Source: Hydrogenivirga caldilitoris (GTDB lineage Bacteria; Aquificota; Aquificia; Aquificales; Aquificaceae). From it: a stretch of DNA of 64,000 nt. The stretch covers positions 992,001 through 1,056,000 of the forward strand of contig NZ_RCCJ01000001.1 in assembly GCF_003664005.1 (NCBI RefSeq). The letters run 5' to 3'. Positions 1 to 64,000 of this stretch are shown here, one piece after another. The notes under the pieces are model-generated. The model did no database searches. It saw only the letters and a list, made by a program, of their open reading frames with translations, and was not told the DNA's origin. How positions within the stretch are numbered: the first letter of the stretch is position 1; the number at the start of each line of letters is the position of its first letter. A program made the translations under genes and the position numbers.

Positions 1-52
1 GATGGTAGAGTTAGACGAGAAGGTCATGTCGGCTGTAAGAAATAAGACTTGA
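1..52 (+). CDS. C-terminal end of an unidentified protein (5' partial)
   Basis: An open frame enters from the left edge and stops at TGA 50-52, overlapping the ATG of priA at 52 as TGATG, a usual coupling arrangement. Only about 16 residues are visible, ending in ...SAVRNKT. They are too few to identify a family. The gene is probably co-transcribed with priA. Confidence 0.45.
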   Translation, partial: MVELDEKVMSAVRNKT

Positions 53-2109
53 TGTTGTTCAGGATTTTGCTCCCAAATGGGAGGGTTTCCCTTTACTCGG
101 GCAGATGGGATAAGGAGGATAGCCCTTTAGGGTGGAGGGCTCTCGTTCCGAGTGGCTCAGGAGGAACTACAGGTATAGTTGTAGGTGTGTCTGAGGGGGA
201 GACTGAAAGAGAAGTTATTGAGTTTCCTGATGAGGCTCCTCTACTTAACCAGTGGGGGCTCTCCCTTGTGGAAGAGCTTTCCCTTGATTATCTGATGCAC
301 AAAGGGGTTCTCCTCTTTAAACTTCTCCCGTCAGCCTTTCTCTGGAAGGAAGAGGAGCTTTTAACCATTGCGGATATCAAGCCCGTGGGTCTTGACAGAA
401 AGAGCCTTGAAATAATTGAGTACGTTAGGAAGAGGAGAGGTGTAAAGCCAGAGAACTTAAAAAAGAAGTACAATCCCGATCTGATAAAGCTGCTTTTAAA
501 GAAGGGCTTCTTAGCTATCAAGAGAAGCTGGAGAGCTCCAGACGTAGAGGAGAAATTTTACAGGCTGAACCTACCCTTAAAAGAAGCTCTAAAGAAAGTT
601 CGTTCAAAGGAAAAGAAGAGACTCCTTGTATTTCTTGCAGGTAAGGAACTGGTGAGTGAAGAGGAGCTCATTGAGTGGGGGTTCAAAAGGAGACTTCTGA
701 ATGAACTCCTCAGGGAAGGTTTAATCTCCCTGGAGAGGGAGCACCTATCAAGGCAAAGGGATAAAGGCAAACCCTCGGTGGAGCTTGTAAAAAGGGTCTT
801 TGGAGGAAGGGTGCTCATTTGGAGTACCTTTGAGAAGGCTCTTCAGGAGATCGCATTTATTGCAGAACAGAACCTCAACCGTGGACACTCTACCCTTATA
901 CTGTTCCCCGATTATGGCGAGCTTGAGCGTTCAATAAGTGTTTTGAATTACAGCTTTGGAGATAAACTCATTGAAATTCATTCCAGGCTCCAGGCAAGGA
1001 GGGTTTACGAAAACTGGTTCAGAGCTTACAGAGAACCTGTGGTAGTCGCAGGAACTTACATCTCCATGCTCTGTCCTGCTCACTCCCTTTCCACAGTCGT
1101 GCTTTTTGATGAAAGCTCTGCTGGTGTGAAACTAAGGCATGTGGGCAACCTTGATATCAGGAGGGCGAGTCTTATACTCACAAAAAAGTTAGGAGCAAGC
1201 CTGGTTTTTACAACACCCGCACCTTCTCTAAGCTCTTACTACATGGTGAAGAAGGGAAGGATGAACCTTGAAGGAGAACCCCCTTCTCCGGAGACCACGG
1301 TAATAAAAAGGGACCCAACGGAGGTGCTTACAGAGGAGCTATACAAACAGCTGAAAATATACAAAGATAAGGACATTCTTTTTCTCGTTCCAAAACACGG
1401 CTACAGCTATGTTTACTGCCCAAGATGCGAAACGCTTTCAGAATGCCCGGAATGTGGTACTTTCCTTACCTACTCTTTGAAAAGAGAGGAGCTGTACTGC
1501 ACCAGGTGTCGCTACCAGCGTGAGGAGCTTACATGCCCGGAGTGTGAAGGTGAGCTTGAGGAAGTCGGCTTCGGGCTTGAGAAAGCGGTGGAAGTGATAG
1601 AGGATAATCTCGGCTTAGAGGATAACTTCCACTTCTCTACTCATCCCCACTGGGAGAGTAAACATGAGCTCGTTGTGATTCTGTCTGCGGATAGCCTTCT
1701 CTCGGTTCCCTCCTACAGAGCAAAGGAAGAGCTTCTTTTGTACCTTCTGAAAGCAAAAAATGTGGCTGGAGAAAAGCTATTCGTTCAGACCCTCTTTCCA
1801 GATGAAGAGGTCTTTAAAGCCCTCAATGAGGGTGCAACCGAGACCATTTACTCTAAGGAGCTTGAAGAGAGGGAGAGAGATATGTTGCCTCCCTTCTGGA
1901 GGCTACTTCTTATAAAAACCACCAACAGAGAGTTGGAGAATTACGTATTCAAGGTGGTTTCTCCCAACGTAAAGAGTACTTACAATGTGAGGGAAAACTC
2001 TTACGAGCTTCTTGTTCGCTTCAGGGAGAGAAAAACTCTATGGAAGGTAAAACAGCTGTTGAAACGCTTTTCAAGGGATATAATTGAGGTCAAGGTAGAC
2101 CCGTTCTAA
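52..2109 (+). CDS. priA: Primosomal protein N' (PriA) with degenerate helicase motifs
   Basis: PriA recognises stalled forks and reloads the replicative helicase. The N-terminus (about residues 1-90) resembles the 3'-DNA-end-binding domain. Around residues 455-510 there are eight Cys in four CxxC pairs, the PriA zinc-binding region inserted in the helicase core. The ATPase motifs look lost: where GxTGSGKT is expected the sequence reads VLIWSTFEKAL, where DEEH is expected it reads FDESS, and the VAGRAGR-type motif VI reads KNVAGEKLF. A TTG at 49 is in frame, but ATG 52 overlaps the upstream stop and is preferred. murJ starts one base after the stop. The family call rests on domain order and the zinc cluster. 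Loss of ATPase activity is inferred from motifs; a structural, helicase-dead PriA is known from Deinococcus. Confidence 0.85.
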   Translation: MLFRILLPNGRVSLYSGRWDKEDSPLGWRALVPSGSGGTTGIVVGVSEGETEREVIEFPDEAPLLNQWGLSLVEELSLDYLMHKGVLLFKLLPSAFLWKEEELLTIADIKPVGLDRKSLEIIEYVRKRRGVKPENLKKKYNPDLIKLLLKKGFLAIKRSWRAPDVEEKFYRLNLPLKEALKKVRSKEKKRLLVFLAGKELVSEEELIEWGFKRRLLNELLREGLISLEREHLSRQRDKGKPSVELVKRVFGGRVLIWSTFEKALQEIAFIAEQNLNRGHSTLILFPDYGELERSISVLNYSFGDKLIEIHSRLQARRVYENWFRAYREPVVVAGTYISMLCPAHSLSTVVLFDESSAGVKLRHVGNLDIRRASLILTKKLGASLVFTTPAPSLSSYYMVKKGRMNLEGEPPSPETTVIKRDPTEVLTEELYKQLKIYKDKDILFLVPKHGYSYVYCPRCETLSECPECGTFLTYSLKREELYCTRCRYQREELTCPECEGELEEVGFGLEKAVEVIEDNLGLEDNFHFSTHPHWESKHELVVILSADSLLSVPSYRAKEELLLYLLKAKNVAGEKLFVQTLFPDEEVFKALNEGATETIYSKELEERERDMLPPFWRLLLIKTTNRELENYVFKVVSPNVKSTYNVRENSYELLVRFRERKTLWKVKQLLKRFSRDIIEVKVDPF

Positions 2110-2110
2110 T

Positions 2111-3604
2111 ATGAGACTGGTTCGTTTTGCCTTTAACTTCGCCCTTGGAACACTCTTGAGTAGGGTTCTGGGTTTTTTAAGGGACGCAAGCATAGCCTAT
2201 TACTTTGGAGCGACCCATATTGCGGATGCGTTCTTTGTAGCTTTCAGGATACCCAACAGTTTCCGAAGGCTCCTCGGGGAAGGTGGGTTCAACGCTGTGT
2301 TTGTTCCTCTATACACCAAATCAATAGAGGAGGGGAGGGACAGAGACTTCCTCTCAAAGGTCTTTACCTTTTACCTCCTCGTAAACTCCCTTATTACCCT
2401 TGTTGGGGTTTTACTCACCGAGTATATAGTTTCCCTGATAGCACCGGGAATAAGGGGCAGTGAAACTTTTTCTCTTGCGGTGTTTATGGCGCGGTTTTTA
2501 TTCCTCTACCTGCTCCTTGTTGGTCTTGGAGCTTTATTCATGGGCATACTTAACGTAAGGGGGAGCTTCTTTATACCGGCTGTGTCCCAAGGGGTTTTCA
2601 ATTTTGCGTTTCTGGTGGTGTTACTCCTGTCAGCTGACAGGTACGGGCATATAGCGCTCATCCTTGGAGTTCTCATCGGCGGGGTTCTTCAGGTTCTTAT
2701 AAACGTACCGGTGCTTGTAAAAAAAGGGGTATCCTTTTCCCTTTCCTTCAGGTTTGACGAGGACGTTAAACTCCTGTTAAGAAGGCTCATACCCGCCTTG
2801 GGCGGGTTCGGTGTAAACCAGCTGTCCCTTTTCATAGACACTTTCCTTGCCTCTTTCCTCCGCACCGGTGCGATAGCTTACCTGTACTATGCCAACAGGC
2901 TTTACCAGTTACCTTTCGGTGTCGTTTCTGTCGGAATTGCCAATTCACTTCTATCCATACTCTCAAGGAAAGACAGTAACAGAGAGGACGAACTGATAAC
3001 AGCCCTCAGACTTATCCTCCTCCTTATGATACCTGCCTCTGCAGGGCTCTTTATACTCTCAGAGGATATAATCAGGGTTGTTTACCACAGAGGGAGCTTT
3101 AACGAGAAGGATGTTTACACCAGCGCCAGAATCCTCTCCATCTACAGTCTTGGACTGGTGTTCTTCTCCCTTCAGAAGAGTCTTTCTGCCCTCTTCTTCT
3201 CAACAGGAGACACAAAAACGCCCGTAAAGGCTTCCCTACTCACCGTTTTGAGTGAAGGAGCTTTTGCCGCAACCTTTGCCTTCTTGTTAGGATTAGGGGT
3301 TTTTGGTCTTCCTATGGGAACAGCCCTCTCCTCCCTGACGGGTCTTTCTTACCTCTGGGTAAAAACCCCACAGAAGCCGCCCCTTGCACCCCTATTTAAG
3401 ACTTTACTAAAGTCAACACTGGCAGCCTGTGTAATGGGAGCTACAACCCTTTACATAAAGGGAACGGGGCTAACTCCTCTGACATTAATTCTGTCTTCTA
3501 TTCCCCTTGCAATATTTATTTACTTTGTTATGCTCCTTTTTTTGAGGGAGGAGTTAACCCTGCGCCTCTCTAAGGGCTTTGTTAAAAAGCTCATAAATCC
3601 TTGA
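2111..3604 (+). CDS. murJ: Lipid II flippase MurJ (MviN family)
   Basis: An integral membrane protein of 497 residues with about 14 hydrophobic segments. It flips the peptidoglycan precursor lipid II across the inner membrane. The N-terminus carries the family signature region (STLLSRVLGFLRD-like start, then ADAFFVAFRIPNSFRRLLGEG, with the conserved Arg and Gly), and PVKAS lies in the second half. Length is normal. It follows priA by one base, so the two are likely co-transcribed. Its last 51 bases overlap the 3' end of rpsT on the other strand, a tail-to-tail overlap that leaves no room for a separate terminator. Confidence 0.95.
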   Translation: MRLVRFAFNFALGTLLSRVLGFLRDASIAYYFGATHIADAFFVAFRIPNSFRRLLGEGGFNAVFVPLYTKSIEEGRDRDFLSKVFTFYLLVNSLITLVGVLLTEYIVSLIAPGIRGSETFSLAVFMARFLFLYLLLVGLGALFMGILNVRGSFFIPAVSQGVFNFAFLVVLLLSADRYGHIALILGVLIGGVLQVLINVPVLVKKGVSFSLSFRFDEDVKLLLRRLIPALGGFGVNQLSLFIDTFLASFLRTGAIAYLYYANRLYQLPFGVVSVGIANSLLSILSRKDSNREDELITALRLILLLMIPASAGLFILSEDIIRVVYHRGSFNEKDVYTSARILSIYSLGLVFFSLQKSLSALFFSTGDTKTPVKASLLTVLSEGAFAATFAFLLGLGVFGLPMGTALSSLTGLSYLWVKTPQKPPLAPLFKTLLKSTLAACVMGATTLYIKGTGLTPLTLILSSIPLAIFIYFVMLLFLREELTLRLSKGFVKKLINP

Positions 3605-3832
3605 GACCCTTCTTGCAGCCTCATTCTTGTGGATAACGCCCTTGCTTGCGGTGTGCTGTATTGTGCTTACAACCTCTGGCAGGAAAGCCTTTGCTTCTTC
3701 TATCCTGCCCTCCTGCAACATCGTCCTGAACTTCTTTATATAGGTTCTCATCTTTGATAGATGGTATCTGTTCCTCTCTCTCCTTGCGGCGTCTCTTCTC
3801 GCCCTCTTTGCCGCCTGCCTTGTATTCGCCAT
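3554..3832 (-). CDS. rpsT: 30S ribosomal protein S20
   Basis: A basic 92-residue protein starting MANTRQAAKRARRD and ending with the S20 pattern HKNEAARRVSRIYELFNKA. It binds the 5' domain of 16S rRNA. A strong AGGAGGT site precedes the ATG at 3832. The coding region shares 51 bases with the end of murJ on the opposite strand. It is encoded alone and diverges from ccsB. Confidence 0.96.
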   Translation of the reverse strand: MANTRQAAKRARRDAARRERNRYHLSKMRTYIKKFRTMLQEGRIEEAKAFLPEVVSTIQHTASKGVIHKNEAARRVSRIYELFNKALREAQG

Positions 3833-3898
3833 CCCTGAAATACCTCCTGCTCACTTATGGGGGTAGTATTTTATCACTTTTAAACTCCTCGTGTAGGG

Positions 3899-3933
3899 TA
3901 TAATTCTCTGAGAAAGAAATCAAGACCTGGAGG
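3899..3933 (+). promoter_or_regulatory. Likely promoter -10 and ribosome site of ccsB
   Basis: A perfect TATAAT lies at 3899-3904 and a GGAGG at 3929-3933, eight bases before the ATG at 3941. No good -35 hexamer is visible 16-18 bases upstream, where the sequence is an AT-rich CACTTTTAAA stretch. A short leader of about 30 bases is expected. Confidence 0.55.
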
Positions 3934-3940
3934 ACGGAAG

Positions 3941-5242
3941 ATGGACCTTTACGAGTACGAAGCCTACGATAAGCTCTTTAAAAGATACGGCATACCTACT
4001 CCAAAGTATATGTTCGTTGAACACATAACCGAAGAGGTTGAGAACTTCGTTTCTCAGCTTGGTGAGTGCGTAGTTAAGTCCCAGGTTCTGGTTGGTAAAA
4101 GGGGAAAGGCTGGAGCCGTTAGGGTGTGCTCCTCTCCAGAAGAAGCCCTTGAAGAGATAAAGACCCTTCTTGAATACCCCGTTTACGGTGAACTTCCGGT
4201 TGGTGTACTTGTGGTTGAAAAGGCAAATATAGTAAAGGAGATATACGCCTCTATAACCTATTCAACGGAGACCCGAACCCCCGTCCTGACACTCTCCTTT
4301 GAAGGCGGAATGGACATAGAAGAGGTTGACCCCGCCAAAATAGGGATTTTTCCTATAGACCCTCTTAAAGGACTCTATCCCCATATGGTAAGGAACTACC
4401 TGCTTGAACTTGGCATGCCCCACGAGTACCTCTCTGTGATGAGGGAGTTATCCGAGGTTATAGCAAATATGTACGATGCCTTCTGGAATGCGGAGGCGAG
4501 GCTCCTTGAAATAAATCCTCTTGCGATAGTTGACGCAGGCGGTAAGCTCAGGGTAAGAGCTCTTGACGCCGTTGTTAAAATTGACGATGATGCCTCCGTT
4601 CCCCCTGCGAAGATTTACGGCGTAAGAACCGCCATGAGGAGACCTCCTACCGAGAGGGAGATTGCAGCGGCTGAAATAGACAAGGACGACCACAGAGGTA
4701 AGGCAGGCTCCTACGTTGAAGTTGACGGGGACATAGCCATGATGACCTTTGGTGGTGGTGGTTCTACTGTGACCATAGAAACGACTTACGCCATAGGCAT
4801 GAAGCCTGCCAACTTTACCGACATAGGTGGAAACCCGCCTGCGGAGAAGATGTACAAGATAACCAAGATAATACTCTCCAAGCCTGGTATAAGGGGCGTT
4901 TTGGTTTGTGGAGGTACTGCCAACAACACGAGGATAGACGTTACCCTGGGTGAAGGTGTGGCAAACGCCATAAGAGACCTAAAGAAGGAAGGCAAGCTTG
5001 ACCCTAACTGGATATGGGTTGTCAGAAGGAACGGACCTGAGGCTGAAAAAGGTCTTAGAATGCTCTACGAAGCCTTTAAAGAATGCGGTGTTAAAGGGGA
5101 GATATATGATTCCTCATTGCCCCTTACCGAGGCTCCGGTAAGACTCAAAGAGCTCTTAGACAGGTGCGAGTCCAAAGCTGAAGAGGTGAAAGACCAGGGA
5201 AGGGTTTTAACCGACGAGCAGGCGAGCGATATGGGGATGTGA
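3941..5242 (+). CDS. ccsB: Citryl-CoA synthetase small subunit (CcsB)
   Basis: 433 residues related to succinyl-CoA synthetase beta and ATP-citrate lyase. The N-terminus (MDLYEYEAYDKLFKRYGIP) starts an ATP-grasp domain. The second half has the CoA-ligase fold with a GGGGSTVTIETT loop, DIGGNPPAEKMYKI and a GGTANNTRID stretch. In Hydrogenobacter and Aquifex, citrate cleavage in the reductive TCA cycle is split between citryl-CoA synthetase (CcsA plus CcsB) and citryl-CoA lyase. This protein matches the small subunit in length and in its start. CcsA and the lyase are not in the window. An AclB-type ATP-citrate lyase subunit is the main alternative. Confidence 0.8.
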   Translation: MDLYEYEAYDKLFKRYGIPTPKYMFVEHITEEVENFVSQLGECVVKSQVLVGKRGKAGAVRVCSSPEEALEEIKTLLEYPVYGELPVGVLVVEKANIVKEIYASITYSTETRTPVLTLSFEGGMDIEEVDPAKIGIFPIDPLKGLYPHMVRNYLLELGMPHEYLSVMRELSEVIANMYDAFWNAEARLLEINPLAIVDAGGKLRVRALDAVVKIDDDASVPPAKIYGVRTAMRRPPTEREIAAAEIDKDDHRGKAGSYVEVDGDIAMMTFGGGGSTVTIETTYAIGMKPANFTDIGGNPPAEKMYKITKIILSKPGIRGVLVCGGTANNTRIDVTLGEGVANAIRDLKKEGKLDPNWIWVVRRNGPEAEKGLRMLYEAFKECGVKGEIYDSSLPLTEAPVRLKELLDRCESKAEEVKDQGRVLTDEQASDMGM

Positions 5243-5275
5243 TATCCAGCTTATAAACCCTTCCCTTTTGCCGCA

Positions 5276-5308
5276 TATAATTAAACTTTGAGTGCATATA
5301 CTGGAGGT
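5276..5308 (+). promoter_or_regulatory. Likely promoter -10 and ribosome site of metE
   Basis: TATAAT at 5276-5281 lies within the 71-base gap after ccsB, followed by GGAGGT at 5303-5308 before the ATG at 5314. No riboswitch-like structure can fit in so short a leader. metE may also be reached by read-through from ccsB. Confidence 0.5.
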
Positions 5309-5313
5309 TAGAT

Positions 5314-7593
5314 ATGAGAGCTGTTGCTTTTGGTTTCCCCAAACTTGGAGAGAAGAGAGAGTTCAAAAGTCTTTTGGAAAACTACTGGAAGGGAAGAATA
5401 AATGAGGGAGAGCTTCACGCAGGTATGAGAGACCTTGCCCTGTGGAGGGCTAACCTATACAGGGAAAACGTTGACGTTATACCTTCAAATGAGCTTTCCT
5501 ACTATGACTTTATGCTTGACACAGCCCTTATGGTGGGAGCTATTCCCCAGAGGTTCGGAGAGTATAAGGGACTGGAGACTTACTTTGAAATGGCAAGGGG
5601 TAAAAACGCCCTTGAGATGACCAAGTGGTTCAATACCAATTATCACTACCTTGTCCCTGAGATAGAAGGAGAGGATTTCAGGCTCTTCATAAATAAACCC
5701 CTTAACGATTACGAGTTCTATAAACAAAAGGGCTACGAGACCACACCTCACCTCATAGGTCCCTATACGTTCCTCAGGATGTCAAAGGCTCTGAGAAGGA
5801 AAGGAGGGGAACTTCCGATTTATGAGATGGAGAAAATTGAGGACAGGGAACAGTTTGAAAGACTTGCTGATAAGCTTACATCAGTTTATAGAGAGGTTCT
5901 TGCAAGCTTGAAAGAGGCAGGATGTCAGGGAGTTCATATAGAGGAGCCTGCCTTCGTCTTTGATACGCAGCAGTGGCAGTGGGATGTGGCAGAGAGAATA
6001 TACGGAGAGCTCTCAAAGGTCGGCGTGCACATAGCTCTGTTCACTTACTACGATAGCGTTTCTGACTACGGTAGGTATGTGTCTCTTCCTGTACAGGCTC
6101 TTCACCTTGACCTTGTGTCCAACAGGGAGAACCTGTCCCGCATAAAGGAAGAGGGTTTTCCGGAAGATAAAGAGCTCATAGCGGGTGTGATAAACGGCAG
6201 GCAGCCATGGAAAGCTAATCTCAGCGATAAGCTGAAACTTCTTGAGGAACTCTCCAAATACGCAAAAAGTCTCTCGGTTTCCAACTCCTGCCCCCTTTAT
6301 CACCTTCCTGTTACAGTTGAACCAGAAGAGGAGCTTCCGGAGGGTCTCAAGGAGAGGCTTTCCTTTGCAAAGGAAAAACTTGGAGAGTTAAGAACTTTAA
6401 AGGAAGCCTTCAACGGCAATGAAGATGCTATAAAAGAGGTAAAAAAGAGCAAAGAACTGCTTGAAACTGCTTTCGGTGAGAATTCTGAAGTCAGGAGGAG
6501 AATTACCTCACTGAAGGACGAGGATTTCCGGAGAGCGGTCCCTTATAAGGAAAGGGAGAAGGTCCAGAAAGACATACTCAAACTGCCCTTATTCCCCACC
6601 ACCACTATAGGTTCCTATCCCCAGACAGAAGAAGTTCGTAAGATGAGGACTGCATACAGGACGGGTAAGATAAGCGAACAGGAGTACAAAGAGTTTATAA
6701 AGAAACAGATAGAGCACGTTATTGCGTTCCAAGAAGAGGTTGGTCTTGACGTCCTCGTTCATGGGGAGTTTGAAAGGACTGATATGGTTGAGTTCTTTGC
6801 CTTCAAACTTGATGGTGTTGCCACAACAAATCACGGTTGGGTTCTTTCTTACGGTTCCCGCGTTTACAGACCGCCTATAATCTACGGAGACGTTTCAAGA
6901 CCTAAACCCATGACCCTTGAGGAGATAACCTACGCCCAGTCCCTGACCCAGAAGCCTGTGAAAGGTATGCTTACGGGACCGGTAACTATACTCAACTGGA
7001 GCTATTACAGAGAAGACGTTCCCAAGAGCGAGATAGCTTACCAGATAGCCCTGGCTTTACTTGACGAGGTAAAAGACCTTGAAAATGCGGGAATAAAGAT
7101 AATCCAGATAGACGAGCCAGCCTTCAGAGAAGGAGTTCCCCTTAAAAAGAAAGATTGGCAGGAGTACTTCAGTTGGGCTGTCAAAGCTTTTAGACTATGT
7201 TCCAGGGCAAAGTCCGAGACCCAGATACACACCCACATGTGCTACTCTGAATTCAACGAGATAATTGAGTACATATACCAAATGGACTTTGACGTCATAT
7301 CCATAGAAGCTTCAAGGAGCAAAGGAGAGATAATAGAAGCCTTTGAAAGGTTCAGGGGTTGGGACAGACAGATAGGTATAGGCGTTTATGACATACACTC
7401 CCCCGCCGTGCCTACTAAAGAGGAGATGAAGCTGGTTATGGAGAGAGCCATGAGGGTTCTACCTAAGGAACTCCTTTGGGTAAATCCTGACTGTGGACTC
7501 AAGACGAGAAGATGGGAAGAGGTAGAGCCTGCCCTCAAGAACATGGTTGAGATGGCTCAGGAGCTAAGGCAGGAGGTAATGGCGGGGGTTTAA
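5314..7593 (+). CDS. metE: Cobalamin-independent methionine synthase
   Basis: 759 residues, normal for MetE, which transfers a methyl group from 5-methyltetrahydrofolate to homocysteine in the cytoplasm. The N-terminal barrel starts with [14 protein letters not shown]. The C-terminal barrel begins near residue 425 with [15 protein letters not shown] and contains [13 protein letters not shown]. The zinc ligands are visible as HTHMCYSEF (His and Cys) and the Cys of [11 protein letters not shown]. It is preceded by its own -10 box and a GGAGGT site. Confidence 0.97.
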
Positions 7594-7608
7594 GAGGTTT
7601 TTGATATA

Positions 7609-8307
7609 ATGCCCGTGAGATTAAGCGTGCCCCTTATTCCAGAAAAGCCTGTCTCCTCCTCTCTTCTGACTCCCGACAGGGCTCACGGCTTGTTCTTTTC
7701 ACTCCTTGACGAGAAGACCGCCGAAGAACTCCACAAGCCTGCAAAGATAAAGCCCTTCTGCCTCTGGTTTCCTCAGTTTTTCGGAGAAGAAAAAGAACTT
7801 GACAGGATAAACCTTCACATTTCCTTCCTGAAGGAAAGCCTCTTCCCTGCCTTTCTCTCTTCTCTGATCCTTGAGAAGAACGACGGGCTCTTTATAGAAA
7901 ACGTAAAGCTCCGGAAATTAAGAAAACCCTATATAAGAGAAGATTTAGTCCTTTCTTACGAAGACCTGTATAAAAAGTCTGTTCCGGAAAACACGATAGT
8001 CCTTGACTTCCTGACACCAACGAGTTTCAAGAGGGGGGAGCATGATTATCCGCTTCCCGATCCTGCTCCTCTTTTTAAGGGACTAATAAGAAAGTGGGTG
8101 CGTTTTTCAGGAGTCAGGATAGAAAAGGATTTAAGGGAGATGATACAGGAAAGGATTGCGGTTGCGGGGGCTTGGATAAAGACAAAGAAGGTTGAACTCT
8201 CAAAGCTGGACATTAAGGAGCTCCTCGGACACTCGAGGCTCGACACCACGACGATATACACCCACACGGACTATGAGAAGCTGAAGAGGATAGTTGAGGG
8301 GTTGTGA
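7609..8307 (+). CDS. Chimeric ORF: Cas6-like protein joined to the end of a tyrosine recombinase
   Basis: Residues 1 to about 197 look like a CRISPR RNA endonuclease Cas6. They include a VPLIPEKPVSSS start, an AHGLFFSLL segment with a conserved-type His at 26, and FLTPTSFKRGEHDYPLPDP followed by LFKGLIRKW. The glycine-rich C-terminal RNA-binding loop expected of Cas6 is missing. From about residue 198 the frame continues as the last 35 residues of a Xer/phage-type integrase: LLGHSRLDTTTIYTH, with the usual His (208) and the nucleophile Tyr (217). ATG 7609 follows metE by 15 bases, with AGAGGT as a possible ribosome site. There is no CRISPR array and no other cas gene nearby. It is best read as a recombination scar. 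Function of the product is doubtful. Confidence 0.7.
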   Translation: MPVRLSVPLIPEKPVSSSLLTPDRAHGLFFSLLDEKTAEELHKPAKIKPFCLWFPQFFGEEKELDRINLHISFLKESLFPAFLSSLILEKNDGLFIENVKLRKLRKPYIREDLVLSYEDLYKKSVPENTIVLDFLTPTSFKRGEHDYPLPDPAPLFKGLIRKWVRFSGVRIEKDLREMIQERIAVAGAWIKTKKVELSKLDIKELLGHSRLDTTTIYTHTDYEKLKRIVEGL

Positions 8308-8347
8308 TGGATGCATATTTAAAATATATGGATATGGAGTTGTAGAG

Positions 8348-8812
8348 ATGAGGAGGGAAGAAGAGCCCCAAAAATCAAACATTGATAAACCTATACCGGA
8401 CAAAAAGCTTTTGATAGAAGCTTTCAACCAAAACTGGTTACATATTCGACATTTGGAAAATGAAAGGCTTCACTTCACTCACATTTATGCTGTATTAGTG
8501 GGCGGCATATTAGTTTTTGGGGGTAGATATGGTTTTGATAATTATATTTTTTTAGTTATATTTATGCTTGCATACACATTTCTTGGACTAATTGTATCTA
8601 TAAAAATTTTGATTGAATTTTATTTACATATGAAGAAGATTGCGAAGGTCATTGAAGTATTAAATCTAGAGGATTATATGCATCTATCAATAAGCTATAA
8701 AGGGATTTTAACAAAAATACCTATGGTAGGAAATGCATTTATCTTATTTTATGTGACGATGTTTCTATTGTGGTTATATTTGTTGGTAGCACCGTTGATG
8801 GATAAGAGATAA
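8348..8812 (+). CDS. Unknown small polytopic membrane protein
   Basis: 154 residues from ATG 8348, chosen because GGAG at 8336-8339 sits eight bases upstream; the frame is open to 8294. A charged N-terminus (RREEEPQKSN) is followed by NQNWLHIRHLENERLHFTH. Two closely spaced hydrophobic segments (about residues 47-90) and a C-terminal pair (about 125-150) follow, suggesting four membrane passes. The base composition is visibly AT-rich against the neighbouring core genes, with codons such as tta, ata and aaa favoured, so transfer is likely. I do not recognise a named family. Confidence 0.7.
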   Translation: MRREEEPQKSNIDKPIPDKKLLIEAFNQNWLHIRHLENERLHFTHIYAVLVGGILVFGGRYGFDNYIFLVIFMLAYTFLGLIVSIKILIEFYLHMKKIAKVIEVLNLEDYMHLSISYKGILTKIPMVGNAFILFYVTMFLLWLYLLVAPLMDKR

Positions 8813-8872
8813 ATAGGAATTTATCTTTAAAGACCAAGACTTGGAAACTCAGGGATTTATAAAATATTAACT

Positions 8873-9865
8873 TTATCCTTCATGTTCTTTCGGAGGGTTT
8901 TCTCTCGTGGGTTTAATAGTTTCTTCTATTAGCATATGTTTTTCTGTTTCCAATAAGGTTCTGATTATTGGTTTCAAAATTAGGGATAAGATTTCTTCTG
9001 AGCTCAGATTAAACCTCTCTCTAAAAAGAGGTTCTCCTTCTATCATAGTTCTCATAAGTGCTGCTTTATGTGTGTATGTTAAGGCTTCCTTTTTTAGTTT
9101 GATATAATCTTCCCACAATAAGAACGCGATTAAACCAATTATGAATAAAATAGGAAGTTTGAGCAAGAAAAGGTGTATTATGGCAGACAAACCCTTTTCG
9201 CTATTTATATATGATGGGGGGCAATATGAAAGGAAGAAGAAGCCAATCACTCCAAAAATTACGAGTGCTGATAACCATTTAAGCCTTTTGGAAGCGGCAT
9301 CATCTAATTTTTTTGCTTCGGTGAGTAAATGTTCTGCTTGTTTCCAAGACCAAGTTTTATCGTGAAGTGTTTTAGTATTCTCAAGAAGATGTTTAATCCT
9401 GTTAAATTCTTCTTCAGCCTTTTCACGGAAATTTTTTATCTCAGAAATATATTTAGGACTCTCATCTATATCTCTGTAAATTTGCGATAAAAGGGGATAA
9501 TGAGCTATGGGAAGGTTTAAATAAGTGTTAATGTTATTCAAGTGTGAAATAAATGTCTGAAAATTATTAACGTTGTTAGTACTTTTGTATGAGCTATAAT
9601 TACTTATAGCTTGGGAAAGGTTATTATCCAAATGCATAAGATATGAAAGCGGTAATTGATCAAGCACTTCTCTAAGACTTTCTTCGCTCAAATTCAACCA
9701 CAGCCTGACAGAGTCATCTATAATTTCCGAAAAAGGAACGGGAATATTATTAATAGTAATATTACCACTAGGAATTCCATCTTCAGATAATTCGGCTATT
9801 ATCTCTTTGAGCTGATTTAGTCTTTGAATAATCTGACTTATTCGCTGCGTCCTCCATGCTGCCAT
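8873..9865 (-). CDS. Unknown coiled-coil protein with two membrane segments
   Basis: 330 residues. The first 190 are hydrophilic and helical, Asn- and Ser-rich, with coiled-coil-like stretches (NFREKAEEEFNRIKHLLENT). Two hydrophobic segments follow (WLSALVIFGVIGFFFLSYC and LPILFIIGLIAFLLW), then a cytoplasmic-type tail with LKKEALTYTHKAALMRTM and ERFNLSSEEILSLILKPI. It is strongly AT-rich and converges on the other AT-rich gene at 8348-8812. The pair look acquired together. No ribosome site is obvious before ATG 9865. The layout (long helical part, paired TM helices, short tail) recalls membrane effectors seen near defence genes, but I see no proof of this. Confidence 0.7.
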   Translation of the reverse strand: MAAWRTQRISQIIQRLNQLKEIIAELSEDGIPSGNITINNIPVPFSEIIDDSVRLWLNLSEESLREVLDQLPLSYLMHLDNNLSQAISNYSSYKSTNNVNNFQTFISHLNNINTYLNLPIAHYPLLSQIYRDIDESPKYISEIKNFREKAEEEFNRIKHLLENTKTLHDKTWSWKQAEHLLTEAKKLDDAASKRLKWLSALVIFGVIGFFFLSYCPPSYINSEKGLSAIIHLFLLKLPILFIIGLIAFLLWEDYIKLKKEALTYTHKAALMRTMIEGEPLFRERFNLSSEEILSLILKPIIRTLLETEKHMLIEETIKPTRENPPKEHEG

Positions 9866-9921
9866 TATGTCTTAAATATACTTCAAAATTTTACACAAAT
9901 GCCCATTTTTATTTTACAAGC

Positions 9922-10116
9922 CTACCCCGATATCCCCTCCTTCTCAGCAAGCAGTTTCAAGGCTTCGTGGATGACGGTTGAGAACTTTCCTCTCTTCCTG
10001 CCCTTGGTCCACTTACGTCTTATCTCCTCTATCAGCTCGTCGTCCTCCGGCGGGAGGTGGATAGGTTTTCTGAAAAAAGTTCTCGCCCTATTCGTAATCC
10101 TTGTAGATGTGTCCAT
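9922..10116 (-). CDS. Small ribbon-helix-helix-like protein
   Basis: 64 residues. RKPIHLPP is a candidate beta strand, followed by DDELIEEIRRKW and FSTVIHEALKLLAEKEG as two helices, the order expected of Arc/MetJ/CopG DNA-binding proteins. It lies at the downstream end of the nap operon and its start overlaps the last 29 bases of napD, so it could be translated by coupling. No clear Shine-Dalgarno site is present. It could be a remnant of the adjacent accessory patch or a regulator. The call is by pattern only. Confidence 0.45.
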   Translation of the reverse strand: MDTSTRITNRARTFFRKPIHLPPEDDELIEEIRRKWTKGRKRGKFSTVIHEALKLLAEKEGISG

Positions 10117-10438
10117 AATACTTTATTCTCTCGGCAGGGACGTCCTCCTCAACAATCTTAGGAAGCTCTCCTCTTTCCATATGAAGCTCTTCTTTTGCCT
10201 TTTCTAACTCTTCTTCGCTGTATGCGTAAACAAGGTCCGCAGAAAGCACGTGTTCCAAGCCCTGAAGAGCTTTCAATTTAAAAACCTCTTCTTCGGTAGT
10301 CTCAGCCTCAATGGTTACTATTATTCTTCCCTTATCATCATGGAAGTGAACATCGCACAGACCCGACTCCTCAAGGCTGTTTATAACCTCCTCAATCCGT
10401 TCTGGTAAAGTCCTAACTACTACTCCAGAAATATTCAT
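10088..10438 (-). CDS. napD: NapA signal-peptide-binding chaperone NapD
   Basis: 116 residues from ATG 10438, which has GGAGG about seven bases upstream; the frame is open to 10474 but that start lacks a site. The opening MNISGVVVRTLPERIEEV and the ferredoxin-like alternation of strands and helices with an acidic tail match NapD. NapD binds the twin-arginine leader of NapA and holds it until the cofactor is inserted. It is the last gene of the nap operon, two bases after napL. Its tail (EELEKAKEELHMERGELPK...) is longer than in proteobacterial NapD. Confidence 0.82.
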   Translation of the reverse strand: MNISGVVVRTLPERIEEVINSLEESGLCDVHFHDDKGRIIVTIEAETTEEEVFKLKALQGLEHVLSADLVYAYSEEELEKAKEELHMERGELPKIVEEDVPAERIKYYGHIYKDYE

Positions 10439-10439
10439 A

Positions 10440-11393
10440 TTACAACCTCCATAGATATATTTTCCCATCATCACAACCTGTGATCACAAGCCCATCAAGA
10501 AAAAGAATCTTGCTAACGGGGTACTCGTGCCCCCTGAGCATATCCACCTCTTTTCCCGTATCAAGCTCAACTATGCGTACATCGTTCTGCTCATTGTATA
10601 GGTAGGCTCCGAGTTTTCCCTCCCTATCCATAGCAACTGAAAACACAAGGAACTTGGCATCAAACCTCCTGAATTTACCAGTGTCCGTATAGTATAGAGC
10701 TACTCTCCTGTCTCTTCCTCCCACAAGCACTTTACTATCTTTGTAATCAAGTTCGTAGAGTTTATCTACGTTGACGCCTTTGAACTTCTTCAGTATCTTC
10801 CCGTCCCTAACGGACACCAGAGTCACAACGCCACCTTCATCGGAAACGGCAACCGTTTCTCTATCCTCCTTAACAGCTATATCAGAGAGAGATGAACGCC
10901 CGACCTGAATTTTGTAAATGAAATTTTTCTCCCCAGTATCAAAGAGAGCTATCTCGTCACCGAGGAATCCGAGAATAACCTTCTCCTCACCGTAAAACTT
11001 GCCCTGCTTTATTAAGAGATTGCTTCCCAGGTCTATCAACTTTTCAAGTCCCTTTGACTCGGAGTAAAGGTAAAGCTCAGAGAAACCTCCAGGCGCTTCA
11101 CTCACTATGAGAAGCCTTTTTCCTGAAGGAGACAGGTCTATTGAATAAACCTTAGGGGGTATGGGATTCCCCATAAAGTCGTTTATGTCCGGGAGGTTTA
11201 CACTTTTTATAAACTTACGAGTTTTTAGCTCAATAAACTTCACCTCTCCCTGCTCCGTAGATACGTAAAGGATTCCATCCCTATAGACCATATCTGTGAC
11301 GGCATGCCCCACATCTATCTTTCCAAGAAGCTCGGCAGAGTTAACACTGAAAGCAATCATGAAAAGCAGCACAAGAACGTATTTAAGCCTCAT
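10440..11393 (-). CDS. napL: NapL-like periplasmic beta-propeller protein
   Basis: 317 residues with a signal peptide (MRLKYVLVLLFMIAFSVNSA) and repeated WD/quinoprotein-like blades, such as SIDLSPSGKRLLIVS, DIAVKEDRETVAVSD and, at the end, VITGCDDGKIYLWRL. The position between napF and napD matches napL of Wolinella succinogenes and other Campylobacterota. The role of NapL there is poorly defined and is not essential to catalysis. It overlaps napF by 11 bases. Confidence 0.75.
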   Translation of the reverse strand: MRLKYVLVLLFMIAFSVNSAELLGKIDVGHAVTDMVYRDGILYVSTEQGEVKFIELKTRKFIKSVNLPDINDFMGNPIPPKVYSIDLSPSGKRLLIVSEAPGGFSELYLYSESKGLEKLIDLGSNLLIKQGKFYGEEKVILGFLGDEIALFDTGEKNFIYKIQVGRSSLSDIAVKEDRETVAVSDEGGVVTLVSVRDGKILKKFKGVNVDKLYELDYKDSKVLVGGRDRRVALYYTDTGKFRRFDAKFLVFSVAMDREGKLGAYLYNEQNDVRIVELDTGKEVDMLRGHEYPVSKILFLDGLVITGCDDGKIYLWRL

Positions 11394-11877
11394 AGCTCCT
11401 CACCCATATCGCCTCCGTTGGACAGACGGACAGACAGAACCCACAGGATGTGCATCGCTCAGGTAGGATAACAGGTCTGTAGAGCCCTTCAAACTTTATA
11501 GCGTTATCAAGGCAGGGCTCCTTGCAGGAGAAACATAAGACTCCTTTCCAGGCGCTGCACCTTTTCGGGTTTATCCGCACCTCAGCTCTTATCCTCTCAG
11601 GTTTTGAGCGTGATAGCACACCCTTTGGACATACCTCTGCACACCTGCCACAGTAGGTACAGCCACTCCTGGAAAAGGAGATGGAAGGGTAGCCCTCCTC
11701 ATCCCTGAGGATCATACCGGTTTCACACTCCTTTATACAGGGGGCTTCGCACTCCTTGCAGGCTCTGTAATCGGTATTTTCATCCGTATAAGGCGGCCTT
11801 AAAACTCCGGTTCTCTTTGAGGAGGGCAAGAAAGCTGTTAAGAATTCCCTTCTGTTCAAGGTAGTCCCTCTTTCCAA
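11383..11877 (-). CDS. napF: Ferredoxin-type protein NapF
   Basis: 164 residues with several 4Fe-4S Cys clusters: CKECEAPCIKEC, CTYCGRCAEVCPKG, a CSAWKG...CFSCKEPC group and CTSCGFCLSVCPTEA. The start LNRREFLTAF resembles a degraded twin-arginine leader, as often seen in NapF, which stays cytoplasmic. NapF helps in Fe-S loading or maturation of NapA. It overlaps napB by 22 bases and napL by 11. Confidence 0.87.
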   Translation of the reverse strand: MERGTTLNRREFLTAFLPSSKRTGVLRPPYTDENTDYRACKECEAPCIKECETGMILRDEEGYPSISFSRSGCTYCGRCAEVCPKGVLSRSKPERIRAEVRINPKRCSAWKGVLCFSCKEPCLDNAIKFEGLYRPVILPERCTSCGFCLSVCPTEAIWVRSYEA

Positions 11878-12395
11878 CGGTTAAATAGCGTTGACCTTTC
11901 CTTAGCCTGTGGGTCCCTGAATTCTGGTTTGAAAACGTTCTTTACCAAAGGTTTAGCGTTTGCCTGTGGTGCATGACACATAACACACTGATACCTTGCC
12001 GGGTCTATCTTGAGCTCATCTTTCTTCCCACCTTTTGTGAACAGGTCAAGCTTGTAATGGGTTGGGGACATGGGTGTAGCTCCCACGGACTTTGCAACGT
12101 CTGGCATGTGACATCCGAGGCAGGCGTTCTGCCCTGGTTTTATGGGGACTAAACCTTCCACAGAATGAGGTATTTGAGGTGGAGCATTCTCGTATGCTCT
12201 GGAAAACTTCTTTCCCGTTCCCGGTGGCTCAGTTGGATACTGGACTTCCGGGGGAGCAGCTTCCTCAGTATATAAGGGAGCATTCCTATACCCGAGCTCT
12301 TCCTCGGACAAAACCTCCTTAACAGCCTGAGCAACGCTCAGAAACACAAGGGAAGCACCTACCGATGCAAAGACAAGTCCTTTACTTAGTTTCAT
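11856..12395 (-). CDS. napB: Dihaem cytochrome c subunit NapB
   Basis: 179 residues with a signal peptide (GLVFASVGASLVFLSVAQA) and two haem c sites, CLGCH and CVMCH. The conserved stretch PPQIPHSVEGLVPIKPGQNACLGC and the distal His residues of MSPTHYKLD are also present. NapB is the small periplasmic subunit passing electrons to NapA. It sits between napH and napF with overlaps at both ends. Confidence 0.93.
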   Translation of the reverse strand: MKLSKGLVFASVGASLVFLSVAQAVKEVLSEEELGYRNAPLYTEEAAPPEVQYPTEPPGTGKKFSRAYENAPPQIPHSVEGLVPIKPGQNACLGCHMPDVAKSVGATPMSPTHYKLDLFTKGGKKDELKIDPARYQCVMCHAPQANAKPLVKNVFKPEFRDPQAKERSTLFNRWKEGLP

Positions 12396-13233
12396 GGCTG
12401 ACTTCCTCCTTTTTAAATCTCAAAGTAAAGTAGATTGCATCGTCATTGCACACTTCTACGCACCTTCCGCAGTTTATGCATTCTCCAGAGTTAACGATGG
12501 AGCTGTGCTTGCCCACCATATGAAGAACCTGGCTCTCAGGGCATATCTTCACGCATTCCATACACTCAGTACACCTGTCCTTGTTGTAATTAACCCTGAT
12601 GAGGCTTGGTTTGGTAACGAGTGAATAAAATCCCCCGAGGGGACAAACATGTCCACACCACCCGTTCTTTATGACGAAGAGGTCAAAGAGGAATATGGCG
12701 AGAACCATCGTCCAGCCTAAGCCCATTCCAAATATGAGACCTCTATGGAGTATGGATATAGGGCTAACGTACTCAAAGGCAGGCATGGCGAGTATGAAGG
12801 AGAGAACGAGAGCCAGGGTGAGGGCGAGATATCTCGTTTTTCTTGTTATCCTGAGCTGCCACTCTTCCCTATGTATATTTGTCTTCACCCTTAACCAGTT
12901 GGCAAAATCTGTAACCACGTTCATGGGGCATACCCAGCTGCAGAAGGCACGTCCACCTACGAAAGCGTAAAAAGCCAGAATTATAAGCGCCCCCACAAGA
13001 GCATCTACCCCGACTATGGCTCCTGCAAAAAACATCTGCAGAACGGCAAAGGGGTCTGCCAACGGCACGAGGTCAAGAAACCTTGAGGAGCTCAGGTTCC
13101 CCTGAAGTATCTTCCAACCGTATATATTCCCTCCTATGTAAAGGACCATTATGGTGAGCTGAGAGATTCTCCTTAATATTAAGAATCTGTGCTTATATAG
13201 ATAACGAAGCGGTCCTACCCTTTCCTCACTCAT
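12382..13233 (-). CDS. napH: Quinol dehydrogenase membrane component NapH
   Basis: 283 residues with about four membrane helices. Two conserved Cys motifs face the cytoplasm (GRAFCSWVCPMNVVTDF and GWCGHVCPLGGFYSL), and the C-terminus holds two 4Fe-4S ferredoxin motifs (CTECMECVKICPESQ and CINCGRCVEVCNDDA). NapGH takes electrons from menaquinol where NapC is absent. No napC is present here, so NapGH is the likely quinol-oxidising route. It overlaps napG by eight bases. Confidence 0.93.
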   Translation of the reverse strand: MSEERVGPLRYLYKHRFLILRRISQLTIMVLYIGGNIYGWKILQGNLSSSRFLDLVPLADPFAVLQMFFAGAIVGVDALVGALIILAFYAFVGGRAFCSWVCPMNVVTDFANWLRVKTNIHREEWQLRITRKTRYLALTLALVLSFILAMPAFEYVSPISILHRGLIFGMGLGWTMVLAIFLFDLFVIKNGWCGHVCPLGGFYSLVTKPSLIRVNYNKDRCTECMECVKICPESQVLHMVGKHSSIVNSGECINCGRCVEVCNDDAIYFTLRFKKEEVSHETK

Positions 13234-14065
13234 TGAGAAGGTCCTCCGTATTCAGGTAGTTCTCCACACTTTCATGTCCCAAACCCCTTATCCTTTCCGG
13301 AGCTTCCTGGGGTTGTTGCTCTTCCCAGCCCTTCATGTAATGCTTTCCAGCTCTTCCTAGAGCTATATCTCTGGGTAGCACAAATATGGCGGCTTTCTCT
13401 GTGACACAAGCATGCTCACAGAGACCACAGCCGGTGCAGTGGTCGGGGTCCACCTTGGGAACCATGAAAGCGTGTTTCCCCGTTCTAGGATTCCTGTAAA
13501 CCTCTATGTATATAGCTTTGTCAAGCAACGGACAGACTCTGTAGCAGGCATCACACCTGAGCCCCCAGTAGGCTATGCAGTTCTTCTGGTCTATGACCGC
13601 AACACCCATTCTCGCTTTGGTTATATCAAGTTTCTTCTGTCCATCCTTCAGAGTGGATACCAGGTCTGGCTCAAGGGCACCAGTGGGACACGCGGGAACG
13701 CAGGGTATATCCTCACACATGTAGCAGGGAACATCCCGGGGTATAAAGTACGGTGTCCCAAGGGGTTTGTTGTCTCCCGGTGTTGCGAGCCTGAGGGTAA
13801 CCTTTTTCTTGCCTCCCTCGTAAGGGACAGAAGGTCTGTTGGCACAAGCTTCAACACATAACCCGCACTTAATGCACTTCTTTAGAAATTCATCCCCGGG
13901 CAGGGCACCCGGGGGTCTTATAACGAGAGGGTCGTAGGTATTTTCCTTAACAAAGGCTCCCCAAACAACACCTCCTACGATGGAAATACCTATAGCCTGC
14001 ATAGTCCTAACGAGGAACTTTCTTCTCGTTTCTCCTCTTGGTGTAGGAGGCTTATCCTTTGCCAT
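13226..14065 (-). CDS. napG: Periplasmic ferredoxin-type protein NapG
   Basis: 279 residues with a twin-arginine leader (ETRRKFLVRTMQAIGI) and four 4Fe-4S motifs: CIKCGLCVEAC, CYMCEDIPCVPACPTGA, CDACYRVCP and CTGCGLCEHACVTEKA. NapG relays electrons between NapH and NapB. It lies directly after napA (11-base gap) and overlaps napH. Confidence 0.94.
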   Translation of the reverse strand: MAKDKPPTPRGETRRKFLVRTMQAIGISIVGGVVWGAFVKENTYDPLVIRPPGALPGDEFLKKCIKCGLCVEACANRPSVPYEGGKKKVTLRLATPGDNKPLGTPYFIPRDVPCYMCEDIPCVPACPTGALEPDLVSTLKDGQKKLDITKARMGVAVIDQKNCIAYWGLRCDACYRVCPLLDKAIYIEVYRNPRTGKHAFMVPKVDPDHCTGCGLCEHACVTEKAAIFVLPRDIALGRAGKHYMKGWEEQQPQEAPERIRGLGHESVENYLNTEDLLNE

Positions 14066-14076
14066 GTCCTGTCACC

Positions 14077-16929
14077 TCATGCTGGGTAAATCTTCACGGC
14101 ACACTTCTTGTAGTCAGTCTGCTTGGATATGGGACATCTCTGGTCAAGGGTGACTTTGTTTATGTAAACCCTCTCGTCAAACCATGGGACGAAAACTAAT
14201 CCTCTTGGAGGTCTGTTTCTTCCCCTTGTCTTTACCCTTGCCTTGATCCTTCCTCTCCTGCTCTCTATCCATACAAGCTCTCCTTCCTTGACACCTATCT
14301 TTTCAGCATCCTTAGGATTCATGTAGCAGTAAGCTTCCGGAACAGACCTGTAAAGCTCTGGTACCCTCATGGTCATAGTTCCTGAATGCCAGTGCTCAAG
14401 AACTCTCCCTGTTGCAAGCCAGAAGGGATACTCTTCATCAGGAACCTCTGGCGGTTCCATATAGGGTCTGAAGAATATCTTCGCCCTGTTGGTCAGGTCA
14501 ACCTTTGTTCCTTCCTTGGGTCCAAGGAGCGTTCCCTCCGGTATCTGCTTCAGAGCGGGACCATAGAAGGCAAAGTCCTTACCTTTTGCATACTTTCTTG
14601 CGTAAGGGTCATACTTGGCATTAAACCTCCATAGGGTTTCCTTTCCATCAACAACAGGCCACCTGAGTCCTCTAACCTTGTGATAGGTATCAAAGTCCGC
14701 GAGGTCGTGGGCATGACCCAGACCGAAGAGCCTGTATTCCTCCCATAGCGCCTTCTGTATGAAAAAGCCGTAACCTTTCCAAGGTTGTCCGTCCGTACCC
14801 AGAACACCTCTCCTGTCCCCCTCCGCTGAGGTATTCAGATGCTTTTCTTTGGTTACAGGGTGGTAGGCAACGGGCTGAGGCCACCTTATATCTACGTTGG
14901 GTATGGTTCTCTTGAAAGCTTCCTCCGAGAACAGAACATCGTAAAGGGTCATTTCAGGGTCGTAGCCCATCTTCTTGGCTTCCTCAAGAACGTCAGGTAG
15001 AACCGTCCCATCGCTGAGCTTCCATTCCTTCCAACACTCTTTGAGTTTAAAGAACTTGGAGAACTCTATAAGATGCCATTCATCAGGCATAGCCTCACCG
15101 GGAGGTGTTACCTGCTGTTTCCAGTGCTGAGTTCTCCTTTCGGAGTTTCCGTAAGCTCCCCATTTCTCATAAATCATCGCTGCTGGCAGTATCAGGTCGG
15201 CTACCTTCGCTGATATTCCTGGATAGGAGTCGGACACAACTATAAAGTTGTCCATCTCTCTTGCAGCTTTTATCCAGTGGTTGGCGTTCGCAGTATCCTG
15301 CCATGGATTACAGACCATAACCCAAGCCCACTTTATCTTTCCGTCCTCCAGGTCCCTCATTATCTGGACTATGTTCGCCCCAACTTTGGGATTTATAGTT
15401 CCATGGGGAACCCTCCATATCTTTTCTGCTACCTCTCTGTGTTTCGGGTTGGTAACCACCATATCGGCAGGGAGCCTGTGGGCAAAAGTTCCAACCTCCC
15501 TGGCAGTTCCGCAGGCTGAAGGTTGTCCCGTAAGCGAGAAGGCTCCGCTTCCAGGCTTTGCATGCTTTCCAAGAAGGAGGTGAATAGCATAGTTCTGCTC
15601 GTTAACCCACGTTCCCCTTGTGTGCTGGTTAAAACCCATAGTCCAGAAAGAGACGACTTTTCTTCCTTTCTCTATGTAAAGCTCTGCCAGAGCCTTCAGC
15701 TTCTTTTTGAACTCCTCTAAAGGCTCGTCTGGGTCTCCCTTGGCAACCTTTGCTACATAATCAAGGGTATAAGGTTCAAGAGCCTTCTTGAACTCTTCAA
15801 AGCTTATAACCCAATGCTTGCCAGCCTGCTTTCTGTGCTTCATCTCAAGCTTGTCACCGGGTTTCAGGTTAAGGTATTTCAAGGCTACCGCCTCATCAGG
15901 GGATATCTCCTTGACAAGCTCCTTCCTCATGGTCTCCTTCTCTTTTTCTGTGTAGTTGGGGTGCTCCGGATTTCCTCTCATGCCGTAACCTATATCCACA
16001 TAGCCGGTTGCAAAGGCGCAGTGGTTCTTAACGAACTCCCAATCTATAGCCTCAGGGTGGTTGTAAACTATCTCATGGAGTATATAGTTCTGTATAGCAA
16101 GGTCTGTATTGGGCTTAAAGATTATAGGTATATCTGCAAGGTCTATAGACCTGTGAGTAAAGGTTGAAAGGACAACCAGTTTTACCCTGTCTGGATTTGA
16201 AAGCTTTCTATCTATAACCCTAGCCCAGAGGACAGGGTGCATCTCCGCCATGTTTGAGCCCCAGAGGACAAAGGTATCAGTCAGCTCTATGTCGTCATAG
16301 CAACCCGCAGGCTCGTCAATACCAAAGGTTTGTATGAAAGCTGCAACTGCAGAAGCCATACAGTGTCTTGCGTTCGGGTCTATGTTGTTAGACCTGAAAC
16401 CTGCCTTCATCAGCTTTGCAGCAGCGTAACCTTCCATTATGGTGTACTGCCCTGAGGAGAATATCGCTACACCTTCGGGACCAAGTTCGCTGTATGCCTC
16501 CTTAAACTTCTGAGCCATAACCTCGTAAGCTTTCTGCCAACTGACAGGTTTGAACTTCCCCTTTTTGTCAAACTCCCCTTTCTCGTTAACTCTAAGGAGT
16601 GGTTTGGTCAGCCTGTCAGCTCCATACTGAATCTTCGCGAGAAAGTAACCTTTAATACAGTTAAGACCTCTGTTAACGGGTGCTTTGGGGTCTCCCTTAA
16701 CCGCAACTATCCTGTCATCCTTGACGGCAACCATAACACCACAACCGGTTCCGCAGAACCTGCAGACGGCTTTGTCCCAGCGCCAACCCGCCTCCGCCTT
16801 CGTGGCTTTAGCAAGGGCTTCCTTAGGAACGCTCATACCTACCGCAGTTGCGGCAGAAACAGCGGCTGCCACCTTCAGGAAGTCCCTACGTGAGACTCCC
16901 TGACCCTCTTTAACCACTACCTCAGCCAT
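14077..16929 (-). CDS. napA: Periplasmic nitrate reductase catalytic subunit NapA
   Basis: 950 residues from ATG 16929, preferred over an in-frame start at 16959 because an AGGAGGG site precedes it. It has a twin-arginine leader ([20 protein letters not shown]). The 4Fe-4S motif is [16 protein letters not shown] with the fourth Cys in RGLNCIKGY. The molybdenum-ligand Cys is in [13 protein letters not shown]. The protein uses bis-MGD and a 4Fe-4S cluster to reduce nitrate to nitrite in the periplasm. The C-terminal molybdopterin dinucleotide domain has [16 protein letters not shown]. It is the first gene of napAGHBFLD. Confidence 0.96.
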
Positions 16930-17141
16930 CTCAGTACCCTCCTGTTTGATTAAGGTCATATGATATACCTCATATAAGTAAGTATAAATTTTTCTGATAA
17001 AAAAATCAAATTTTCTTATAAAGAATTTTAGCCCTTACAACAAAGAGTTAAGGTCCCTTGAAGAAAAACACTGATAAGGCTGATAATTTTAGTTATTGAA
17101 AAAATGACCGATTAATCTAAAATAGGCGGAGGAGGTGAAAG
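16930..17141 (+). promoter_or_regulatory. Divergent promoter region of nap and nrdDG
   Basis: On the minus strand TTGATT (17004-17009) and TATACT (16981-16986), 17 bases apart, form a likely napA promoter. On the plus strand TTGAAA (17096-17101) and TAAAAT (17118-17123), 16 apart, fit nrdD, followed by GGAGGAGGTG before ATG 17142. The heptamer CTGATAA occurs three times (16994, 17071, 17080). An imperfect CRP/FNR-type site, TTGAT-TAAG-GTCAT, lies at 16946-16959 in the nap leader. Which of these is used is not shown by sequence alone. Confidence 0.5.
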
Positions 17142-19148
17142 ATGATAAGAGAGGGAAACCTGAACCTGATAGACCAGTATCTTGAAGCAGCTGACCTTGC
17201 CAAACATAACGCAAACTTGGTTTACTCCTTACCGGCTATGGCTAACATCCTCTCCGGAGAAGTCATGAAAGAGTACATGTTAAGGAACATACTCTCTCAA
17301 GAGGAGAGGCTCATGCATGAGGAGGGATGGTGGTACCAGCATCAGCTTTCCCTATTGGGTCCTTACTGCGTAGGGTTCTCAGCAAGGGATATAGCTACGA
17401 ACGGTTTGACCGCAAACACAAAGGTGATGCCCCGTTCAAGACCCCCTAAAAGGTTGAGGAACCTTCTTGATCAGTGTGCAAACTTTATATGCCTTATATC
17501 CCAGGAAGTTGCCGGAGCTGTAGCCCTCAATGACCTGATAACAGTTGCCTCCTCTTACGTCTGGTATGAGCACAGGTACCATGGGAGGAGATACTCCCTT
17601 GATGAAATATCGCACGCCTTTCAGAGTTTCCTCTACAACATAAACTTACCCTTCAGGAGTGGCAACAGTCCCTTTACAAACGTTACCCTTGAGTTTGGAA
17701 AACCAGCCCCCTCCCTTGAAGAGGAGTACATAGTGGTTGGCGGTAGAATTTTAGATACAAAGTACAGCGAAATACCCTCAGAGGTTTATGACAGAGTAGC
17801 CCTGGGCTTTCTGCAGGCTATGTGGGAAGGAGACGCAGATGGCAGGCCCTGGACCTTTCCCCTCATAACTGTCCAGGTCACAGACAACTTTAACTTTGAA
17901 GACCCCGTTTTCTTGGAGTTCTTGAAAAACATGGATAGACATGGGGGAGCATACTTTGAGAACTTCCTGAGTAAGCCCTTCTTAGAGAGAGGTCTTGAGC
18001 CGAGAAATCCGTATCTTCAGAGGAGTTTCTGTTGTCGTTTCCAGGTTGACCTGGGAGAGGTTCTCCGAGTATCCAACACAGGCTCCGTTTTTGGGAACGC
18101 CTCCGGCGTAGGTTCTATTGGCGTTATCTCCATAAACTTCAACAGGTTAGGTTGGATACACGCCGGCAACAGGGATAGCCTCTTTGAACACCTTGAAGAC
18201 ATACTATATAAAGCGAGAAGCGTATTGAATAAGAAGAGGGAGTTCATAGATAGTCATAGAGAGCTTTATCCCACCTTCTTTTATTACATGAAAGACCTTT
18301 CAACCCTTTTCAACACGATATCCTTACAGGGTGGTCACGAGGGTCTGATAAACTTCGGTTTTGTTACCAGAGACGATAGGGGCAGAATCGTTGAAGCAGA
18401 ATCGGGACTTTTCCATCCGGAAGGGCTTAAGTTTGCCAAAGAGGTTGCGGACTTTATACTTTCCAAGCTTGAAGAGTTCATGAGGGAGGACAGGATACCA
18501 TGGAACTTTGAGTATGCACCCGGTGAAACCGCAGGACCAAAGCTCGCTCAAAAAGACCTTGAGTTTTACAGGGATATAGGCGACGGGAGGTTTGATAGAT
18601 ACAAGCTTTACAGGAAATACTGGCTTGGGAAAGTGAACGGTAGGCCTCCCTTCATTAAGGGAAGCCCTGAAGGTTCTGGAGTGTTTTTAACCGCTGGGTT
18701 CCAGCCACCTTACGACGCTCCTCTGGGCAAACAGCTTGAAGTCTCCTCCCACACACAAAGGTTCGCGACAGGAGGAAGCATACAGCACATATTCCTGAAT
18801 GAAAAACCCGATGAACACTCCTCCAAGGAGTTCGTTAAGAAGCTCTTTGAGAGGTTACCCATTATCTATATAACTCTCACACCAACCATGAGCGTGTGTA
18901 ACTCCTGCGAGGCTAAGATAGTCGGTGAAAGGCATGAGTGTCCTTACTGCGGGTCTGATGACACGGTGATTTACTCCAGGGTCATAGGCTATTACAGACC
19001 TATCGCCAGAAAGGTAAAAAAGGTTGACAGGGAAAACTTTATATACGAAGGGGAAGAAAACTACTGGCAGGGAGGAAGGAGAGCCGACTGGGTAACAAGA
19101 AAGAAAGCCAACGTTGTGGAGCTAATGGAGGCTTCAAGATGGGATTGA
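17142..19148 (+). CDS. nrdD: Anaerobic (class III) ribonucleoside-triphosphate reductase
   Basis: 668 residues. The zinc-binding Cys group CNSCEAKIVGERHECPYC is followed by the glycyl-radical loop RVIGYYRP with the radical Gly near residue 616. It makes deoxynucleotides without oxygen after activation by NrdG. A strong GGAGGAGGTG site precedes ATG 17142. It overlaps nrdG by ten bases. Divergence from nap suggests that both serve growth at low oxygen. Confidence 0.94.
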   Translation: MIREGNLNLIDQYLEAADLAKHNANLVYSLPAMANILSGEVMKEYMLRNILSQEERLMHEEGWWYQHQLSLLGPYCVGFSARDIATNGLTANTKVMPRSRPPKRLRNLLDQCANFICLISQEVAGAVALNDLITVASSYVWYEHRYHGRRYSLDEISHAFQSFLYNINLPFRSGNSPFTNVTLEFGKPAPSLEEEYIVVGGRILDTKYSEIPSEVYDRVALGFLQAMWEGDADGRPWTFPLITVQVTDNFNFEDPVFLEFLKNMDRHGGAYFENFLSKPFLERGLEPRNPYLQRSFCCRFQVDLGEVLRVSNTGSVFGNASGVGSIGVISINFNRLGWIHAGNRDSLFEHLEDILYKARSVLNKKREFIDSHRELYPTFFYYMKDLSTLFNTISLQGGHEGLINFGFVTRDDRGRIVEAESGLFHPEGLKFAKEVADFILSKLEEFMREDRIPWNFEYAPGETAGPKLAQKDLEFYRDIGDGRFDRYKLYRKYWLGKVNGRPPFIKGSPEGSGVFLTAGFQPPYDAPLGKQLEVSSHTQRFATGGSIQHIFLNEKPDEHSSKEFVKKLFERLPIIYITLTPTMSVCNSCEAKIVGERHECPYCGSDDTVIYSRVIGYYRPIARKVKKVDRENFIYEGEENYWQGGRRADWVTRKKANVVELMEASRWD

Positions 19149-19753
19149 GGTTTGTTTCCTACACCCTCTCCTCAAAGGACGTCCCAAGAAAGTGGAGTCT
19201 AGTAGCTTTCCTCCCAGGATGCAATCTTCGCTGCAAGCACTGTCACAACTGGAGACTCGTTGTAGGGGAGAAAGGGTACATCTTTGAGAGGGAAGTGATC
19301 CAGGAAGCCTCCCAGAACCCAATTATAGACACCGTGGTTCTGTCTGGAGGAGAACCCACAGTTCACAGCCCCGACAGGTTAAGAGCCTTCATAGAGAGAA
19401 TTAAAAACAGGAACCCTGATGTAAAGGTGAGGATTGATACAAACGGCTACAATCCAGAGGTGATGAAGAAACTTGTGGACATTGTAGATGGCTTTGCCGT
19501 TGATATTAAAGCACCAATATCAAACGTGGAACTGTATGAATTTACAACGGGGACGAGCAAGATAGATATGGGCAGGATAAGGGAGAGCATAGGTGTAGCG
19601 GACCAGCTGCCCCTTACCATATACAGGACTCCGAGGTATCCCTGGCTGTTGCAGGAAGATATAGAAGAGATAAGGGAGTTTACCGACGACCTTAGTTCTC
19701 CCTGGTTCCTAAACGAGTTTTTTGAAGTCCCTTCCTGTCCCTTCAATACCTAA
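19139..19753 (+). CDS. nrdG: Anaerobic ribonucleotide reductase activating protein (radical SAM)
   Basis: 204 residues with the radical SAM triad CNLRCKHC near the N-terminus, the SAM-binding GGEP motif (VVLSGGEPTVH) and DTNGYNPE. It generates the glycyl radical of NrdD with S-adenosylmethionine and a 4Fe-4S cluster. It starts within the last codons of nrdD. Its 3' end overlaps the converging radical SAM gene by 45 bases. Confidence 0.9.
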   Translation: MGLRFVSYTLSSKDVPRKWSLVAFLPGCNLRCKHCHNWRLVVGEKGYIFEREVIQEASQNPIIDTVVLSGGEPTVHSPDRLRAFIERIKNRNPDVKVRIDTNGYNPEVMKKLVDIVDGFAVDIKAPISNVELYEFTTGTSKIDMGRIRESIGVADQLPLTIYRTPRYPWLLQEDIEEIREFTDDLSSPWFLNEFFEVPSCPFNT

Positions 19754-20668
19754 ATGGCTCCTCGCCCCCTGCTTTCTCCCCCTTCTTTTAAGCTCTTCCT
19801 CAATAGCCCTAATGACCTCAAGCTTCCTTTCGTAAACGCAGTAGTCCGGTGAAAGTAACTTGTCCCTTTCTGCTTCCGCTGTGAGTCTGTGAACTACCGT
19901 GCTTTCTGGTATAAGTTCAAGCATATCTGCAGCATACCTGGCATACTCTTCAAGGTTTAAGGTCTTGAATCTCCCCTTTTCAAGCAGGCGGGCAAGGGCT
20001 GTATTCCTCATAACGTATATGGGATGTATCTTTATCCCATCAGCTCCCAAAGCTGAGACGAGCTTCGCAGTTTCCAAGAAGTCATCCCGGCTCTCTCCAG
20101 GAAGACCAACTATAGTGTGGATACACACTTTAAGTCCATAAGCCTTCGCTCTCAGTGTCGCATCTACGAGGTCCGATACACCGTGAGCTCTATTTATCCT
20201 TTTAAGGGTTTCAAAGTTAGCAGACTGGAGACCGTACTCTATCCAGACCTCAAGTCCCCTCTCCTTATAGGAAGCCATCAGCCCCAAAACCCAATCCGGT
20301 GCACAGTCAGGTCTCGTCCCAACATCAAGCCCCACCACTTCTTCATAATCCAATACAGTGTTGTAAAGTCTCTCAAGATACTCTTTATCCCCGTAGGTGT
20401 TGGTGTAAGACTGGAAGTAAACAAAGAAGCGTGTTCTTTTACCGTACCTCTCTATTCCCCTTCTTATCCCAGCCTCTATCTGTTCTCTAAGAGACACACC
20501 AGTGGACAGGTGAGCAGGTCTTGAGCCTCTATAACAGTAAATACACCCGCCTCTACTCTTTGTCCCATCTATGTTAGGACAGGTAAAAGGCAAAGCGACG
20601 GGTATCTTCTGAACCCTCCTTCCAAACCTCTCTTTGGCATAAAGACGGAAGAAGTTTATCCTCTCCAT
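19709..20668 (-). CDS. Radical SAM protein of the TIGR01212/YhcC type
   Basis: 319 residues. The Cys triad is in the unusual long spacing of this family, with the first Cys in PFTCPNID and the others in GGCIYCYRGSRP. Also visible are FVYFQSYTNTYG, DVGTRPDC, EYGLQSAN and HTIVGLPGESRDDF, all typical of the family (E. coli YhcC). The substrate is unknown. The family resembles the coproporphyrinogen dehydrogenase/elongator-like radical SAM enzymes and may modify RNA or tetrapyrroles. It is encoded alone and overlaps nrdG tail-to-tail. Confidence 0.85.
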   Translation of the reverse strand: MERINFFRLYAKERFGRRVQKIPVALPFTCPNIDGTKSRGGCIYCYRGSRPAHLSTGVSLREQIEAGIRRGIERYGKRTRFFVYFQSYTNTYGDKEYLERLYNTVLDYEEVVGLDVGTRPDCAPDWVLGLMASYKERGLEVWIEYGLQSANFETLKRINRAHGVSDLVDATLRAKAYGLKVCIHTIVGLPGESRDDFLETAKLVSALGADGIKIHPIYVMRNTALARLLEKGRFKTLNLEEYARYAADMLELIPESTVVHRLTAEAERDKLLSPDYCVYERKLEVIRAIEEELKRRGRKQGARSHLGIEGTGRDFKKLV

Positions 20669-20789
20669 TTCTGTTAATTATGACTAACTCATCATCTATT
20701 AACAATATATGATTTTTCCTAATGGAAATGAATTTAAGTAGTACCACGGTCACATTTATACAGTATGTACTAAAATCTTTTTAAAAGGA

Positions 20790-20965
20790 AAGGATGGCTC
20801 TCGCACCGCAATGCAGTAAAGGACAGAGAGAAACTTATTGAAAGTCTTCTGAAGGGAAGCAAAGGTAAATGGGGAGATAGCGCTATGCCGCCCCAGAAGC
20901 TCACCGATGAAGAGGCCAGGATAATTGTTGAGTGGATTTTGCAGCTGAAATATGAGCTTAAATAG
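20790..20965 (+). pseudogene. Remnant of a small cytochrome c (C-terminal part only)
   Basis: In the 332-base gap between two genes an open frame ends at TAG 20963-20965. It encodes KLIESLLKGSKGKWGDSAMP followed by PQKLTDEEARIIVEWILQ. This is the C-terminal half of a class I cytochrome c-551/c-552 with the Met haem ligand. The N-terminal CxxCH haem site is missing and not found in the upstream 120 bases, so the gene is 5'-truncated. The rest of the gap (20669-20789) is AT-rich and shows nothing recognisable. Confidence 0.65.
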
Positions 20966-20987
20966 TTGCTAAAACAGCGTTTTGGTT

Positions 20988-20993
20988 TATAAT
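20988..20993 (+). promoter_or_regulatory. TATAAT box directly before the Rrf2 gene
   Basis: A perfect -10 hexamer ends eight bases before ATG 21001. Transcription would start at or next to the start codon and no Shine-Dalgarno site is seen, which suggests a leaderless mRNA. Confidence 0.5.
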
Positions 20994-21000
20994 TTAATTC

Positions 21001-21447
21001 ATGATGATCTACTCAGATACGGTTCGCTACGCCCTTATGGCGTTGGCTTACTTAGCTCTCCATAAAGATAGGTTAGTAAAAGCTGAGGAGATAGCAAAGG
21101 CACAGAACATTCCCAGGCCTTTCCTCTCCAAAATACTTCACGAGCTTGCAAAGAGGGAGGTTCTCCTATCTGTCAAGGGACCTAAAGGAGGCTTCGCCCT
21201 TAAGGTTGACCCTAAGGAGCTCTCCATGTGGGATGTGGTTGTCCTTATGGGTGAGGAGAACAAGTTTCAGACCTGCGTACTTATGCCCGAGAAGTGCGAC
21301 GTCTACGAGACTAACCCTTGCATAGTCCACCATAGATGGGAGAAGTTAAAGAGGAAGATAATAGACTTCCTCAAGGAAACCACCATTGCGGACCTAATCA
21401 GTGTTGAGGAAAGGCACCTTGCTGAGCTCCTCTCCTCAGGTAAGTAA
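21001..21447 (+). CDS. Rrf2-family transcription regulator (NsrR/IscR-like)
   Basis: 148 residues. The N-terminal winged helix reads SDTVRYALMALAYLAL, then IPRPFLSKILHELAKREVL and a GPKGGFAL wing. Three Cys follow in TCVLMPEKCDVYETNPC, the usual position of the Fe-S cluster ligands in NsrR and IscR (spacing C-x6-C-x7-C). The protein probably senses NO or Fe-S status. Its neighbours are a hemerythrin and a polytopic membrane protein, which fits NO stress. Its 3' end overlaps the converging gene by 50 bases. Confidence 0.88.
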   Translation: MMIYSDTVRYALMALAYLALHKDRLVKAEEIAKAQNIPRPFLSKILHELAKREVLLSVKGPKGGFALKVDPKELSMWDVVVLMGEENKFQTCVLMPEKCDVYETNPCIVHHRWEKLKRKIIDFLKETTIADLISVEERHLAELLSSGK

Positions 21448-22639
21448 GGATACCGGAGAGTAGGTTTAAGAAGAGCGTAGCGAAGGAAACGAGGTAAGAC
21501 AGAGCTGTGATGAGCCATAGTACTCTGACCTCAGAAAAAAAGGAAACAAGGAATATAAATATGCTCATTAGGTGCATGTAATAGCTCCACCAAACCCTTT
21601 TGGGTCTTATAACCTCGTGCATTGTTGGGGCGTTGGGGATACCCTTATTGGAAAGGTGTATCCATACCAGAAAGGGTATTATCCTGTACATCATAGCCAT
21701 TATCACGCTCTGGGCAAAAGTTCCAAAGGTAAAGAGGAAGAGAAGGAAAACCCTAAACTCCCTTTCTATGAAAGGGTAGAGGAGGCAAGATAAGAAAAGA
21801 AAAAACATCCCCGTATACCATAAGCTTATAAGCGGGTCACTTATCTTTCTTCTTCTTCTTAAAAGCCTTGTGACTGTGAGAACCACAAAGGAAATATACA
21901 GGAGGGAAAGGAGAAGTTTTGTAGACCAATGGAAGCCCGTGAGGAGGTTGAAAAAAAACAGTAGGGTCAACGCATAGGGGAGGTTGTACGAGAAAAATCT
22001 CAGATAGGGAGGTGTTACAAAGAACATTTCTATAACCTGAAAAGCCACAGAGGCTATGAGAAGAGCAACCCAACCCCAGAGCATCAGGCTCACATGTAGC
22101 TGGAGTAGGTAAGTGTAGCTTACGAGAAAAACTCCTTTCAGCCCAAACAGTAAGAGTAAACCTGTAAGAAAGGCTCCCAAGAAGAAAGCAAGGGCAAACT
22201 TCATACCGAGGGAGGTAGGGCTGTAGCTTTTGAGCTTAAGAAGTTTAAAAAGCATCATAGGGGCTACGAATAGAAAGCTTATAGAGAGTATGAATAAGCC
22301 TGTATAAAGAACGGTGTCGTGGGAAAGCAGGAAACCGGTGACAAACAGAAGTGTTCCAAGGGTGAGCGTTACATGGGTGAAGGCGGCTTTGGGCAAAGGG
22401 TTTTCAATTGTAGCTCCCGCAACCACAGGAAGCATCTGAAATAGAGCTCCGAACATAGTCATAGCCATAAAACCAACGGTGTATGTATGAACGAGTGCCT
22501 GAAGACTGAAGGTTCCTGTAAACAGCATGTAAAGGGAAATAAGAACCCCAAAGAGGCAAAACAAGGAAGCCGTAAGGAAGAACCTCGCAACTATACTAAA
22601 GGGCGGAAGATACAGCAGGTTAAGTCCTGCAGGTATCAT
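21398..22639 (-). CDS. Polytopic membrane protein of unknown function, possibly NO-related
   Basis: 413 residues, about 12 hydrophobic helices. Conserved-looking His occur inside or next to helices: LVHTYTVGFMAMTMFGALFQ, LLQLHVSLMLWGW, VWIHLSNKG and PTMHEVIRP. This recalls haem-binding membrane proteins such as NnrS or degenerate heme-copper oxidase subunit I relatives, but none of their defining motifs is complete. It follows the hemerythrin gene with a 4-base overlap and so forms a two-gene operon, facing an Rrf2 regulator. A role in NO handling is inferred from this context only. Confidence 0.75.
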   Translation of the reverse strand: MIPAGLNLLYLPPFSIVARFFLTASLFCLFGVLISLYMLFTGTFSLQALVHTYTVGFMAMTMFGALFQMLPVVAGATIENPLPKAAFTHVTLTLGTLLFVTGFLLSHDTVLYTGLFILSISFLFVAPMMLFKLLKLKSYSPTSLGMKFALAFFLGAFLTGLLLLFGLKGVFLVSYTYLLQLHVSLMLWGWVALLIASVAFQVIEMFFVTPPYLRFFSYNLPYALTLLFFFNLLTGFHWSTKLLLSLLYISFVVLTVTRLLRRRRKISDPLISLWYTGMFFLFLSCLLYPFIEREFRVFLLFLFTFGTFAQSVIMAMMYRIIPFLVWIHLSNKGIPNAPTMHEVIRPKRVWWSYYMHLMSIFIFLVSFFSEVRVLWLITALSYLVSFATLFLNLLSGILTYLRRGAQQGAFPQH

Positions 22640-23070
22640 ACTTCTCCAAGCTCCGCCATCTTCTCAACCATCTCCTCTGACTCTAAGTGCTGGTCGGACA
22701 TAGGGTAAAGGATCTGTTCCTCCTTCATGTTGTGTTGCTGTATAAGAATCATCAGGGATTCTCCGATAGAGAGGAACTCATCCTTATTCTGGGTTTCAAG
22801 GGCTTTCTCAAGCCTCTCCAAAAGCTCCCTCGCCTGAGCATGTTCGTGTCTCATAACCTGCGTGGGTCCCATGACTATTCCCGTTCTTTCCTCAAACTCC
22901 GGAAAGAGAACTTCCTCCTCCTTTTGGAAGTGAAGGAGAGTCTTTTCTTTAAACTCTCTAAAGGCTTCTTTAGCCTTTTCCCAGTTACCTTCCGTGACAG
23001 CCTTTTCGGCTTCAGCATAGTAGCTATCACACTTCCTGTGTTCTTCCGTCATGTACTGAGCTATCATCAT
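22636..23070 (-). CDS. Hemerythrin-like di-iron protein
   Basis: 144 residues from ATG 23070, which lies seven bases after AGGAGGT; a GTG at 23079 in the same frame is too close to that site. The hemerythrin pattern is visible: EEHRKCD at the start, LLHFQKEEEVLFPEFE, MRHEHAQARELLE and QQHNMKEEQILYPM. This gives the His/Glu ligand set H...HxxxE...H...HxxxE. Such four-helix proteins bind O2 or NO, or repair damaged Fe-S clusters (Ric/YtfE type). It is the first gene of an operon with the polytopic membrane protein. Confidence 0.9.
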   Translation of the reverse strand: MMIAQYMTEEHRKCDSYYAEAEKAVTEGNWEKAKEAFREFKEKTLLHFQKEEEVLFPEFEERTGIVMGPTQVMRHEHAQARELLERLEKALETQNKDEFLSIGESLMILIQQHNMKEEQILYPMSDQHLESEEMVEKMAELGEV

Positions 23071-23083
23071 CCTGCTCACCTCC

Positions 23084-23132
23084 TGTGAGTAAACATTAGT
23101 TTATATAATATTCCTGTGGAGTACCTTTTCAA
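23084..23132 (-). promoter_or_regulatory. Promoter and possible operator of the hemerythrin operon
   Basis: On the minus strand TTGAAA (23127-23132) and TATTAT (23105-23110) are separated by 16 bases, a good sigma-70 type promoter. The predicted start of transcription falls in the element read on the plus strand as TGTGAGTAAACATTAG (23084-23099). A related GTGAGTA element occurs at the cox/nir divergent region. On the plus strand TATAAT at 23104-23109 lies just before the GTG start of the next gene. Confidence 0.5.
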
Positions 23133-23478
23133 TTTTCTCCTCGCCCTCCATGTTTTATCAAATTCAGTCCTTTTAGGCTCTATGTTCATGTTCCTGCTTG
23201 TCTGCAAAGCAGATTGTCGGGCTGTACCTGTACACTCCTTCACCCTGAGCTTTTCCCTTCTTTACTTCGTTTCCTTTACGACAGGTTTGTGGCTAGTCAT
23301 TGAAGTGGGCTTCAGTAAGAGGGAAGTCATCATGTTAACCGGCTTCCTCCTCTCCTTCGGCTCTTTCACCACCATGGTTTCGGTTCGCAAACCTAAAAGC
23401 ATCTTCTACTCACGTCTATGTGCCCTTAGCTTCCTCTCTTACCTTACCACCTTTCTCCTCACATACCTCCTAAGGTAA
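23116..23478 (+). CDS. Small membrane protein of unknown function
   Basis: 120 residues, four hydrophobic segments (residues about 5-28, 42-63, 72-90, 100-118), with a few basic residues in the loops. The start is GTG 23116, seven bases after a TATAAT, so the message may be leaderless; later ATGs would remove the first helix. The gene diverges from hemerythrin and overlaps the end of the cytochrome b fusion by 20 bases. The family is not recognised. Context suggests a membrane part in respiration or NO response. Confidence 0.6.
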   Translation: MEYLFNFLLALHVLSNSVLLGSMFMFLLVCKADCRAVPVHSFTLSFSLLYFVSFTTGLWLVIEVGFSKREVIMLTGFLLSFGSFTTMVSVRKPKSIFYSRLCALSFLSYLTTFLLTYLLR

Positions 23479-25414
23479 AGAAACCCTTTTCCTCATGGTA
23501 AGTGATAGCAAGGCTTGTTGCCGGTTTGACCTCTCTCTCAAGCCTGAAAGTGTATGTCTTATCCGGATTCTCAGTTTCTATAACTTTTAACTCAAAGGTG
23601 TGTTCGCCTGGCTGGAGTAAAAACTCTTCATAAACGTATATAGACGCATCCTTCCTAAGCCCTCTGGGGTCGTACTTTTTCTTCAGCAGAGGTTTCCCAT
23701 CAACTAAGAAGGTTACCTCAATGGGAGAGCGTTCCACAGCTATATTCTGCATAGCCTGCATGTGTTTGAGTTTGCTATACGCCTTTCCCCCTTTCCTTAC
23801 GGGTGATGAACGGTACTTAAAGGTTATAACCGAAAGAGCTTTATCCGCAGGATAAAAGTCTATTCTGTGGGTAGTGAGGGGATAAAAGCTCAGGAAGGGT
23901 ATGAACAGGATAACGGGAGCGAGGATGTGGTTCAGCTTGCCCCGGGATATTATAGTCACATCCTCTGGAATCCTGTTCTCCCTAAGCTCCTGGAGGAATT
24001 TGTCTATATCGGAGCTCACATCTACGACGTTGGGGGCTTCTATCACCCTTACCCTGCCCCTCTCTACGTTCTTGAGTAACCTGGGTCTCCTTTTGCCAGT
24101 GAACCTCTCTTCTGTCCACTCAACACCCTCCCTGAAGTAACAGTCTGGTCCATCACAGGACACAAGAAGTACACCGTTGGTGTGTTTTAAGTAGTCCTTT
24201 ATCCAAACTGCGTTAAGAGCCCCTGCACAGGGGAGTGTGTAAACCTTTATACCTTCCCTCTCCTTGACTTCGGCACCAAAGGGACACCTGAACACAAGGA
24301 GTTCAGGTTTGAGACTTTCAACCTCTTTGAGAATTACATCGTAAGGAACCGTAGGAATCACACTTGCACTGTAGTTGCACGAGGCAACGCATATACCGCA
24401 ACCTGCACACTTGTCCTCTATTACAACAGCCTTCTCCTCTTTTTCACTAACCCTTTTCATGTATATGGCTTCATAGGGGCAGTCTTCAAAACACTGCTTA
24501 CACCCCTCACACTTGTCTTCTATAACTGCAGCAGCAGGGTTTCTTCTCCCCCTTATGAGCCATGGGAAGACAGCCAGGAGTCCAAAAAAGCCCACAAAAA
24601 CCACCCAGTTCAAAGATAAAGGAAGCACCTTAAAGAGGGGAAGACCCGTAAGGTAAAACCAGTCAAGACTCATACTAAAAGGGACCTTACCAAGGTCTGC
24701 AGGTGGGTCGCTCTTTGCCGGAAAAATCACCGCTATCACAACGGTGTACAGGGTGAGAAGAATCATAAGGTACCTTGGTGGAAAGAGTCTGGGTCTTGAT
24801 ATCCTCATAACGTGAACCCAGAGGGTAAAGATGAGAAGTATTGTTATAGCTATGTGACCAAACAGGAGAATCCTGAATAGACCCCCGAGGTTCTTTACAT
24901 CTGTTCCAAGAAAGGCACTCATAAGTGCGTGTCCGAATATCGGTATAACGCTGAAGAACTTTGCCGTAAGAAGACCTGTGAGCTGAGCCCTTTCATCCCA
25001 GACGAGGAGATAGCCTGATAAACCTATGACTATAAATATCAAAAGCGTTCCAACACCTGAAACCCATGCCACCCACCTGAACATCCTGAACCTGTCGGTG
25101 AGTATCATATGGAGCATGTGGAGGACGGCAAAAAGTATAAGTCCGTCCGAGGAGTACCTGTGCACACCTCTCATTAAGCTACCAATGGGCGAAGAGGATA
25201 TGGCTTCAACAGATTGGTAAGCGCTCTTGGGGTCAACTTTGTAGAATAGGAACAGGTATATACCCGATATAACATCAATGATAAGCAGGAATACGGTTAT
25301 AGCCCCAAGGTAATAGATGGGATTCAGCTTTGAAGAATATACAGCGCTCAGGGCGTAAGATAGGCGCTGCATGAACCTGTAAGTAGGGCTTATAGTAACT
25401 ATCTCCGTTGCCAC
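23459..25414 (-). CDS. Cytochrome b fused to ferredoxin and MvhD-like domains
   Basis: 651 residues. Residues 1 to about 300 form a cytochrome b6-like membrane domain. Its haem ligands appear as His pairs: GVHRYSSDG with LHMLHMILTDRF, and FGHIAITI with LWVHVMRISRP. Then come two 4Fe-4S motifs, CEGCKQCFEDCPYEA and CAGCGICVASCNY. An MvhD/HdrD-delta-like 2Fe-2S domain follows, with Cys in VFRCPFG, LPCAGAL, VSCDG and PDCYFREG. A final hydrophobic helix leads to an Ig-like tail, probably periplasmic. The combination suggests electron transfer between the quinone pool and a soluble donor or acceptor. It diverges from the heme-copper genes, from a shared control region. I know of no settled function for this fusion. 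Confidence 0.85.
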   Translation of the reverse strand: MATEIVTISPTYRFMQRLSYALSAVYSSKLNPIYYLGAITVFLLIIDVISGIYLFLFYKVDPKSAYQSVEAISSSPIGSLMRGVHRYSSDGLILFAVLHMLHMILTDRFRMFRWVAWVSGVGTLLIFIVIGLSGYLLVWDERAQLTGLLTAKFFSVIPIFGHALMSAFLGTDVKNLGGLFRILLFGHIAITILLIFTLWVHVMRISRPRLFPPRYLMILLTLYTVVIAVIFPAKSDPPADLGKVPFSMSLDWFYLTGLPLFKVLPLSLNWVVFVGFFGLLAVFPWLIRGRRNPAAAVIEDKCEGCKQCFEDCPYEAIYMKRVSEKEEKAVVIEDKCAGCGICVASCNYSASVIPTVPYDVILKEVESLKPELLVFRCPFGAEVKEREGIKVYTLPCAGALNAVWIKDYLKHTNGVLLVSCDGPDCYFREGVEWTEERFTGKRRPRLLKNVERGRVRVIEAPNVVDVSSDIDKFLQELRENRIPEDVTIISRGKLNHILAPVILFIPFLSFYPLTTHRIDFYPADKALSVITFKYRSSPVRKGGKAYSKLKHMQAMQNIAVERSPIEVTFLVDGKPLLKKKYDPRGLRKDASIYVYEEFLLQPGEHTFELKVIETENPDKTYTFRLEREVKPATSLAITYHEEKGFFTLGGM

Positions 25415-25599
25415 TTTTACAACCTCCTCCTGAAAGTAATTACATACTCACATCTCCTTCTATACATAATAAGAAAAAGAGACCTAATAATCATAAAAAA
25501 TTCTTATAGGTAAGGTAAGAAGAATTTATAGAAATGTGAGTAAAAGGTCGTAAACTAAGTTATAGGGTGAGTGAATAAACATTTACGGAGGTGTCAGGG
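25415..25599 (+). promoter_or_regulatory. Divergent control region of the cytochrome b fusion and the heme-copper/nir cluster
   Basis: The 9-mer ATGTGAGTA occurs as an exact inverted pair: minus strand at 25445-25453 and plus strand at 25534-25542, each about 7-11 bases after TATAGAA. A related GGTGAGTGAATAAACA follows at 25566. GGAGGTG precedes ATG 25600. The symmetric arrangement suggests that one regulator controls both directions. The matching element at the hemerythrin promoter points to a shared regulon. Confidence 0.5.
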
Positions 25600-25773
25600 A
25601 TGAGTACGGAGAGGAAAACGCCTTTCTTGCAACTGGTATTTGACGACTTTATTCTCCTGCTGTTCTTGGGGGTTGCAGTTTATGCGATCTCCTACCTGAT
25701 ATGGGGGCTTATAGAATTGGCATGGCTCCCGCCTATACCAAGTGAGATAAAAGAAGCTCTTTTAGGGAGGTAA
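25600..25773 (+). CDS. Small one-helix subunit of the heme-copper complex (subunit IIa-like)
   Basis: 57 residues from ATG 25600, which is well placed after GGAGGTG; a GTG at 25591 lies too near. A single membrane helix (FILLLFLGVAVYAISYLIWG) is followed by a short polar tail. It sits directly before the CuA subunit with a 5-base gap. Family-B (ba3-type) oxidases have such a small IIa subunit, so the position suggests the same role. The sequence is too short to prove homology. Confidence 0.65.
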   Translation: MSTERKTPFLQLVFDDFILLLFLGVAVYAISYLIWGLIELAWLPPIPSEIKEALLGR

Positions 25774-25778
25774 GTGTC

Positions 25779-26309
25779 ATGGCTATTCTTCCTCCATCAG
25801 AAGGCTGGTTTCATCAGAAGGTAGCAAAGGACGAAAAGATATGGATGGTCCTGGCGTTTCTAATGTCCTTATTCCTGTTCTTCTGGATGATAATTTGGCA
25901 CGTCTACGCAAAGCAAAACCCTTCCTTTGTAACCTACAAGACAACACCTGAGGAGTTTTATGCTTTAACGGAAGCGTTTGTAAACAAGTACAAAGTAGGT
26001 GAGGAAAACGGGATACCGGTGGTAAAACCCCCGCCCGGGAGTGACGTCTTTCTCCTGGCTCAGCAGTTCAGGTGGTACCCTGCCCTAGTTCTTAAGAAAG
26101 GGGAAGAGTACAGGCTTCATATATCTTCCCTGGATGTCCTTCACGGTTTCTCCCTTCAGCCGGTTAACATGAACTTCATGGTTTATCCCAAGTACGACTA
26201 CGTTTTGACCTTCAAGCCCACATCGGCTGGAGAATACGCGATAGTTTGCAATGAGTTCTGCGGCATAGGGCATCACATGATGATAGGAAAGATAGTTGTT
26301 GAAGAATAA
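25779..26309 (+). CDS. CuA-containing subunit II of a heme-copper respiratory enzyme
   Basis: 176 residues with one N-terminal membrane helix (MVLAFLMSLFLFFWMIIW), the compact ba3-type form. All CuA ligands are present: His in DVLHGFSLQ, then CNEFCGIGHHMM with two Cys, His and Met. This subunit accepts electrons from a periplasmic cytochrome c or cupredoxin and passes them to subunit I. It lies between the small helix gene and subunit I. The partner subunit I lacks the usual Tyr, so the complex is probably a NO reductase with CuA rather than an O2 reductase. Confidence 0.92.
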   Translation: MAILPPSEGWFHQKVAKDEKIWMVLAFLMSLFLFFWMIIWHVYAKQNPSFVTYKTTPEEFYALTEAFVNKYKVGEENGIPVVKPPPGSDVFLLAQQFRWYPALVLKKGEEYRLHISSLDVLHGFSLQPVNMNFMVYPKYDYVLTFKPTSAGEYAIVCNEFCGIGHHMMIGKIVVEE

Positions 26310-26323
26310 GGGAGGTGAAAGCT

Positions 26324-28021
26324 ATGGCTGTTGCTGTTGAAGGTGGTGAGAAGTGGTTTAGGACCTGTGATGTCACGGGTTTCAAGGTAGATGTCAGGGC
26401 TGAGAAGATAGCCAAGGTGAACGCTGTTATGGCGGTTGTCTCCTTTCTTATAGCGGTTATCGCTGCACTCCTTCTGGTCTTCACAAGATGGCAGTTGTTT
26501 CATATTCTTCCCGTTGACTGGTATTACAGGGTTTTAACTCTACACGGCCTTGACGCTCTGGTCTTTTGGATAATCTTTTTTGAGCTTGCAGCTCTTACCT
26601 TCGCATCAACCGCATTTTTAAACACCAGGATGTCCTCTCCTGCAGCGGGATGGCTCGGAACTTTACTGGCAATAGTAGGTTGGCTCCTTGTAAACTACAC
26701 GATACTCGCAGGTCAGGCGGACGTTCTGATGACCTCTTACGCACCCCTAAAGGCTCACCCCCTCTTTTACTTAGGGATGATACTCTTTGCGGTCGGAGCA
26801 CTCGTTATAGTAACTACCTTCTTCGCCAACCTTATGATATGGAGAAGGGAGAACCCAGGACAGTCTTTACCACTCTTCGTCTATGGTCTCATGGCAGCTG
26901 CTATAATCGCAGTTATAACCATAGTCTCCGGTGCCATAATCTACATACCGACCTTCTTATGGTCCCTGGGAATCATAAAAGATATAGACCCGGCTGTTTA
27001 TAAATTGGTATGGTGGGGTCTTGGACACCCCTCCCAGCAGATAAACGTTGCAGCCCATGTTTCCGTATGGTATCTCCTTGCCTTTTTGACAGTTGGCGGT
27101 ACATCTATAAACGAAAAGGTAAGCAGATTTGCCTTCGTACTTTACATCGTTGCTATAAACGTTGCCTCTGCCCACCATCTCCTCGTTGACCCCGCAGTGA
27201 GCCCTGTCTGGAAGGTATGGAATACCAGCTACGTTATGTACCTTGCAGTATTCGCATCTATGATCCACGCCTTCGCCGTTCCCTCCGCCATAGAGGTTGC
27301 ACAGAGGAGAAAGGGATTCACCAAAGGTCTCTTTGAGTGGTTAAAGGCCGCCCCGTGGGGTAACCCAGGATTCTCAGGGCTTATGCTCTCTCTGATAATC
27401 TTCGGCTTCATAGGCGGTATAACAGGCGTTGTGAACGGGATGGAGCAGACAAACATAATTGTCCACAACACCATCTCGGTAACCGGTCACTTTAAGGGAG
27501 CAGTTGTTGGTGGAACAGCTTTAGCCTTCATGTCAGTTACTTACTACCTCATACCTCTCCTCTTCAGAAAGAAGATAGCCTTCTACGGAGTGGCGAAGTA
27601 CGTTCCCTGGCTCTTCGGAATAGGTATAGCTATACTTGGGGTCTCCATGTACATACTCGGAGCCTTTGGGGTTCCAAGGAGACACTGGGACATAACCTTC
27701 TCCGGAGGACCGTTCACTTATACATTCAACCCTGTAACGGATTTCTTCTGGGCTCTCTTTGGACTGGGCGGAGCACTTGCAGTTATAGGAGCGTTGATAT
27801 GGATACTTCAGGTGGTTGTCTCCGTCTTCTTTGGACAACCTTTCAACGGACCCAAAGACCTGCAGATTCCCATAGCGGAGCCTCCTCCTCCGGCTAAGGG
27901 AGAACACGAAGGCTTTGCGGCTCCGGGGACATTCGTTCTGGTTCTGCTGTTCATGGTCACCTTCATCATATTCGTTGCCCTTAACTACGGTTGGCTTTCC
28001 GCCATGTGGGAGGTCAAGTAA
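26324..28021 (+). CDS. Heme-copper subunit I without the catalytic Tyr; probable NO reductase (eNOR-like)
   Basis: 565 residues from ATG 26324 (GGAGGTG nine bases before), about 13 helices. The low-spin haem ligand His74 (TLHGLDA), the CuB ligands His235 and His284/285 (SAHHLLVDP) and the high-spin haem ligand His389 are all present. In the helix VI motif the usual HPEVY reads HPSQQ, so the cross-linked Tyr is Gln239. In helix X the usual HFH reads HFK, so Lys391 stands where the second low-spin haem ligand should be. Loss of the Tyr with CuB kept marks NO-reducing branches of the family. From memory, Gln at this site was described for the eNOR branch. The setting next to nirS supports NO reduction. 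An aberrant oxidase remains possible. Confidence 0.85.
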   Translation: MAVAVEGGEKWFRTCDVTGFKVDVRAEKIAKVNAVMAVVSFLIAVIAALLLVFTRWQLFHILPVDWYYRVLTLHGLDALVFWIIFFELAALTFASTAFLNTRMSSPAAGWLGTLLAIVGWLLVNYTILAGQADVLMTSYAPLKAHPLFYLGMILFAVGALVIVTTFFANLMIWRRENPGQSLPLFVYGLMAAAIIAVITIVSGAIIYIPTFLWSLGIIKDIDPAVYKLVWWGLGHPSQQINVAAHVSVWYLLAFLTVGGTSINEKVSRFAFVLYIVAINVASAHHLLVDPAVSPVWKVWNTSYVMYLAVFASMIHAFAVPSAIEVAQRRKGFTKGLFEWLKAAPWGNPGFSGLMLSLIIFGFIGGITGVVNGMEQTNIIVHNTISVTGHFKGAVVGGTALAFMSVTYYLIPLLFRKKIAFYGVAKYVPWLFGIGIAILGVSMYILGAFGVPRRHWDITFSGGPFTYTFNPVTDFFWALFGLGGALAVIGALIWILQVVVSVFFGQPFNGPKDLQIPIAEPPPPAKGEHEGFAAPGTFVLVLLFMVTFIIFVALNYGWLSAMWEVK

Positions 28022-28024
28022 CCC

Positions 28025-28777
28025 ATGGCTCCCCTCCTTGCCTCCCTTCTTTTTCTTCTTTCCTTTTTATCCTTCTCTCAGGACATAACGCCCAACGCAG
28101 AAGTAGTTCTCGGCAGGGAGGTTCCTAACGTAATCCTCACAGATTCAAAGGGAAAGAGGTTGAGCCTTAGGGAACTTTCTGAAGGGAAACCTGTTCTTTT
28201 AAGCTTCATATATACGAGATGTACCTCCTCCTGCCCCCTGATAGTTCAAAGGCTCAGGGAAGCCCTCTCCCGAATTGACTCAGAGGACTACAAGGTGGTT
28301 CTCGTGGACTTTGACGATAGAGATACCATCTCGGAGCTGGGAAAGTTTGTGAAGCAGAGGCAAATATACGAGCCAGGTTGGAGTGTAGTCCTCGTGGAAA
28401 GCAAGCAGCTTATGTCTCTCACAAGAACCCTTGACTTTAAGTTTTTCTACGACAAGGAGACCGACATGTTTGCCCATCCCAACGTGCTGATCGTCCTCTC
28501 TCCCAAGTTAAAGGTTACGGGATACATACTGGGTATATCTTACGACCCCCAGAGGCTATCTGCCCTTTTGAAAGAAGCCCGTGAGGAAAGGGTTTCAATA
28601 AACCCCATAAAAGGTTTGTTACTCAAGTGCTTTAGGTTTGACCCTGTAACTGGCACCTACAGTATTGACTGGTCTTTCGTGGCTATGGTCTTGGGCGGGC
28701 TTATCCCCATAACGGTGATGTTTTACTACGTGGTTTTGAAGAATATCCTACTTGGGTTCAGGAGGGCAACCGGATGA
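28025..28777 (+). CDS. SCO1/SenC-type copper chaperone
   Basis: 250 residues with a signal or anchor helix at the start. A thioredoxin-like domain follows with the copper site CTSSCP and the distal His (in MFAHPNVLIV), and a second hydrophobic segment lies near the C-terminus (about residues 218-240). SCO proteins load copper into the CuA site of subunit II. It follows subunit I by three bases and precedes nirS, which has its own promoter. Confidence 0.88.
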   Translation: MAPLLASLLFLLSFLSFSQDITPNAEVVLGREVPNVILTDSKGKRLSLRELSEGKPVLLSFIYTRCTSSCPLIVQRLREALSRIDSEDYKVVLVDFDDRDTISELGKFVKQRQIYEPGWSVVLVESKQLMSLTRTLDFKFFYDKETDMFAHPNVLIVLSPKLKVTGYILGISYDPQRLSALLKEAREERVSINPIKGLLLKCFRFDPVTGTYSIDWSFVAMVLGGLIPITVMFYYVVLKNILLGFRRATG

Positions 28778-28804
28778 GTTCTTTTGTTGGTTCTAATATT
28801 TACG

Positions 28805-28822
28805 AGTTAATGGTCATTAACT
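28805..28822 (+). promoter_or_regulatory. CRP/FNR-type palindrome upstream of nirS
   Basis: AGTTAATG-GT-CATTAACT is a perfect 8-base inverted repeat. Read as TTAAT-N4-ATTAA it has the spacing of FNR/NNR/DNR boxes (TTGAT-N4-ATCAA). Its centre is about 46 bases before the predicted transcription start, near the position used by class II activators. Confidence 0.65.
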
Positions 28823-28824
28823 TA

Positions 28825-28853
28825 TTGACAAAGACGTCCTGTGAATGTATGCT
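28825..28853 (+). promoter_or_regulatory. Promoter of nirS
   Basis: TTGACA at 28825-28830 and TATGCT at 28848-28853, 17 bases apart. A leader of about 30 bases leads to AGGAGGTG before ATG 28892. The palindrome just upstream suggests activation under nitrite or NO with little oxygen. Confidence 0.65.
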
Positions 28854-28891
28854 TACTTATATGACATATATCAGGAATAGGAGGTGTTGTC

Positions 28892-30541
28892 ATGAAGTCG
28901 TTTAAGCTCGGTCTGGCAGCAGGAGTGCTAACGTTGGGTGCCAGCCTGGTAGCAGGTGCCGCGGAGGTCCCAAAACTCACGCCGGAAGAGATGAAGAAAG
29001 CCTCTCAGATATTCTTTGACCGGTGTGCAGGATGTCACGGGATGCTCAGGAAGGGTGCAACGGGACCGGCCCTCACGCCGGATATAACGAGGCAGAGGGG
29101 ACTTCAGTACCTTGAGACGATAATCACCAACGGAACACCGGGAGGAATGCCCGACTGGGGAAGACAAGGCATACTCACGAAGGACGAGATCAAGCTACTT
29201 GCGAAGTTCCTTATGCACGAGCCCCCTGAACCTCCACTGATGTCTCTTGCAGAGATGAAGAAGTGGTGGAAGGTTTACGTCCCACCCGAAGCCAGACCTA
29301 CAAAACCTGAGCACAACCTCAACTGGAAGAACTTCATGGGAATCATACTCAGGGATGTAGGTAAGGTAGCTATAGTTGATGGAGATACGAAGAAGCTTGT
29401 CAGCATAGTGGATACTGGATTTGCTGTCCACATATTCAGATCTTCAGGGACGGGAAGGTACTTCCTCACCATAGGAAGGGACGGAAAGGCAACCCTCATA
29501 GACCTCTGGCTCAAGAAACCCGACAAGGTCGCGGAGGTGAAGGTCTGTTACGACGCGAGGTCCATAGATACGAGCAAGTATAAAGGACCCAGAGGTGACT
29601 TCATGGACAAGCTTGCCATAGTGGGATGCTACTGGCCTCCAAGCTTCGTTCTCCTTGACGGGCAGACATTAGAGCCTATTAAGATAGTGGACACAAGTGA
29701 CTACACTTGGGATACCAACGAGTACGTGAGAGAGGCAAGGGTAGCCTCCATAGTCGCCTCCCACCACGACCCAGAGTGGATAGTCAGCAACAAAGAACCA
29801 GGAAAGGTTCTCATAGTCAATTACGAAGACCCCACAAACTTAAAGATGCATTACATTGACGCGGAGAGGTTCCTCCACGACGGTGGTTGGGACATGTCTA
29901 AGAGATACTTCCTGGTTGCTGCCAACATGAGGAACAAGGTGATAGTTATAGATTCCGTTGAGAAGAAGTATGTTGCAGAGATAGAGACTGGTGTAAAACC
30001 ACACCCTGGAAGGGGAGCTAACTTCGTCCACGCAAGGTACGGACCCGTATGGTGTACGGGACACCTTGGTTCCAACAACGTAGCTTGCATAGGAACAGAC
30101 CCGATCAACAGGTCAAGGTACGCCTGGAAGCTCGTTGCCAACATTGAACTCCCCGGACCCGGTGGAGGAACGCTCTTCATCAAGACACATCCCGAATCCC
30201 CCCACATATGGGTTGACAGACCCCTCAGCGCCGAGCCGAAACTCCAGAGAGAGCTCTACGTTATAGACAAGGACAGCCTCAAGGTTATAAAGACGATAAA
30301 CGTTATAGAGGAGCTTAAGAAGAAGGGCTACAAGAACATAGACGGAAGGGTCGTTCATCCAGAGTTTGATATGTACGGCAAAGAGGTATGGGTCTCCGTG
30401 TGGGGTAGAAAGGATAAGCCCACCGCACTGGTTGTCTTTGACGACAGGACGATGGAGATAAAGGAGGTAATAACCGGGGACTGGGTAAGGACTCCGACGG
30501 GCATATTCAACGTATACACAACGACCAACGATATCTATTGA
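28892..30541 (+). CDS. nirS: Cytochrome cd1 nitrite reductase
   Basis: 549 residues with a signal peptide (LGLAAGVLTLGASLVAGA). An N-terminal haem c domain (CAGCH near residue 46) is followed by the eight-bladed haem d1 propeller. Typical blade stretches are GFAVHIFRSSGTGRYFLTIG, VASIVASHHDPEWIVS with the distal His pair, and GHLGSNNVACIGTDP. The enzyme reduces nitrite to NO in the periplasm. The genes that follow make its haem d1. It has its own promoter and an upstream palindrome. Confidence 0.96.
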   Translation: MKSFKLGLAAGVLTLGASLVAGAAEVPKLTPEEMKKASQIFFDRCAGCHGMLRKGATGPALTPDITRQRGLQYLETIITNGTPGGMPDWGRQGILTKDEIKLLAKFLMHEPPEPPLMSLAEMKKWWKVYVPPEARPTKPEHNLNWKNFMGIILRDVGKVAIVDGDTKKLVSIVDTGFAVHIFRSSGTGRYFLTIGRDGKATLIDLWLKKPDKVAEVKVCYDARSIDTSKYKGPRGDFMDKLAIVGCYWPPSFVLLDGQTLEPIKIVDTSDYTWDTNEYVREARVASIVASHHDPEWIVSNKEPGKVLIVNYEDPTNLKMHYIDAERFLHDGGWDMSKRYFLVAANMRNKVIVIDSVEKKYVAEIETGVKPHPGRGANFVHARYGPVWCTGHLGSNNVACIGTDPINRSRYAWKLVANIELPGPGGGTLFIKTHPESPHIWVDRPLSAEPKLQRELYVIDKDSLKVIKTINVIEELKKKGYKNIDGRVVHPEFDMYGKEVWVSVWGRKDKPTALVVFDDRTMEIKEVITGDWVRTPTGIFNVYTTTNDIY

Positions 30542-30552
30542 GGTGAAATGAC

Positions 30553-32238
30553 ATGGCCTCTCTCATCTCACTACGCTCCCTCGCCCCCTCCCTTCCCCTT
30601 TTCTTTTTTCTTTTTTCCTTTGCAGACGATGGGAGAGGTATATACCTAAAACACTGTGCTTCCTGTCACCATGAGGACAGGATAGGAAGAACAGCTCCTC
30701 CTCTCCTACCAGAGTTCCTCGGGAAGAAAAACGACGATTATCTTGTAAGGGTTATAAAGGAAGGAATTCCCGCATCCAGCATGCCTTCTTTCGGGTTCCT
30801 CTCCGAAAAGGACGTCAAGAAATTGATAGATTTCATTAGGAAACCCTCTCCTCACTTGATCTATACACTGAAGGATATAGAGAACAGTTATACAAAGTTA
30901 GAAGGTAATACTAAGAAACTTGGTATAAAGGACGTTAAGAACCTCATCGTTGCGGTTGATAGAGGCTCCAGAAAAGTATCCCTGATTGAAGAAAGCCGTG
31001 TTCTTGATAGCTTCCCTTTTGGGAACGTCCATGGAGGTGTAAAGTTCTCCCCTGGGGGTAGGGACTTTTACGTACCCGCAAGGGACGGATGGATAGCCCA
31101 TTACAGTGTTGAAGAGGGAAGACTGAAGGAGAAGATAAGAGCCTGTATTTACCTGAGAAATATAGCCCTTTCACCATCAGGTAACAGACTTCTGGCAAGC
31201 TGTGTCTTACCCAAATCGCTCCTCTTGATGGACAAAAACCTCAAACCCTTAAAGAAGATAGAGCTGGAGGGAAGACCGGGGGCAGTTTACGAGCTGAACA
31301 AGAGCGGACACTTTATACTGACCTTCAGGGATAAGCCATACGTGGCTTTAGTAAATCAGGAAGGGGATATCCTTTATAAGCGCATAGATAGCCCTTTAGA
31401 GGACTTCTTCATAGACCCCCTTGAAAGGTTCATAGTGGGCAGCTCAAGAAAAGAGGGGAAGCTGTTAGTTTACGAGCTTGAATCCCTAAAAAAGGTATTT
31501 GAAAGAGAGGTACCAGGGCTTCCTCATCTCTTCTCTGCAAGCTTCTGGTACACAGGAGGAAGCTTTTACTTCGCCACCCGTCACATAGGTTCAACAAAGG
31601 TAAGTATATGGAGAATGTACGATTGGGAGTTAGTCAAAGAGATAGACACGGGAGGGAAAGGCTTTTTTGTCAGAACGAACTCCAAGGTTCCTGACCTGTG
31701 GATAGATAACGGTGGCGGTGAGTTTATCCTCATTGATAAGAAGAGCCTTGAGGTAAAGAGGTTTAAAGCTTCAGAGGGTGGACAGGCAACCCATGTGGAG
31801 TTTTCCGCTGACGGGAGGTTCGCGTATGTGAGCGTGGTGGGGGGTAAAAGGGGGCTTTACCTTTACGACCCTTTAAGCCTTGAACCCTTAGGCAAGATTC
31901 CGGCGGAATACCCTGTTGGGAAGTACAACTTTGTAAATAAAAGCAGGAGTTTTGATACCGTCCAGCTTGGTTATCAGGTTTTTATGGAAAAGTGCTGGGG
32001 CTGCCACCATACGACAAAGGAAGCCTTTGGACCTCCGTTCAAATGGATCGCCAAACATAGGAACAAAGCTCAAATAGTTTCTCAGATGCTTAACCCTGAA
32101 GAAACGGCAAAACTACTGGGATACGATAGGAACGCGATGCCAAAGATAGCCCTGTCTCCGGAGGAGGTAGAGGTCCTGCTTTCTCTGATAGAGAGTCTTA
32201 AGGGGGATGAGGAGGATAAACATGCTAAGACTGAGTGA
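30553..32238 (+). CDS. nirN: NirN-like haem d1 protein with an extra C-terminal cytochrome c domain
   Basis: 561 residues. A signal peptide precedes an N-terminal haem c site (CASCH) and a d1-type propeller related to NirS, NirN and NirF. After the propeller, at about residues 475-550, comes a second haem c domain with CWGCH and a Met-containing RNAMPKIALSPEEVEVL end. NirN of Pseudomonas has only the N-terminal haem c and performs the last step of haem d1 synthesis (dihydro-d1 dehydrogenation). The extra domain looks like a fused NirC-type cytochrome. It lies 11 bases after nirS and overlaps nirJ. Whether it is NirN or another d1 propeller protein is not settled by motif alone. Confidence 0.75.
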   Translation: MASLISLRSLAPSLPLFFFLFSFADDGRGIYLKHCASCHHEDRIGRTAPPLLPEFLGKKNDDYLVRVIKEGIPASSMPSFGFLSEKDVKKLIDFIRKPSPHLIYTLKDIENSYTKLEGNTKKLGIKDVKNLIVAVDRGSRKVSLIEESRVLDSFPFGNVHGGVKFSPGGRDFYVPARDGWIAHYSVEEGRLKEKIRACIYLRNIALSPSGNRLLASCVLPKSLLLMDKNLKPLKKIELEGRPGAVYELNKSGHFILTFRDKPYVALVNQEGDILYKRIDSPLEDFFIDPLERFIVGSSRKEGKLLVYELESLKKVFEREVPGLPHLFSASFWYTGGSFYFATRHIGSTKVSIWRMYDWELVKEIDTGGKGFFVRTNSKVPDLWIDNGGGEFILIDKKSLEVKRFKASEGGQATHVEFSADGRFAYVSVVGGKRGLYLYDPLSLEPLGKIPAEYPVGKYNFVNKSRSFDTVQLGYQVFMEKCWGCHHTTKEAFGPPFKWIAKHRNKAQIVSQMLNPEETAKLLGYDRNAMPKIALSPEEVEVLLSLIESLKGDEEDKHAKTE

Positions 32239-33310
32239 GTTTATCAGGAAGGCTCTGGGGGAAGATAGGTACAGGCCGTTTCCAGGAGTTATACTCATAT
32301 GGAACTTAACCAACCGATGCAATCTCTACTGCAAGCACTGTTACTCTTCTGCCAATCAGGAAACCAAAGGAGAGCTTTCCCTCACGGATATAGAGAGAGT
32401 TGCTGGGGAACTGGTAGAAGAGAATGTAAGGTTTGCAATTCTGTCTGGCGGAGAACCCCTTCTGAGAGGAGACATATACGATATAGCAGAGGTTTTGAAG
32501 GGAAAAGGAATTAAAACTTACCTGTCTACCAACGGACTCCTTATAAACCAAGATAACGTTTACAGGATAAGAGATAGCTTTGATTACGTCGGCATAAGCA
32601 TAGACGGAACCCCCGAAATCCATGACTCCTTCAGGGGAAAGAGACACTCCTTTGAAGAAGCTCTAAACGCCTTAAGATTGTGTCAGAGAATCGGTATAAA
32701 GGCAGGTCTTAGGTTCACACTAACAGAGCAGACAGCTGGCTCCCTGCCCTTCATCTTTGAGCTCGTTGAGGAGATAGGTGTTCCTAAAGTCTATATATCC
32801 CACCTCGTTTACTCAGGAAGGGGGCAAAAACTTAAAGACGTTGATAAGAAAAGGTACAGGGAACTCGTGGAGTATATAGTCAGTAAAGCCTTTGAGTTTG
32901 TTGAGGAAGGCAAGGAAGTAGATATAGTTACAGGTAACAACGAGGCGGATGCGGTAGTACTTCTCAAGGAGTTTGAAAAGAGATACCCTGACAAGAAGGA
33001 AAAGCTGCTGGAGATATTGAGAAGCTGGGGAGGCAACCAGGCAGGTGTCAGATTGGTAAACATAGATTACAGAGGGAATGTAAAGCCAGACCCCTTCTTC
33101 TTCCACAGTCTTGGAAGCTTGAGAGAAAGAAGCTTCTCGGAGATATGGAACTCTAATGGTTTACTCTCTAAGCTAAGAGAAAAACCCAGGACTATAAAGG
33201 GTAGATGTTCAAACTGTCCTTACCTGGACATATGTAACGGAAACTCAAGAGCTAGAGCCTACTTCTCCTATGGAGATTACTTTGCGGAGGACCCGGCATG
33301 CTATATCTGA
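32222..33310 (+). CDS. nirJ: Radical SAM haem d1 biosynthesis enzyme NirJ
   Basis: 362 residues from ATG 32222, which follows GGAGG; an in-frame start at 32207 lies before that site. The radical SAM triad is CNLYCKHC, followed by FAILSGGEPLLRGD and STNGL. A C-terminal SPASM-type Cys group is CSNCPYLDIC plus a late Cys. NirJ replaces two propionates by oxo groups on the path to haem d1. It overlaps nirN and nirF. Confidence 0.9.
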   Translation: MLRLSEFIRKALGEDRYRPFPGVILIWNLTNRCNLYCKHCYSSANQETKGELSLTDIERVAGELVEENVRFAILSGGEPLLRGDIYDIAEVLKGKGIKTYLSTNGLLINQDNVYRIRDSFDYVGISIDGTPEIHDSFRGKRHSFEEALNALRLCQRIGIKAGLRFTLTEQTAGSLPFIFELVEEIGVPKVYISHLVYSGRGQKLKDVDKKRYRELVEYIVSKAFEFVEEGKEVDIVTGNNEADAVVLLKEFEKRYPDKKEKLLEILRSWGGNQAGVRLVNIDYRGNVKPDPFFFHSLGSLRERSFSEIWNSNGLLSKLREKPRTIKGRCSNCPYLDICNGNSRARAYFSYGDYFAEDPACYI

Positions 33311-34347
33311 TAGCCCTTCTTCTATCTGCCTTTGCATACGCTGAAAAGGTTTACGTTGTGGAAAGAGAACGGGGAGCGGTTGCCGTGGTTGAAAACGATA
33401 AACTCAAGGGTGAGGTAAAGAACTTAGGAAACCTCAACCACGCAACACTCAAGTTTTTAGGGAGTAAGGCTTTTGTGGTCAGCAGGGACGGCTTTCTATC
33501 AAGCGTAGATACAGACAAAGATAGTCTCATGGGAAAAGTAAAGGTGGGAGACAGCACCATCGGGTTCACCTTCTGTGAGGGAAAGATTGTTGTAGCCAAT
33601 TACTCTCCCCACACGGTTGTATTTCTCAGTCCGGAGCTGGAAATCCTGAGGGAGATAGACACAGGTTCAAGGAACGTGGGTATAAAGAGCTATAAGAACC
33701 TTTTGACCTTTGCCCTTATGGATAGAGACCAAGTATGGGTACTTGACTGCAAAGATTACAGGAAAGTCAAAGTCTTTGAAAACGTGGGAAACATGCCCTT
33801 TGATGCCCTTTTATCCGGAGAAAGCTACCTTGTAGGCTTCTTCAAAGAGAGTTCTGTTGGCGTAGCGAACCTCAAGGACCTGACTTACAGAAAGGTAAGT
33901 TTCAGAGCTGAAAAGGGTGAGGTAGTTTTCAAGATCCCCCACTTTGGTCTGTGGGGTGTGTACGGGAAGAAAGCTTACATACCTGCAGTTGGTGAAAGAA
34001 GAGTTCACATAGTGAACCTGGAAAGCTTTGAGTATGAAGGAAGCATAGAGCTTCCAGGGCTACCTGTTTTCGTTTCCGTATCACCGGACGGGAAGTATGT
34101 GGCGGTCAATTACAGCGGGGACATGGAAGACTACCTGACGCTTATAAACCGGGGGGAAGGGAAAGTAATCAGGACAGAGAAACTTGGGAAGAGGATTCTC
34201 CACTTCCGATTCACATCTGATGGGAAGTTCATTTATCTGTCCTCGTATTACGAGAACAGGTTGAAGAAGGTCAGCGTTCCTGAGTTGAAGGTGTTAGGGG
34301 AGGTAAATGTTCCAACGCCTTCGGGTGTCTTCATCAAGGGAGGTTGA
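33298..34347 (+). CDS. nirF: Haem d1 biosynthesis protein NirF
   Basis: 349 residues. A short signal peptide (LIALLLSAFAYA) precedes a beta-propeller with the d1 protein pattern (RERGAVAVVEND, VSRDGFLSSVDTD, PVFVSVSPDGKYVAVNYSGD). NirF is the periplasmic dehydrogenase that converts the NirJ product to dihydro-d1 haem. The gene starts within the end of nirJ and is followed by nirE after three bases. Confidence 0.88.
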   Translation: MLYLIALLLSAFAYAEKVYVVERERGAVAVVENDKLKGEVKNLGNLNHATLKFLGSKAFVVSRDGFLSSVDTDKDSLMGKVKVGDSTIGFTFCEGKIVVANYSPHTVVFLSPELEILREIDTGSRNVGIKSYKNLLTFALMDRDQVWVLDCKDYRKVKVFENVGNMPFDALLSGESYLVGFFKESSVGVANLKDLTYRKVSFRAEKGEVVFKIPHFGLWGVYGKKAYIPAVGERRVHIVNLESFEYEGSIELPGLPVFVSVSPDGKYVAVNYSGDMEDYLTLINRGEGKVIRTEKLGKRILHFRFTSDGKFIYLSSYYENRLKKVSVPELKVLGEVNVPTPSGVFIKGG

Positions 34348-34350
34348 GCT

Positions 34351-35115
34351 ATGGGAAAGGTTTACCTTGTAGGTGCAGGTCCGGGAGATCCAGAGCTTCT
34401 TACTCTGAAAGCCGTCAGGGTCATATCTGAAGCCGATGTGATACTCTATGATAGGCTTATCGGAGAGGAGGTATTAAACTTCGCAAAGCCTGACTGCAAG
34501 CTAATCTATGTTGGAAAGGAAGACGGCAAGCATACGATACCTCAGGAGGAAATAAACAAACTCCTCGTTTACTACGCCAGTACCCATAGGAACATTGTCA
34601 GGCTGAAAGGCGGAGACCCCTTTGTATTTGGAAGAGGAGGAGAGGAAGCTCTTTACCTGAAAGAGCACGGAATACCTTACGAGGTTGTACCTGGCGTGAG
34701 CTCCGCATACTCCGTTCCGGCTTATGCTGGAATACCCCTGACATTTCGGGGAATAGCCTCCTCCTTCGCTGTTATCACTGGTCATGAATGTACGGGCAAA
34801 GAGAAGAGAGTAAACTGGAGGGCATTCGGAAGCATAGATACCCTTGTGATACTTATGGGCGTGAAGAACAGGCAGAGGATAGCCAAAGAGCTTATTGAAG
34901 CGGGAAGAGTTCCTGATGAGCCCGTTGCTTTCATTGAGAGGGGAACTACCAATGAGCAAAGGACTGTAATCTCAACCCTGAGAGAGGTGGCAAGTAATCC
35001 ACCTGAGGTTAAACCGCCTGCAATTATGGTCGTGGGAGAAGTCGTACGACTTCAAAGTGATATAAGCCAGCTTTTAGAAAACGTAAAAAATTATGAGGGG
35101 GCATACCATGCTTAG
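34351..35115 (+). CDS. nirE: Uroporphyrinogen-III C-methyltransferase
   Basis: 254 residues. It shows GAGPGDPELLTLKA at the start, VRLKGGDPFVFGRGGEE, and VPGVSSAYSVPAYAGIPLTFRG, all diagnostic of the SUMT family. It adds two methyl groups to uroporphyrinogen III to give precorrin-2, the first step to sirohaem and haem d1. Position in the nir operon argues for NirE, though it may also serve sirohaem in general. It overlaps nirDL by eight bases. Confidence 0.93.
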   Translation: MGKVYLVGAGPGDPELLTLKAVRVISEADVILYDRLIGEEVLNFAKPDCKLIYVGKEDGKHTIPQEEINKLLVYYASTHRNIVRLKGGDPFVFGRGGEEALYLKEHGIPYEVVPGVSSAYSVPAYAGIPLTFRGIASSFAVITGHECTGKEKRVNWRAFGSIDTLVILMGVKNRQRIAKELIEAGRVPDEPVAFIERGTTNEQRTVISTLREVASNPPEVKPPAIMVVGEVVRLQSDISQLLENVKNYEGAYHA

Positions 35116-36118
35116 GGAAGAGCTTTTAAAGGAAATACAGTCCAACATCCCTATAGTAAGCAGACCCTTTAAGTACCTAGGTGAGAGACTGGGCGTGGAC
35201 GAGGGTGAAGTTATAAAGGCTGTTAAAAGTTTGAAGGAGGAGGGCATAATTCGGCAGGTATCTCCCATCTATGATACAAAGGCGGCAGGATATGACAGCT
35301 CCCTGGTAGCCTTCAAAGTTCCCAGAGACAGGATACTGGAGGTAGCCAAGCTTGTTAACACCCATCCCGGAGTGAGCCATAACTACGAGAGGGAGCATGA
35401 CTTCAACCTCTGGTTCACCCTTGCGGTACCCCCCGACGGAGAGATGAGCCTGGAGGAAACTGTATCCCTGCTGGCAAAGCTTGGAAAGGTAGAAGGCTAT
35501 GTGGTACTTAGAACCCTAAAAACTTACAAGATTGGAGTAAAACTGGACTACAAAGAACTCACGGAGAGAGAGGAAGTAAAGATACAAGACAGAAAAAAAA
35601 CACAGCTAACCGAGCTTGAAAAGGAGGTAATAAGGGTATCCCAGAAGGATATTCCCCTCGTAGAAGCACCCTTTGCAGAGCTTGCAAAAACGCTGGGTGT
35701 AACTGAAGAGGAGTTCCTGCAAACGCTAAGGGTCCTCCAAAACAAAGGAGTTATGAGAAGATTCTCGGCGATCCTCTTTCACAGGAGGGCAGGCTTTAGG
35801 GCAAACGGCATGGCAGTTTGGAGAGTCCCCGAAGATAGGATTGACCAGATAGGAATCCACCTCGCTTCTTATAAGAGTGTGTCTCACTGCTACTGGAGAA
35901 CCACAAACCAACACTGGAGCTACAACCTGTTCTCAATGATACATGGAAAAACCAAGGAGGAAGTTCTCTCCTTTGTAGAGAAAGTAGGAGAGGAGGTGGG
36001 AATATATGACAGGGAGACTCTCTTCTCAACGAGGGAATTCAAAAAGAGGAGGGTTGAACTCTTCTCGGAGGAGTTCTATGAGTGGGAGAGAGAGAAACTC
36101 AGTTTACATACCTACTAA
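35108..36118 (+). CDS. nirD-nirL: Fused sirohaem decarboxylase NirDL
   Basis: 336 residues from ATG 35108. Two AsnC/Lrp-like halves are joined: an N-terminal one with IPIVSRPFKYLGERLG and GVSHNYEREHDFNLWFT, and a C-terminal one with IPLVEAPFAELAKTLG and SVSHCYWRTTNQHWSYN. It decarboxylates sirohaem to didecarboxysirohaem for haem d1. The same single-chain arrangement is known from Hydrogenobacter thermophilus, where NirDL acts without NirG and NirH. It is the last nir gene and overlaps the TetR gene by 41 bases. Confidence 0.93.
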   Translation: MLREELLKEIQSNIPIVSRPFKYLGERLGVDEGEVIKAVKSLKEEGIIRQVSPIYDTKAAGYDSSLVAFKVPRDRILEVAKLVNTHPGVSHNYEREHDFNLWFTLAVPPDGEMSLEETVSLLAKLGKVEGYVVLRTLKTYKIGVKLDYKELTEREEVKIQDRKKTQLTELEKEVIRVSQKDIPLVEAPFAELAKTLGVTEEEFLQTLRVLQNKGVMRRFSAILFHRRAGFRANGMAVWRVPEDRIDQIGIHLASYKSVSHCYWRTTNQHWSYNLFSMIHGKTKEEVLSFVEKVGEEVGIYDRETLFSTREFKKRRVELFSEEFYEWEREKLSLHTY

Positions 36119-36656
36119 GGAAAGGATAATGTCCGCTGCACTGAGGCTCTTTTCTCTAAAGGGCTTCAAGGGGACAACCGTAAAGGACATAGCTAAGGAG
36201 GTAGATATAACCGAGGGAGCCATATACAGACACTTCAGCAGCAAGGAAGAGATAATAGAGAGCCTTTTTGAGAGGATCACCGAAGAAATAAGGAAACTTG
36301 TGAAAGAGAGGGTCCTTACAAAAGAAGATATTGCCTCTCAAGGGGAAGCCCTTGCAGAAACTCTTCTTAGCTATGCCTTTGACAACCCCGACTCCTTCAG
36401 ATTTCTGACCGTGTACCACATACTCCATGAGAACGGTCAGAAGGAGAAACTCCCTGGAAGCAGGCTCTTGGAGGCTTTCAGAGAAGCGTATAGAAGGAAG
36501 AAGCTCAGGACACTTCCTGAGGTCGCCTTCAGCATAGTAATAGGTTCAGTTGAGAGGCTCTTCATACTCTGGGAACTGGGCATAGTTAAAGTCCAGAGAG
36601 AGGTTCTCCTGGAAGAGCTGAGGTCCGCAGTAAGGAAGGTTCTATCAGACCCCTAA
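36078..36656 (+). CDS. TetR-family regulator
   Basis: 192 residues from ATG 36078, which has GGAGGAG just upstream; the open frame extends further but lies inside nirDL. The N-terminal helix-turn-helix is the TetR type: ALRLFSLKGFKGTTVKDIA then ITEGAIYRHFSSKEEI. The remainder is a helical ligand domain with VIGSVERLFILWELG. Translation is probably coupled to nirDL, so it may regulate the nir cluster or a neighbour. The ligand is unknown. Its end overlaps the DUF503 gene. Confidence 0.88.
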   Translation: MSGRERNSVYIPTKERIMSAALRLFSLKGFKGTTVKDIAKEVDITEGAIYRHFSSKEEIIESLFERITEEIRKLVKERVLTKEDIASQGEALAETLLSYAFDNPDSFRFLTVYHILHENGQKEKLPGSRLLEAFREAYRRKKLRTLPEVAFSIVIGSVERLFILWELGIVKVQREVLLEELRSAVRKVLSDP

Positions 36657-36938
36657 ATTCATCAGTTCCCTCCTCGTCTCCAGAAGCAGGTGTGCCCAAT
36701 TCCTTTCCACAAAGCTTTCAATTTTATCTATGGTTTCCTTCACCTGGGAGACATCACTTCCCGCAACGGCAACACCTATACTGCTCCTCTGCCAGAGCTC
36801 CTGATTATCTACCTCAGATACGGAAACGTTAAAGTTACTCCTAAGCCTGTCCTTTATGGACTTTATCTCCTTCCTCTTTCCCTTCAGAGACCCCGAATCG
36901 GGTATATACAGCTCAAGTATCAGAACTCCGACTACCAT
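36645..36938 (-). CDS. DUF503 (YlxP-like) protein
   Basis: 97 residues with the DUF503 pattern: VVGVLILELYIPDSGSLKGK at the start, RLRSNFNVSVSEVD, and WQRSSIGVAVAGSD. The family is small, ferredoxin-like in fold and often found in translation operons (near rbfA/infB). Its function is not settled. It overlaps tadA by seven bases and the TetR gene tail-to-tail by 12. Confidence 0.85.
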   Translation of the reverse strand: MVVGVLILELYIPDSGSLKGKRKEIKSIKDRLRSNFNVSVSEVDNQELWQRSSIGVAVAGSDVSQVKETIDKIESFVERNWAHLLLETRRELMNLGV

Positions 36939-37375
36939 CTCTTCTCTCTGAAGAATTCCCTAAGTAATCTACCACAGTCCTCACAAGGTTCGTAAACCCA
37001 CCTCACCCTGTGGTTCAATCTTTCATCGTCAAGCAGGTTATAGAGGCTCATAACCCCTCCGTGCTTTACATCCGGAGCTCCAAAAACTACCTTGTCCACT
37101 CTGAAGAGGACAAGGGCGTAAGCACACATTATGCAAGGCTCTAACGTGACGTAGAGCTCACACCCTGTTAATCTCCAGTCTCCGAGCCTGCTTGAAGCTT
37201 CTCTGAGCGCCAGAAGCTCTGCATGGGCTGAGGCATCCTTCAAACTTTCCGTGAGGTTATGGGCACGGGCTATAATCCTGTTCTCCTTTACAACCACACA
37301 GCCCACCGGCACCTCTCCCAGGGCGATAGCCTTCTCAGCCTCCCTGAGAGCTTCCCTCATGTAATCCTCTTTCAT
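36932..37375 (-). CDS. tadA: tRNA-specific adenosine deaminase TadA
   Basis: 147 residues with the zinc site HAE (DASAHAELLAL) and PCIMC (LEPCIMCAYAL). It converts A34 to inosine in tRNA-Arg(ACG). The GEVPVGCVVV and GAPDVKHGGVMSLYNLL stretches are typical of TadA rather than guanine deaminase. The gene overlaps the mscS end by 41 bases. Confidence 0.93.
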   Translation of the reverse strand: MKEDYMREALREAEKAIALGEVPVGCVVVKENRIIARAHNLTESLKDASAHAELLALREASSRLGDWRLTGCELYVTLEPCIMCAYALVLFRVDKVVFGAPDVKHGGVMSLYNLLDDERLNHRVRWVYEPCEDCGRLLREFFREKRW

Positions 37376-39098
37376 TTATCTCTACCCTTAAGGGGTTTTT
37401 GAACCAGAGGTCTCTCTGAGGGAACGGCACTTCTATGCCTTCCTTCTTTAGCTCTTCCCAAGCTTTAAAGTATATCTCGCTCCTCAGAGCTTTCATCCTC
37501 CAGAACTTTCTGATATCCACCCAAACGAGCAGGTAGAATATGAGGGCGCTGTCTCCCATCTCATAAAACCAAACGTTAGGGGGTGGCTCTTTAAGAACAA
37601 GCTCACTTTCCTGGGCTACTTTAAGAAGGACCTCCCTAACCTTCTGGGGGTCGGAGGAGTAGGAGACGCCAAAGGGAATTCTCACCCTTATGTAGGGGTC
37701 CGAGAGGGAGTAGTTCACTATCCTCCCGGATACGAATTCGGAATTGGGAATGGCTATTTCCACGTTGTCTGTAGTCCTGACAACTGTAGTGAGTATATTT
37801 ATGTTCACCACCTGCCCAAAGATAGTACTCCCACTCCTGCCTATAGCGGAGCCGGCGTTGCCTTCAATCTCAACCAGGTCTCCCACCTTTATGTTCTTAC
37901 TAAGAAGAAGTATAAACCCGCTGATATAGTTGTTAAATATGGTTTGAAGACCAAAACCCAAACCTATGCCCAGGGCTCCGGCGAAGGGGATGAGAACCTT
38001 CCAGGTCAGACCGAGATGGGTAAGAGCTATAACCACCGACAGGAGTATTCCCAGGTTTGATATCAAAGCTCTGAGAGAGCCTGCCTCCACTTCTTTATCC
38101 TTTCTTATGAAATACAGGTAGACTAAGTTTTTAAGAAGAGAAACGGAAGTAAAGAGAAGAACCAGTATATAAGTACTTTCTAACAGGGAGAGGAGAGATA
38201 TCTTCACAAGCTCGGTGTTTACAATAAACAGCTTGCCCAGTACACCCCTGACAGGGTCAAGCCCAAAGATAACATCAAGACCCTTATAAAGGATAAAGAG
38301 AGAAAAGGTGTTTAAAAACCTTCTGAGGTCTTTCCTTAGCAGTTGGAAGTTTGTTCCCAGTTTCCTTTCAAGGTTTATAAGAAGGTAAGCCTGTATGAAG
38401 AAGTAACCGAAAAGCACCCCGGCAAGCAGAAACAGCTTAAGTAAGAAAGACTGAGAAAGCCTAAAAGTGCCCAGAACCCACCCAATAGAAAGGGCTAAGT
38501 AAAGGACAAGAAATGCGAGTTTTCCCCTCCGGAGAGTCCTTCTGAGAACCTCGCTTCCTATGATCACGGCAAGGTGAGAGTACACCTTTATTACGAATAG
38601 GGAAACCAAACTGGCAAAAGACACCTTGAAACCCAAAGAGTACAGGTCCTGAAGCTTCCCAAGATGGTAGGATATGTTCTGAAGGAAAAGCAGGAGTGAG
38701 TTAACCACCAGAAGGGCGTAGAAAAGAAGAACAGAAATCCTGCCAAAGGGAAGGTGCGCTCGCAAGTATGAGAACAACCCTCTTACAACCTCAAAGTACA
38801 GGAAAGCAAAAAGAAACAGAAAGAGGTCAACATCAGAAAACTTCTGGTACAACAAGAACGAAGCTCCGTAAAGTATAAGGAGGGAAAAAATATCGGCTGG
38901 TACATTCAAACCCTTTTCTCTAAGGGGTCTTGTAAAGTTCACAGTCAAGAGCTTAAGGAATAGGTAAGCTCCAGAGAAAGCCAAAAAGAGCACAAGCTCC
39001 TGTAGAGGGTTTTGAGCTATATCCGTTAGATAGGATGCGAGCAATGCCAGCGTATCAGATAGAATTTTATAAATGTTGTTAACCGTTTCCTGTATCAT
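37335..39098 (-). CDS. Large MscS-family mechanosensitive channel
   Basis: 587 residues. About ten hydrophobic helices in the first 370 residues lead to the MscS pore and beta domain: GALGIGLGFGLQTIFNNYIS, IKVGDLVEIEG, and VRTTDNVEIAIPNSEFVSG. An insertion of about ten residues (NAGSAIGRSGSTIFG) lies in the beta domain between IEG and the GQVVNI strand. It opens under membrane tension to release solutes. It is larger than E. coli MscS and resembles YbdG/YnaI-type channels with extra N-terminal helices. Confidence 0.88.
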   Translation of the reverse strand: MIQETVNNIYKILSDTLALLASYLTDIAQNPLQELVLFLAFSGAYLFLKLLTVNFTRPLREKGLNVPADIFSLLILYGASFLLYQKFSDVDLFLFLFAFLYFEVVRGLFSYLRAHLPFGRISVLLFYALLVVNSLLLFLQNISYHLGKLQDLYSLGFKVSFASLVSLFVIKVYSHLAVIIGSEVLRRTLRRGKLAFLVLYLALSIGWVLGTFRLSQSFLLKLFLLAGVLFGYFFIQAYLLINLERKLGTNFQLLRKDLRRFLNTFSLFILYKGLDVIFGLDPVRGVLGKLFIVNTELVKISLLSLLESTYILVLLFTSVSLLKNLVYLYFIRKDKEVEAGSLRALISNLGILLSVVIALTHLGLTWKVLIPFAGALGIGLGFGLQTIFNNYISGFILLLSKNIKVGDLVEIEGNAGSAIGRSGSTIFGQVVNINILTTVVRTTDNVEIAIPNSEFVSGRIVNYSLSDPYIRVRIPFGVSYSSDPQKVREVLLKVAQESELVLKEPPPNVWFYEMGDSALIFYLLVWVDIRKFWRMKALRSEIYFKAWEELKKEGIEVPFPQRDLWFKNPLRVEINERGLHEGSSQGG

Positions 39099-39138
39099 AA
39101 TGTTTTCGTAAGTAATATTTTAATTCCAGGAGGAAGAT

Positions 39139-39813
39139 ATGAAACTTCAAACCGCCGTCAGGTCAGAATCCCATATAGAGGATGTCAAACAGTTTCTTAA
39201 GAAGCATTATCCGGAAAAGTACTCTCCCATAGAGAACTGGCAAGAGTTGAGCATAAAGCTCCACGCTGAGCCTATAGGGGAAGGCAATTATATCGTTCTC
39301 ATGGAGGTTCCCGAGGAAGATTTTGCAAAGTTAACCGATATATTTCCCTCAGAGGAAGAGGCGCTGGGTGCTTTTATGACTACCGCTCAGGAAGCAGGCT
39401 GGGAAATCGTCCCCCAGTCTTACGTTGTATACCACGCTGAATTTGAAGGAGACCTCTTGATAGCGGCTGTGAAAACCGAAGAGGGCATATCCAAACACGA
39501 CCAGCTGCACCTTGAGGAGATGATTCAAAAGATGCTAAGGTATCCGAGGGTTATCGTGTACTCAAGTGATGTTCTCACCTATATAAAAGACCTATACCCT
39601 GAGGTGGACAGCAAGGCTTATATAGTATCCAGGGAGATAGCCAGGGCAGTTGGTAGAGCACCGGAACTGGAAGATATAGCAAAGCTGTACGGAAAGGATG
39701 TTTCTACTTTAGAGGGTAAGCTTGAGCTTATAGAAGAGCTGCTCAGAAACCCTGTAAAGTTACCGGGCGGAGAGGTTAACATAAAGCCATACTACTATCC
39801 TGTGGAGGTGTGA
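39139..39813 (+). CDS. Conserved-looking protein of unknown function
   Basis: 224 residues, soluble and acidic, without signal peptide. The N-terminal half (to about residue 110) and the rest look like two alpha/beta units. DTDIF-type motifs are absent. Ribosome site AGGAGGAAG before ATG 39139 is strong. It precedes the rlpA gene by one base and is probably in an operon with it. I do not recognise the family. Confidence 0.8.
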   Translation: MKLQTAVRSESHIEDVKQFLKKHYPEKYSPIENWQELSIKLHAEPIGEGNYIVLMEVPEEDFAKLTDIFPSEEEALGAFMTTAQEAGWEIVPQSYVVYHAEFEGDLLIAAVKTEEGISKHDQLHLEEMIQKMLRYPRVIVYSSDVLTYIKDLYPEVDSKAYIVSREIARAVGRAPELEDIAKLYGKDVSTLEGKLELIEELLRNPVKLPGGEVNIKPYYYPVEV

Positions 39814-39814
39814 G

Positions 39815-40363
39815 TTGAGGTTCACAGCCCTGTTGTTGTTTATACTCTGTTCAGCTATGGCGAGCGAGGGGCTATCAGACCTTAGCCTCAAAAAAAGCAA
39901 GAGGAGCACGCTGGTAGAAGTTAAAGAGTTTAGGGAAACCGTTTCGGAGCTTTTAAGAGAGGAGTATAGGGAGATAGCACCGGGCATAAAGGTGAAGAAG
40001 GAATGTAAGGTGGAGAAGGGTATAGCCTCCTGGTACGGAGGGAGGTTTCACGGAAGAAAAACCGCAAATGGGGAGATATACGACCTGTTCAAATTTACTG
40101 CTGCTTCAAGGACTTTACCCTTAGGGACTTATGTCCTTGTGAGAAACGAGGAAAACGGTAAGGTTGTAACTGTGAGAGTGAATGACAGGGGACCCTATGT
40201 GGACGGTAGGATAATAGACCTTTCCCAGGCGGCAGCCTATAAGCTCGGTATGATGCTTGATGGAGTGGCTATGGTTCAAGTTATACCCCTCAGGTGCTTA
40301 TCGTCCGAATCTTTAACGAAATACTATGACAGCATAATACTTGACATAGCTAACACTTACTGA
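39815..40363 (+). CDS. rlpA: RlpA-like double-psi beta-barrel lipoprotein/secreted protein
   Basis: 182 residues from TTG 39815, chosen because GGAGGTG lies four bases upstream. A signal peptide (FTALLLFILCSAMASE) is followed by a spacer and the RlpA core: GIASWYGGRFHGRKTANGE, then ASRTLPLGTYVLVRN and VRVNDRGPYVDGRIIDLSQ with the catalytic-type Asp. RlpA cleaves naked glycan strands at division septa in Pseudomonas. No SPOR domain is present. Confidence 0.88.
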   Translation: MRFTALLLFILCSAMASEGLSDLSLKKSKRSTLVEVKEFRETVSELLREEYREIAPGIKVKKECKVEKGIASWYGGRFHGRKTANGEIYDLFKFTAASRTLPLGTYVLVRNEENGKVVTVRVNDRGPYVDGRIIDLSQAAAYKLGMMLDGVAMVQVIPLRCLSSESLTKYYDSIILDIANTY

Positions 40364-40364
40364 A

Positions 40365-40871
40365 TTACGTAGAGCTCATGAATTTATAGTTTAGGTTCCT
40401 TATTCTGTTCAAATTCTCCAAGAGCATATCCTCAATGTAAGGATTAAAGGATATTACAACCACATCCCTTCCAAACCCTGTACTTTCAAGAATCTCCCTG
40501 GCATTGTTTAGAAATTCTCTCAAAACATCGTCCATCTCTATCTCAAAGGGCGCTCCCAAAAAGTGGTGGCTCATACCCAGATAGCTTCCAGGCTTCATCC
40601 TAACCATCAACCTTACGGGATTAAGGGACTCTATAAGCCTCTGGGTTTCATAAGCATACTGCAATCCAAACATAAGCATTGCATCTGTGACTATATGGTT
40701 GGAGGACAGAGAAATAAACTGTCTGAAGCCCGTCTCCTTGAAATCCAGTTTCAGGTTATCCCTGGTGGTCTCTACCCAGTGGGGGTGAGGTTTTGAAATA
40801 AGCCAAAAAACCTTTTCAGGGGTAAAGCTGTCTCCTTCCATCTCCCCCCATAACATGATTATGTCAGCCAT
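40365..40871 (-). CDS. Protein of unknown function
   Basis: 168 residues if started at ATG 40871; the frame extends to 40937, into the region of the metG promoter. Soluble, with HPHWVETTRDNLKLDF, a hydrophobic LMFGLQYAYETQRL and VVVISFNPYIEDMLLENLN. No signal peptide or known motif is seen. The start lacks an obvious ribosome site, and ATG 40856 is an alternative. It ends one base after the rlpA stop on the other strand. Confidence 0.6.
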   Translation of the reverse strand: MADIIMLWGEMEGDSFTPEKVFWLISKPHPHWVETTRDNLKLDFKETGFRQFISLSSNHIVTDAMLMFGLQYAYETQRLIESLNPVRLMVRMKPGSYLGMSHHFLGAPFEIEMDDVLREFLNNAREILESTGFGRDVVVISFNPYIEDMLLENLNRIRNLNYKFMSST

Positions 40872-40885
40872 AGAAATAAATATAA

Positions 40886-42394
<1,509 letters not shown>

Positions 42395-42498
42395 CTTTCC
42401 CTCTGAGGATAAGCCACAGGGTCGTTGAATCCAGCTCGTAAGCCCTCATGGTTTTAATTTTCGCCCTAAAAGACGTTAAGTTTAGTGAATTTTCCCCT

Positions 42499-42504
42499 TA
42501 AAAT
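42499..42504 (+). promoter_or_regulatory. -10 box directly before the nuclease gene
   Basis: TAAAAT ends six bases before ATG 42511 and no ribosome site lies between, which again fits a leaderless transcript. The 116-base gap before it (42395-42510) holds no recognisable gene. Confidence 0.4.
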
Positions 42505-42510
42505 AGTCTT

Positions 42511-43098
42511 ATGCCGAGAAAAAAGATACCTCTTCGCTGGAGGGGTTTTTCTTACCTTTTAGTTCTACTCATACTATATGCCTTCTACCAATTGATAGGT
42601 GAACAGTTCAAGGAAATCGGGGGAGGAGAGGAAAAAACATTTCAGGAGAAGGTTTCCTGTGAGGTAACTAAGGTTTACGACGGTGATACCTTTGAGTGTA
42701 AGCTTGAGAACGGGGAAAGGGTAAAAGTAAGATTGATAGGCATAGATACGCCCGAAAGCAAGAGGAATAAAAAAGCCTACAGAGATGCCCAGAGGAGTGG
42801 CAAATCTGTTGAGGAGATAGTGCGCCTTGGACGGAAGGCTGCCGAATACACGGAGAGGCTTATTCCCCCAGGGACGGTCGTATATCTGGAGACAGATGTT
42901 CAGGTTCACGATAAGTATGGCAGGCTCCTGGCTTACGTTTACCTGCCCGATGGCAGAATGCTTAATGAGGTTCTTGTGGAAGAAGGTTACGCAACTGTTT
43001 ACACGTTCCCTCCAAATGTAAAGTATGCCCAACGCTTCGTTGAGCTTCAGAGGAAAGCTGTCAAGGAAGGGAAAGGTCTCTGGGCGGAGGGTATGTGA
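42511..43098 (+). CDS. Thermonuclease-family (SNase) protein, membrane-anchored
   Basis: 195 residues. One N-terminal helix (FSYLLVLLILYAFYQLIG) precedes a staphylococcal-nuclease fold: VYDGDTFECKLENGERVKVRL, IGIDTPES, VYLETDVQVHDKYGRLLAYVY and LNEVLVEEGYAT. The catalytic Arg/Glu/Arg set is largely visible. It probably degrades nucleic acid outside the cytoplasm. The stop overlaps the next start as TGATG. Confidence 0.9.
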   Translation: MPRKKIPLRWRGFSYLLVLLILYAFYQLIGEQFKEIGGGEEKTFQEKVSCEVTKVYDGDTFECKLENGERVKVRLIGIDTPESKRNKKAYRDAQRSGKSVEEIVRLGRKAAEYTERLIPPGTVVYLETDVQVHDKYGRLLAYVYLPDGRMLNEVLVEEGYATVYTFPPNVKYAQRFVELQRKAVKEGKGLWAEGM

Positions 43099-43661
43099 TG
43101 CCTCTGTTCCCTGTTTTCGTTGACCTCTCAGAGAAAAACGTGCTTGTGGTTGGTGGTGGTAAGGTTGCAACCCGAAAAGTTCAAAACCTTCTGGTTTTTA
43201 CGAAGAAGATAACCATCGTTGCACCTTCAATAAGGAAGGAGCTAAGAGCGTTGATAAAGGAGAACAGACTTTCTCTCAGGAGGAGAAAATTCCTTGCATC
43301 AGACCTCAGAAACAAAGATGTTGTTATAGTAGCGGTTGATGACCTTAAACTCCAGGAGAGGATATTCACGCTGTGTGAAAAGAGGAAAATTCTATGTAAC
43401 TCCGTAGACTCACCTAAATTCTGTAACTTCATATTTCCCTCTCTAATAGTAAGGGATGAGCTCGTAGTGGGCATAAGCACCGGTGGGAGGGCTCCAGCTT
43501 TATCAAAGAGAATCAGAGAATTTATAGAAGGTTGCCTTCCGGAGAATGTTGAAGCTGTGCTTAAAAAACTGGCACAGGAGAGGGAGAAATTACCTAAAGG
43601 AGAGAAGAGGCAGAAGTACATATCAGAGCTCACTGAGAAGCTCCTTCCCATGAAGCGGTAG
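43098..43661 (+). CDS. Precorrin-2 dehydrogenase/sirohydrochlorin ferrochelatase-like protein
   Basis: 187 residues from ATG 43098. A Rossmann start (VLVVGGGKVATRKVQNLL) and an Asn/Ser/Phe region (CNSVDSPKFCNFIFPSLIVRD) match the SirC/Met8/CysG N-terminal family, followed by GISTGGRAPALSKRIRE. It oxidises precorrin-2 with NAD to sirohydrochlorin and may also insert iron. It would link NirE to the NirDL substrate sirohaem, although it lies 8 kb from the nir genes. Confidence 0.88.
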   Translation: MPLFPVFVDLSEKNVLVVGGGKVATRKVQNLLVFTKKITIVAPSIRKELRALIKENRLSLRRRKFLASDLRNKDVVIVAVDDLKLQERIFTLCEKRKILCNSVDSPKFCNFIFPSLIVRDELVVGISTGGRAPALSKRIREFIEGCLPENVEAVLKKLAQEREKLPKGEKRQKYISELTEKLLPMKR

Positions 43662-43668
43662 CAGAACC

Positions 43669-44013
43669 TTAATAACCCTGCATTATGTATCTGTAAAACC
43701 TGTCAGCTATCCTTATAACTTCCTCTTCTTCGGTGACACCCTTTGACAGGGCAAGGTTGACCGCATTGGTAAGAGCGTTCATCCTGGCTATCCTGCTCTC
43801 CCTACCGTCGGGAGTGGAACCCTCTCCTTCAGCTTCATAAACTCCCGACACCAGCCATCTACCCCCGTTGTCCTTCAAAAACTTAACCTCATACTCCCTT
43901 CCGGCTTCAATCTCCTCGTGGGGTAAACCTTCATAAGTTTCAGCAAAGTCAACCCACTGCCCCTTAATCTTGAGTCCTCTTCTGTTTACGCCCTCAATTA
44001 ACCTTTTAGGCAT
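43669..44013 (-). CDS. Small protein of unknown function, possibly OB-fold
   Basis: 114 residues from ATG 44013, preceded by AGGAGG; the frame is open to 44085. The first half is beta-rich with GLKIKGQWVDFAETYEG and EYEVKFLKDNGGRWLVSGVY. The second half is helical (ESRIARMNALTNAVNLALS, EEVIRIADRFYRYIMQGY). The order beta barrel then RxNALxxAV helix recalls small phage-like and thermophile DNA-binding proteins, but this is impression only. It diverges from the HxlR-type gene. Confidence 0.7.
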   Translation of the reverse strand: MPKRLIEGVNRRGLKIKGQWVDFAETYEGLPHEEIEAGREYEVKFLKDNGGRWLVSGVYEAEGEGSTPDGRESRIARMNALTNAVNLALSKGVTEEEEVIRIADRFYRYIMQGY

Positions 44014-44088
44014 AAAAAACCTCCTAATACATAAGTTATTATCAAACCTGTAAAAATTCAACATAAGGCTGTTTCGTGAAGCCAAGTC

Positions 44089-44094
44089 TATATT
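44089..44094 (+). promoter_or_regulatory. -10 box directly before the tandem HxlR gene
   Basis: TATATT ends six bases before ATG 44101 and no Shine-Dalgarno site is present, so a leaderless start is likely. Confidence 0.4.
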
Positions 44095-44100
44095 TAAACC

Positions 44101-44643
44101 ATGGAGGGAAGGAGCCTTCTGTACTGCAAGTGGGCTATACAGATAGTGTTAAATCTGATAGAGGGACAGAAAAGGCCCTCAGAGTTACAGAGAGCTATAG
44201 AGGGTATAAGGGAAAGGGTACTTTACGATAGGCTCTCAAAGCTGCTTAAGGGAGGACTTCTGGGAAAGTGGACAAACAACGGTTACCCAAAGGAATCTTA
44301 CTATTACCTCAAGAATCCTGAAGAGTTCAGGGTTCTTGCCAACTGGCTGTCTTCGGTGGAACTCTCTGTTGAAGGCCTGGTAAAGCTCTTCTCCTGTAAG
44401 TGGACTCTCAGGTTAATGGAGAACCTATCTGAGTTCAAGAGCCCTTCGGAGCTTAAGAGAACCCTCACAGGCATATCGGACAAGGTGCTTCAGGAAAGGC
44501 TGAAAAAACTTGAGCAGATGAACCTAATCCACAGAGAAGTGCTACCTTCAAAACCCCCAAGGGTAGTTTACTCTTTGAATGAAAGGGGAAGGGGTGTGCT
44601 CCCTGTACTGCTCAAAATGGAAACCTTCCTTCTGAAAGATTGA
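44101..44643 (+). CDS. Tandem HxlR-type winged-helix regulator
   Basis: 180 residues formed by two HxlR-like winged helices in one chain. Repeat 1 (about 7-90) has YCKWAIQIVLNLIEGQKRPS, IRERVLYDRLSKLLKGGLL and YYYLKN. Repeat 2 (about 95-178) has SCKWTLRLMENLSEFKSPSE, ISDKVLQERLKKLEQMNLI and VVYSLNERGRGVLPVL. HxlR proteins normally act as dimers of one domain with a redox-sensitive Cys near the start. Here both halves keep Cys-Lys-Trp, so the chain may be a pre-made dimer. It runs tail-to-tail with cytochrome P460, with no gap. Confidence 0.82.
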   Translation: MEGRSLLYCKWAIQIVLNLIEGQKRPSELQRAIEGIRERVLYDRLSKLLKGGLLGKWTNNGYPKESYYYLKNPEEFRVLANWLSSVELSVEGLVKLFSCKWTLRLMENLSEFKSPSELKRTLTGISDKVLQERLKKLEQMNLIHREVLPSKPPRVVYSLNERGRGVLPVLLKMETFLLKD

Positions 44644-45135
44644 TCACTCCGTCCATACGGAGAAAACAAAGTCCTTATCTCTCACCTGTGTATGGCAGGA
44701 ATGGCAGTCAGCAGCCATATTTTTTACCAGAGAGGCGCCCTTTCCGTCGTAGGCGAAGTAACCCCACCCGTCTGTATCCTTGTACTTCCTGCCGTCTTTT
44801 ACCATAAAGGCGACTATCCTCTTAGCACCTTCAACGTAAGCGGTATTGTTGTCAACAGGTTTGTGCTCATAGAAGGTTATAGCTATAACAGTTCCATCTG
44901 GAAACTTTCTTTTGTTTGTCTTCTTTATGGTGCTTAGACCTTTATCGTTCACGTATACGTGGTGTATTCCCGAAAAGGGGTTGTACAGGGGATGCCTTTC
45001 ATCAAAAATGACCATGCTCTTAACATGGTTCCAGCTCCTGTACTGCTCAGGAGAAACTTTAAAGGTCTTTTCTCCAGCAAGTAGGAAAGAGAGAGCTCCG
45101 AGCGCTGCGATTCCAAGAATTGTGTACCTCTTCAT
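44644..45135 (-). CDS. Cytochrome P460-family haem protein
   Basis: 163 residues with a signal peptide (ILGIAALGALSFLLAG). The P460 fold pattern is FPDGTVIAITFYE, AFMVKDGRKYKDTDGWGYF and, near the end, the haem c site CHSCH. Cytochrome P460 oxidises hydroxylamine, often with NO, to N2O or nitrite. In this class the cross-linking Lys may be absent, giving a plain c' beta cytochrome that binds NO. Ribosome site AGGAGGTG is strong. It fits the nitrogen-oxide theme of the window. Confidence 0.85.
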   Translation of the reverse strand: MKRYTILGIAALGALSFLLAGEKTFKVSPEQYRSWNHVKSMVIFDERHPLYNPFSGIHHVYVNDKGLSTIKKTNKRKFPDGTVIAITFYEHKPVDNNTAYVEGAKRIVAFMVKDGRKYKDTDGWGYFAYDGKGASLVKNMAADCHSCHTQVRDKDFVFSVWTE

Positions 45136-45168
45136 GACCCACCTCCTGGGCTTTAATTTCTTAAGTTG

Positions 45169-45182
45169 TTGATAAATGTCAA
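45169..45182 (+). promoter_or_regulatory. CRP/FNR-like box between cytochrome P460 and lipA
   Basis: TTGAT-AAAT-GTCAA differs from the consensus TTGAT-N4-ATCAA by one base. It lies about 40 bases before the P460 start codon and 60 before lipA. Regulation of P460 by the same sensor as nirS is plausible. Confidence 0.45.
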
Positions 45183-45220
45183 TTTCTGATATTCAGGTTC
45201 GTTACTTACCACTTTTTCAG

Positions 45221-45226
45221 TATATT
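45221..45226 (+). promoter_or_regulatory. -10 box directly before lipA
   Basis: TATATT ends eight bases before ATG 45235 with only pyrimidine-rich sequence between, so no ribosome site. A leaderless transcript is likely. Confidence 0.4.
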
Positions 45227-45234
45227 CTTTACCT

Positions 45235-46071
45235 ATGAAACCTGTTATAGAGCTTTCAAAGGTGAACGAGGTTAAAAAGCTACTTAGACGAACCAAGCTC
45301 AACACTGTATGCGAAGAGTCCAGGTGTCCAAACATATCCGAATGCTTTTGGAACAGGACCGCAACCTTTATGATTCTTGGAGACAGGTGTACTAGAGGTT
45401 GTACCTTCTGCAACGTAAAGAGGAAATACCCACAACCTGTTGATCCTGAAGAACCTTACAGACTCCTTGATGCGGTCAGGAAACTTGACCTTAAGTACGT
45501 CGTGATAACCTCAGTTACCAGGGATGACTTACCTGATGGGGGAGCTTCCCACTTCGCAGAGTGCATAAGAGTTCTGAAGGAAAACGTACCTGACGTGAAA
45601 GTAGAGGTTCTGGTGCCCGACTTCAGAGGAAGGAGGGAGGCTCTTGAAAGGGTTCTCCGTGAGGGTCCTGATGTGCTCAACCATAACATAGAAACAGTAA
45701 AGAGGCTTTACCCAAAGGTGAGGATAGGCTCAAGCTATGAACGGAGCTTGAACCTTTTAAAGGTAAGCAAGGAGGTAGCTCCCCATATACCTACCAAATC
45801 TGCCCTGATAGTTGGCTTTGGGGAGACGATGGAGGAGGTATTGGAAGCGATGGCCGACTTGAGGAGTGTAAATTGCGATTTCCTTACAGTCGGTCAGTAC
45901 TTTGCCCCTTCCCTAAAACACTATCCCGTTATAAAGTTTTACTCCCGCGAGGAATTTTCCCTCTTGGAGAGGGAAGCTTACTCTTTAGGTTTCAAGTTCG
46001 TTGCCTGCGGTCCTGAAGTCAGGAGTTCTTACAGAGCCTTTGAAGGTTGGCTTGCCTCTCAGAGGTCTTGA
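45235..46071 (+). CDS. lipA: Lipoyl synthase
   Basis: 278 residues. Two Cys triads are visible: CEESRCPNISEC for the auxiliary cluster, and CTRGCTFCNV for the radical SAM cluster. The final RSSYRAFE motif is also present. It inserts two sulfur atoms into octanoyl chains of 2-oxoacid dehydrogenase or glycine-cleavage proteins. Its end overlaps carB on the other strand by 13 bases. Confidence 0.96.
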   Translation: MKPVIELSKVNEVKKLLRRTKLNTVCEESRCPNISECFWNRTATFMILGDRCTRGCTFCNVKRKYPQPVDPEEPYRLLDAVRKLDLKYVVITSVTRDDLPDGGASHFAECIRVLKENVPDVKVEVLVPDFRGRREALERVLREGPDVLNHNIETVKRLYPKVRIGSSYERSLNLLKVSKEVAPHIPTKSALIVGFGETMEEVLEAMADLRSVNCDFLTVGQYFAPSLKHYPVIKFYSREEFSLLEREAYSLGFKFVACGPEVRSSYRAFEGWLASQRS

Positions 46072-47663
46072 AGGGCGTATATCCTTAAACTTTCACCTTT
46101 CTCCTTTAATCTCCTATAACTTCTTATCCCCGCAAGTATGGCGTATCCACCTCTGACAGTGGTTGTGTAGGGAATTCCGTACTGAATAGCTGCCCGTCTT
46201 ATAAAGTAGGCATCACTTACCTCACGCCTCCCTGAAGGCGTGTTTATAACAAGGTGTATCTGTCCGTTGGTCATGAGGTCAACTACGTGAGGTCTCCCTT
46301 CCGACAACTTCAATACGTGCTCCGAATCCACACCTCTCTCTTTGAAGAACCTGTGGGTCCCCGTGGTTGCATATACCTTGAACCCCAGCTCAATAAAACC
46401 CTGCGCCAATTCAAGAACTTTGTCTTTATCCCTGTCGGCAACGCTTATGAATACGTTGCCATTCTCCGGAAGTCTGCTACCCGCAGCGAGCTGGGCTTTG
46501 TAAAAGGCAAGACCAAAGTCTTCGTCTATACCCATAACTTCTCCGGTGCTTTTCATCTCTGGACCGAGGAGCGGGTCTACCTCAGGAAACCTGTTCCATG
46601 GAAAAACAACTTCCTTTACGGTGTAAAGCTTTCTATCTCTTTCCACAAAGTCTGATGCCACGTGGGTTCTCTCATTCTCAATCAACTCAAAAACCTGAGG
46701 GACAAGCTCCCTTAACTTCTTACCTAGGGAGACCTTTGCCGCAATTTTCGCAAGGGGGTAGCCTATAGTTTTGCTAACAAAGGGGACCGTCCGGGAAGCC
46801 CTCGGATTAACTTCCAGAACGTAAATATCCTTACCATAAACCGCAAACTGCAGGTTTATAAGTCCTCTGACTTCCAGAGCTTTAGCTATCTCCTTTGATT
46901 GCCTCTTGACTTCCTCAATTATGTCCTCTTCCAGGGTATATGGGGGTATTGAAGCGGCGCTGTCCCCTGAGTGAACTCCGGCCTCCTCTATGTGTTCCAT
47001 CACGGCTCCTATGAGGACATCTCTCCCGTCTGCCACCGCATCCACATCAAGCTCAACACTATCGCTCAAATACTTATCTATGAGTATGGGTCTTTCATAA
47101 CTCACACTTACGGCCTCTTCCAGATAATCAAGTAAATCCTCATCTCCATAGACTATCCTCATCGCTCTACCACCAAGCACATAGGACGGTCTAACAAGGA
47201 CAGGATAGCCTATCCTGTTTGCTACCTCCAAAGCCTCCTCTTTACTCTTTGCTGTTCCGCTCTCGGGTTGTTTCAAGCCAAGGTCAATTATCAATCTTCT
47301 GAAAAGCTCTCTGTCCTCAGCCCTATCTATACTCTCGGGAGAAGTTCCCAGTATACTTATCCCTTCTTTCTGTAAAGGGAGAGCGAGCTTTAAGGGTGTC
47401 TGACCTCCAAACTGGAGGATAACTCCGTCAGGCTTTTCCCTTTCTATTATCGCAAGGACGTGTTCAAGGACTATCGGTTCAAAGTAGAGCTTATCTGCGG
47501 TGTCGTAGTCGGTAGAAACGGTCTCTGGGTTACAGTTTACCATTATGGCTTCATAACCTTCCTCTTGGACCGCAAAGACGGCATGGACGCAAGCGTAATC
47601 AAATTCTATTCCCTGTCCTATTCTGTTGGGACCGCTTCCGAGGATGAGAACCTTTCCTCTCAT
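46059..47663 (-). CDS. carB: Carbamoyl-phosphate synthase large chain, C-terminal half only
   Basis: 534 residues, half the usual 1,070. The start MRGKVLILGSGPNRIGQGIE and NCNPETVSTDYDTADKLYFEP correspond to the second synthetase unit. The C-terminal MGS-like allosteric domain is complete (FISVADRDKDKV, YATTGTHRFF, VVDLMTNGQIHLVINTP). The first half must be encoded elsewhere. The same split is known in Aquifex aeolicus. The split is clean, with a proper start codon, and is not a frameshift. No obvious ribosome site is close to ATG 47663. Confidence 0.93.
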   Translation of the reverse strand: MRGKVLILGSGPNRIGQGIEFDYACVHAVFAVQEEGYEAIMVNCNPETVSTDYDTADKLYFEPIVLEHVLAIIEREKPDGVILQFGGQTPLKLALPLQKEGISILGTSPESIDRAEDRELFRRLIIDLGLKQPESGTAKSKEEALEVANRIGYPVLVRPSYVLGGRAMRIVYGDEDLLDYLEEAVSVSYERPILIDKYLSDSVELDVDAVADGRDVLIGAVMEHIEEAGVHSGDSAASIPPYTLEEDIIEEVKRQSKEIAKALEVRGLINLQFAVYGKDIYVLEVNPRASRTVPFVSKTIGYPLAKIAAKVSLGKKLRELVPQVFELIENERTHVASDFVERDRKLYTVKEVVFPWNRFPEVDPLLGPEMKSTGEVMGIDEDFGLAFYKAQLAAGSRLPENGNVFISVADRDKDKVLELAQGFIELGFKVYATTGTHRFFKERGVDSEHVLKLSEGRPHVVDLMTNGQIHLVINTPSGRREVSDAYFIRRAAIQYGIPYTTTVRGGYAILAGIRSYRRLKEKGESLRIYALQDL

Positions 47664-47690
47664 TAAAGAACTTATTTTAAACTGAAAAGG

Positions 47691-48338
47691 GTGTTGGGGA
47701 GATTATTCTCTCTTTTGGGTCTTAGCGAAGATAGCTGTCTTATATGCGGTGGGGAAATCGCCCACTTAGAGCAAGGCTACGTATGTGAAGGATGTCTCAT
47801 GGAGATAAAACCATACCACCCCTTTAATTATGAGAAGCTTGGGCTAATATCCCGGTACAGGGTGTACGGGAGGTATGAAAGCACTCTGGCTGAGGTTATA
47901 AGGCTTATAAAGTTCAGAAGTGTTAAGCCCCTTGCCTACACCCTCGGAGAAAGGATATCGGGACACCTGGGAGATTTCTTGGAAGAAGCTAAACCAGATA
48001 TACTTACTTACGTTCCCGTTCACAGCTGGAGACTCTGGAGCAGAGGATTTGACCACAACAGGGTACTCCTTGAGGGTGCTGGTGTTAAGTATGATAGTCT
48101 CTTGCTTAGGAGGAAGCATTCAAAACCCTTAGCCTACTACGAAAGGGAGAAACGTTTTGTTACCGTCAAGGATGCTTTCGGTGTAAGGAAGGAGTTGGCA
48201 GACAGGGTTGAGGGAAAGAAGATACTGGTTTTTGATGATGTGCTCACCACCGGTGCGACAAGCACAACTATTTGTGAGCTACTGCTCTCTCTCGGCGCGG
48301 AAGATGTGTTCTTCTATTTCCTGGCTAAGGAGGGGTAA
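47691..48338 (+). CDS. ComF-family phosphoribosyltransferase-like protein
   Basis: 215 residues from GTG 47691. An N-terminal zinc knuckle (CLICGGEI with CEGCL) precedes the PRTase domain: YVPVHSWRLWSRGFDHN, RRKHSKPLAYYEREKR and the PRPP loop VFDDVLTTGATST. ComF proteins take part in DNA uptake in competent bacteria. It begins an operon with a tiny membrane protein and ubiB. Confidence 0.88.
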   Translation: MLGRLFSLLGLSEDSCLICGGEIAHLEQGYVCEGCLMEIKPYHPFNYEKLGLISRYRVYGRYESTLAEVIRLIKFRSVKPLAYTLGERISGHLGDFLEEAKPDILTYVPVHSWRLWSRGFDHNRVLLEGAGVKYDSLLLRRKHSKPLAYYEREKRFVTVKDAFGVRKELADRVEGKKILVFDDVLTTGATSTTICELLLSLGAEDVFFYFLAKEG

Positions 48339-48359
48339 ATTAAAGTAAGGAGGTAAATT

Positions 48360-48503
48360 ATGGGTCTCATGGACAGGGATTATTACAGAGAAAAGAAGAA
48401 AAACTCAGACGGGGGAAATCTAATTGAAAAGCTGAAGAGTAACCCCCTGATTGTTATAGCGCTTATAGCAGTCCTATTAATATTGCTTAGTGTTTTACTA
48501 TGA
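48360..48503 (+). CDS. 47-residue single-helix membrane protein
   Basis: A strong AAGGAGGT site precedes ATG 48360. A hydrophilic N-terminal half (MGLMDRDYYREKKKNSDGGN) is followed by one helix of hydrophobic residues (PLIVIALIAVLLILLSVLL). It ends with an ATGA overlap with ubiB. The good signal and the overlap argue for a real gene. The function is unknown. Confidence 0.65.
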   Translation: MGLMDRDYYREKKKNSDGGNLIEKLKSNPLIVIALIAVLLILLSVLL

Positions 48504-50158
48504 TACCTGGTACAAGAAACGTAAAGAGAAAGGCTCAGATAGCTAAGGTTCTCGCAAAACACGGATTCGGTTTTTTAGTTGAAAAGCTAGGGTTGGGAAG
48601 GTTCGTCCCCTTCCACTGGGGCATACTCGGACATCCGAAGAGGAAGGAGAGATACTCTGCCCCGGAGCACCTAAGGATGGCTTTTGAGGAGCTCGGACCC
48701 ACCTTCATAAAACTCGGCCAGATACTCAGCACCAGACCAGACCTCGTCCCTGCCGAATACATTGAGGAACTCTCAAAACTCCAAGACAGAATCCCTCCCT
48801 GTGACCCGGACAAGATAGTCTCCGTCATAGAAGAGGAGTTAGGTAAACCCGTGGGAGAACTGTTCCTTGAATTTGATAGGGAGCCTATAGCTTCAGCCTC
48901 AATAGGACAGGTACACAGAGCCGTTTTGAGAAGTGGTGACAGGGTGGTGATAAAGGTCCAAAAGCCCGGTGTAGAAAAGCAGATAAAGCAAGACCTTGAG
49001 ATACTTGAGGAGTTACTGAATACGCTGGTTCAACACTGGGAGTTGGCAAGGCAGTGGGATATAGAGGGCTTCTTTGAGGAATTCGCTTATATCCTTAAGA
49101 ACGAGTTGGACTACGAGAGAGAGGGCAGGAACGCGGAGACCTTCCGTAAGAACTTCCTCAAGGACAGAAATGTCTACATACCGAAGGTTTACTGGGAGTA
49201 TACGACAGCTAAGGTACTTGTCCTAGAAGAGCTTGAGGGTGCAAAGTTTACAGAGCTGGAAAAGATAAGGAATCTTGGGTACGACCCGAAAAAACTTGCC
49301 TATGAAGGCGCCCAAGTTTACATGAATATGTTCCTTCGTGACGGTTTTTTCCATGGTGACCCCCACCCCGGAAACTTCTTCATACTGAAGGATGGGAGGA
49401 TAGGACTTGTTGACTTTGGTATGGTGGGAACTCTTGATGACAGAATGAGGGTAAATCTAATACAGCTTATTTATGGCATAACTAAGGGAGACATGGTTCT
49501 TGTTATGGATGCCCTCTACGACCTTGGGGTCAGGGGTGAGACCAAGAAGGAAGTGCTTTTAAGGAGAGAGCTTGAGGTTCTGTTCTCCTATTACTTCCTT
49601 AAACCGATAGGGGAAATCAAGCTTTCCAAGGTAGTTAACGAGCTATTCAGATTGACTTACCGTTACAGGATAAATCTGCCTTCAGACCTGTTTCTTCTCC
49701 TCAAAACCATAGGAATGGGAGAGGGATTACTGATGAGGCTTGACCCTGATTTCAGAATGATAAATGCTATAGGTCCATACGTTTCCAGGAGCAGAAGGCT
49801 TCTGTTCTCACCAAAATTCCTCGCCCGTCAAACGGAAAGGAACCTTACTGTTGTGTCCAAGATGCTTATGGAGTCTCCAGAGAGGCTCAAGAGGTTGACC
49901 TCCATGCTTGAGAGTGGAAAGCTGGAGTTCTCTATAAAGTATGAAGGGGAAAAAAGGCTGGTTGGAGACCTCAGGAAGGATATTAACAGGCTAACCCTTA
50001 GCATGTTAACCCTCGGTTTCATGGTATCAATGGCTCTCATAATATCCGCCTACAAGCCGGGTTTTTTTAAAGTAGAGCATTTCCTGCTGATGAGCGGTGC
50101 AATAGTAGTTGCCTTTTTTGGTGGACTTATGTTCAAAATATTCAGGGAAGGAACATAA
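48500..50158 (+). CDS. ubiB: UbiB/ABC1-type atypical kinase
   Basis: 552 residues. The ABC1 signature FIKLGQILSTRPDLVP gives the KxGQ motif, and ASIGQVHRAVL is present. The kinase-like motifs VVIKVQKPGVEK, FHGDPHPGNFFIL and VDFGMVG are visible, and two hydrophobic helices end the protein. UbiB proteins support isoprenoid quinone synthesis through ATPase activity. In a menaquinone or methionaquinone-type organism it would act on another quinone. It is followed by the Lon-like gene after four bases. Confidence 0.92.
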   Translation: MIPGTRNVKRKAQIAKVLAKHGFGFLVEKLGLGRFVPFHWGILGHPKRKERYSAPEHLRMAFEELGPTFIKLGQILSTRPDLVPAEYIEELSKLQDRIPPCDPDKIVSVIEEELGKPVGELFLEFDREPIASASIGQVHRAVLRSGDRVVIKVQKPGVEKQIKQDLEILEELLNTLVQHWELARQWDIEGFFEEFAYILKNELDYEREGRNAETFRKNFLKDRNVYIPKVYWEYTTAKVLVLEELEGAKFTELEKIRNLGYDPKKLAYEGAQVYMNMFLRDGFFHGDPHPGNFFILKDGRIGLVDFGMVGTLDDRMRVNLIQLIYGITKGDMVLVMDALYDLGVRGETKKEVLLRRELEVLFSYYFLKPIGEIKLSKVVNELFRLTYRYRINLPSDLFLLLKTIGMGEGLLMRLDPDFRMINAIGPYVSRSRRLLFSPKFLARQTERNLTVVSKMLMESPERLKRLTSMLESGKLEFSIKYEGEKRLVGDLRKDINRLTLSMLTLGFMVSMALIISAYKPGFFKVEHFLLMSGAIVVAFFGGLMFKIFREGT

Positions 50159-50162
50159 CGTA

Positions 50163-52490
50163 ATGAGTATAAGAGAGATAAAGGCGGCCGAAGTTAGACT
50201 GAGCTTTGATGTAAAGGTTGGGACTGCAGGACTAAAACCTCTGGCTGTGTTTCCATCTCAACCCAGGGTAGATAACTCCTTTGAGCTGGCTTTGAGAACG
50301 GAGAAGGAAGGCTACAACGTCTACGTTTCAGGTCCCGAGAGTATAGGCAGGACAACTTACACTCTCAGAAAGTTAAAGGAGAGGGCTAAAGAAAAACCTA
50401 CCCCAGAAGATATATGTTATTTCCACGATTTTGAGGAGCCTCTAAAACCCAAGTATCTGCTCCTTCCCAGTGGACTGGGTAAAGAGCTCAGAAGGGATAT
50501 TGACTGGGTGATAGAAAACCTAAAGGAAGAATCCCACAAGATGTTTGAGAGCAAAGAATTTGAAGAGGAAAGGGAAAGAAGGATAAAGGAGATAGAGGAA
50601 GAAAAGGAGAAGATAATCTCAGAGATGAGCGAAGAAGCAAGAAAGCACAATCTCACCGTTTTTCTCACTCCAACGGGGATAAGCCTGCTTCCACTTGTCC
50701 ACGGCAGGGTTGTATCGGAAGCAGAACTTGTCCAGAACCCCCTCTTAAAAAGCAGGTATGAAAAGAGTCTGGAAGAATTCGGTGAGAAATTCAGGGATTA
50801 CATCAGAAGCTTGAGAGAGCTTGACTATAGGCTTGCCTATGAGATCAAAGATTTGAGAGAGAAGACAGCAGAATTTCTTGTGGATAGCCTACTGTACAGG
50901 CTTGAGGAAAAGTATAGGGGAAACGAGAACGTTCTTAATTTCTTGAAGAATCTCAGGAAAAACCTGATTAAGAATATTCAGTTCTTCGTTGAGTGGAAGT
51001 TTGTGGAAGATAACGTCCCCCTAAGAAGACTCACCGAGAGCAACATAAACCTCTTCAGGCTGAACGTTATAGCCGATAACTCTTCACTGGAGGGGGCTCC
51101 CGTTGTTCATGAGGAGATGCCCTCCTTCAAAAGCCTCTTTGGATACATATCCTACAGAGCCGAAATGGGTATACTTTACGCAGACCATAGCAGTATTGTG
51201 GCTGGCAGCCTTCACAGAGCAAGGGGAGGGTACCTCGTACTCAGAGCACGGGACGTTTTGGAAAACCCTTTACTATGGGAGAGCCTCAAAAGGGTTCTCC
51301 TCCACAAGAGGATATACCTGGGTGGTATTCCTGTGAGCGACCTGTTTCCCCTTTCAGTGGGAATAGACCCGCAACCTGTCCCCTTTGAAGGGAAAGTATT
51401 CCTGATAGGAGATTACCTGACTTTCCACATCCTCTCCCTCTTTGACCCAGAATTCAATAGGCTGTTTAAGGTAAAGGCTGAGTTTGACCCTACGGTCAAT
51501 CTCACAGAGGGAATTGTAAAAGACTTTCCCAGAATTCTTAAGAAGATAGTGGAGGAAGAGGGACTAAAAGATTTAACTCCCGAAGCGGTTGAAGAGGTTC
51601 TAAGGTACGCGGTGATTAGGGCAGGGAGCAGGAAGAAGATAAACGTGGTCTTTGGTTACATAACCGATTTACTCCGGGAAGCCGATACCTATTCCAAGGA
51701 AAAGGAAATCACGAGGCAGGATGTTAAAAGAGCTGTGAAGGACAAAATTTTCAGGTCAAACCTGATAGAGGAAAAGGTAAAGGAGATGATACTTGAAGGA
51801 AAGATAATAATTGACATAACTGGTAGTAAAGTGGCTCAGGTGAACGGTATAAGCGTATATGACCTGGGGGATTTGAGCTTCGGAAAGCCAACGAGGATAA
51901 CAGCTTCCGCCTACGCAGGGGAGAAGGGGATAATTGACATTGAGCGGGAAGCAGACCTAAGCGGACCTATACATAACAAGGGTGTTATGATACTTACGGG
52001 TTATCTTGGAAACAGGTATGGGAAAAGGGTTCCGCTGTCTCTCTCCTGCAGTATAGCTTTTGAACAGTCTTACGATGAAGTAGAAGGGGATAGTGCCTCC
52101 GTTGCCGAATTACTTGTAGTCCTGTCCGCTATATCGGAAATACCTTTAAAACAGGGGCTTGCCGTTACAGGCTCCTTAGACCAGCTGGGGAACGTCCAAC
52201 CCGTTGGAGGTATAAAGGAAAAAGTGGAGGGTTTCTGGAAAGTGTGCAAGCTTGAGGGTCTATCTGGAGAACAAGGTGTTGTTATACCGTCAAGAAACGT
52301 AGACAACCTAACCCTTGATGACGAGCTGATAGAGGACCTTGAAAAGGGAAGGTTTCACATATATGCCGTTGATACTGTTGATGATGCTATAGAACTATTG
52401 ACCGGAGTGAAGGCTGTTAGGTTTCATCAGATGGTTCTTTCAAAGTTAAGGAAGTTTGCCAGAATGGCAGAACTCAGGAAGAGGAGGTAA
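50163..52490 (+). CDS. Lon-related protease (LonB/COG1067 type)
   Basis: 775 residues from ATG 50163. A Walker A-like loop (GPESIGRTTYT, with Arg in place of Lys) lies near residue 57, followed by a coiled-coil insertion (EEERERRIKEIEEEKEKI). The C-terminal Lon protease domain has the catalytic Ser in EGDSASVAELLVVLSA and the Lys in VQPVGGIKEKVEGF. The R-for-K change is common in this branch of the family. It runs tail-to-tail with murC (17-base overlap). Confidence 0.9.
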   Translation: MSIREIKAAEVRLSFDVKVGTAGLKPLAVFPSQPRVDNSFELALRTEKEGYNVYVSGPESIGRTTYTLRKLKERAKEKPTPEDICYFHDFEEPLKPKYLLLPSGLGKELRRDIDWVIENLKEESHKMFESKEFEEERERRIKEIEEEKEKIISEMSEEARKHNLTVFLTPTGISLLPLVHGRVVSEAELVQNPLLKSRYEKSLEEFGEKFRDYIRSLRELDYRLAYEIKDLREKTAEFLVDSLLYRLEEKYRGNENVLNFLKNLRKNLIKNIQFFVEWKFVEDNVPLRRLTESNINLFRLNVIADNSSLEGAPVVHEEMPSFKSLFGYISYRAEMGILYADHSSIVAGSLHRARGGYLVLRARDVLENPLLWESLKRVLLHKRIYLGGIPVSDLFPLSVGIDPQPVPFEGKVFLIGDYLTFHILSLFDPEFNRLFKVKAEFDPTVNLTEGIVKDFPRILKKIVEEEGLKDLTPEAVEEVLRYAVIRAGSRKKINVVFGYITDLLREADTYSKEKEITRQDVKRAVKDKIFRSNLIEEKVKEMILEGKIIIDITGSKVAQVNGISVYDLGDLSFGKPTRITASAYAGEKGIIDIEREADLSGPIHNKGVMILTGYLGNRYGKRVPLSLSCSIAFEQSYDEVEGDSASVAELLVVLSAISEIPLKQGLAVTGSLDQLGNVQPVGGIKEKVEGFWKVCKLEGLSGEQGVVIPSRNVDNLTLDDELIEDLEKGRFHIYAVDTVDDAIELLTGVKAVRFHQMVLSKLRKFARMAELRKRR

Positions 52491-53847
52491 GAGCCCTCTC
52501 TTTGACAAAATCCTCACAGAGCTTTGTTATGTCTCCCGCTCCCATAAAGAGGAGTACGTCCTTTTCTCTGAGCTCCTTTGAAAGGAGGTCAAACAGCTCT
52601 CCCTTATCCCTTACAAAAACTGCTCCACTCCTCCTGGCAAGCTCCTCACCGCTGACACCGTATATATTCCTCTCGCTTGCCGGGTATATATCTAGCATAA
52701 AAAGCAAGTCCGGAAGGCTTAAAACTTCAACGAAACGCTCAAAGAGAAAGTGAGTTCTTGAGTACCTATGAGGTTGAAATATCATAACCAGTCTTCTATC
52801 CGGATACATCTCCCGCAGGGCGTCTATAACAGCTCTTATCTCAGTGGGATGGTGCCCGTAATCGTCGTATATGGGGACGCTTCCAAAGTAACCTTTCAGT
52901 TCCATCCTTCTCTCTGCATTGCTGAAATTCTTCAGAGCGCTTTTTATACTGTCAAAGGGAACACCCAGTTCAAGGGAGACCGCTATAGCTGCAAGAGCGT
53001 TGTAAACATTGTGTCTTCCACCTATACCCAGGTGAATCCTACCCAGGAACTCTCCCCTGCTCACAACGCTAAAAGCGTATCTTCCCTCTTCTATGCTTAA
53101 CTCAACCCCTCTCACGTCAGCCTCTTCTTCTATGCCAAAAGTTACAAGCTTCTTGGTTACAGATGAGGTTGCCTTCCTTACGTTGGGGTCATCAGAGTTT
53201 GCCACGCAGAAACCGTAGAAAGGTACCGAACCTGCAAACTTGGAGAAGGCTGATACTATGTCTTCAATGTCTCTGTAGTAGTCCATATGTTCAAGGTCTA
53301 TGTTCGTTATCACACCTACCGCAGGCAACAGCTTTAAAAAAGAACCGTCGCTCTCATCAGCTTCCGAAACGAGGAGGTCACCTTTGCCGAGTTTGGCGTT
53401 GCTACCCAGCCTTTGAAGTATCCCACCTATTATTACCGTTGGGTCAAAACCGGCTTCCTCAAGGATATGGGCTATCATAGATGTGGTCGTCGTCTTACCG
53501 TGAGAACCGCTTACGGCTATGCCTTCTTTCAGCTTGAATAGCTCTGCGAGCATCTCACCCCTCGGAATGACAGGTATTCCAAGCTCCCTGGCTCTCACAA
53601 GTTCAGGGTTGTCCTCTCTAACGGCTGAGGAGTAAACCACAACCTGCACTTTATCCTTTATGTTGTCGGCGCTGTGACCGATGTATATATCGGCACCCTT
53701 CCTTCTGAGCAACTCGGTATTCTTACTTTCCTTTATGTCAGAGCCGGAGACTCTGTAATTCATCTCAAGAAGTATCTGGGCTATACCGCTCATACCTATA
53801 CCGCCGATGCCTACAAAGTGGAAATACTTTATTTTTTCCCTCAACAT
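52474..53847 (-). CDS. murC: UDP-N-acetylmuramate--L-alanine ligase
   Basis: 457 residues with the MurC start (HFVGIGGIGMSGIAQILLEM), the ATP loop VSGSHGKTTTTSMIAHIL, VSEADESDGSFL and YDDYGHHPTEIRAV. It adds L-Ala to UDP-MurNAc in the cytoplasm. No other mur gene is adjacent. Confidence 0.97.
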   Translation of the reverse strand: MLREKIKYFHFVGIGGIGMSGIAQILLEMNYRVSGSDIKESKNTELLRRKGADIYIGHSADNIKDKVQVVVYSSAVREDNPELVRARELGIPVIPRGEMLAELFKLKEGIAVSGSHGKTTTTSMIAHILEEAGFDPTVIIGGILQRLGSNAKLGKGDLLVSEADESDGSFLKLLPAVGVITNIDLEHMDYYRDIEDIVSAFSKFAGSVPFYGFCVANSDDPNVRKATSSVTKKLVTFGIEEEADVRGVELSIEEGRYAFSVVSRGEFLGRIHLGIGGRHNVYNALAAIAVSLELGVPFDSIKSALKNFSNAERRMELKGYFGSVPIYDDYGHHPTEIRAVIDALREMYPDRRLVMIFQPHRYSRTHFLFERFVEVLSLPDLLFMLDIYPASERNIYGVSGEELARRSGAVFVRDKGELFDLLSKELREKDVLLFMGAGDITKLCEDFVKERALTSSS

Positions 53848-53874
53848 GCGATTTAAATTGTATAACTTATTTGA

Positions 53875-55800
53875 ATGAGTATGGCTATGAAGATGATATA
53901 TAAAGCCGGGGCTCTACTCTTGCTGATAACTCTGTCTTTTTCTCAGGATATTACGGAACTCCTTAAGGAGTATAAGGAAGCCTCTGAGCTTTACAATCAG
54001 ACAAGGAGGGACAGCCTCGGACACCTTATCCTCTTTACAAGAGAAGACATAGAGAGGATGCAGGCTCACAGACTCGCAGACCTTCTCAAATCTATACATT
54101 TTTTCACCACTGCCGACAACAGGTTCGGTATACTCACCCTTAACGAGTACGGAGGGTACTCGTTCATTCCAAAGCACATAAGGCTTTATATAAATGACCA
54201 TGAGGTCTCTTCTCTCCACACAGGTTCTCCCTTCCTCGTCTGGGAAAACCTGCCTTTGGACTCGGTGGATCACGTGGAAGTCTATCTAGGTGTTGGAGCT
54301 ATAGAGCTGGGAAACGACCCTGCGACTCTTATAATAAAGGTTTACACGAAAGAACCTTCTAAGGAAAACGCCAACAGTCTAAGGACAACGCTGACCTCAA
54401 GGAAAGGATACGCCGGAGTCATATACTCTGCCAGGGAGCTCAACGAGAACTTTTCCTACCTCTTCCTTATTTCAGAAGGATTTGATAACAGGAAAGATAA
54501 CTGGCTCGGTGGACAGGAGCTTTCAAGGGACGCCAGGTACAGGTACGCATACTTTGGCATTTACTCCGAGAATACGAGCGTTGAATTCGGTTACGGGTAC
54601 ATAAGGAAAGACCCCTTTATGGGTTTTGCGCTTGACAACGTTGCAGAGAAGGGTTATACAGAGGCGGAAGACCTTTACCTCACACTCACAGCGCACCCTT
54701 CGGGGGACAAAAGCACAAAGTTCGTATTTTCACTGGACAACCATAAACGTAAGCATTTTGAAAGTAGTTCCTCCGGTCTATACATACCTATATTCATGGA
54801 CCCCTTCAACCCGGTAAACAACCCAAGGGACTTTTATGAAAACGCCTTCTTCAGCAAGGTGACCCTGTATCTATCCAAGGAGTTCTCCTCTCAGGAGAAT
54901 AAACTTCTGACAGCGGTTTCTTACAAGCTTTATAACTCGGACATAGACTCCCGCTATTACATAACACTGGGCAACGTGAAGCAGAATGTGGGTGCAACCG
55001 TACCCTTTAATAGACAGGAGATATACTCTCTGATAGTTGAGGACAAGTTTTCTTTAAGTCCCAGCAACCTGATAATAGGAGGTGTAAAGTTTGATAAGTA
55101 CTTCAGAAACGGCGGGTTTAAAGACTTTTCAGAATTTATAGCCCGTGTAGGATACATATCTGTAATAAACGACAACCTGTCCCTTAAGGGTTTTGTAAGC
55201 CGCAGTTATATACCTCCCTTTTTCTACGACACAGAGATATCAGGAAGGGACCTGGACACGGTTAAAATACCCTTTGCCTTCTCAGCTGAAGGTTTACTGA
55301 AGCTCTGGAACGTTAAATTCGGATTTGGATTAGGGTACGTTCGTATAAAGGATGCCATTGTCCCGGACAATACGGGGCGACTGACCAACATGGAAGAAAC
55401 AATTACTGAAAAACCAATTTTCATAAACGTTGAAAATCAATTATCTGAAAATCATAAGCTTCAAGCGGGGTACAGCATATTTCTTGACCCGGACAGGAAA
55501 ACCTCATCAACCTCAGGAGGCTATGTAAGACTGCTTTCAACCATAGGGAAGTTTGATGCTTTTGGTGAGCTAATTTACCGTAGAGGATTTGAGTTCTCGG
55601 GAAGGAATGTTGAAGACGGATATGAACTTAACTCAGGTATAACCTACCATGTAAGCGATGACCTGGCAATAAAGTTAAAGGGGGAAAACCTTCTCGGGAA
55701 AGCCATTGAAACGCCTTATCTTGTCCCCCAAACGGGAGAGGTTGTTACTTACCCGGTGAGGGAGAGAACCTTATACCTGAGCGTGGAGTGGGTATTTTGA
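53875..55800 (+). CDS. TonB-dependent-receptor-like outer membrane protein
   Basis: 641 residues. A signal peptide (GALLLLITLSFSQ) leads to a helix (ITELLKEYKEASELYNQTRR) and a plug domain: ILFTREDIERMQAHRLADLL, IRLYINDHEV and LDSVDHVEVYLGVG. A long beta-barrel follows, ending with an aromatic residue (LSVEWVF). No clear TonB box is seen. ATG 53875 and 53881 both lie behind TATAAC (53861) with no ribosome site. The gene starts an operon with a YfiR-like protein and a GGDEF-EAL protein. A sensory rather than nutrient role is inferred from that context. Confidence 0.85.
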   Translation: MSMAMKMIYKAGALLLLITLSFSQDITELLKEYKEASELYNQTRRDSLGHLILFTREDIERMQAHRLADLLKSIHFFTTADNRFGILTLNEYGGYSFIPKHIRLYINDHEVSSLHTGSPFLVWENLPLDSVDHVEVYLGVGAIELGNDPATLIIKVYTKEPSKENANSLRTTLTSRKGYAGVIYSARELNENFSYLFLISEGFDNRKDNWLGGQELSRDARYRYAYFGIYSENTSVEFGYGYIRKDPFMGFALDNVAEKGYTEAEDLYLTLTAHPSGDKSTKFVFSLDNHKRKHFESSSSGLYIPIFMDPFNPVNNPRDFYENAFFSKVTLYLSKEFSSQENKLLTAVSYKLYNSDIDSRYYITLGNVKQNVGATVPFNRQEIYSLIVEDKFSLSPSNLIIGGVKFDKYFRNGGFKDFSEFIARVGYISVINDNLSLKGFVSRSYIPPFFYDTEISGRDLDTVKIPFAFSAEGLLKLWNVKFGFGLGYVRIKDAIVPDNTGRLTNMEETITEKPIFINVENQLSENHKLQAGYSIFLDPDRKTSSTSGGYVRLLSTIGKFDAFGELIYRRGFEFSGRNVEDGYELNSGITYHVSDDLAIKLKGENLLGKAIETPYLVPQTGEVVTYPVRERTLYLSVEWVF

Positions 55801-56294
55801 AAGGTCTGGCAAGTGTCTTCCTCCTCTTAGTCTTTGGTGTGTGTCCAGTTTTTGCAGATGTGGGTTTAAGGTCTGCTAATCCTGAAGAGCTTGAGGTCAA
55901 GATACTTGAAAAGCTCTTTAAAGACATGCTCCAGAGGAAAGAGGTTAACGTGCTTGTCCTTGGAGACAGAAAGGAATCCTATGAGAGAAATATCAGGGAA
56001 TACTCCGATAAGCTAAGGACTGTAGAGAGCTGTAAAGAGGCAAATATACTCCTGATAGCTGGGGATACTAAGAGTATCCCAGAAGAATGTTTAAATAAAC
56101 CCATATTTTCCACTAAGAAGGAGAATATAAACTTATTCAAAAACTGTCTTGGAGCCTTTTACTGGAAAAAGGGGAGACCAAATATAATCCTTATAAAGGA
56201 AAGACTTGAGGAAAGGGGCATAAGACTTCCCTCCGAGTATGAAAGGTTCATAGAACCGGAAGATAGGGTAGTCGGGGTAGAAAGGATAAAGTAG
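55797..56294 (+). CDS. YfiR/DUF4154-like periplasmic protein
   Basis: 165 residues from TTG 55797, overlapping the upstream stop as TTGA; GTG 55788 is an alternative. A signal peptide (GLASVFLLLVFGVCPVFA) is followed by an alpha/beta domain: VNVLVLGDRKESYERNI, SCKEANILLIAGD, and at the end GRPNIILIKERLEERGIRLP. The order and the final strand-helix resemble YfiR/DUF4154 proteins, which hold a diguanylate cyclase inactive from the periplasm. Two or three Cys could form a disulfide (TVESCKEA, PEECLNK, KNCLGAF). The following gene is a membrane GGDEF-EAL protein, as the model predicts. Confidence 0.65.
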   Translation: MKGLASVFLLLVFGVCPVFADVGLRSANPEELEVKILEKLFKDMLQRKEVNVLVLGDRKESYERNIREYSDKLRTVESCKEANILLIAGDTKSIPEECLNKPIFSTKKENINLFKNCLGAFYWKKGRPNIILIKERLEERGIRLPSEYERFIEPEDRVVGVERIK

Positions 56295-56296
56295 GC

Positions 56297-58167
56297 ATGA
56301 ACAGAGACAGGATAAATCTAATAGCCCTGGCGCTCATCCTTTTACTGGTAGGTATGTCCGTACCTATTTACTTCGGTTCATCGCTTGTGGAAAAGCATGT
56401 CCAGAAGAGGTTGGTCTCAGATGTGGTTTCAATAGTGGGTCACGTGTTTGACAACATCGCTATGGACCTTCTAAATATGGTAGGAGATCAGGACATAGTC
56501 GTGGCTCTTTATCATGATGAGGAGCTGCGGAAACGCATTGAAGATAGGTTGTCTCTGCTGGTAACAGATGAGGTTAAATACGTTTACATCGTTTACAGGG
56601 ACGATGAGGGCAAGTTCCGATTCCTCGTTGATGGCTCAAAGGAGGATAAGGGAGAGCTTGGTGAGAAGCTTGACGTTTTTAACGAGGAGAAATGGATTGA
56701 GGCTATCAGCACCGGCAAAGATGTGGTTATAATACAGGAAAACCTTTATACATTAGGGGCTACGTATCTTAAACCCATTGGAAAAGAAGGAAATACAAGG
56801 GCTCTGCTTGTAGCTGACTTCTCTATAAACAAGATAAGGGAGATACAGGGAGCTCTTGACCTCATAAAGAACGCCACCCTCTTTTCAGTGATGTCTGCGC
56901 TGGCATTCTTGGGATTTGGCATATACCAGTATCTAAAGACCAGAGCGGTTGAAAAGACCCTTTACATTGACAAGCTGACAGGACTTTATACTAAAAATTA
57001 CATAGATGACAAGGGAGGAAGGATAGACCACGGTAAGTACTACGTTACGCTCCTGGACCTGGACGATTTTAGGAAGATAAACGCAACCTACGGAGAAGAA
57101 GCAGGTGATAATGTTCTTAAAAATTTTGCAAAAGGCTTAAGGAGATTCTTAAGGATAGTCTTATTGTCAGATACTCCGGAGAGGAGTTCCTGGTGCTTCT
57201 GCCAAAAGATAAGTTCAAGGACAAGGTTGAGCTCCTTAACTACCTTGATGAACTTCGCACCCACGTAAAGTCTTGGGTCTTCTCCTACAAGGGGAACGAG
57301 ATCAATATAAGGGTCTCAATGGGTGTAAACGTATCCCCGGAGAGAAACAGATCACTGGAGGATGCAATAAAGGGGGCGGACAGAGCCCTTTACAGGGCAA
57401 AGAGAAGCGGGAAGGACAGGGTTGAGGCTTACGATGAGTACCTGGAAGAACTCAAACAGAGCCTCTCTGTTATAGATGTAAGGGAAGCTATAGAGATGGG
57501 GAGGGTTCTGTGCTACTATCAGCCCGTAATAAACCTAAGAACGAGAGAGATTTCCCATTATGAGGCTCTTGCCAGGATACGTAATCACAAGGGTGATATA
57601 GTGTCTCCCGCCTACTTCCTTGAGGACATAAAAGGTACATTCATATATACCAGGTTCGTTAAGGAGATAATCAGGATAAACGTTGAACTCCTCAGCAAGA
57701 ATAAGGATATAGAGGTAAGCATAAACCTCATACCTACCGATATTACCGATGAAACCGTGCTCAGCGAGCTGGAGGCGATTGATAGGAAGCTTAGAAAGAG
57801 AATGCTCCTTGAAATAACGGAGGTTGAAGGTATACCATCCTTTGAGCATATGAAAAACTCAGTTTCCAGGCTCAGGAAGTTGGGTTACAGGATATGCATA
57901 GATGACTTCGGCGCGGGTTACTCAAACCTCATAAATATAACCCAGATGCGTGTTGATTACCTGAAGATAGATGGAAGCATAATAAAGGACATCACAAAGA
58001 ACATGACGTCAAGGTTACTTACTAAAACGATCACATCCTTCTGCAAAGAGGTCGGGATAAAGGTTGTTGCTGAATACGTTGAAAATGAAGCTATCCTGAA
58101 AACTCTTATAGAGCTTGGTGTTGACTACGGACAGGGATATTACTTCAGCGAGCCCAAACCCATGTGA
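56297..58167 (+). pseudogene. Membrane GGDEF-EAL protein broken by a frameshift
   Basis: The frame opens at ATG 56297 with a first membrane helix, a periplasmic segment (about residues 30-190), a second helix (about 197-213) and the start of a GGDEF domain (DKLTGLYTKNYI, LLDLDDFRKINATYGEEAG). At the AAAA run 57130-57133 the coding signal moves to the -1 frame, giving RLKEILKDSLIVRYSGEEF with an SGEEF catalytic site. The first frame runs on without meaning to 57268. The second frame runs to 58167 through an intact-looking EAL domain: HYEALARI, LLEITEVEG, CIDDFGAGYSN, KIDGSII, VAEYVE and YGQGYYFSEP. A one-base loss or sequencing error is most likely. A programmed slip of Lys-AAA is possible. 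Confidence 0.8.
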
Positions 58168-58177
58168 ATCTTTCTGG

Positions 58178-58183
58178 TAGAAT
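58178..58183 (+). promoter_or_regulatory. -10 box directly before the antiporter gene
   Basis: TAGAAT ends right before ATG 58184. Transcription would then begin near 58190, so the second ATG at 58193 may be the true, leaderless start. Confidence 0.35.
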
Positions 58184-59416
58184 ATGAGCACCATGGCAGC
58201 GGGGGGAACAGAAGGGTCAGCTGCGGTAGTTGACGTCCACACCCTCTTTCTCCACATAGCGGTAATCCTCCTCGCCGGAAAGCTCTTCGGAACCCTCTTC
58301 AGGCGCTTCGGTATGCCGCCGGTTCTCGGGGAGGTTCTCGCCGGTGTCGTGATAGGTCAGAGTATTTTGGGGATAATACCCCTGAGTGAGGCGATAAAGG
58401 TCCTTGCAGAGCTCGGTGTTATCCTCCTCCTCTTTGAGGTCGGTCTTGAAGCTGATATCCACATGCTCGTAAGGGTCGGTCTTGCCTCTGCACTCGTAGC
58501 CTTCCTCGGTGCCGCCCTCCCCTTTGCAGGTGGTTTTCTTCTCTCTTACTACGTATTTGATATGACCCTCCTGAGTTCCCTCTTTATAGGAGGTGCCCTA
58601 ACCGCTACGAGCATAGGCATAACCGTTAAGGTTCTCTCGGACCTGGGTAAGGGTAAAGAAAAGTTCGCCCAGATAGTTCTCGGTGCCGCCGTTCTTGATG
58701 ACATCCTCGGGGTCGTCATACTTGCGGCTCTTTACGAGTTCTCCAAGAGCGGTGAGGTAAACTGGAACGCGACTGCCGGGCTTGTAAGGGATATAGGCAT
58801 ATTCTTTGTGGTGGCTCCCTTCGTAGCTAGGCTTGCCGCGAAGCTGATACACTTCATAGTTCACAGGCTTCAGGATTACGACATAATACCACCTCTAATA
58901 CTCTCCCTCGTCCTGTTTACGGGCTACGGAGCTTACAAGGTCGGCTCTCCGGAGATACTCGGCGCCTTCACAGCAGGTCTTGCCCTTTCAAGACGCTTCG
59001 TGGTTCCCTTTGCCGCCTTCCTGAAGTTGGACGAGAAGGTTCTCCACAGCGTTGAGGAGAACATAAGACCCCTTGTCTGGGTCGTCTCCCCCATATTCTT
59101 CGTCACAGTGGGACTCGCTCTGAACTTCAAAGCCATAGACTTCAGCTCTTCCCAGTTCTGGCTCCTTTCCCTCTCACTCATCGCCGTTGCGGTTTTGGGG
59201 AAGGTGGTTTCCGGACTTTTAATACCCCTGAGCTTCCGGGACAGGTTGAATATAGGACTCTCCATGATGCCCCGCGGAGAGGTGGGTCTCATATTCGCCG
59301 AGTTCGGTAGGAGCTTCGGAGCTATTGATGAGGTAGGTTACGCTGTCGTCGTTTTCGTAGTCGCCGTTACCACTCTTATCGCCCCCGTACTCCTGAAACT
59401 GAACATCAGAACCTGA
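58184..59416 (+). CDS. CPA2-family cation:proton antiporter
   Basis: 410 residues (407 if ATG 58193 is used), about 12 helices. The start LLAGKLFGTLFRRFGMPPVLGE and the ELGVILLLFEVGLEAD helix are typical. The paired Asp of the ion site lies in AAVLDDILGVV, which marks the electrogenic Na+/H+ branch (NapA/NhaA fold). A second signature is MMPRGEVGLIFAEFG. It regulates internal pH or sodium. There is no C-terminal TrkA-N domain. Tail-to-tail overlap of 11 bases with the NhaD-like gene. Confidence 0.92.
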   Translation: MSTMAAGGTEGSAAVVDVHTLFLHIAVILLAGKLFGTLFRRFGMPPVLGEVLAGVVIGQSILGIIPLSEAIKVLAELGVILLLFEVGLEADIHMLVRVGLASALVAFLGAALPFAGGFLLSYYVFDMTLLSSLFIGGALTATSIGITVKVLSDLGKGKEKFAQIVLGAAVLDDILGVVILAALYEFSKSGEVNWNATAGLVRDIGIFFVVAPFVARLAAKLIHFIVHRLQDYDIIPPLILSLVLFTGYGAYKVGSPEILGAFTAGLALSRRFVVPFAAFLKLDEKVLHSVEENIRPLVWVVSPIFFVTVGLALNFKAIDFSSSQFWLLSLSLIAVAVLGKVVSGLLIPLSFRDRLNIGLSMMPRGEVGLIFAEFGRSFGAIDEVGYAVVVFVVAVTTLIAPVLLKLNIRT

Positions 59417-60743
59417 GAATGTAAAGGCTCAGGAGAGCAACAGCTGTTGAGAGTATGGCTACGGGAGTTCCGTACTTCATGAAAGTCAGGAAGGATATGT
59501 GGTAGCCCTCCTTCTCCGCTATCGCCGCGGCAACTATGTTCGCAGATGCTCCTATTATCGTGAAGTTACCTCCAAGACAGGCTCCGAGGGAGAGGGACCA
59601 CCAGAGGGCATCAAAGTCCCCGGTTATATGTTGAGCCATGTTCTTGAGGACAAAGGACATGGACATAGTGAAGGGTATGTTGTCAACGAAACCGGATATT
59701 ACCGCCGAAGAGGCTCCAATTATCCATATACCCTTGCTCACGTCCGTTCCCATTAAACCCATGAGATAATTGGCGGCTTCCGTAAAAACCCCCGTGTGTT
59801 CCAGAGAACCCACAACAATGAAGAGACCCACGAAAAAGAGGAGTGTTGTCCACTCAACCTTTTCAAGGACGTAGGCAGGGGAAAGGCCCGACCACATCAT
59901 GAGAAGGGTGGAGGTAAAGAGCGCAATAATCCCCGGTTCTATGTGGAGGGTGTGCCCGAGGATAAAGAGGACTATCGTTCCCACGAAGGTTATTACTCCC
60001 TTCCTCATAAGGTCAGGGTAAACCTCCTCCGATTGGAGCTCTTCAAACTCCTTCAGGTCTATATCCTCCTTTCTCGGCTTCATCAATCCTTTGAACTGCA
60101 AATACAGTAGGTTTACAACGAGACCGACAACGAAACCGATTATTGCGTGGGGTGCAACGTGGATGAGGAAGTCGTTGAAGCTCTTCTTGGCTATGCTCCC
60201 TATGATGATGTTGGGAGGGTCACCTATCAGGGTAGTTGTTCCTCCCGTGTTTGAGGCTAATACGAGGGCTATCACGTAGGGGACGGGAGGTAAATCCAGA
60301 ACCTTGGCAATCCTTATTATTATCGGTGTCATGAATAGAACCGTGGTGACGTTGTCTAAAAAGGCAGAAAAGACCGCCGTCAGAATGGTGAAGGTCAGGA
60401 GTATCTTGAAGGGGTTAGTCCCCGTTACCTTGAGAGCCTTTATTGCAAGGAGGTTAAAGAAACCGCTGTGGGCGAGGACCGTGACTATGTTCATCATACC
60501 GAAGAGGAGGAAAATGGTGTTGTAGTCTATAGAAGACCAGGCGTCGTGGGGAGAAATCACACCGAGAACCATTATCACTGAAGCTCCGAGGAGAGCGGCA
60601 ACGGTCCTGTGGAAATACTTCTCCAAGACTATCATCACGTAAACGAGGATGAATATCCCGAGAGCTAGCTTCTGAAGACCAGTCTGAGAAATGTGTATGT
60701 GAAGAGCCTGAAGTAATCCCCCTATCTCGTGGGCTTCTATCAT
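59406..60743 (-). CDS. ArsB/NhaD-type ion transporter
   Basis: 445 residues, about 12 helices. The ion-transporter-superfamily repeats are visible twice: SAFLDNVTTVLFMTPI with NTGGTTTLIGDPPNIIIGS, and SGFVDNIPFTMSM with LGGNFTIIGASANIV. These are the NhaD/ArsB signatures, so Na+/H+ exchange is most likely and arsenite or dicarboxylate transport is less so. A soluble loop at about residues 215-240 is charged (PRKEDIDLKEFEELQSEE). It converges on the CPA2 antiporter and diverges from the small gene at 60793. Confidence 0.88.
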   Translation of the reverse strand: MIEAHEIGGLLQALHIHISQTGLQKLALGIFILVYVMIVLEKYFHRTVAALLGASVIMVLGVISPHDAWSSIDYNTIFLLFGMMNIVTVLAHSGFFNLLAIKALKVTGTNPFKILLTFTILTAVFSAFLDNVTTVLFMTPIIIRIAKVLDLPPVPYVIALVLASNTGGTTTLIGDPPNIIIGSIAKKSFNDFLIHVAPHAIIGFVVGLVVNLLYLQFKGLMKPRKEDIDLKEFEELQSEEVYPDLMRKGVITFVGTIVLFILGHTLHIEPGIIALFTSTLLMMWSGLSPAYVLEKVEWTTLLFFVGLFIVVGSLEHTGVFTEAANYLMGLMGTDVSKGIWIIGASSAVISGFVDNIPFTMSMSFVLKNMAQHITGDFDALWWSLSLGACLGGNFTIIGASANIVAAAIAEKEGYHISFLTFMKYGTPVAILSTAVALLSLYILRF

Positions 60744-60792
60744 GGCTTTCCTCCACTAAGTTTGTATTAAGATTATATCGGAGGGTTTCGTA

Positions 60793-61179
60793 ATGGGTAT
60801 AACGGTTATAGGAAGAGAGAAGGAAGAGATAACGCATCTGACCGCTTACGCAAGGGATAACATAAGGGACATTAAGAGCTTCCTCATAATTTACTTAGTT
60901 CCTTCCGAAAGGGATGAGGAAAAGGCAAAGAGCGAGGTAGAAGAGGAGGTGAAGAAGATAAGCGGAGATACTCCTTATGAGATAAAGACCTTCACCGGAA
61001 GTCCGGATATGGCCATAGAGACCTTCCTCGCAAGGAGGGAGGACATAAGGATGGTGTTTCTGCACGTGAGAAGAAGGGATATAAGGGAGATCCTTGAAGA
61101 CGACGAGTATACGGTTATATTAAGGAAATTGCAGAAGGGAGTTGTAAAGACCCCTGTAGTCTTTGTTCCCCACCGATGA
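60793..61179 (+). CDS. Small soluble protein of unknown function
   Basis: 128 residues, alpha/beta pattern (ITVIGREKEEITHLTAYARD, IKSFLIIYLVPSERDEEKAK, IRMVFLHVRRRD, TPVVFVPHR). The strand spacing and the ending VVFVPH are reminiscent of UspA-like folds, but no ATP-binding Gly motif is seen. A GGAGGG site precedes ATG 60793 and TTATAT lies at 60773. It overlaps queA by four bases (ATGA) and is probably in one operon with queA. Confidence 0.75.
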   Translation: MGITVIGREKEEITHLTAYARDNIRDIKSFLIIYLVPSERDEEKAKSEVEEEVKKISGDTPYEIKTFTGSPDMAIETFLARREDIRMVFLHVRRRDIREILEDDEYTVILRKLQKGVVKTPVVFVPHR

Positions 61180-62180
61180 GGGTTGAAGAATTTGATTACG
61201 AGCTTCCCGAGGAGCTAATAGCAAAGTATCCGGCGGTTCCGCGCCACTCGGCACGCCTTATGGTTCTTGACAGAAGAACCCAGGAGATTAAACACGATAC
61301 CTTCTGGAACCTGCCCGACTACCTTGAGAGAGGAGACCTTTTGGTTTTTAACAACACCAAAGTTCTTCCGGCAAGGTTATACGGGAGAAAGTCAACAGGC
61401 GGCAAGGTGGAGGTCGTTCTGACGGACTATATAAAACCCGATATGTGGAGAGCCCTGATAGGTGGAAAGAAGATAAAACCCGGTCTTGTCATAGATATAG
61501 CCCCAGACTTCAAAGTAGAAGTCCTTGAGCACATAGAGGAAAGCAAGTTTCTTATCAGGCTGGTGGGGGATAACCCCTTAAAGCTCCTTGATAGATACGG
61601 GTACATACCAATACCACCTTATTTGGGTAGGGAAGAAGAGAGCATAGACAGGGAGTATTACCAGACCGTATTCGCAAAAGAGGAGGGAGCCGTTGCAGCC
61701 CCTACAGCTTCGCTGCATTTTTCGGAAGAGTTGCTCGGTAAACTTGAGGACAGGGGTATAGAAAAGACCTTTGTAACCCTGCACGTTTCCTACGGGACCT
61801 TTAAACCGGTTAAAGTAAATGAGGTTGAAAAACACCACGTTGAGCCGGAGTACGTGAAAGTGGACGAAGAAGCCGTTGAAAAGATAGTGAAAGCCAAGAG
61901 GAGGGGAAGTAGAGTTATAGCTGTTGGAACTACAGTGGTGAGAGCTTTAGAGACCAGCCCCTTTAAATCCTACGAGGGCTGGACGGAACTCTATATCTAT
62001 CCCGGCTTTGGGTTCAAGGTCGTGGACGCTCTCATAACCAACTTTCACCTTCCGAGGTCCTCTCTCCTCTTCCTCGTCTGCGCCTTCGGAGGTAAGGATT
62101 TCGTTTTAAGAGCGTACCGCGAAGCGGTCTCTAAGAGATACAGATTTTACAGCTACGGGGACGGGATGCTTATACTTTGA
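61176..62180 (+). CDS. queA: S-adenosylmethionine:tRNA ribosyltransferase-isomerase
   Basis: 334 residues with YELPEELIAKYPAVPRHSARL, FNNTKVLPARLYGRKSTGG, EGAVAAPTASLHFSEELL, TLHVSYGTFKPV and TNFHLPRSSLLFLVCAFGG. It makes epoxyqueuosine in tRNA from the SAM ribosyl group. It starts with an ATGA overlap after the preceding small gene. Confidence 0.96.
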   Translation: MRVEEFDYELPEELIAKYPAVPRHSARLMVLDRRTQEIKHDTFWNLPDYLERGDLLVFNNTKVLPARLYGRKSTGGKVEVVLTDYIKPDMWRALIGGKKIKPGLVIDIAPDFKVEVLEHIEESKFLIRLVGDNPLKLLDRYGYIPIPPYLGREEESIDREYYQTVFAKEEGAVAAPTASLHFSEELLGKLEDRGIEKTFVTLHVSYGTFKPVKVNEVEKHHVEPEYVKVDEEAVEKIVKAKRRGSRVIAVGTTVVRALETSPFKSYEGWTELYIYPGFGFKVVDALITNFHLPRSSLLFLVCAFGGKDFVLRAYREAVSKRYRFYSYGDGMLIL

Positions 62181-62186
62181 TAAAAT
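62181..62186 (+). promoter_or_regulatory. -10 box directly before efp
   Basis: TAAAAT lies eight bases before ATG 62195 with no ribosome site between, suggesting a leaderless message in addition to possible read-through from queA. Confidence 0.35.
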
Positions 62187-62194
62187 ATCTTCCC

Positions 62195-62764
62195 ATGGCA
62201 GAGAAGATTGATATAAACAGGATAACGAGGGACATATTCATTGAGCACAAAGGAGAACCGTACAGGGTTCTGGATTACGAACACGTGAAGCCGGGAAAGG
62301 GTCAGGCTTTTGTAAGGGTCAGGGCAAAGAACATGCTCACGGGTAACGTGATAGAGATCACCTACAAATCCTCCGATACCATACCCCTCGCAGACTTTGA
62401 ACAGTTTTTTGCCGAGTACTCCTACTCCGACGGAGAGAACTACTACTTTATGAACACACAGACCTATGAGATGGTGGCTATTCCAAAGGAAAAGATAGAG
62501 GAAGAAGCTAAGTTTTTGAAAGAGGGCATGCAGGTGGTCGTTTTCTTCTATCAGGGACAGCCGGTGGGTATAGAGCTCCCCAAGCACGTGGAGCTGAAGG
62601 TTGTTGAAACCGAACCTGCCTTCAAAGGTGACACGGCGGCAGGAGGAACGAAGCCTGCAAAGCTGGAAACGGGAGCTGTTGTCCAGGTTCCTTTCTTCGT
62701 TGCTGAGGGTGATTTAGTGAAGGTAGATACAAGAACAGGAACGTACATAGAAAGGGTGAAATGA
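62195..62764 (+). CDS. efp: Elongation factor P
   Basis: 189 residues from ATG 62195 (frame open to 62177). The domain I tip is VKPGKGQAFVRVRAKNML, with Lys at the position modified in many bacteria. EFP signature YSYSDGENYYFMNTQTYE and the ending FFVAEGDLVKVDTRTGTYIERV are clear. It relieves ribosome stalling at polyproline. No epmA/epmB is nearby. It shares ATGA with accB. Confidence 0.96.
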   Translation: MAEKIDINRITRDIFIEHKGEPYRVLDYEHVKPGKGQAFVRVRAKNMLTGNVIEITYKSSDTIPLADFEQFFAEYSYSDGENYYFMNTQTYEMVAIPKEKIEEEAKFLKEGMQVVVFFYQGQPVGIELPKHVELKVVETEPAFKGDTAAGGTKPAKLETGAVVQVPFFVAEGDLVKVDTRTGTYIERVK

Positions 62765-63222
62765 TGGACAGGGACTTTATAAGAGAACTTATAGAGCTCG
62801 TCAAGAACTCAAACATAAGGACCTTAAAGATTGAAAATCAGGAAGGAAAAATCGTAATAGAAACCCATCGGGGCGAGGATGTACAGCCGAAGGTAGAGAA
62901 GAAGCCAAGGCTTACCGATGAATACAGACACCAGGAACTTCTACCTCCTTCTGAAGACATAAGCGAGGAGGAGAAGAAGTACCACGTTATAAAGAGCCCT
63001 CTTGTTGGAACCTTCTACAGGTCTCCCGCTCCAGGGGCACCTCCCTTTATTGAAGTTGGAGACATAGTCTCTCCGGGTCAGGTTCTCTGCATCATAGAGG
63101 CTCTAAAGGTAATGAACGAGATAGAGAGCGATGTGAGGGGAAGGGTGGAAAAGATTTTGGTGGAGAACGGGGAGACCGTTGAGTACGGTCAGCCCCTATT
63201 TTTGATAGATACGGAGATTTAA
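62761..63222 (+). CDS. accB: Biotin carboxyl carrier protein of acetyl-CoA carboxylase
   Basis: 153 residues. The N-terminal helix MDRDFIRELIELVKNSNIRT is followed by a linker and the biotinyl domain KSPLVGTFYRSPAPGAPPFI, GQVLCIIEALKVMNEIESD. The modified Lys lies in EALKVMNE, a variant of EAMKMMNE. ATG 62761 overlaps the efp stop; ATG 62764 is an alternative. efp-accB is a common gene pair. accC is not in the window. Confidence 0.94.
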   Translation: MMDRDFIRELIELVKNSNIRTLKIENQEGKIVIETHRGEDVQPKVEKKPRLTDEYRHQELLPPSEDISEEEKKYHVIKSPLVGTFYRSPAPGAPPFIEVGDIVSPGQVLCIIEALKVMNEIESDVRGRVEKILVENGETVEYGQPLFLIDTEI

Positions 63223-64000
63223 GGGTTGTTTATACTCGCTGTCACATACTCCATCCCATCTATTGCGGTTCCGTCAAAGTAAAGGTTTAAGAGGTCTACG
63301 GTAGTCTTGTTGGAGGTGTATGCCACGAGGTCTCCCTTGCCTGCAGAGGAAGGATTGTCCGGGTACCAGTTATCGTCCCAGCCTGTAAGGGAACTTAAGT
63401 TGGGGAACGTGTAAGTGTAAGATGAGTTGTTCCCCAACCAGCCTATTGTCCAGTGTATGTACCAGTAATAGCTCCCTCCGAACATATACTCATTAAGCTT
63501 GTAAACCTGAGTCTGGTGCCCATTAAGCCCACTTGAGTAAGCGTTCCAACTTACCTGTATCCTCTCGGTGGAAAGGTTAGCGTCAACCACGGTAAAGGTG
63601 GCACCCTGTGTCATGTGGGGTGGAAAACCCTGACAGTTATAGTTACTTGGCTGGTCGTGAAACTCTTGAAAGCTTGTGGTAGCGCTGCCAGATGTGGCTG
63701 TTGATGCGTAGTTCCAGAAATCACCGTTTTGGAATAAGGAGCTCGGGATTAAAGGTTGATATGAACTACCTCCTATGTTGTAGATAGTAGTTCCACCGGC
63801 ACTTAGGAAGCTTACACGGTGGCTATTTGTATTCGTATTACCACAGCTCCAGGTGTAAGATGTTGAATCAGCTGTGGGAGCATTTGTAAAGTCTACGTTG
63901 TGAACGGTGTTTGTAGTAACAGATACGTTTCTATCTATTACAACGTGAGAGTTTAGTATGTCCAGATTACCATCGTTTGAATTACCATCTTCAAGTATTG
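63219..64000 (-). CDS. C-terminal part of a large secreted or surface protein (5' partial)
   Basis: The frame is open from the right edge of the window to the stop at 63219-63221, about 260 residues. It is rich in Ser, Thr, Asn, Gly, Tyr and Trp with few charges, for example NVSVTTNTVHNVDFTNAPT, FQEFHDQPSNYNCQGF, and YYWYIHWTIGWLGNNSSYTY, and ends ...MEYVTASINNP. This composition fits an extracellular beta-rich or pilus-type protein. Only an internal ATG (63614) is inside the window; the true start lies outside. No family is recognised. It overlaps accB by four bases at the tail. Confidence 0.7.
   Translation of the reverse strand, partial: ILEDGNSNDGNLDILNSHVVIDRNVSVTTNTVHNVDFTNAPTADSTSYTWSCGNTNTNSHRVSFLSAGGTTIYNIGGSSYQPLIPSSLFQNGDFWNYASTATSGSATTSFQEFHDQPSNYNCQGFPPHMTQGATFTVVDANLSTERIQVSWNAYSSGLNGHQTQVYKLNEYMFGGSYYWYIHWTIGWLGNNSSYTYTFPNLSSLTGWDDNWYPDNPSSAGKGDLVAYTSNKTTVDLLNLYFDGTAIDGMEYVTASINNP

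Follow-up and report, generated by a model that had tools for sequence, protein, structure and literature searches.

In the heme-copper NO reductases eNOR and sNOR, the position of the active-site tyrosine is occupied by glutamine and asparagine, respectively (PMC8756737, Table A4). eNOR is described as a two-subunit enzyme in the literature that we searched, and the description in PMC8756737 leaves out the protein dealt with here. According to Table A3 of the same paper, a single Chloroflexi ORF, RME88945.1, unites cytochrome b6, ferredoxin and FlpD with a cytochrome c domain. MvhD serves as the electron entry to HdrA in the Hdr-Mvh complex (PMC9012536). In HdrA2 of M. acetivorans, an HdrA-MvhD fusion, a double ferredoxin is followed by MvhD. 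A further system to be considered, for its resemblance to the protein dealt with here, is the oxidase assembly factor CcoG/FixG: it, too, is a membrane protein beside a heme-copper enzyme, holds two [4Fe-4S] clusters on the cytosolic side and exports a beta domain. We analysed a stretch of 64,000 nucleotides from Hydrogenivirga caldilitoris (the window), in which a cytochrome b, a double ferredoxin, an MvhD domain and an exported tail are joined in one chain, hereafter called the chimera. Its parts belong to known families; what is new is their combination and their tie to eNOR. Because the chimera adjoins eNOR nearly everywhere it was found, it very probably serves this enzyme as a partner in electron transfer or assembly that has so far gone unrecognised. 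No description of its role was found in the accessible literature, and apart from PMC8756737 the searches for an NO reductase associated with MvhD or cytochrome b returned nothing relevant.

The chimera (23459..25414, minus strand, GTG start) comprises 651 amino acids in the order cytochrome b, two [4Fe-4S] clusters, MvhD, helix and exported tail. A sequence-only reading had proposed this one-chain make-up from the haem His pairs, the 4Fe-4S motifs, the MvhD cysteines and the tail, and the ORF, the Pfam matches and the alignment confirm it. The cytochrome b core, defined by Pfam, structural alignment and homologue alignment, consists of helices A–F (residues 24–291; 24542..25345, minus strand; Pfam Cytochrome_B match at 24–205) and carries the pairs H85/H187 and H99/H201, the haem histidines of helices B and D in bc/b6f cytochrome b. 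It is followed by the double [4Fe-4S] ferredoxin domain (residues 295–350; 24365..24532, minus strand; 4Fe-4S dicluster match at 301–350), with the motifs C302-C305-C308-C312P and C336-C339-C342-C346, and by the MvhD/FlpD-type [2Fe-2S] domain (residues about 372–479; 23978..24301, minus strand) with C377, C396, C420 and C425. The FlpD match (386–479) scored 30.5 bits against a Pfam cut-off of 22.3. All 4 haem His and all 12 Cys (8 of the ferredoxin, 4 of the MvhD domain) are invariant in an alignment of 48–49 chimera homologues from Aquificota, Gammaproteobacteria and Defluviimonas, so that the set of domains is not due to chance.

The chimera shares with bc/b6f cytochrome b and b6-subunit IV the four haem His, helices A–F, a helix that aligns with helix G, and the ef-loop. 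It differs from them in the quinol-site motif PEWY, which is replaced by D251-W252-F253-Y254, with Asp in the place of Glu; Asp-Trp was found in 49/49 homologues and the following Phe in 46/49, and PEWY itself is absent from this alignment. The same picture emerged when the chimera was aligned with the bc1 cytochrome b of its own genome, as the ef-loop is kept (PAD..PAD....[ED]W) except that Asp takes the place of Glu. Further differences are the predicted position of the Fe-S module in the F-G loop and the absence of Rieske and cytochrome c1/f partners from the chimera locus; the bc genes of the genome lie elsewhere. The Fe-S pair of ferredoxin and MvhD resembles the C-terminus of HdrA2 and has the same Cys sets, but the FAD domain and the HdrBC partners of HdrA2 are absent and the module instead shares its chain with a cytochrome b. 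No HdrA/B/C or hydrogenase partner genes were present in the conserved chimera neighbourhoods, and a search of the genome found no second FlpD domain, so that the partner of the chimera is not a standard Hdr-Mvh system. Among NCBIfam models, those of the ExtP/ExtQ b-type cytochromes of selenite/tellurite reduction operons matched the cytochrome b part best; however, the score for ExtP (NF040969) was 103.7 bits, below the cut-off of 290, and no Ext genes were noted around the chimera.

An AlphaFold2 model of the chimera built with 21 sequences had a mean pLDDT of 70.5. In VIA-align, model residues 28–522 matched bc-complex cytochrome b (Z about 20–23, rmsd about 3 A over about 255 residues), and in many rows the aligned range passed the MvhD domain and ended at residue 518–522, the post-MvhD helix (residues 498–519; 23858..23923, minus strand) falling on the seventh cytochrome b helix, G. 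In the chimera the Fe-S module may thus be set into the cytoplasmic F-G loop of a cytochrome b core that is complete in other respects, and the tail may lie in the periplasm after helix G, a placement inferred from a model in which the helix region has low pLDDT. Most Proteobacteria split the gene at this point, into helices A–F with the Fe-S module and a second gene for helix and tail. The tail (residues 520–651; 23462..23857, minus strand), predicted by alignment and model to be an exported beta-sandwich, had no match in Pfam with E values of up to 10, and hence none of FixG type. Across 51 aligned tail sequences it contains no invariant His or Cys and one nearly invariant Met, and a metal or haem on the tail is therefore unlikely. 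A fold search with the tail model gave background-level matches only (best Z 8.4), which were headed by the HGSNAT lumenal domain (Z about 8) and included no FixG-type structure.

The sequence-only reading had also placed the chimera divergently from NO reductase genes, and this was borne out: a gap of about 185 bp separates it from an operon on the plus strand that comprises a 57-aa membrane ORF (25600..25773), to which a small ORF corresponds at the same place in sister genera and Proteobacteria, a CuA cupredoxin subunit II (25779..26309) and a Tyr-less subunit I (26315..28021), the subunits being assigned by profile match. Subunit I reads H238-P-S-Q-Q where oxidases have HPxxY, and the Gln at the Tyr position (Q242) was present in 40/40 aligned homologues, whereas the Tyr is retained in the other heme-copper oxidase that this genome encodes. 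The CuA ligand residues of subunit II were invariant in 41/41. On these residues the two subunits are identified as eNOR, a CuA-type heme-copper NO reductase, to which the chimera stands as an extra gene. The neighbour was at first taken for sNOR (norSY-senC) because of the adjoining SCO gene, but the Gln, where sNOR has Asn, rules this out. Profile matches further identified the SCO/SenC copper chaperone (28025..28777, plus strand) and the linked cytochrome cd1 nitrite reductase NirS (28892..30541, plus strand); the gene after nirS (30553-32238, plus strand) encodes a cytochrome d1 protein that is NirN-like and matches cytochrome c in two separate stretches. Downstream of the chimera lie two conserved neighbours on the minus strand, a hemerythrin-type protein recognised by profile (22636..23079) and a 413-aa membrane protein without Pfam match that emerged from the neighbourhood comparison (21398..22639). 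A relative of the latter adjoins eNOR clusters in some Gammaproteobacteria.

The divergent arrangement of chimera and eNOR, with NirS close by, recurs in the sister genera of Aquificota. The cluster order is small ORF, subunit II, subunit I, (heme O synthase), SCO, chimera, tail and (hemerythrin or a 457-aa oxidase-like protein), and it is kept in the first 20 gamma loci compared, as far as the contigs reach, in most of a second set of gamma loci and on a Defluviimonas plasmid. Exceptions are G299 and G409, where the chimera lies about 14–16 kb from subunit I, and G262, G360 and some others, where the two are on different contigs. In G137 the chimera is on a 27-kb contig with no eNOR beside it; this genome may be incomplete, or the locus may be separate as in G299. 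Heme A synthase is found near the chimera in three loci (L101, L110 and L111) and on the other strand in L115. The 457-aa protein, encoded next after the tail in many eNOR clusters (L030:9994-11367, with equivalents in 23 loci), is heme-copper-oxidase-like; it lacks the HH pair of helix VII and keeps the HYH of helix X.

Linkage between the chimera and eNOR was also evident at the level of genomes. Among 41 Aquificota genomes the chimera and the Gln-type subunit I occurred in the same 14 (14/14), and across the phylum the chimera was present in 21/136 genomes belonging to three genera. Of 369 Gammaproteobacteria, 34 had the chimera, 33 subunit I and 32 both (Fisher p 1.4e-42), and in the sole eNOR-only genome (G405) the contig ends just after subunit I. 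Within Proteobacteria the pairwise distances of the chimera and subunit I were correlated (r = 0.85, permutation maximum 0.20), part of which stems from the common ancestry of the hosts. The two refuting results named in the sequence-only reading, the absence of a link to nir or heme-copper genes and a homologue characterised for another role, were not found, and its link to NO reduction is strongly supported by the near-perfect linkage in two phyla and by operator-like elements conserved in the genus (see below). An Aquificota-like chimera with 55% identity was also seen on a contig of a Bathyarchaeota bin, which is perhaps misbinned.

The cytochrome b of the chimera also occurs in sister proteins in which the cytoplasmic module is exchanged for NAD(P)H reductases; it is 34–37% identical to that of the window chimera and 45–53% to that of the gamma chimera. 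In G298 (L096:3672-6212), a second protein within an eNOR cluster joins this cytochrome b, at 53% identity to the gamma chimera, to flavodoxin, FAD and NAD domains, as in a CysJ-like NADPH diflavin reductase (547.6 bits), and in G224 (L097:5583-7571) it is fused to a plant-type 2Fe-2S and FNR (Fer2/FNR) reductase. An incomplete protein at a contig end beside the eNOR cluster of G483 has a cytochrome b of the same kind. The G298 and G224 fusions represent unnamed fusion families. CysJ-like and Fer2/FNR reductase modules oxidise NAD(P)H in characterised relatives, so that by analogy electrons probably enter the chimera, too, from the cytoplasm. Of the electron bridge between the quinone pool and a soluble partner that the sequence-only reading had proposed, the link between membrane and cytoplasm is thus well supported by the anatomy of the chimera and the NAD(P)H reductase fusions; the quinone end may be indicated by the retained ef-loop with its Asp for the PEWY Glu.

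In our judgement the likeliest role of the chimera, with about an even chance of being correct, is to pass electrons from the cytosol into the pool of quinone or cytochrome c on which eNOR draws. The MvhD [2Fe-2S] domain would take electrons from a cytoplasmic donor, ferredoxin or a flavoprotein. Both [4Fe-4S] clusters would relay them to haem b on the n-side, from which they would cross to haem b on the p-side. Their acceptor would be either quinone, bound where the ef-loop is retained, or a cytochrome c in the periplasm, the pool finally supplying the CuA site of eNOR for NO reduction. The complete haem pair, the quinone-type loop and the table row of RME88945.1 speak for such a respiratory role. 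Against it stand the Rieske/bc complex that this genome possesses in any case, the Asp in place of the PEWY Glu, the lack of Rieske and cytochrome c1 in the locus, and the plasmids of Thermus and Thermomicrobium that carry a related subunit I without the chimera. Moreover, the genes ahead of the chimera are mostly assembly genes (heme O synthase, SCO and in some loci heme A synthase) and not the structural pair, and its identity across loci (56%) is like that of SCO (54%) and below that of subunit II (69%). This position, in which SCO immediately precedes the chimera and any heme O synthase lies ahead of it too, together with the SCO-like conservation, favours the main alternative, possible though less likely, namely that the chimera is an assembly reductant that would bring cytosolic electrons to the periplasmic face, reducing Cu(II) or the SCO/CuA disulfide, or aiding heme A synthesis. 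Such a protein would be likened to the Cu(II)-reducing assembly factor CcoG, but built on a cytochrome b scaffold with haem His. Heme A synthase neighbours the chimera in several loci, and in L101 the two sit together apart from the structural genes; the cytochrome b-CysJ sister protein of L096, in turn, has the copper chaperone PCu(A)C and a further SCO as neighbours. However, the tail offers no invariant Cys or His for copper and no FixG-type Pfam match, two haems and a quinone-site loop exceed the needs of a metal reductase, and in Aquificota the chimera is divergent from SCO and not beside heme synthases.

Electrons might also run in the opposite direction, quinol being oxidised at the p-side and its electrons passing inward via the Fe-S module to a cytosolic acceptor. 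Low-potential reductant for CO2 fixation would result, and the quinol electrons might be bifurcated, eNOR forming the high-potential branch. The retained ef-loop with its invariant Asp-Trp and the n-side Fe-S module would fit this, as would the fact that Aquificota in general are autotrophs. We nevertheless regard it as improbable, since the sister fusions carry NAD(P)H-oxidising modules, the cluster has no Rieske-type high-potential acceptor and the step from quinol to ferredoxin is uphill. A bolder form, in which a Rieske-free cytochrome b would couple quinol oxidation pulled by eNOR and NO to the reduction of cytosolic Fe-S carriers, so that quinone-based bifurcation would yield low-potential reductant from denitrification, appears very improbable. 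Many vent bacteria exchange denitrification genes, and an unrelated housekeeping redox protein might merely be carried along with them, but near-perfect linkage, correlated divergence and the same order across two phyla so strongly disfavour this that we consider it the least credible reading of all. With the chimera, eNOR would gain a third conserved redox protein, one that is tied to it in two phyla and can be replaced by fusions with NAD(P)H reductases. This points either to a direct supply of cytosolic reductant for NO reduction or to a redox factor dedicated to assembly. If true, either role would alter how N2O production by these bacteria is modelled.

The intergenic region contains two operator-like elements, identified by alignment of Aquificota loci and exact pattern match: GTGAGTATGTAATTACTT before the chimera (25434..25451, minus strand) and GTGAGTGAATAAACATTT before the eNOR operon (25567..25584, plus strand). 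Both were largely conserved in the alignment of nine Aquificota loci. A pattern built from the two had no further exact match in the window, and loose matches were near chance. These elements make co-regulation of the chimera and the eNOR operon plausible. A resembling element, GTGAGTAAACATTAGTTTA, precedes the hemerythrin gene (window 23085-23103), and an Rrf2-family gene was recognised by profile match at 21001-21447.

With respect to subunit I, pairwise identity to the Thermus, Thermomicrobium and Defluviimonas homologues was about 44–48%, and the Gln-type subunit I on the Thermomicrobium and Thermus plasmids (L092, L093 and L094) had no chimera on the same plasmid. At residues 392–394 in helix X of the window subunit I, the low-spin haem His of HFH is replaced by Lys (HFK), which might possibly give a His/Lys haem. 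HFK was seen in the eNOR subunit I of Aquificota and Thermus (plasmid loci L093 and L094), and HFH in the proteobacterial and Thermomicrobium copies.
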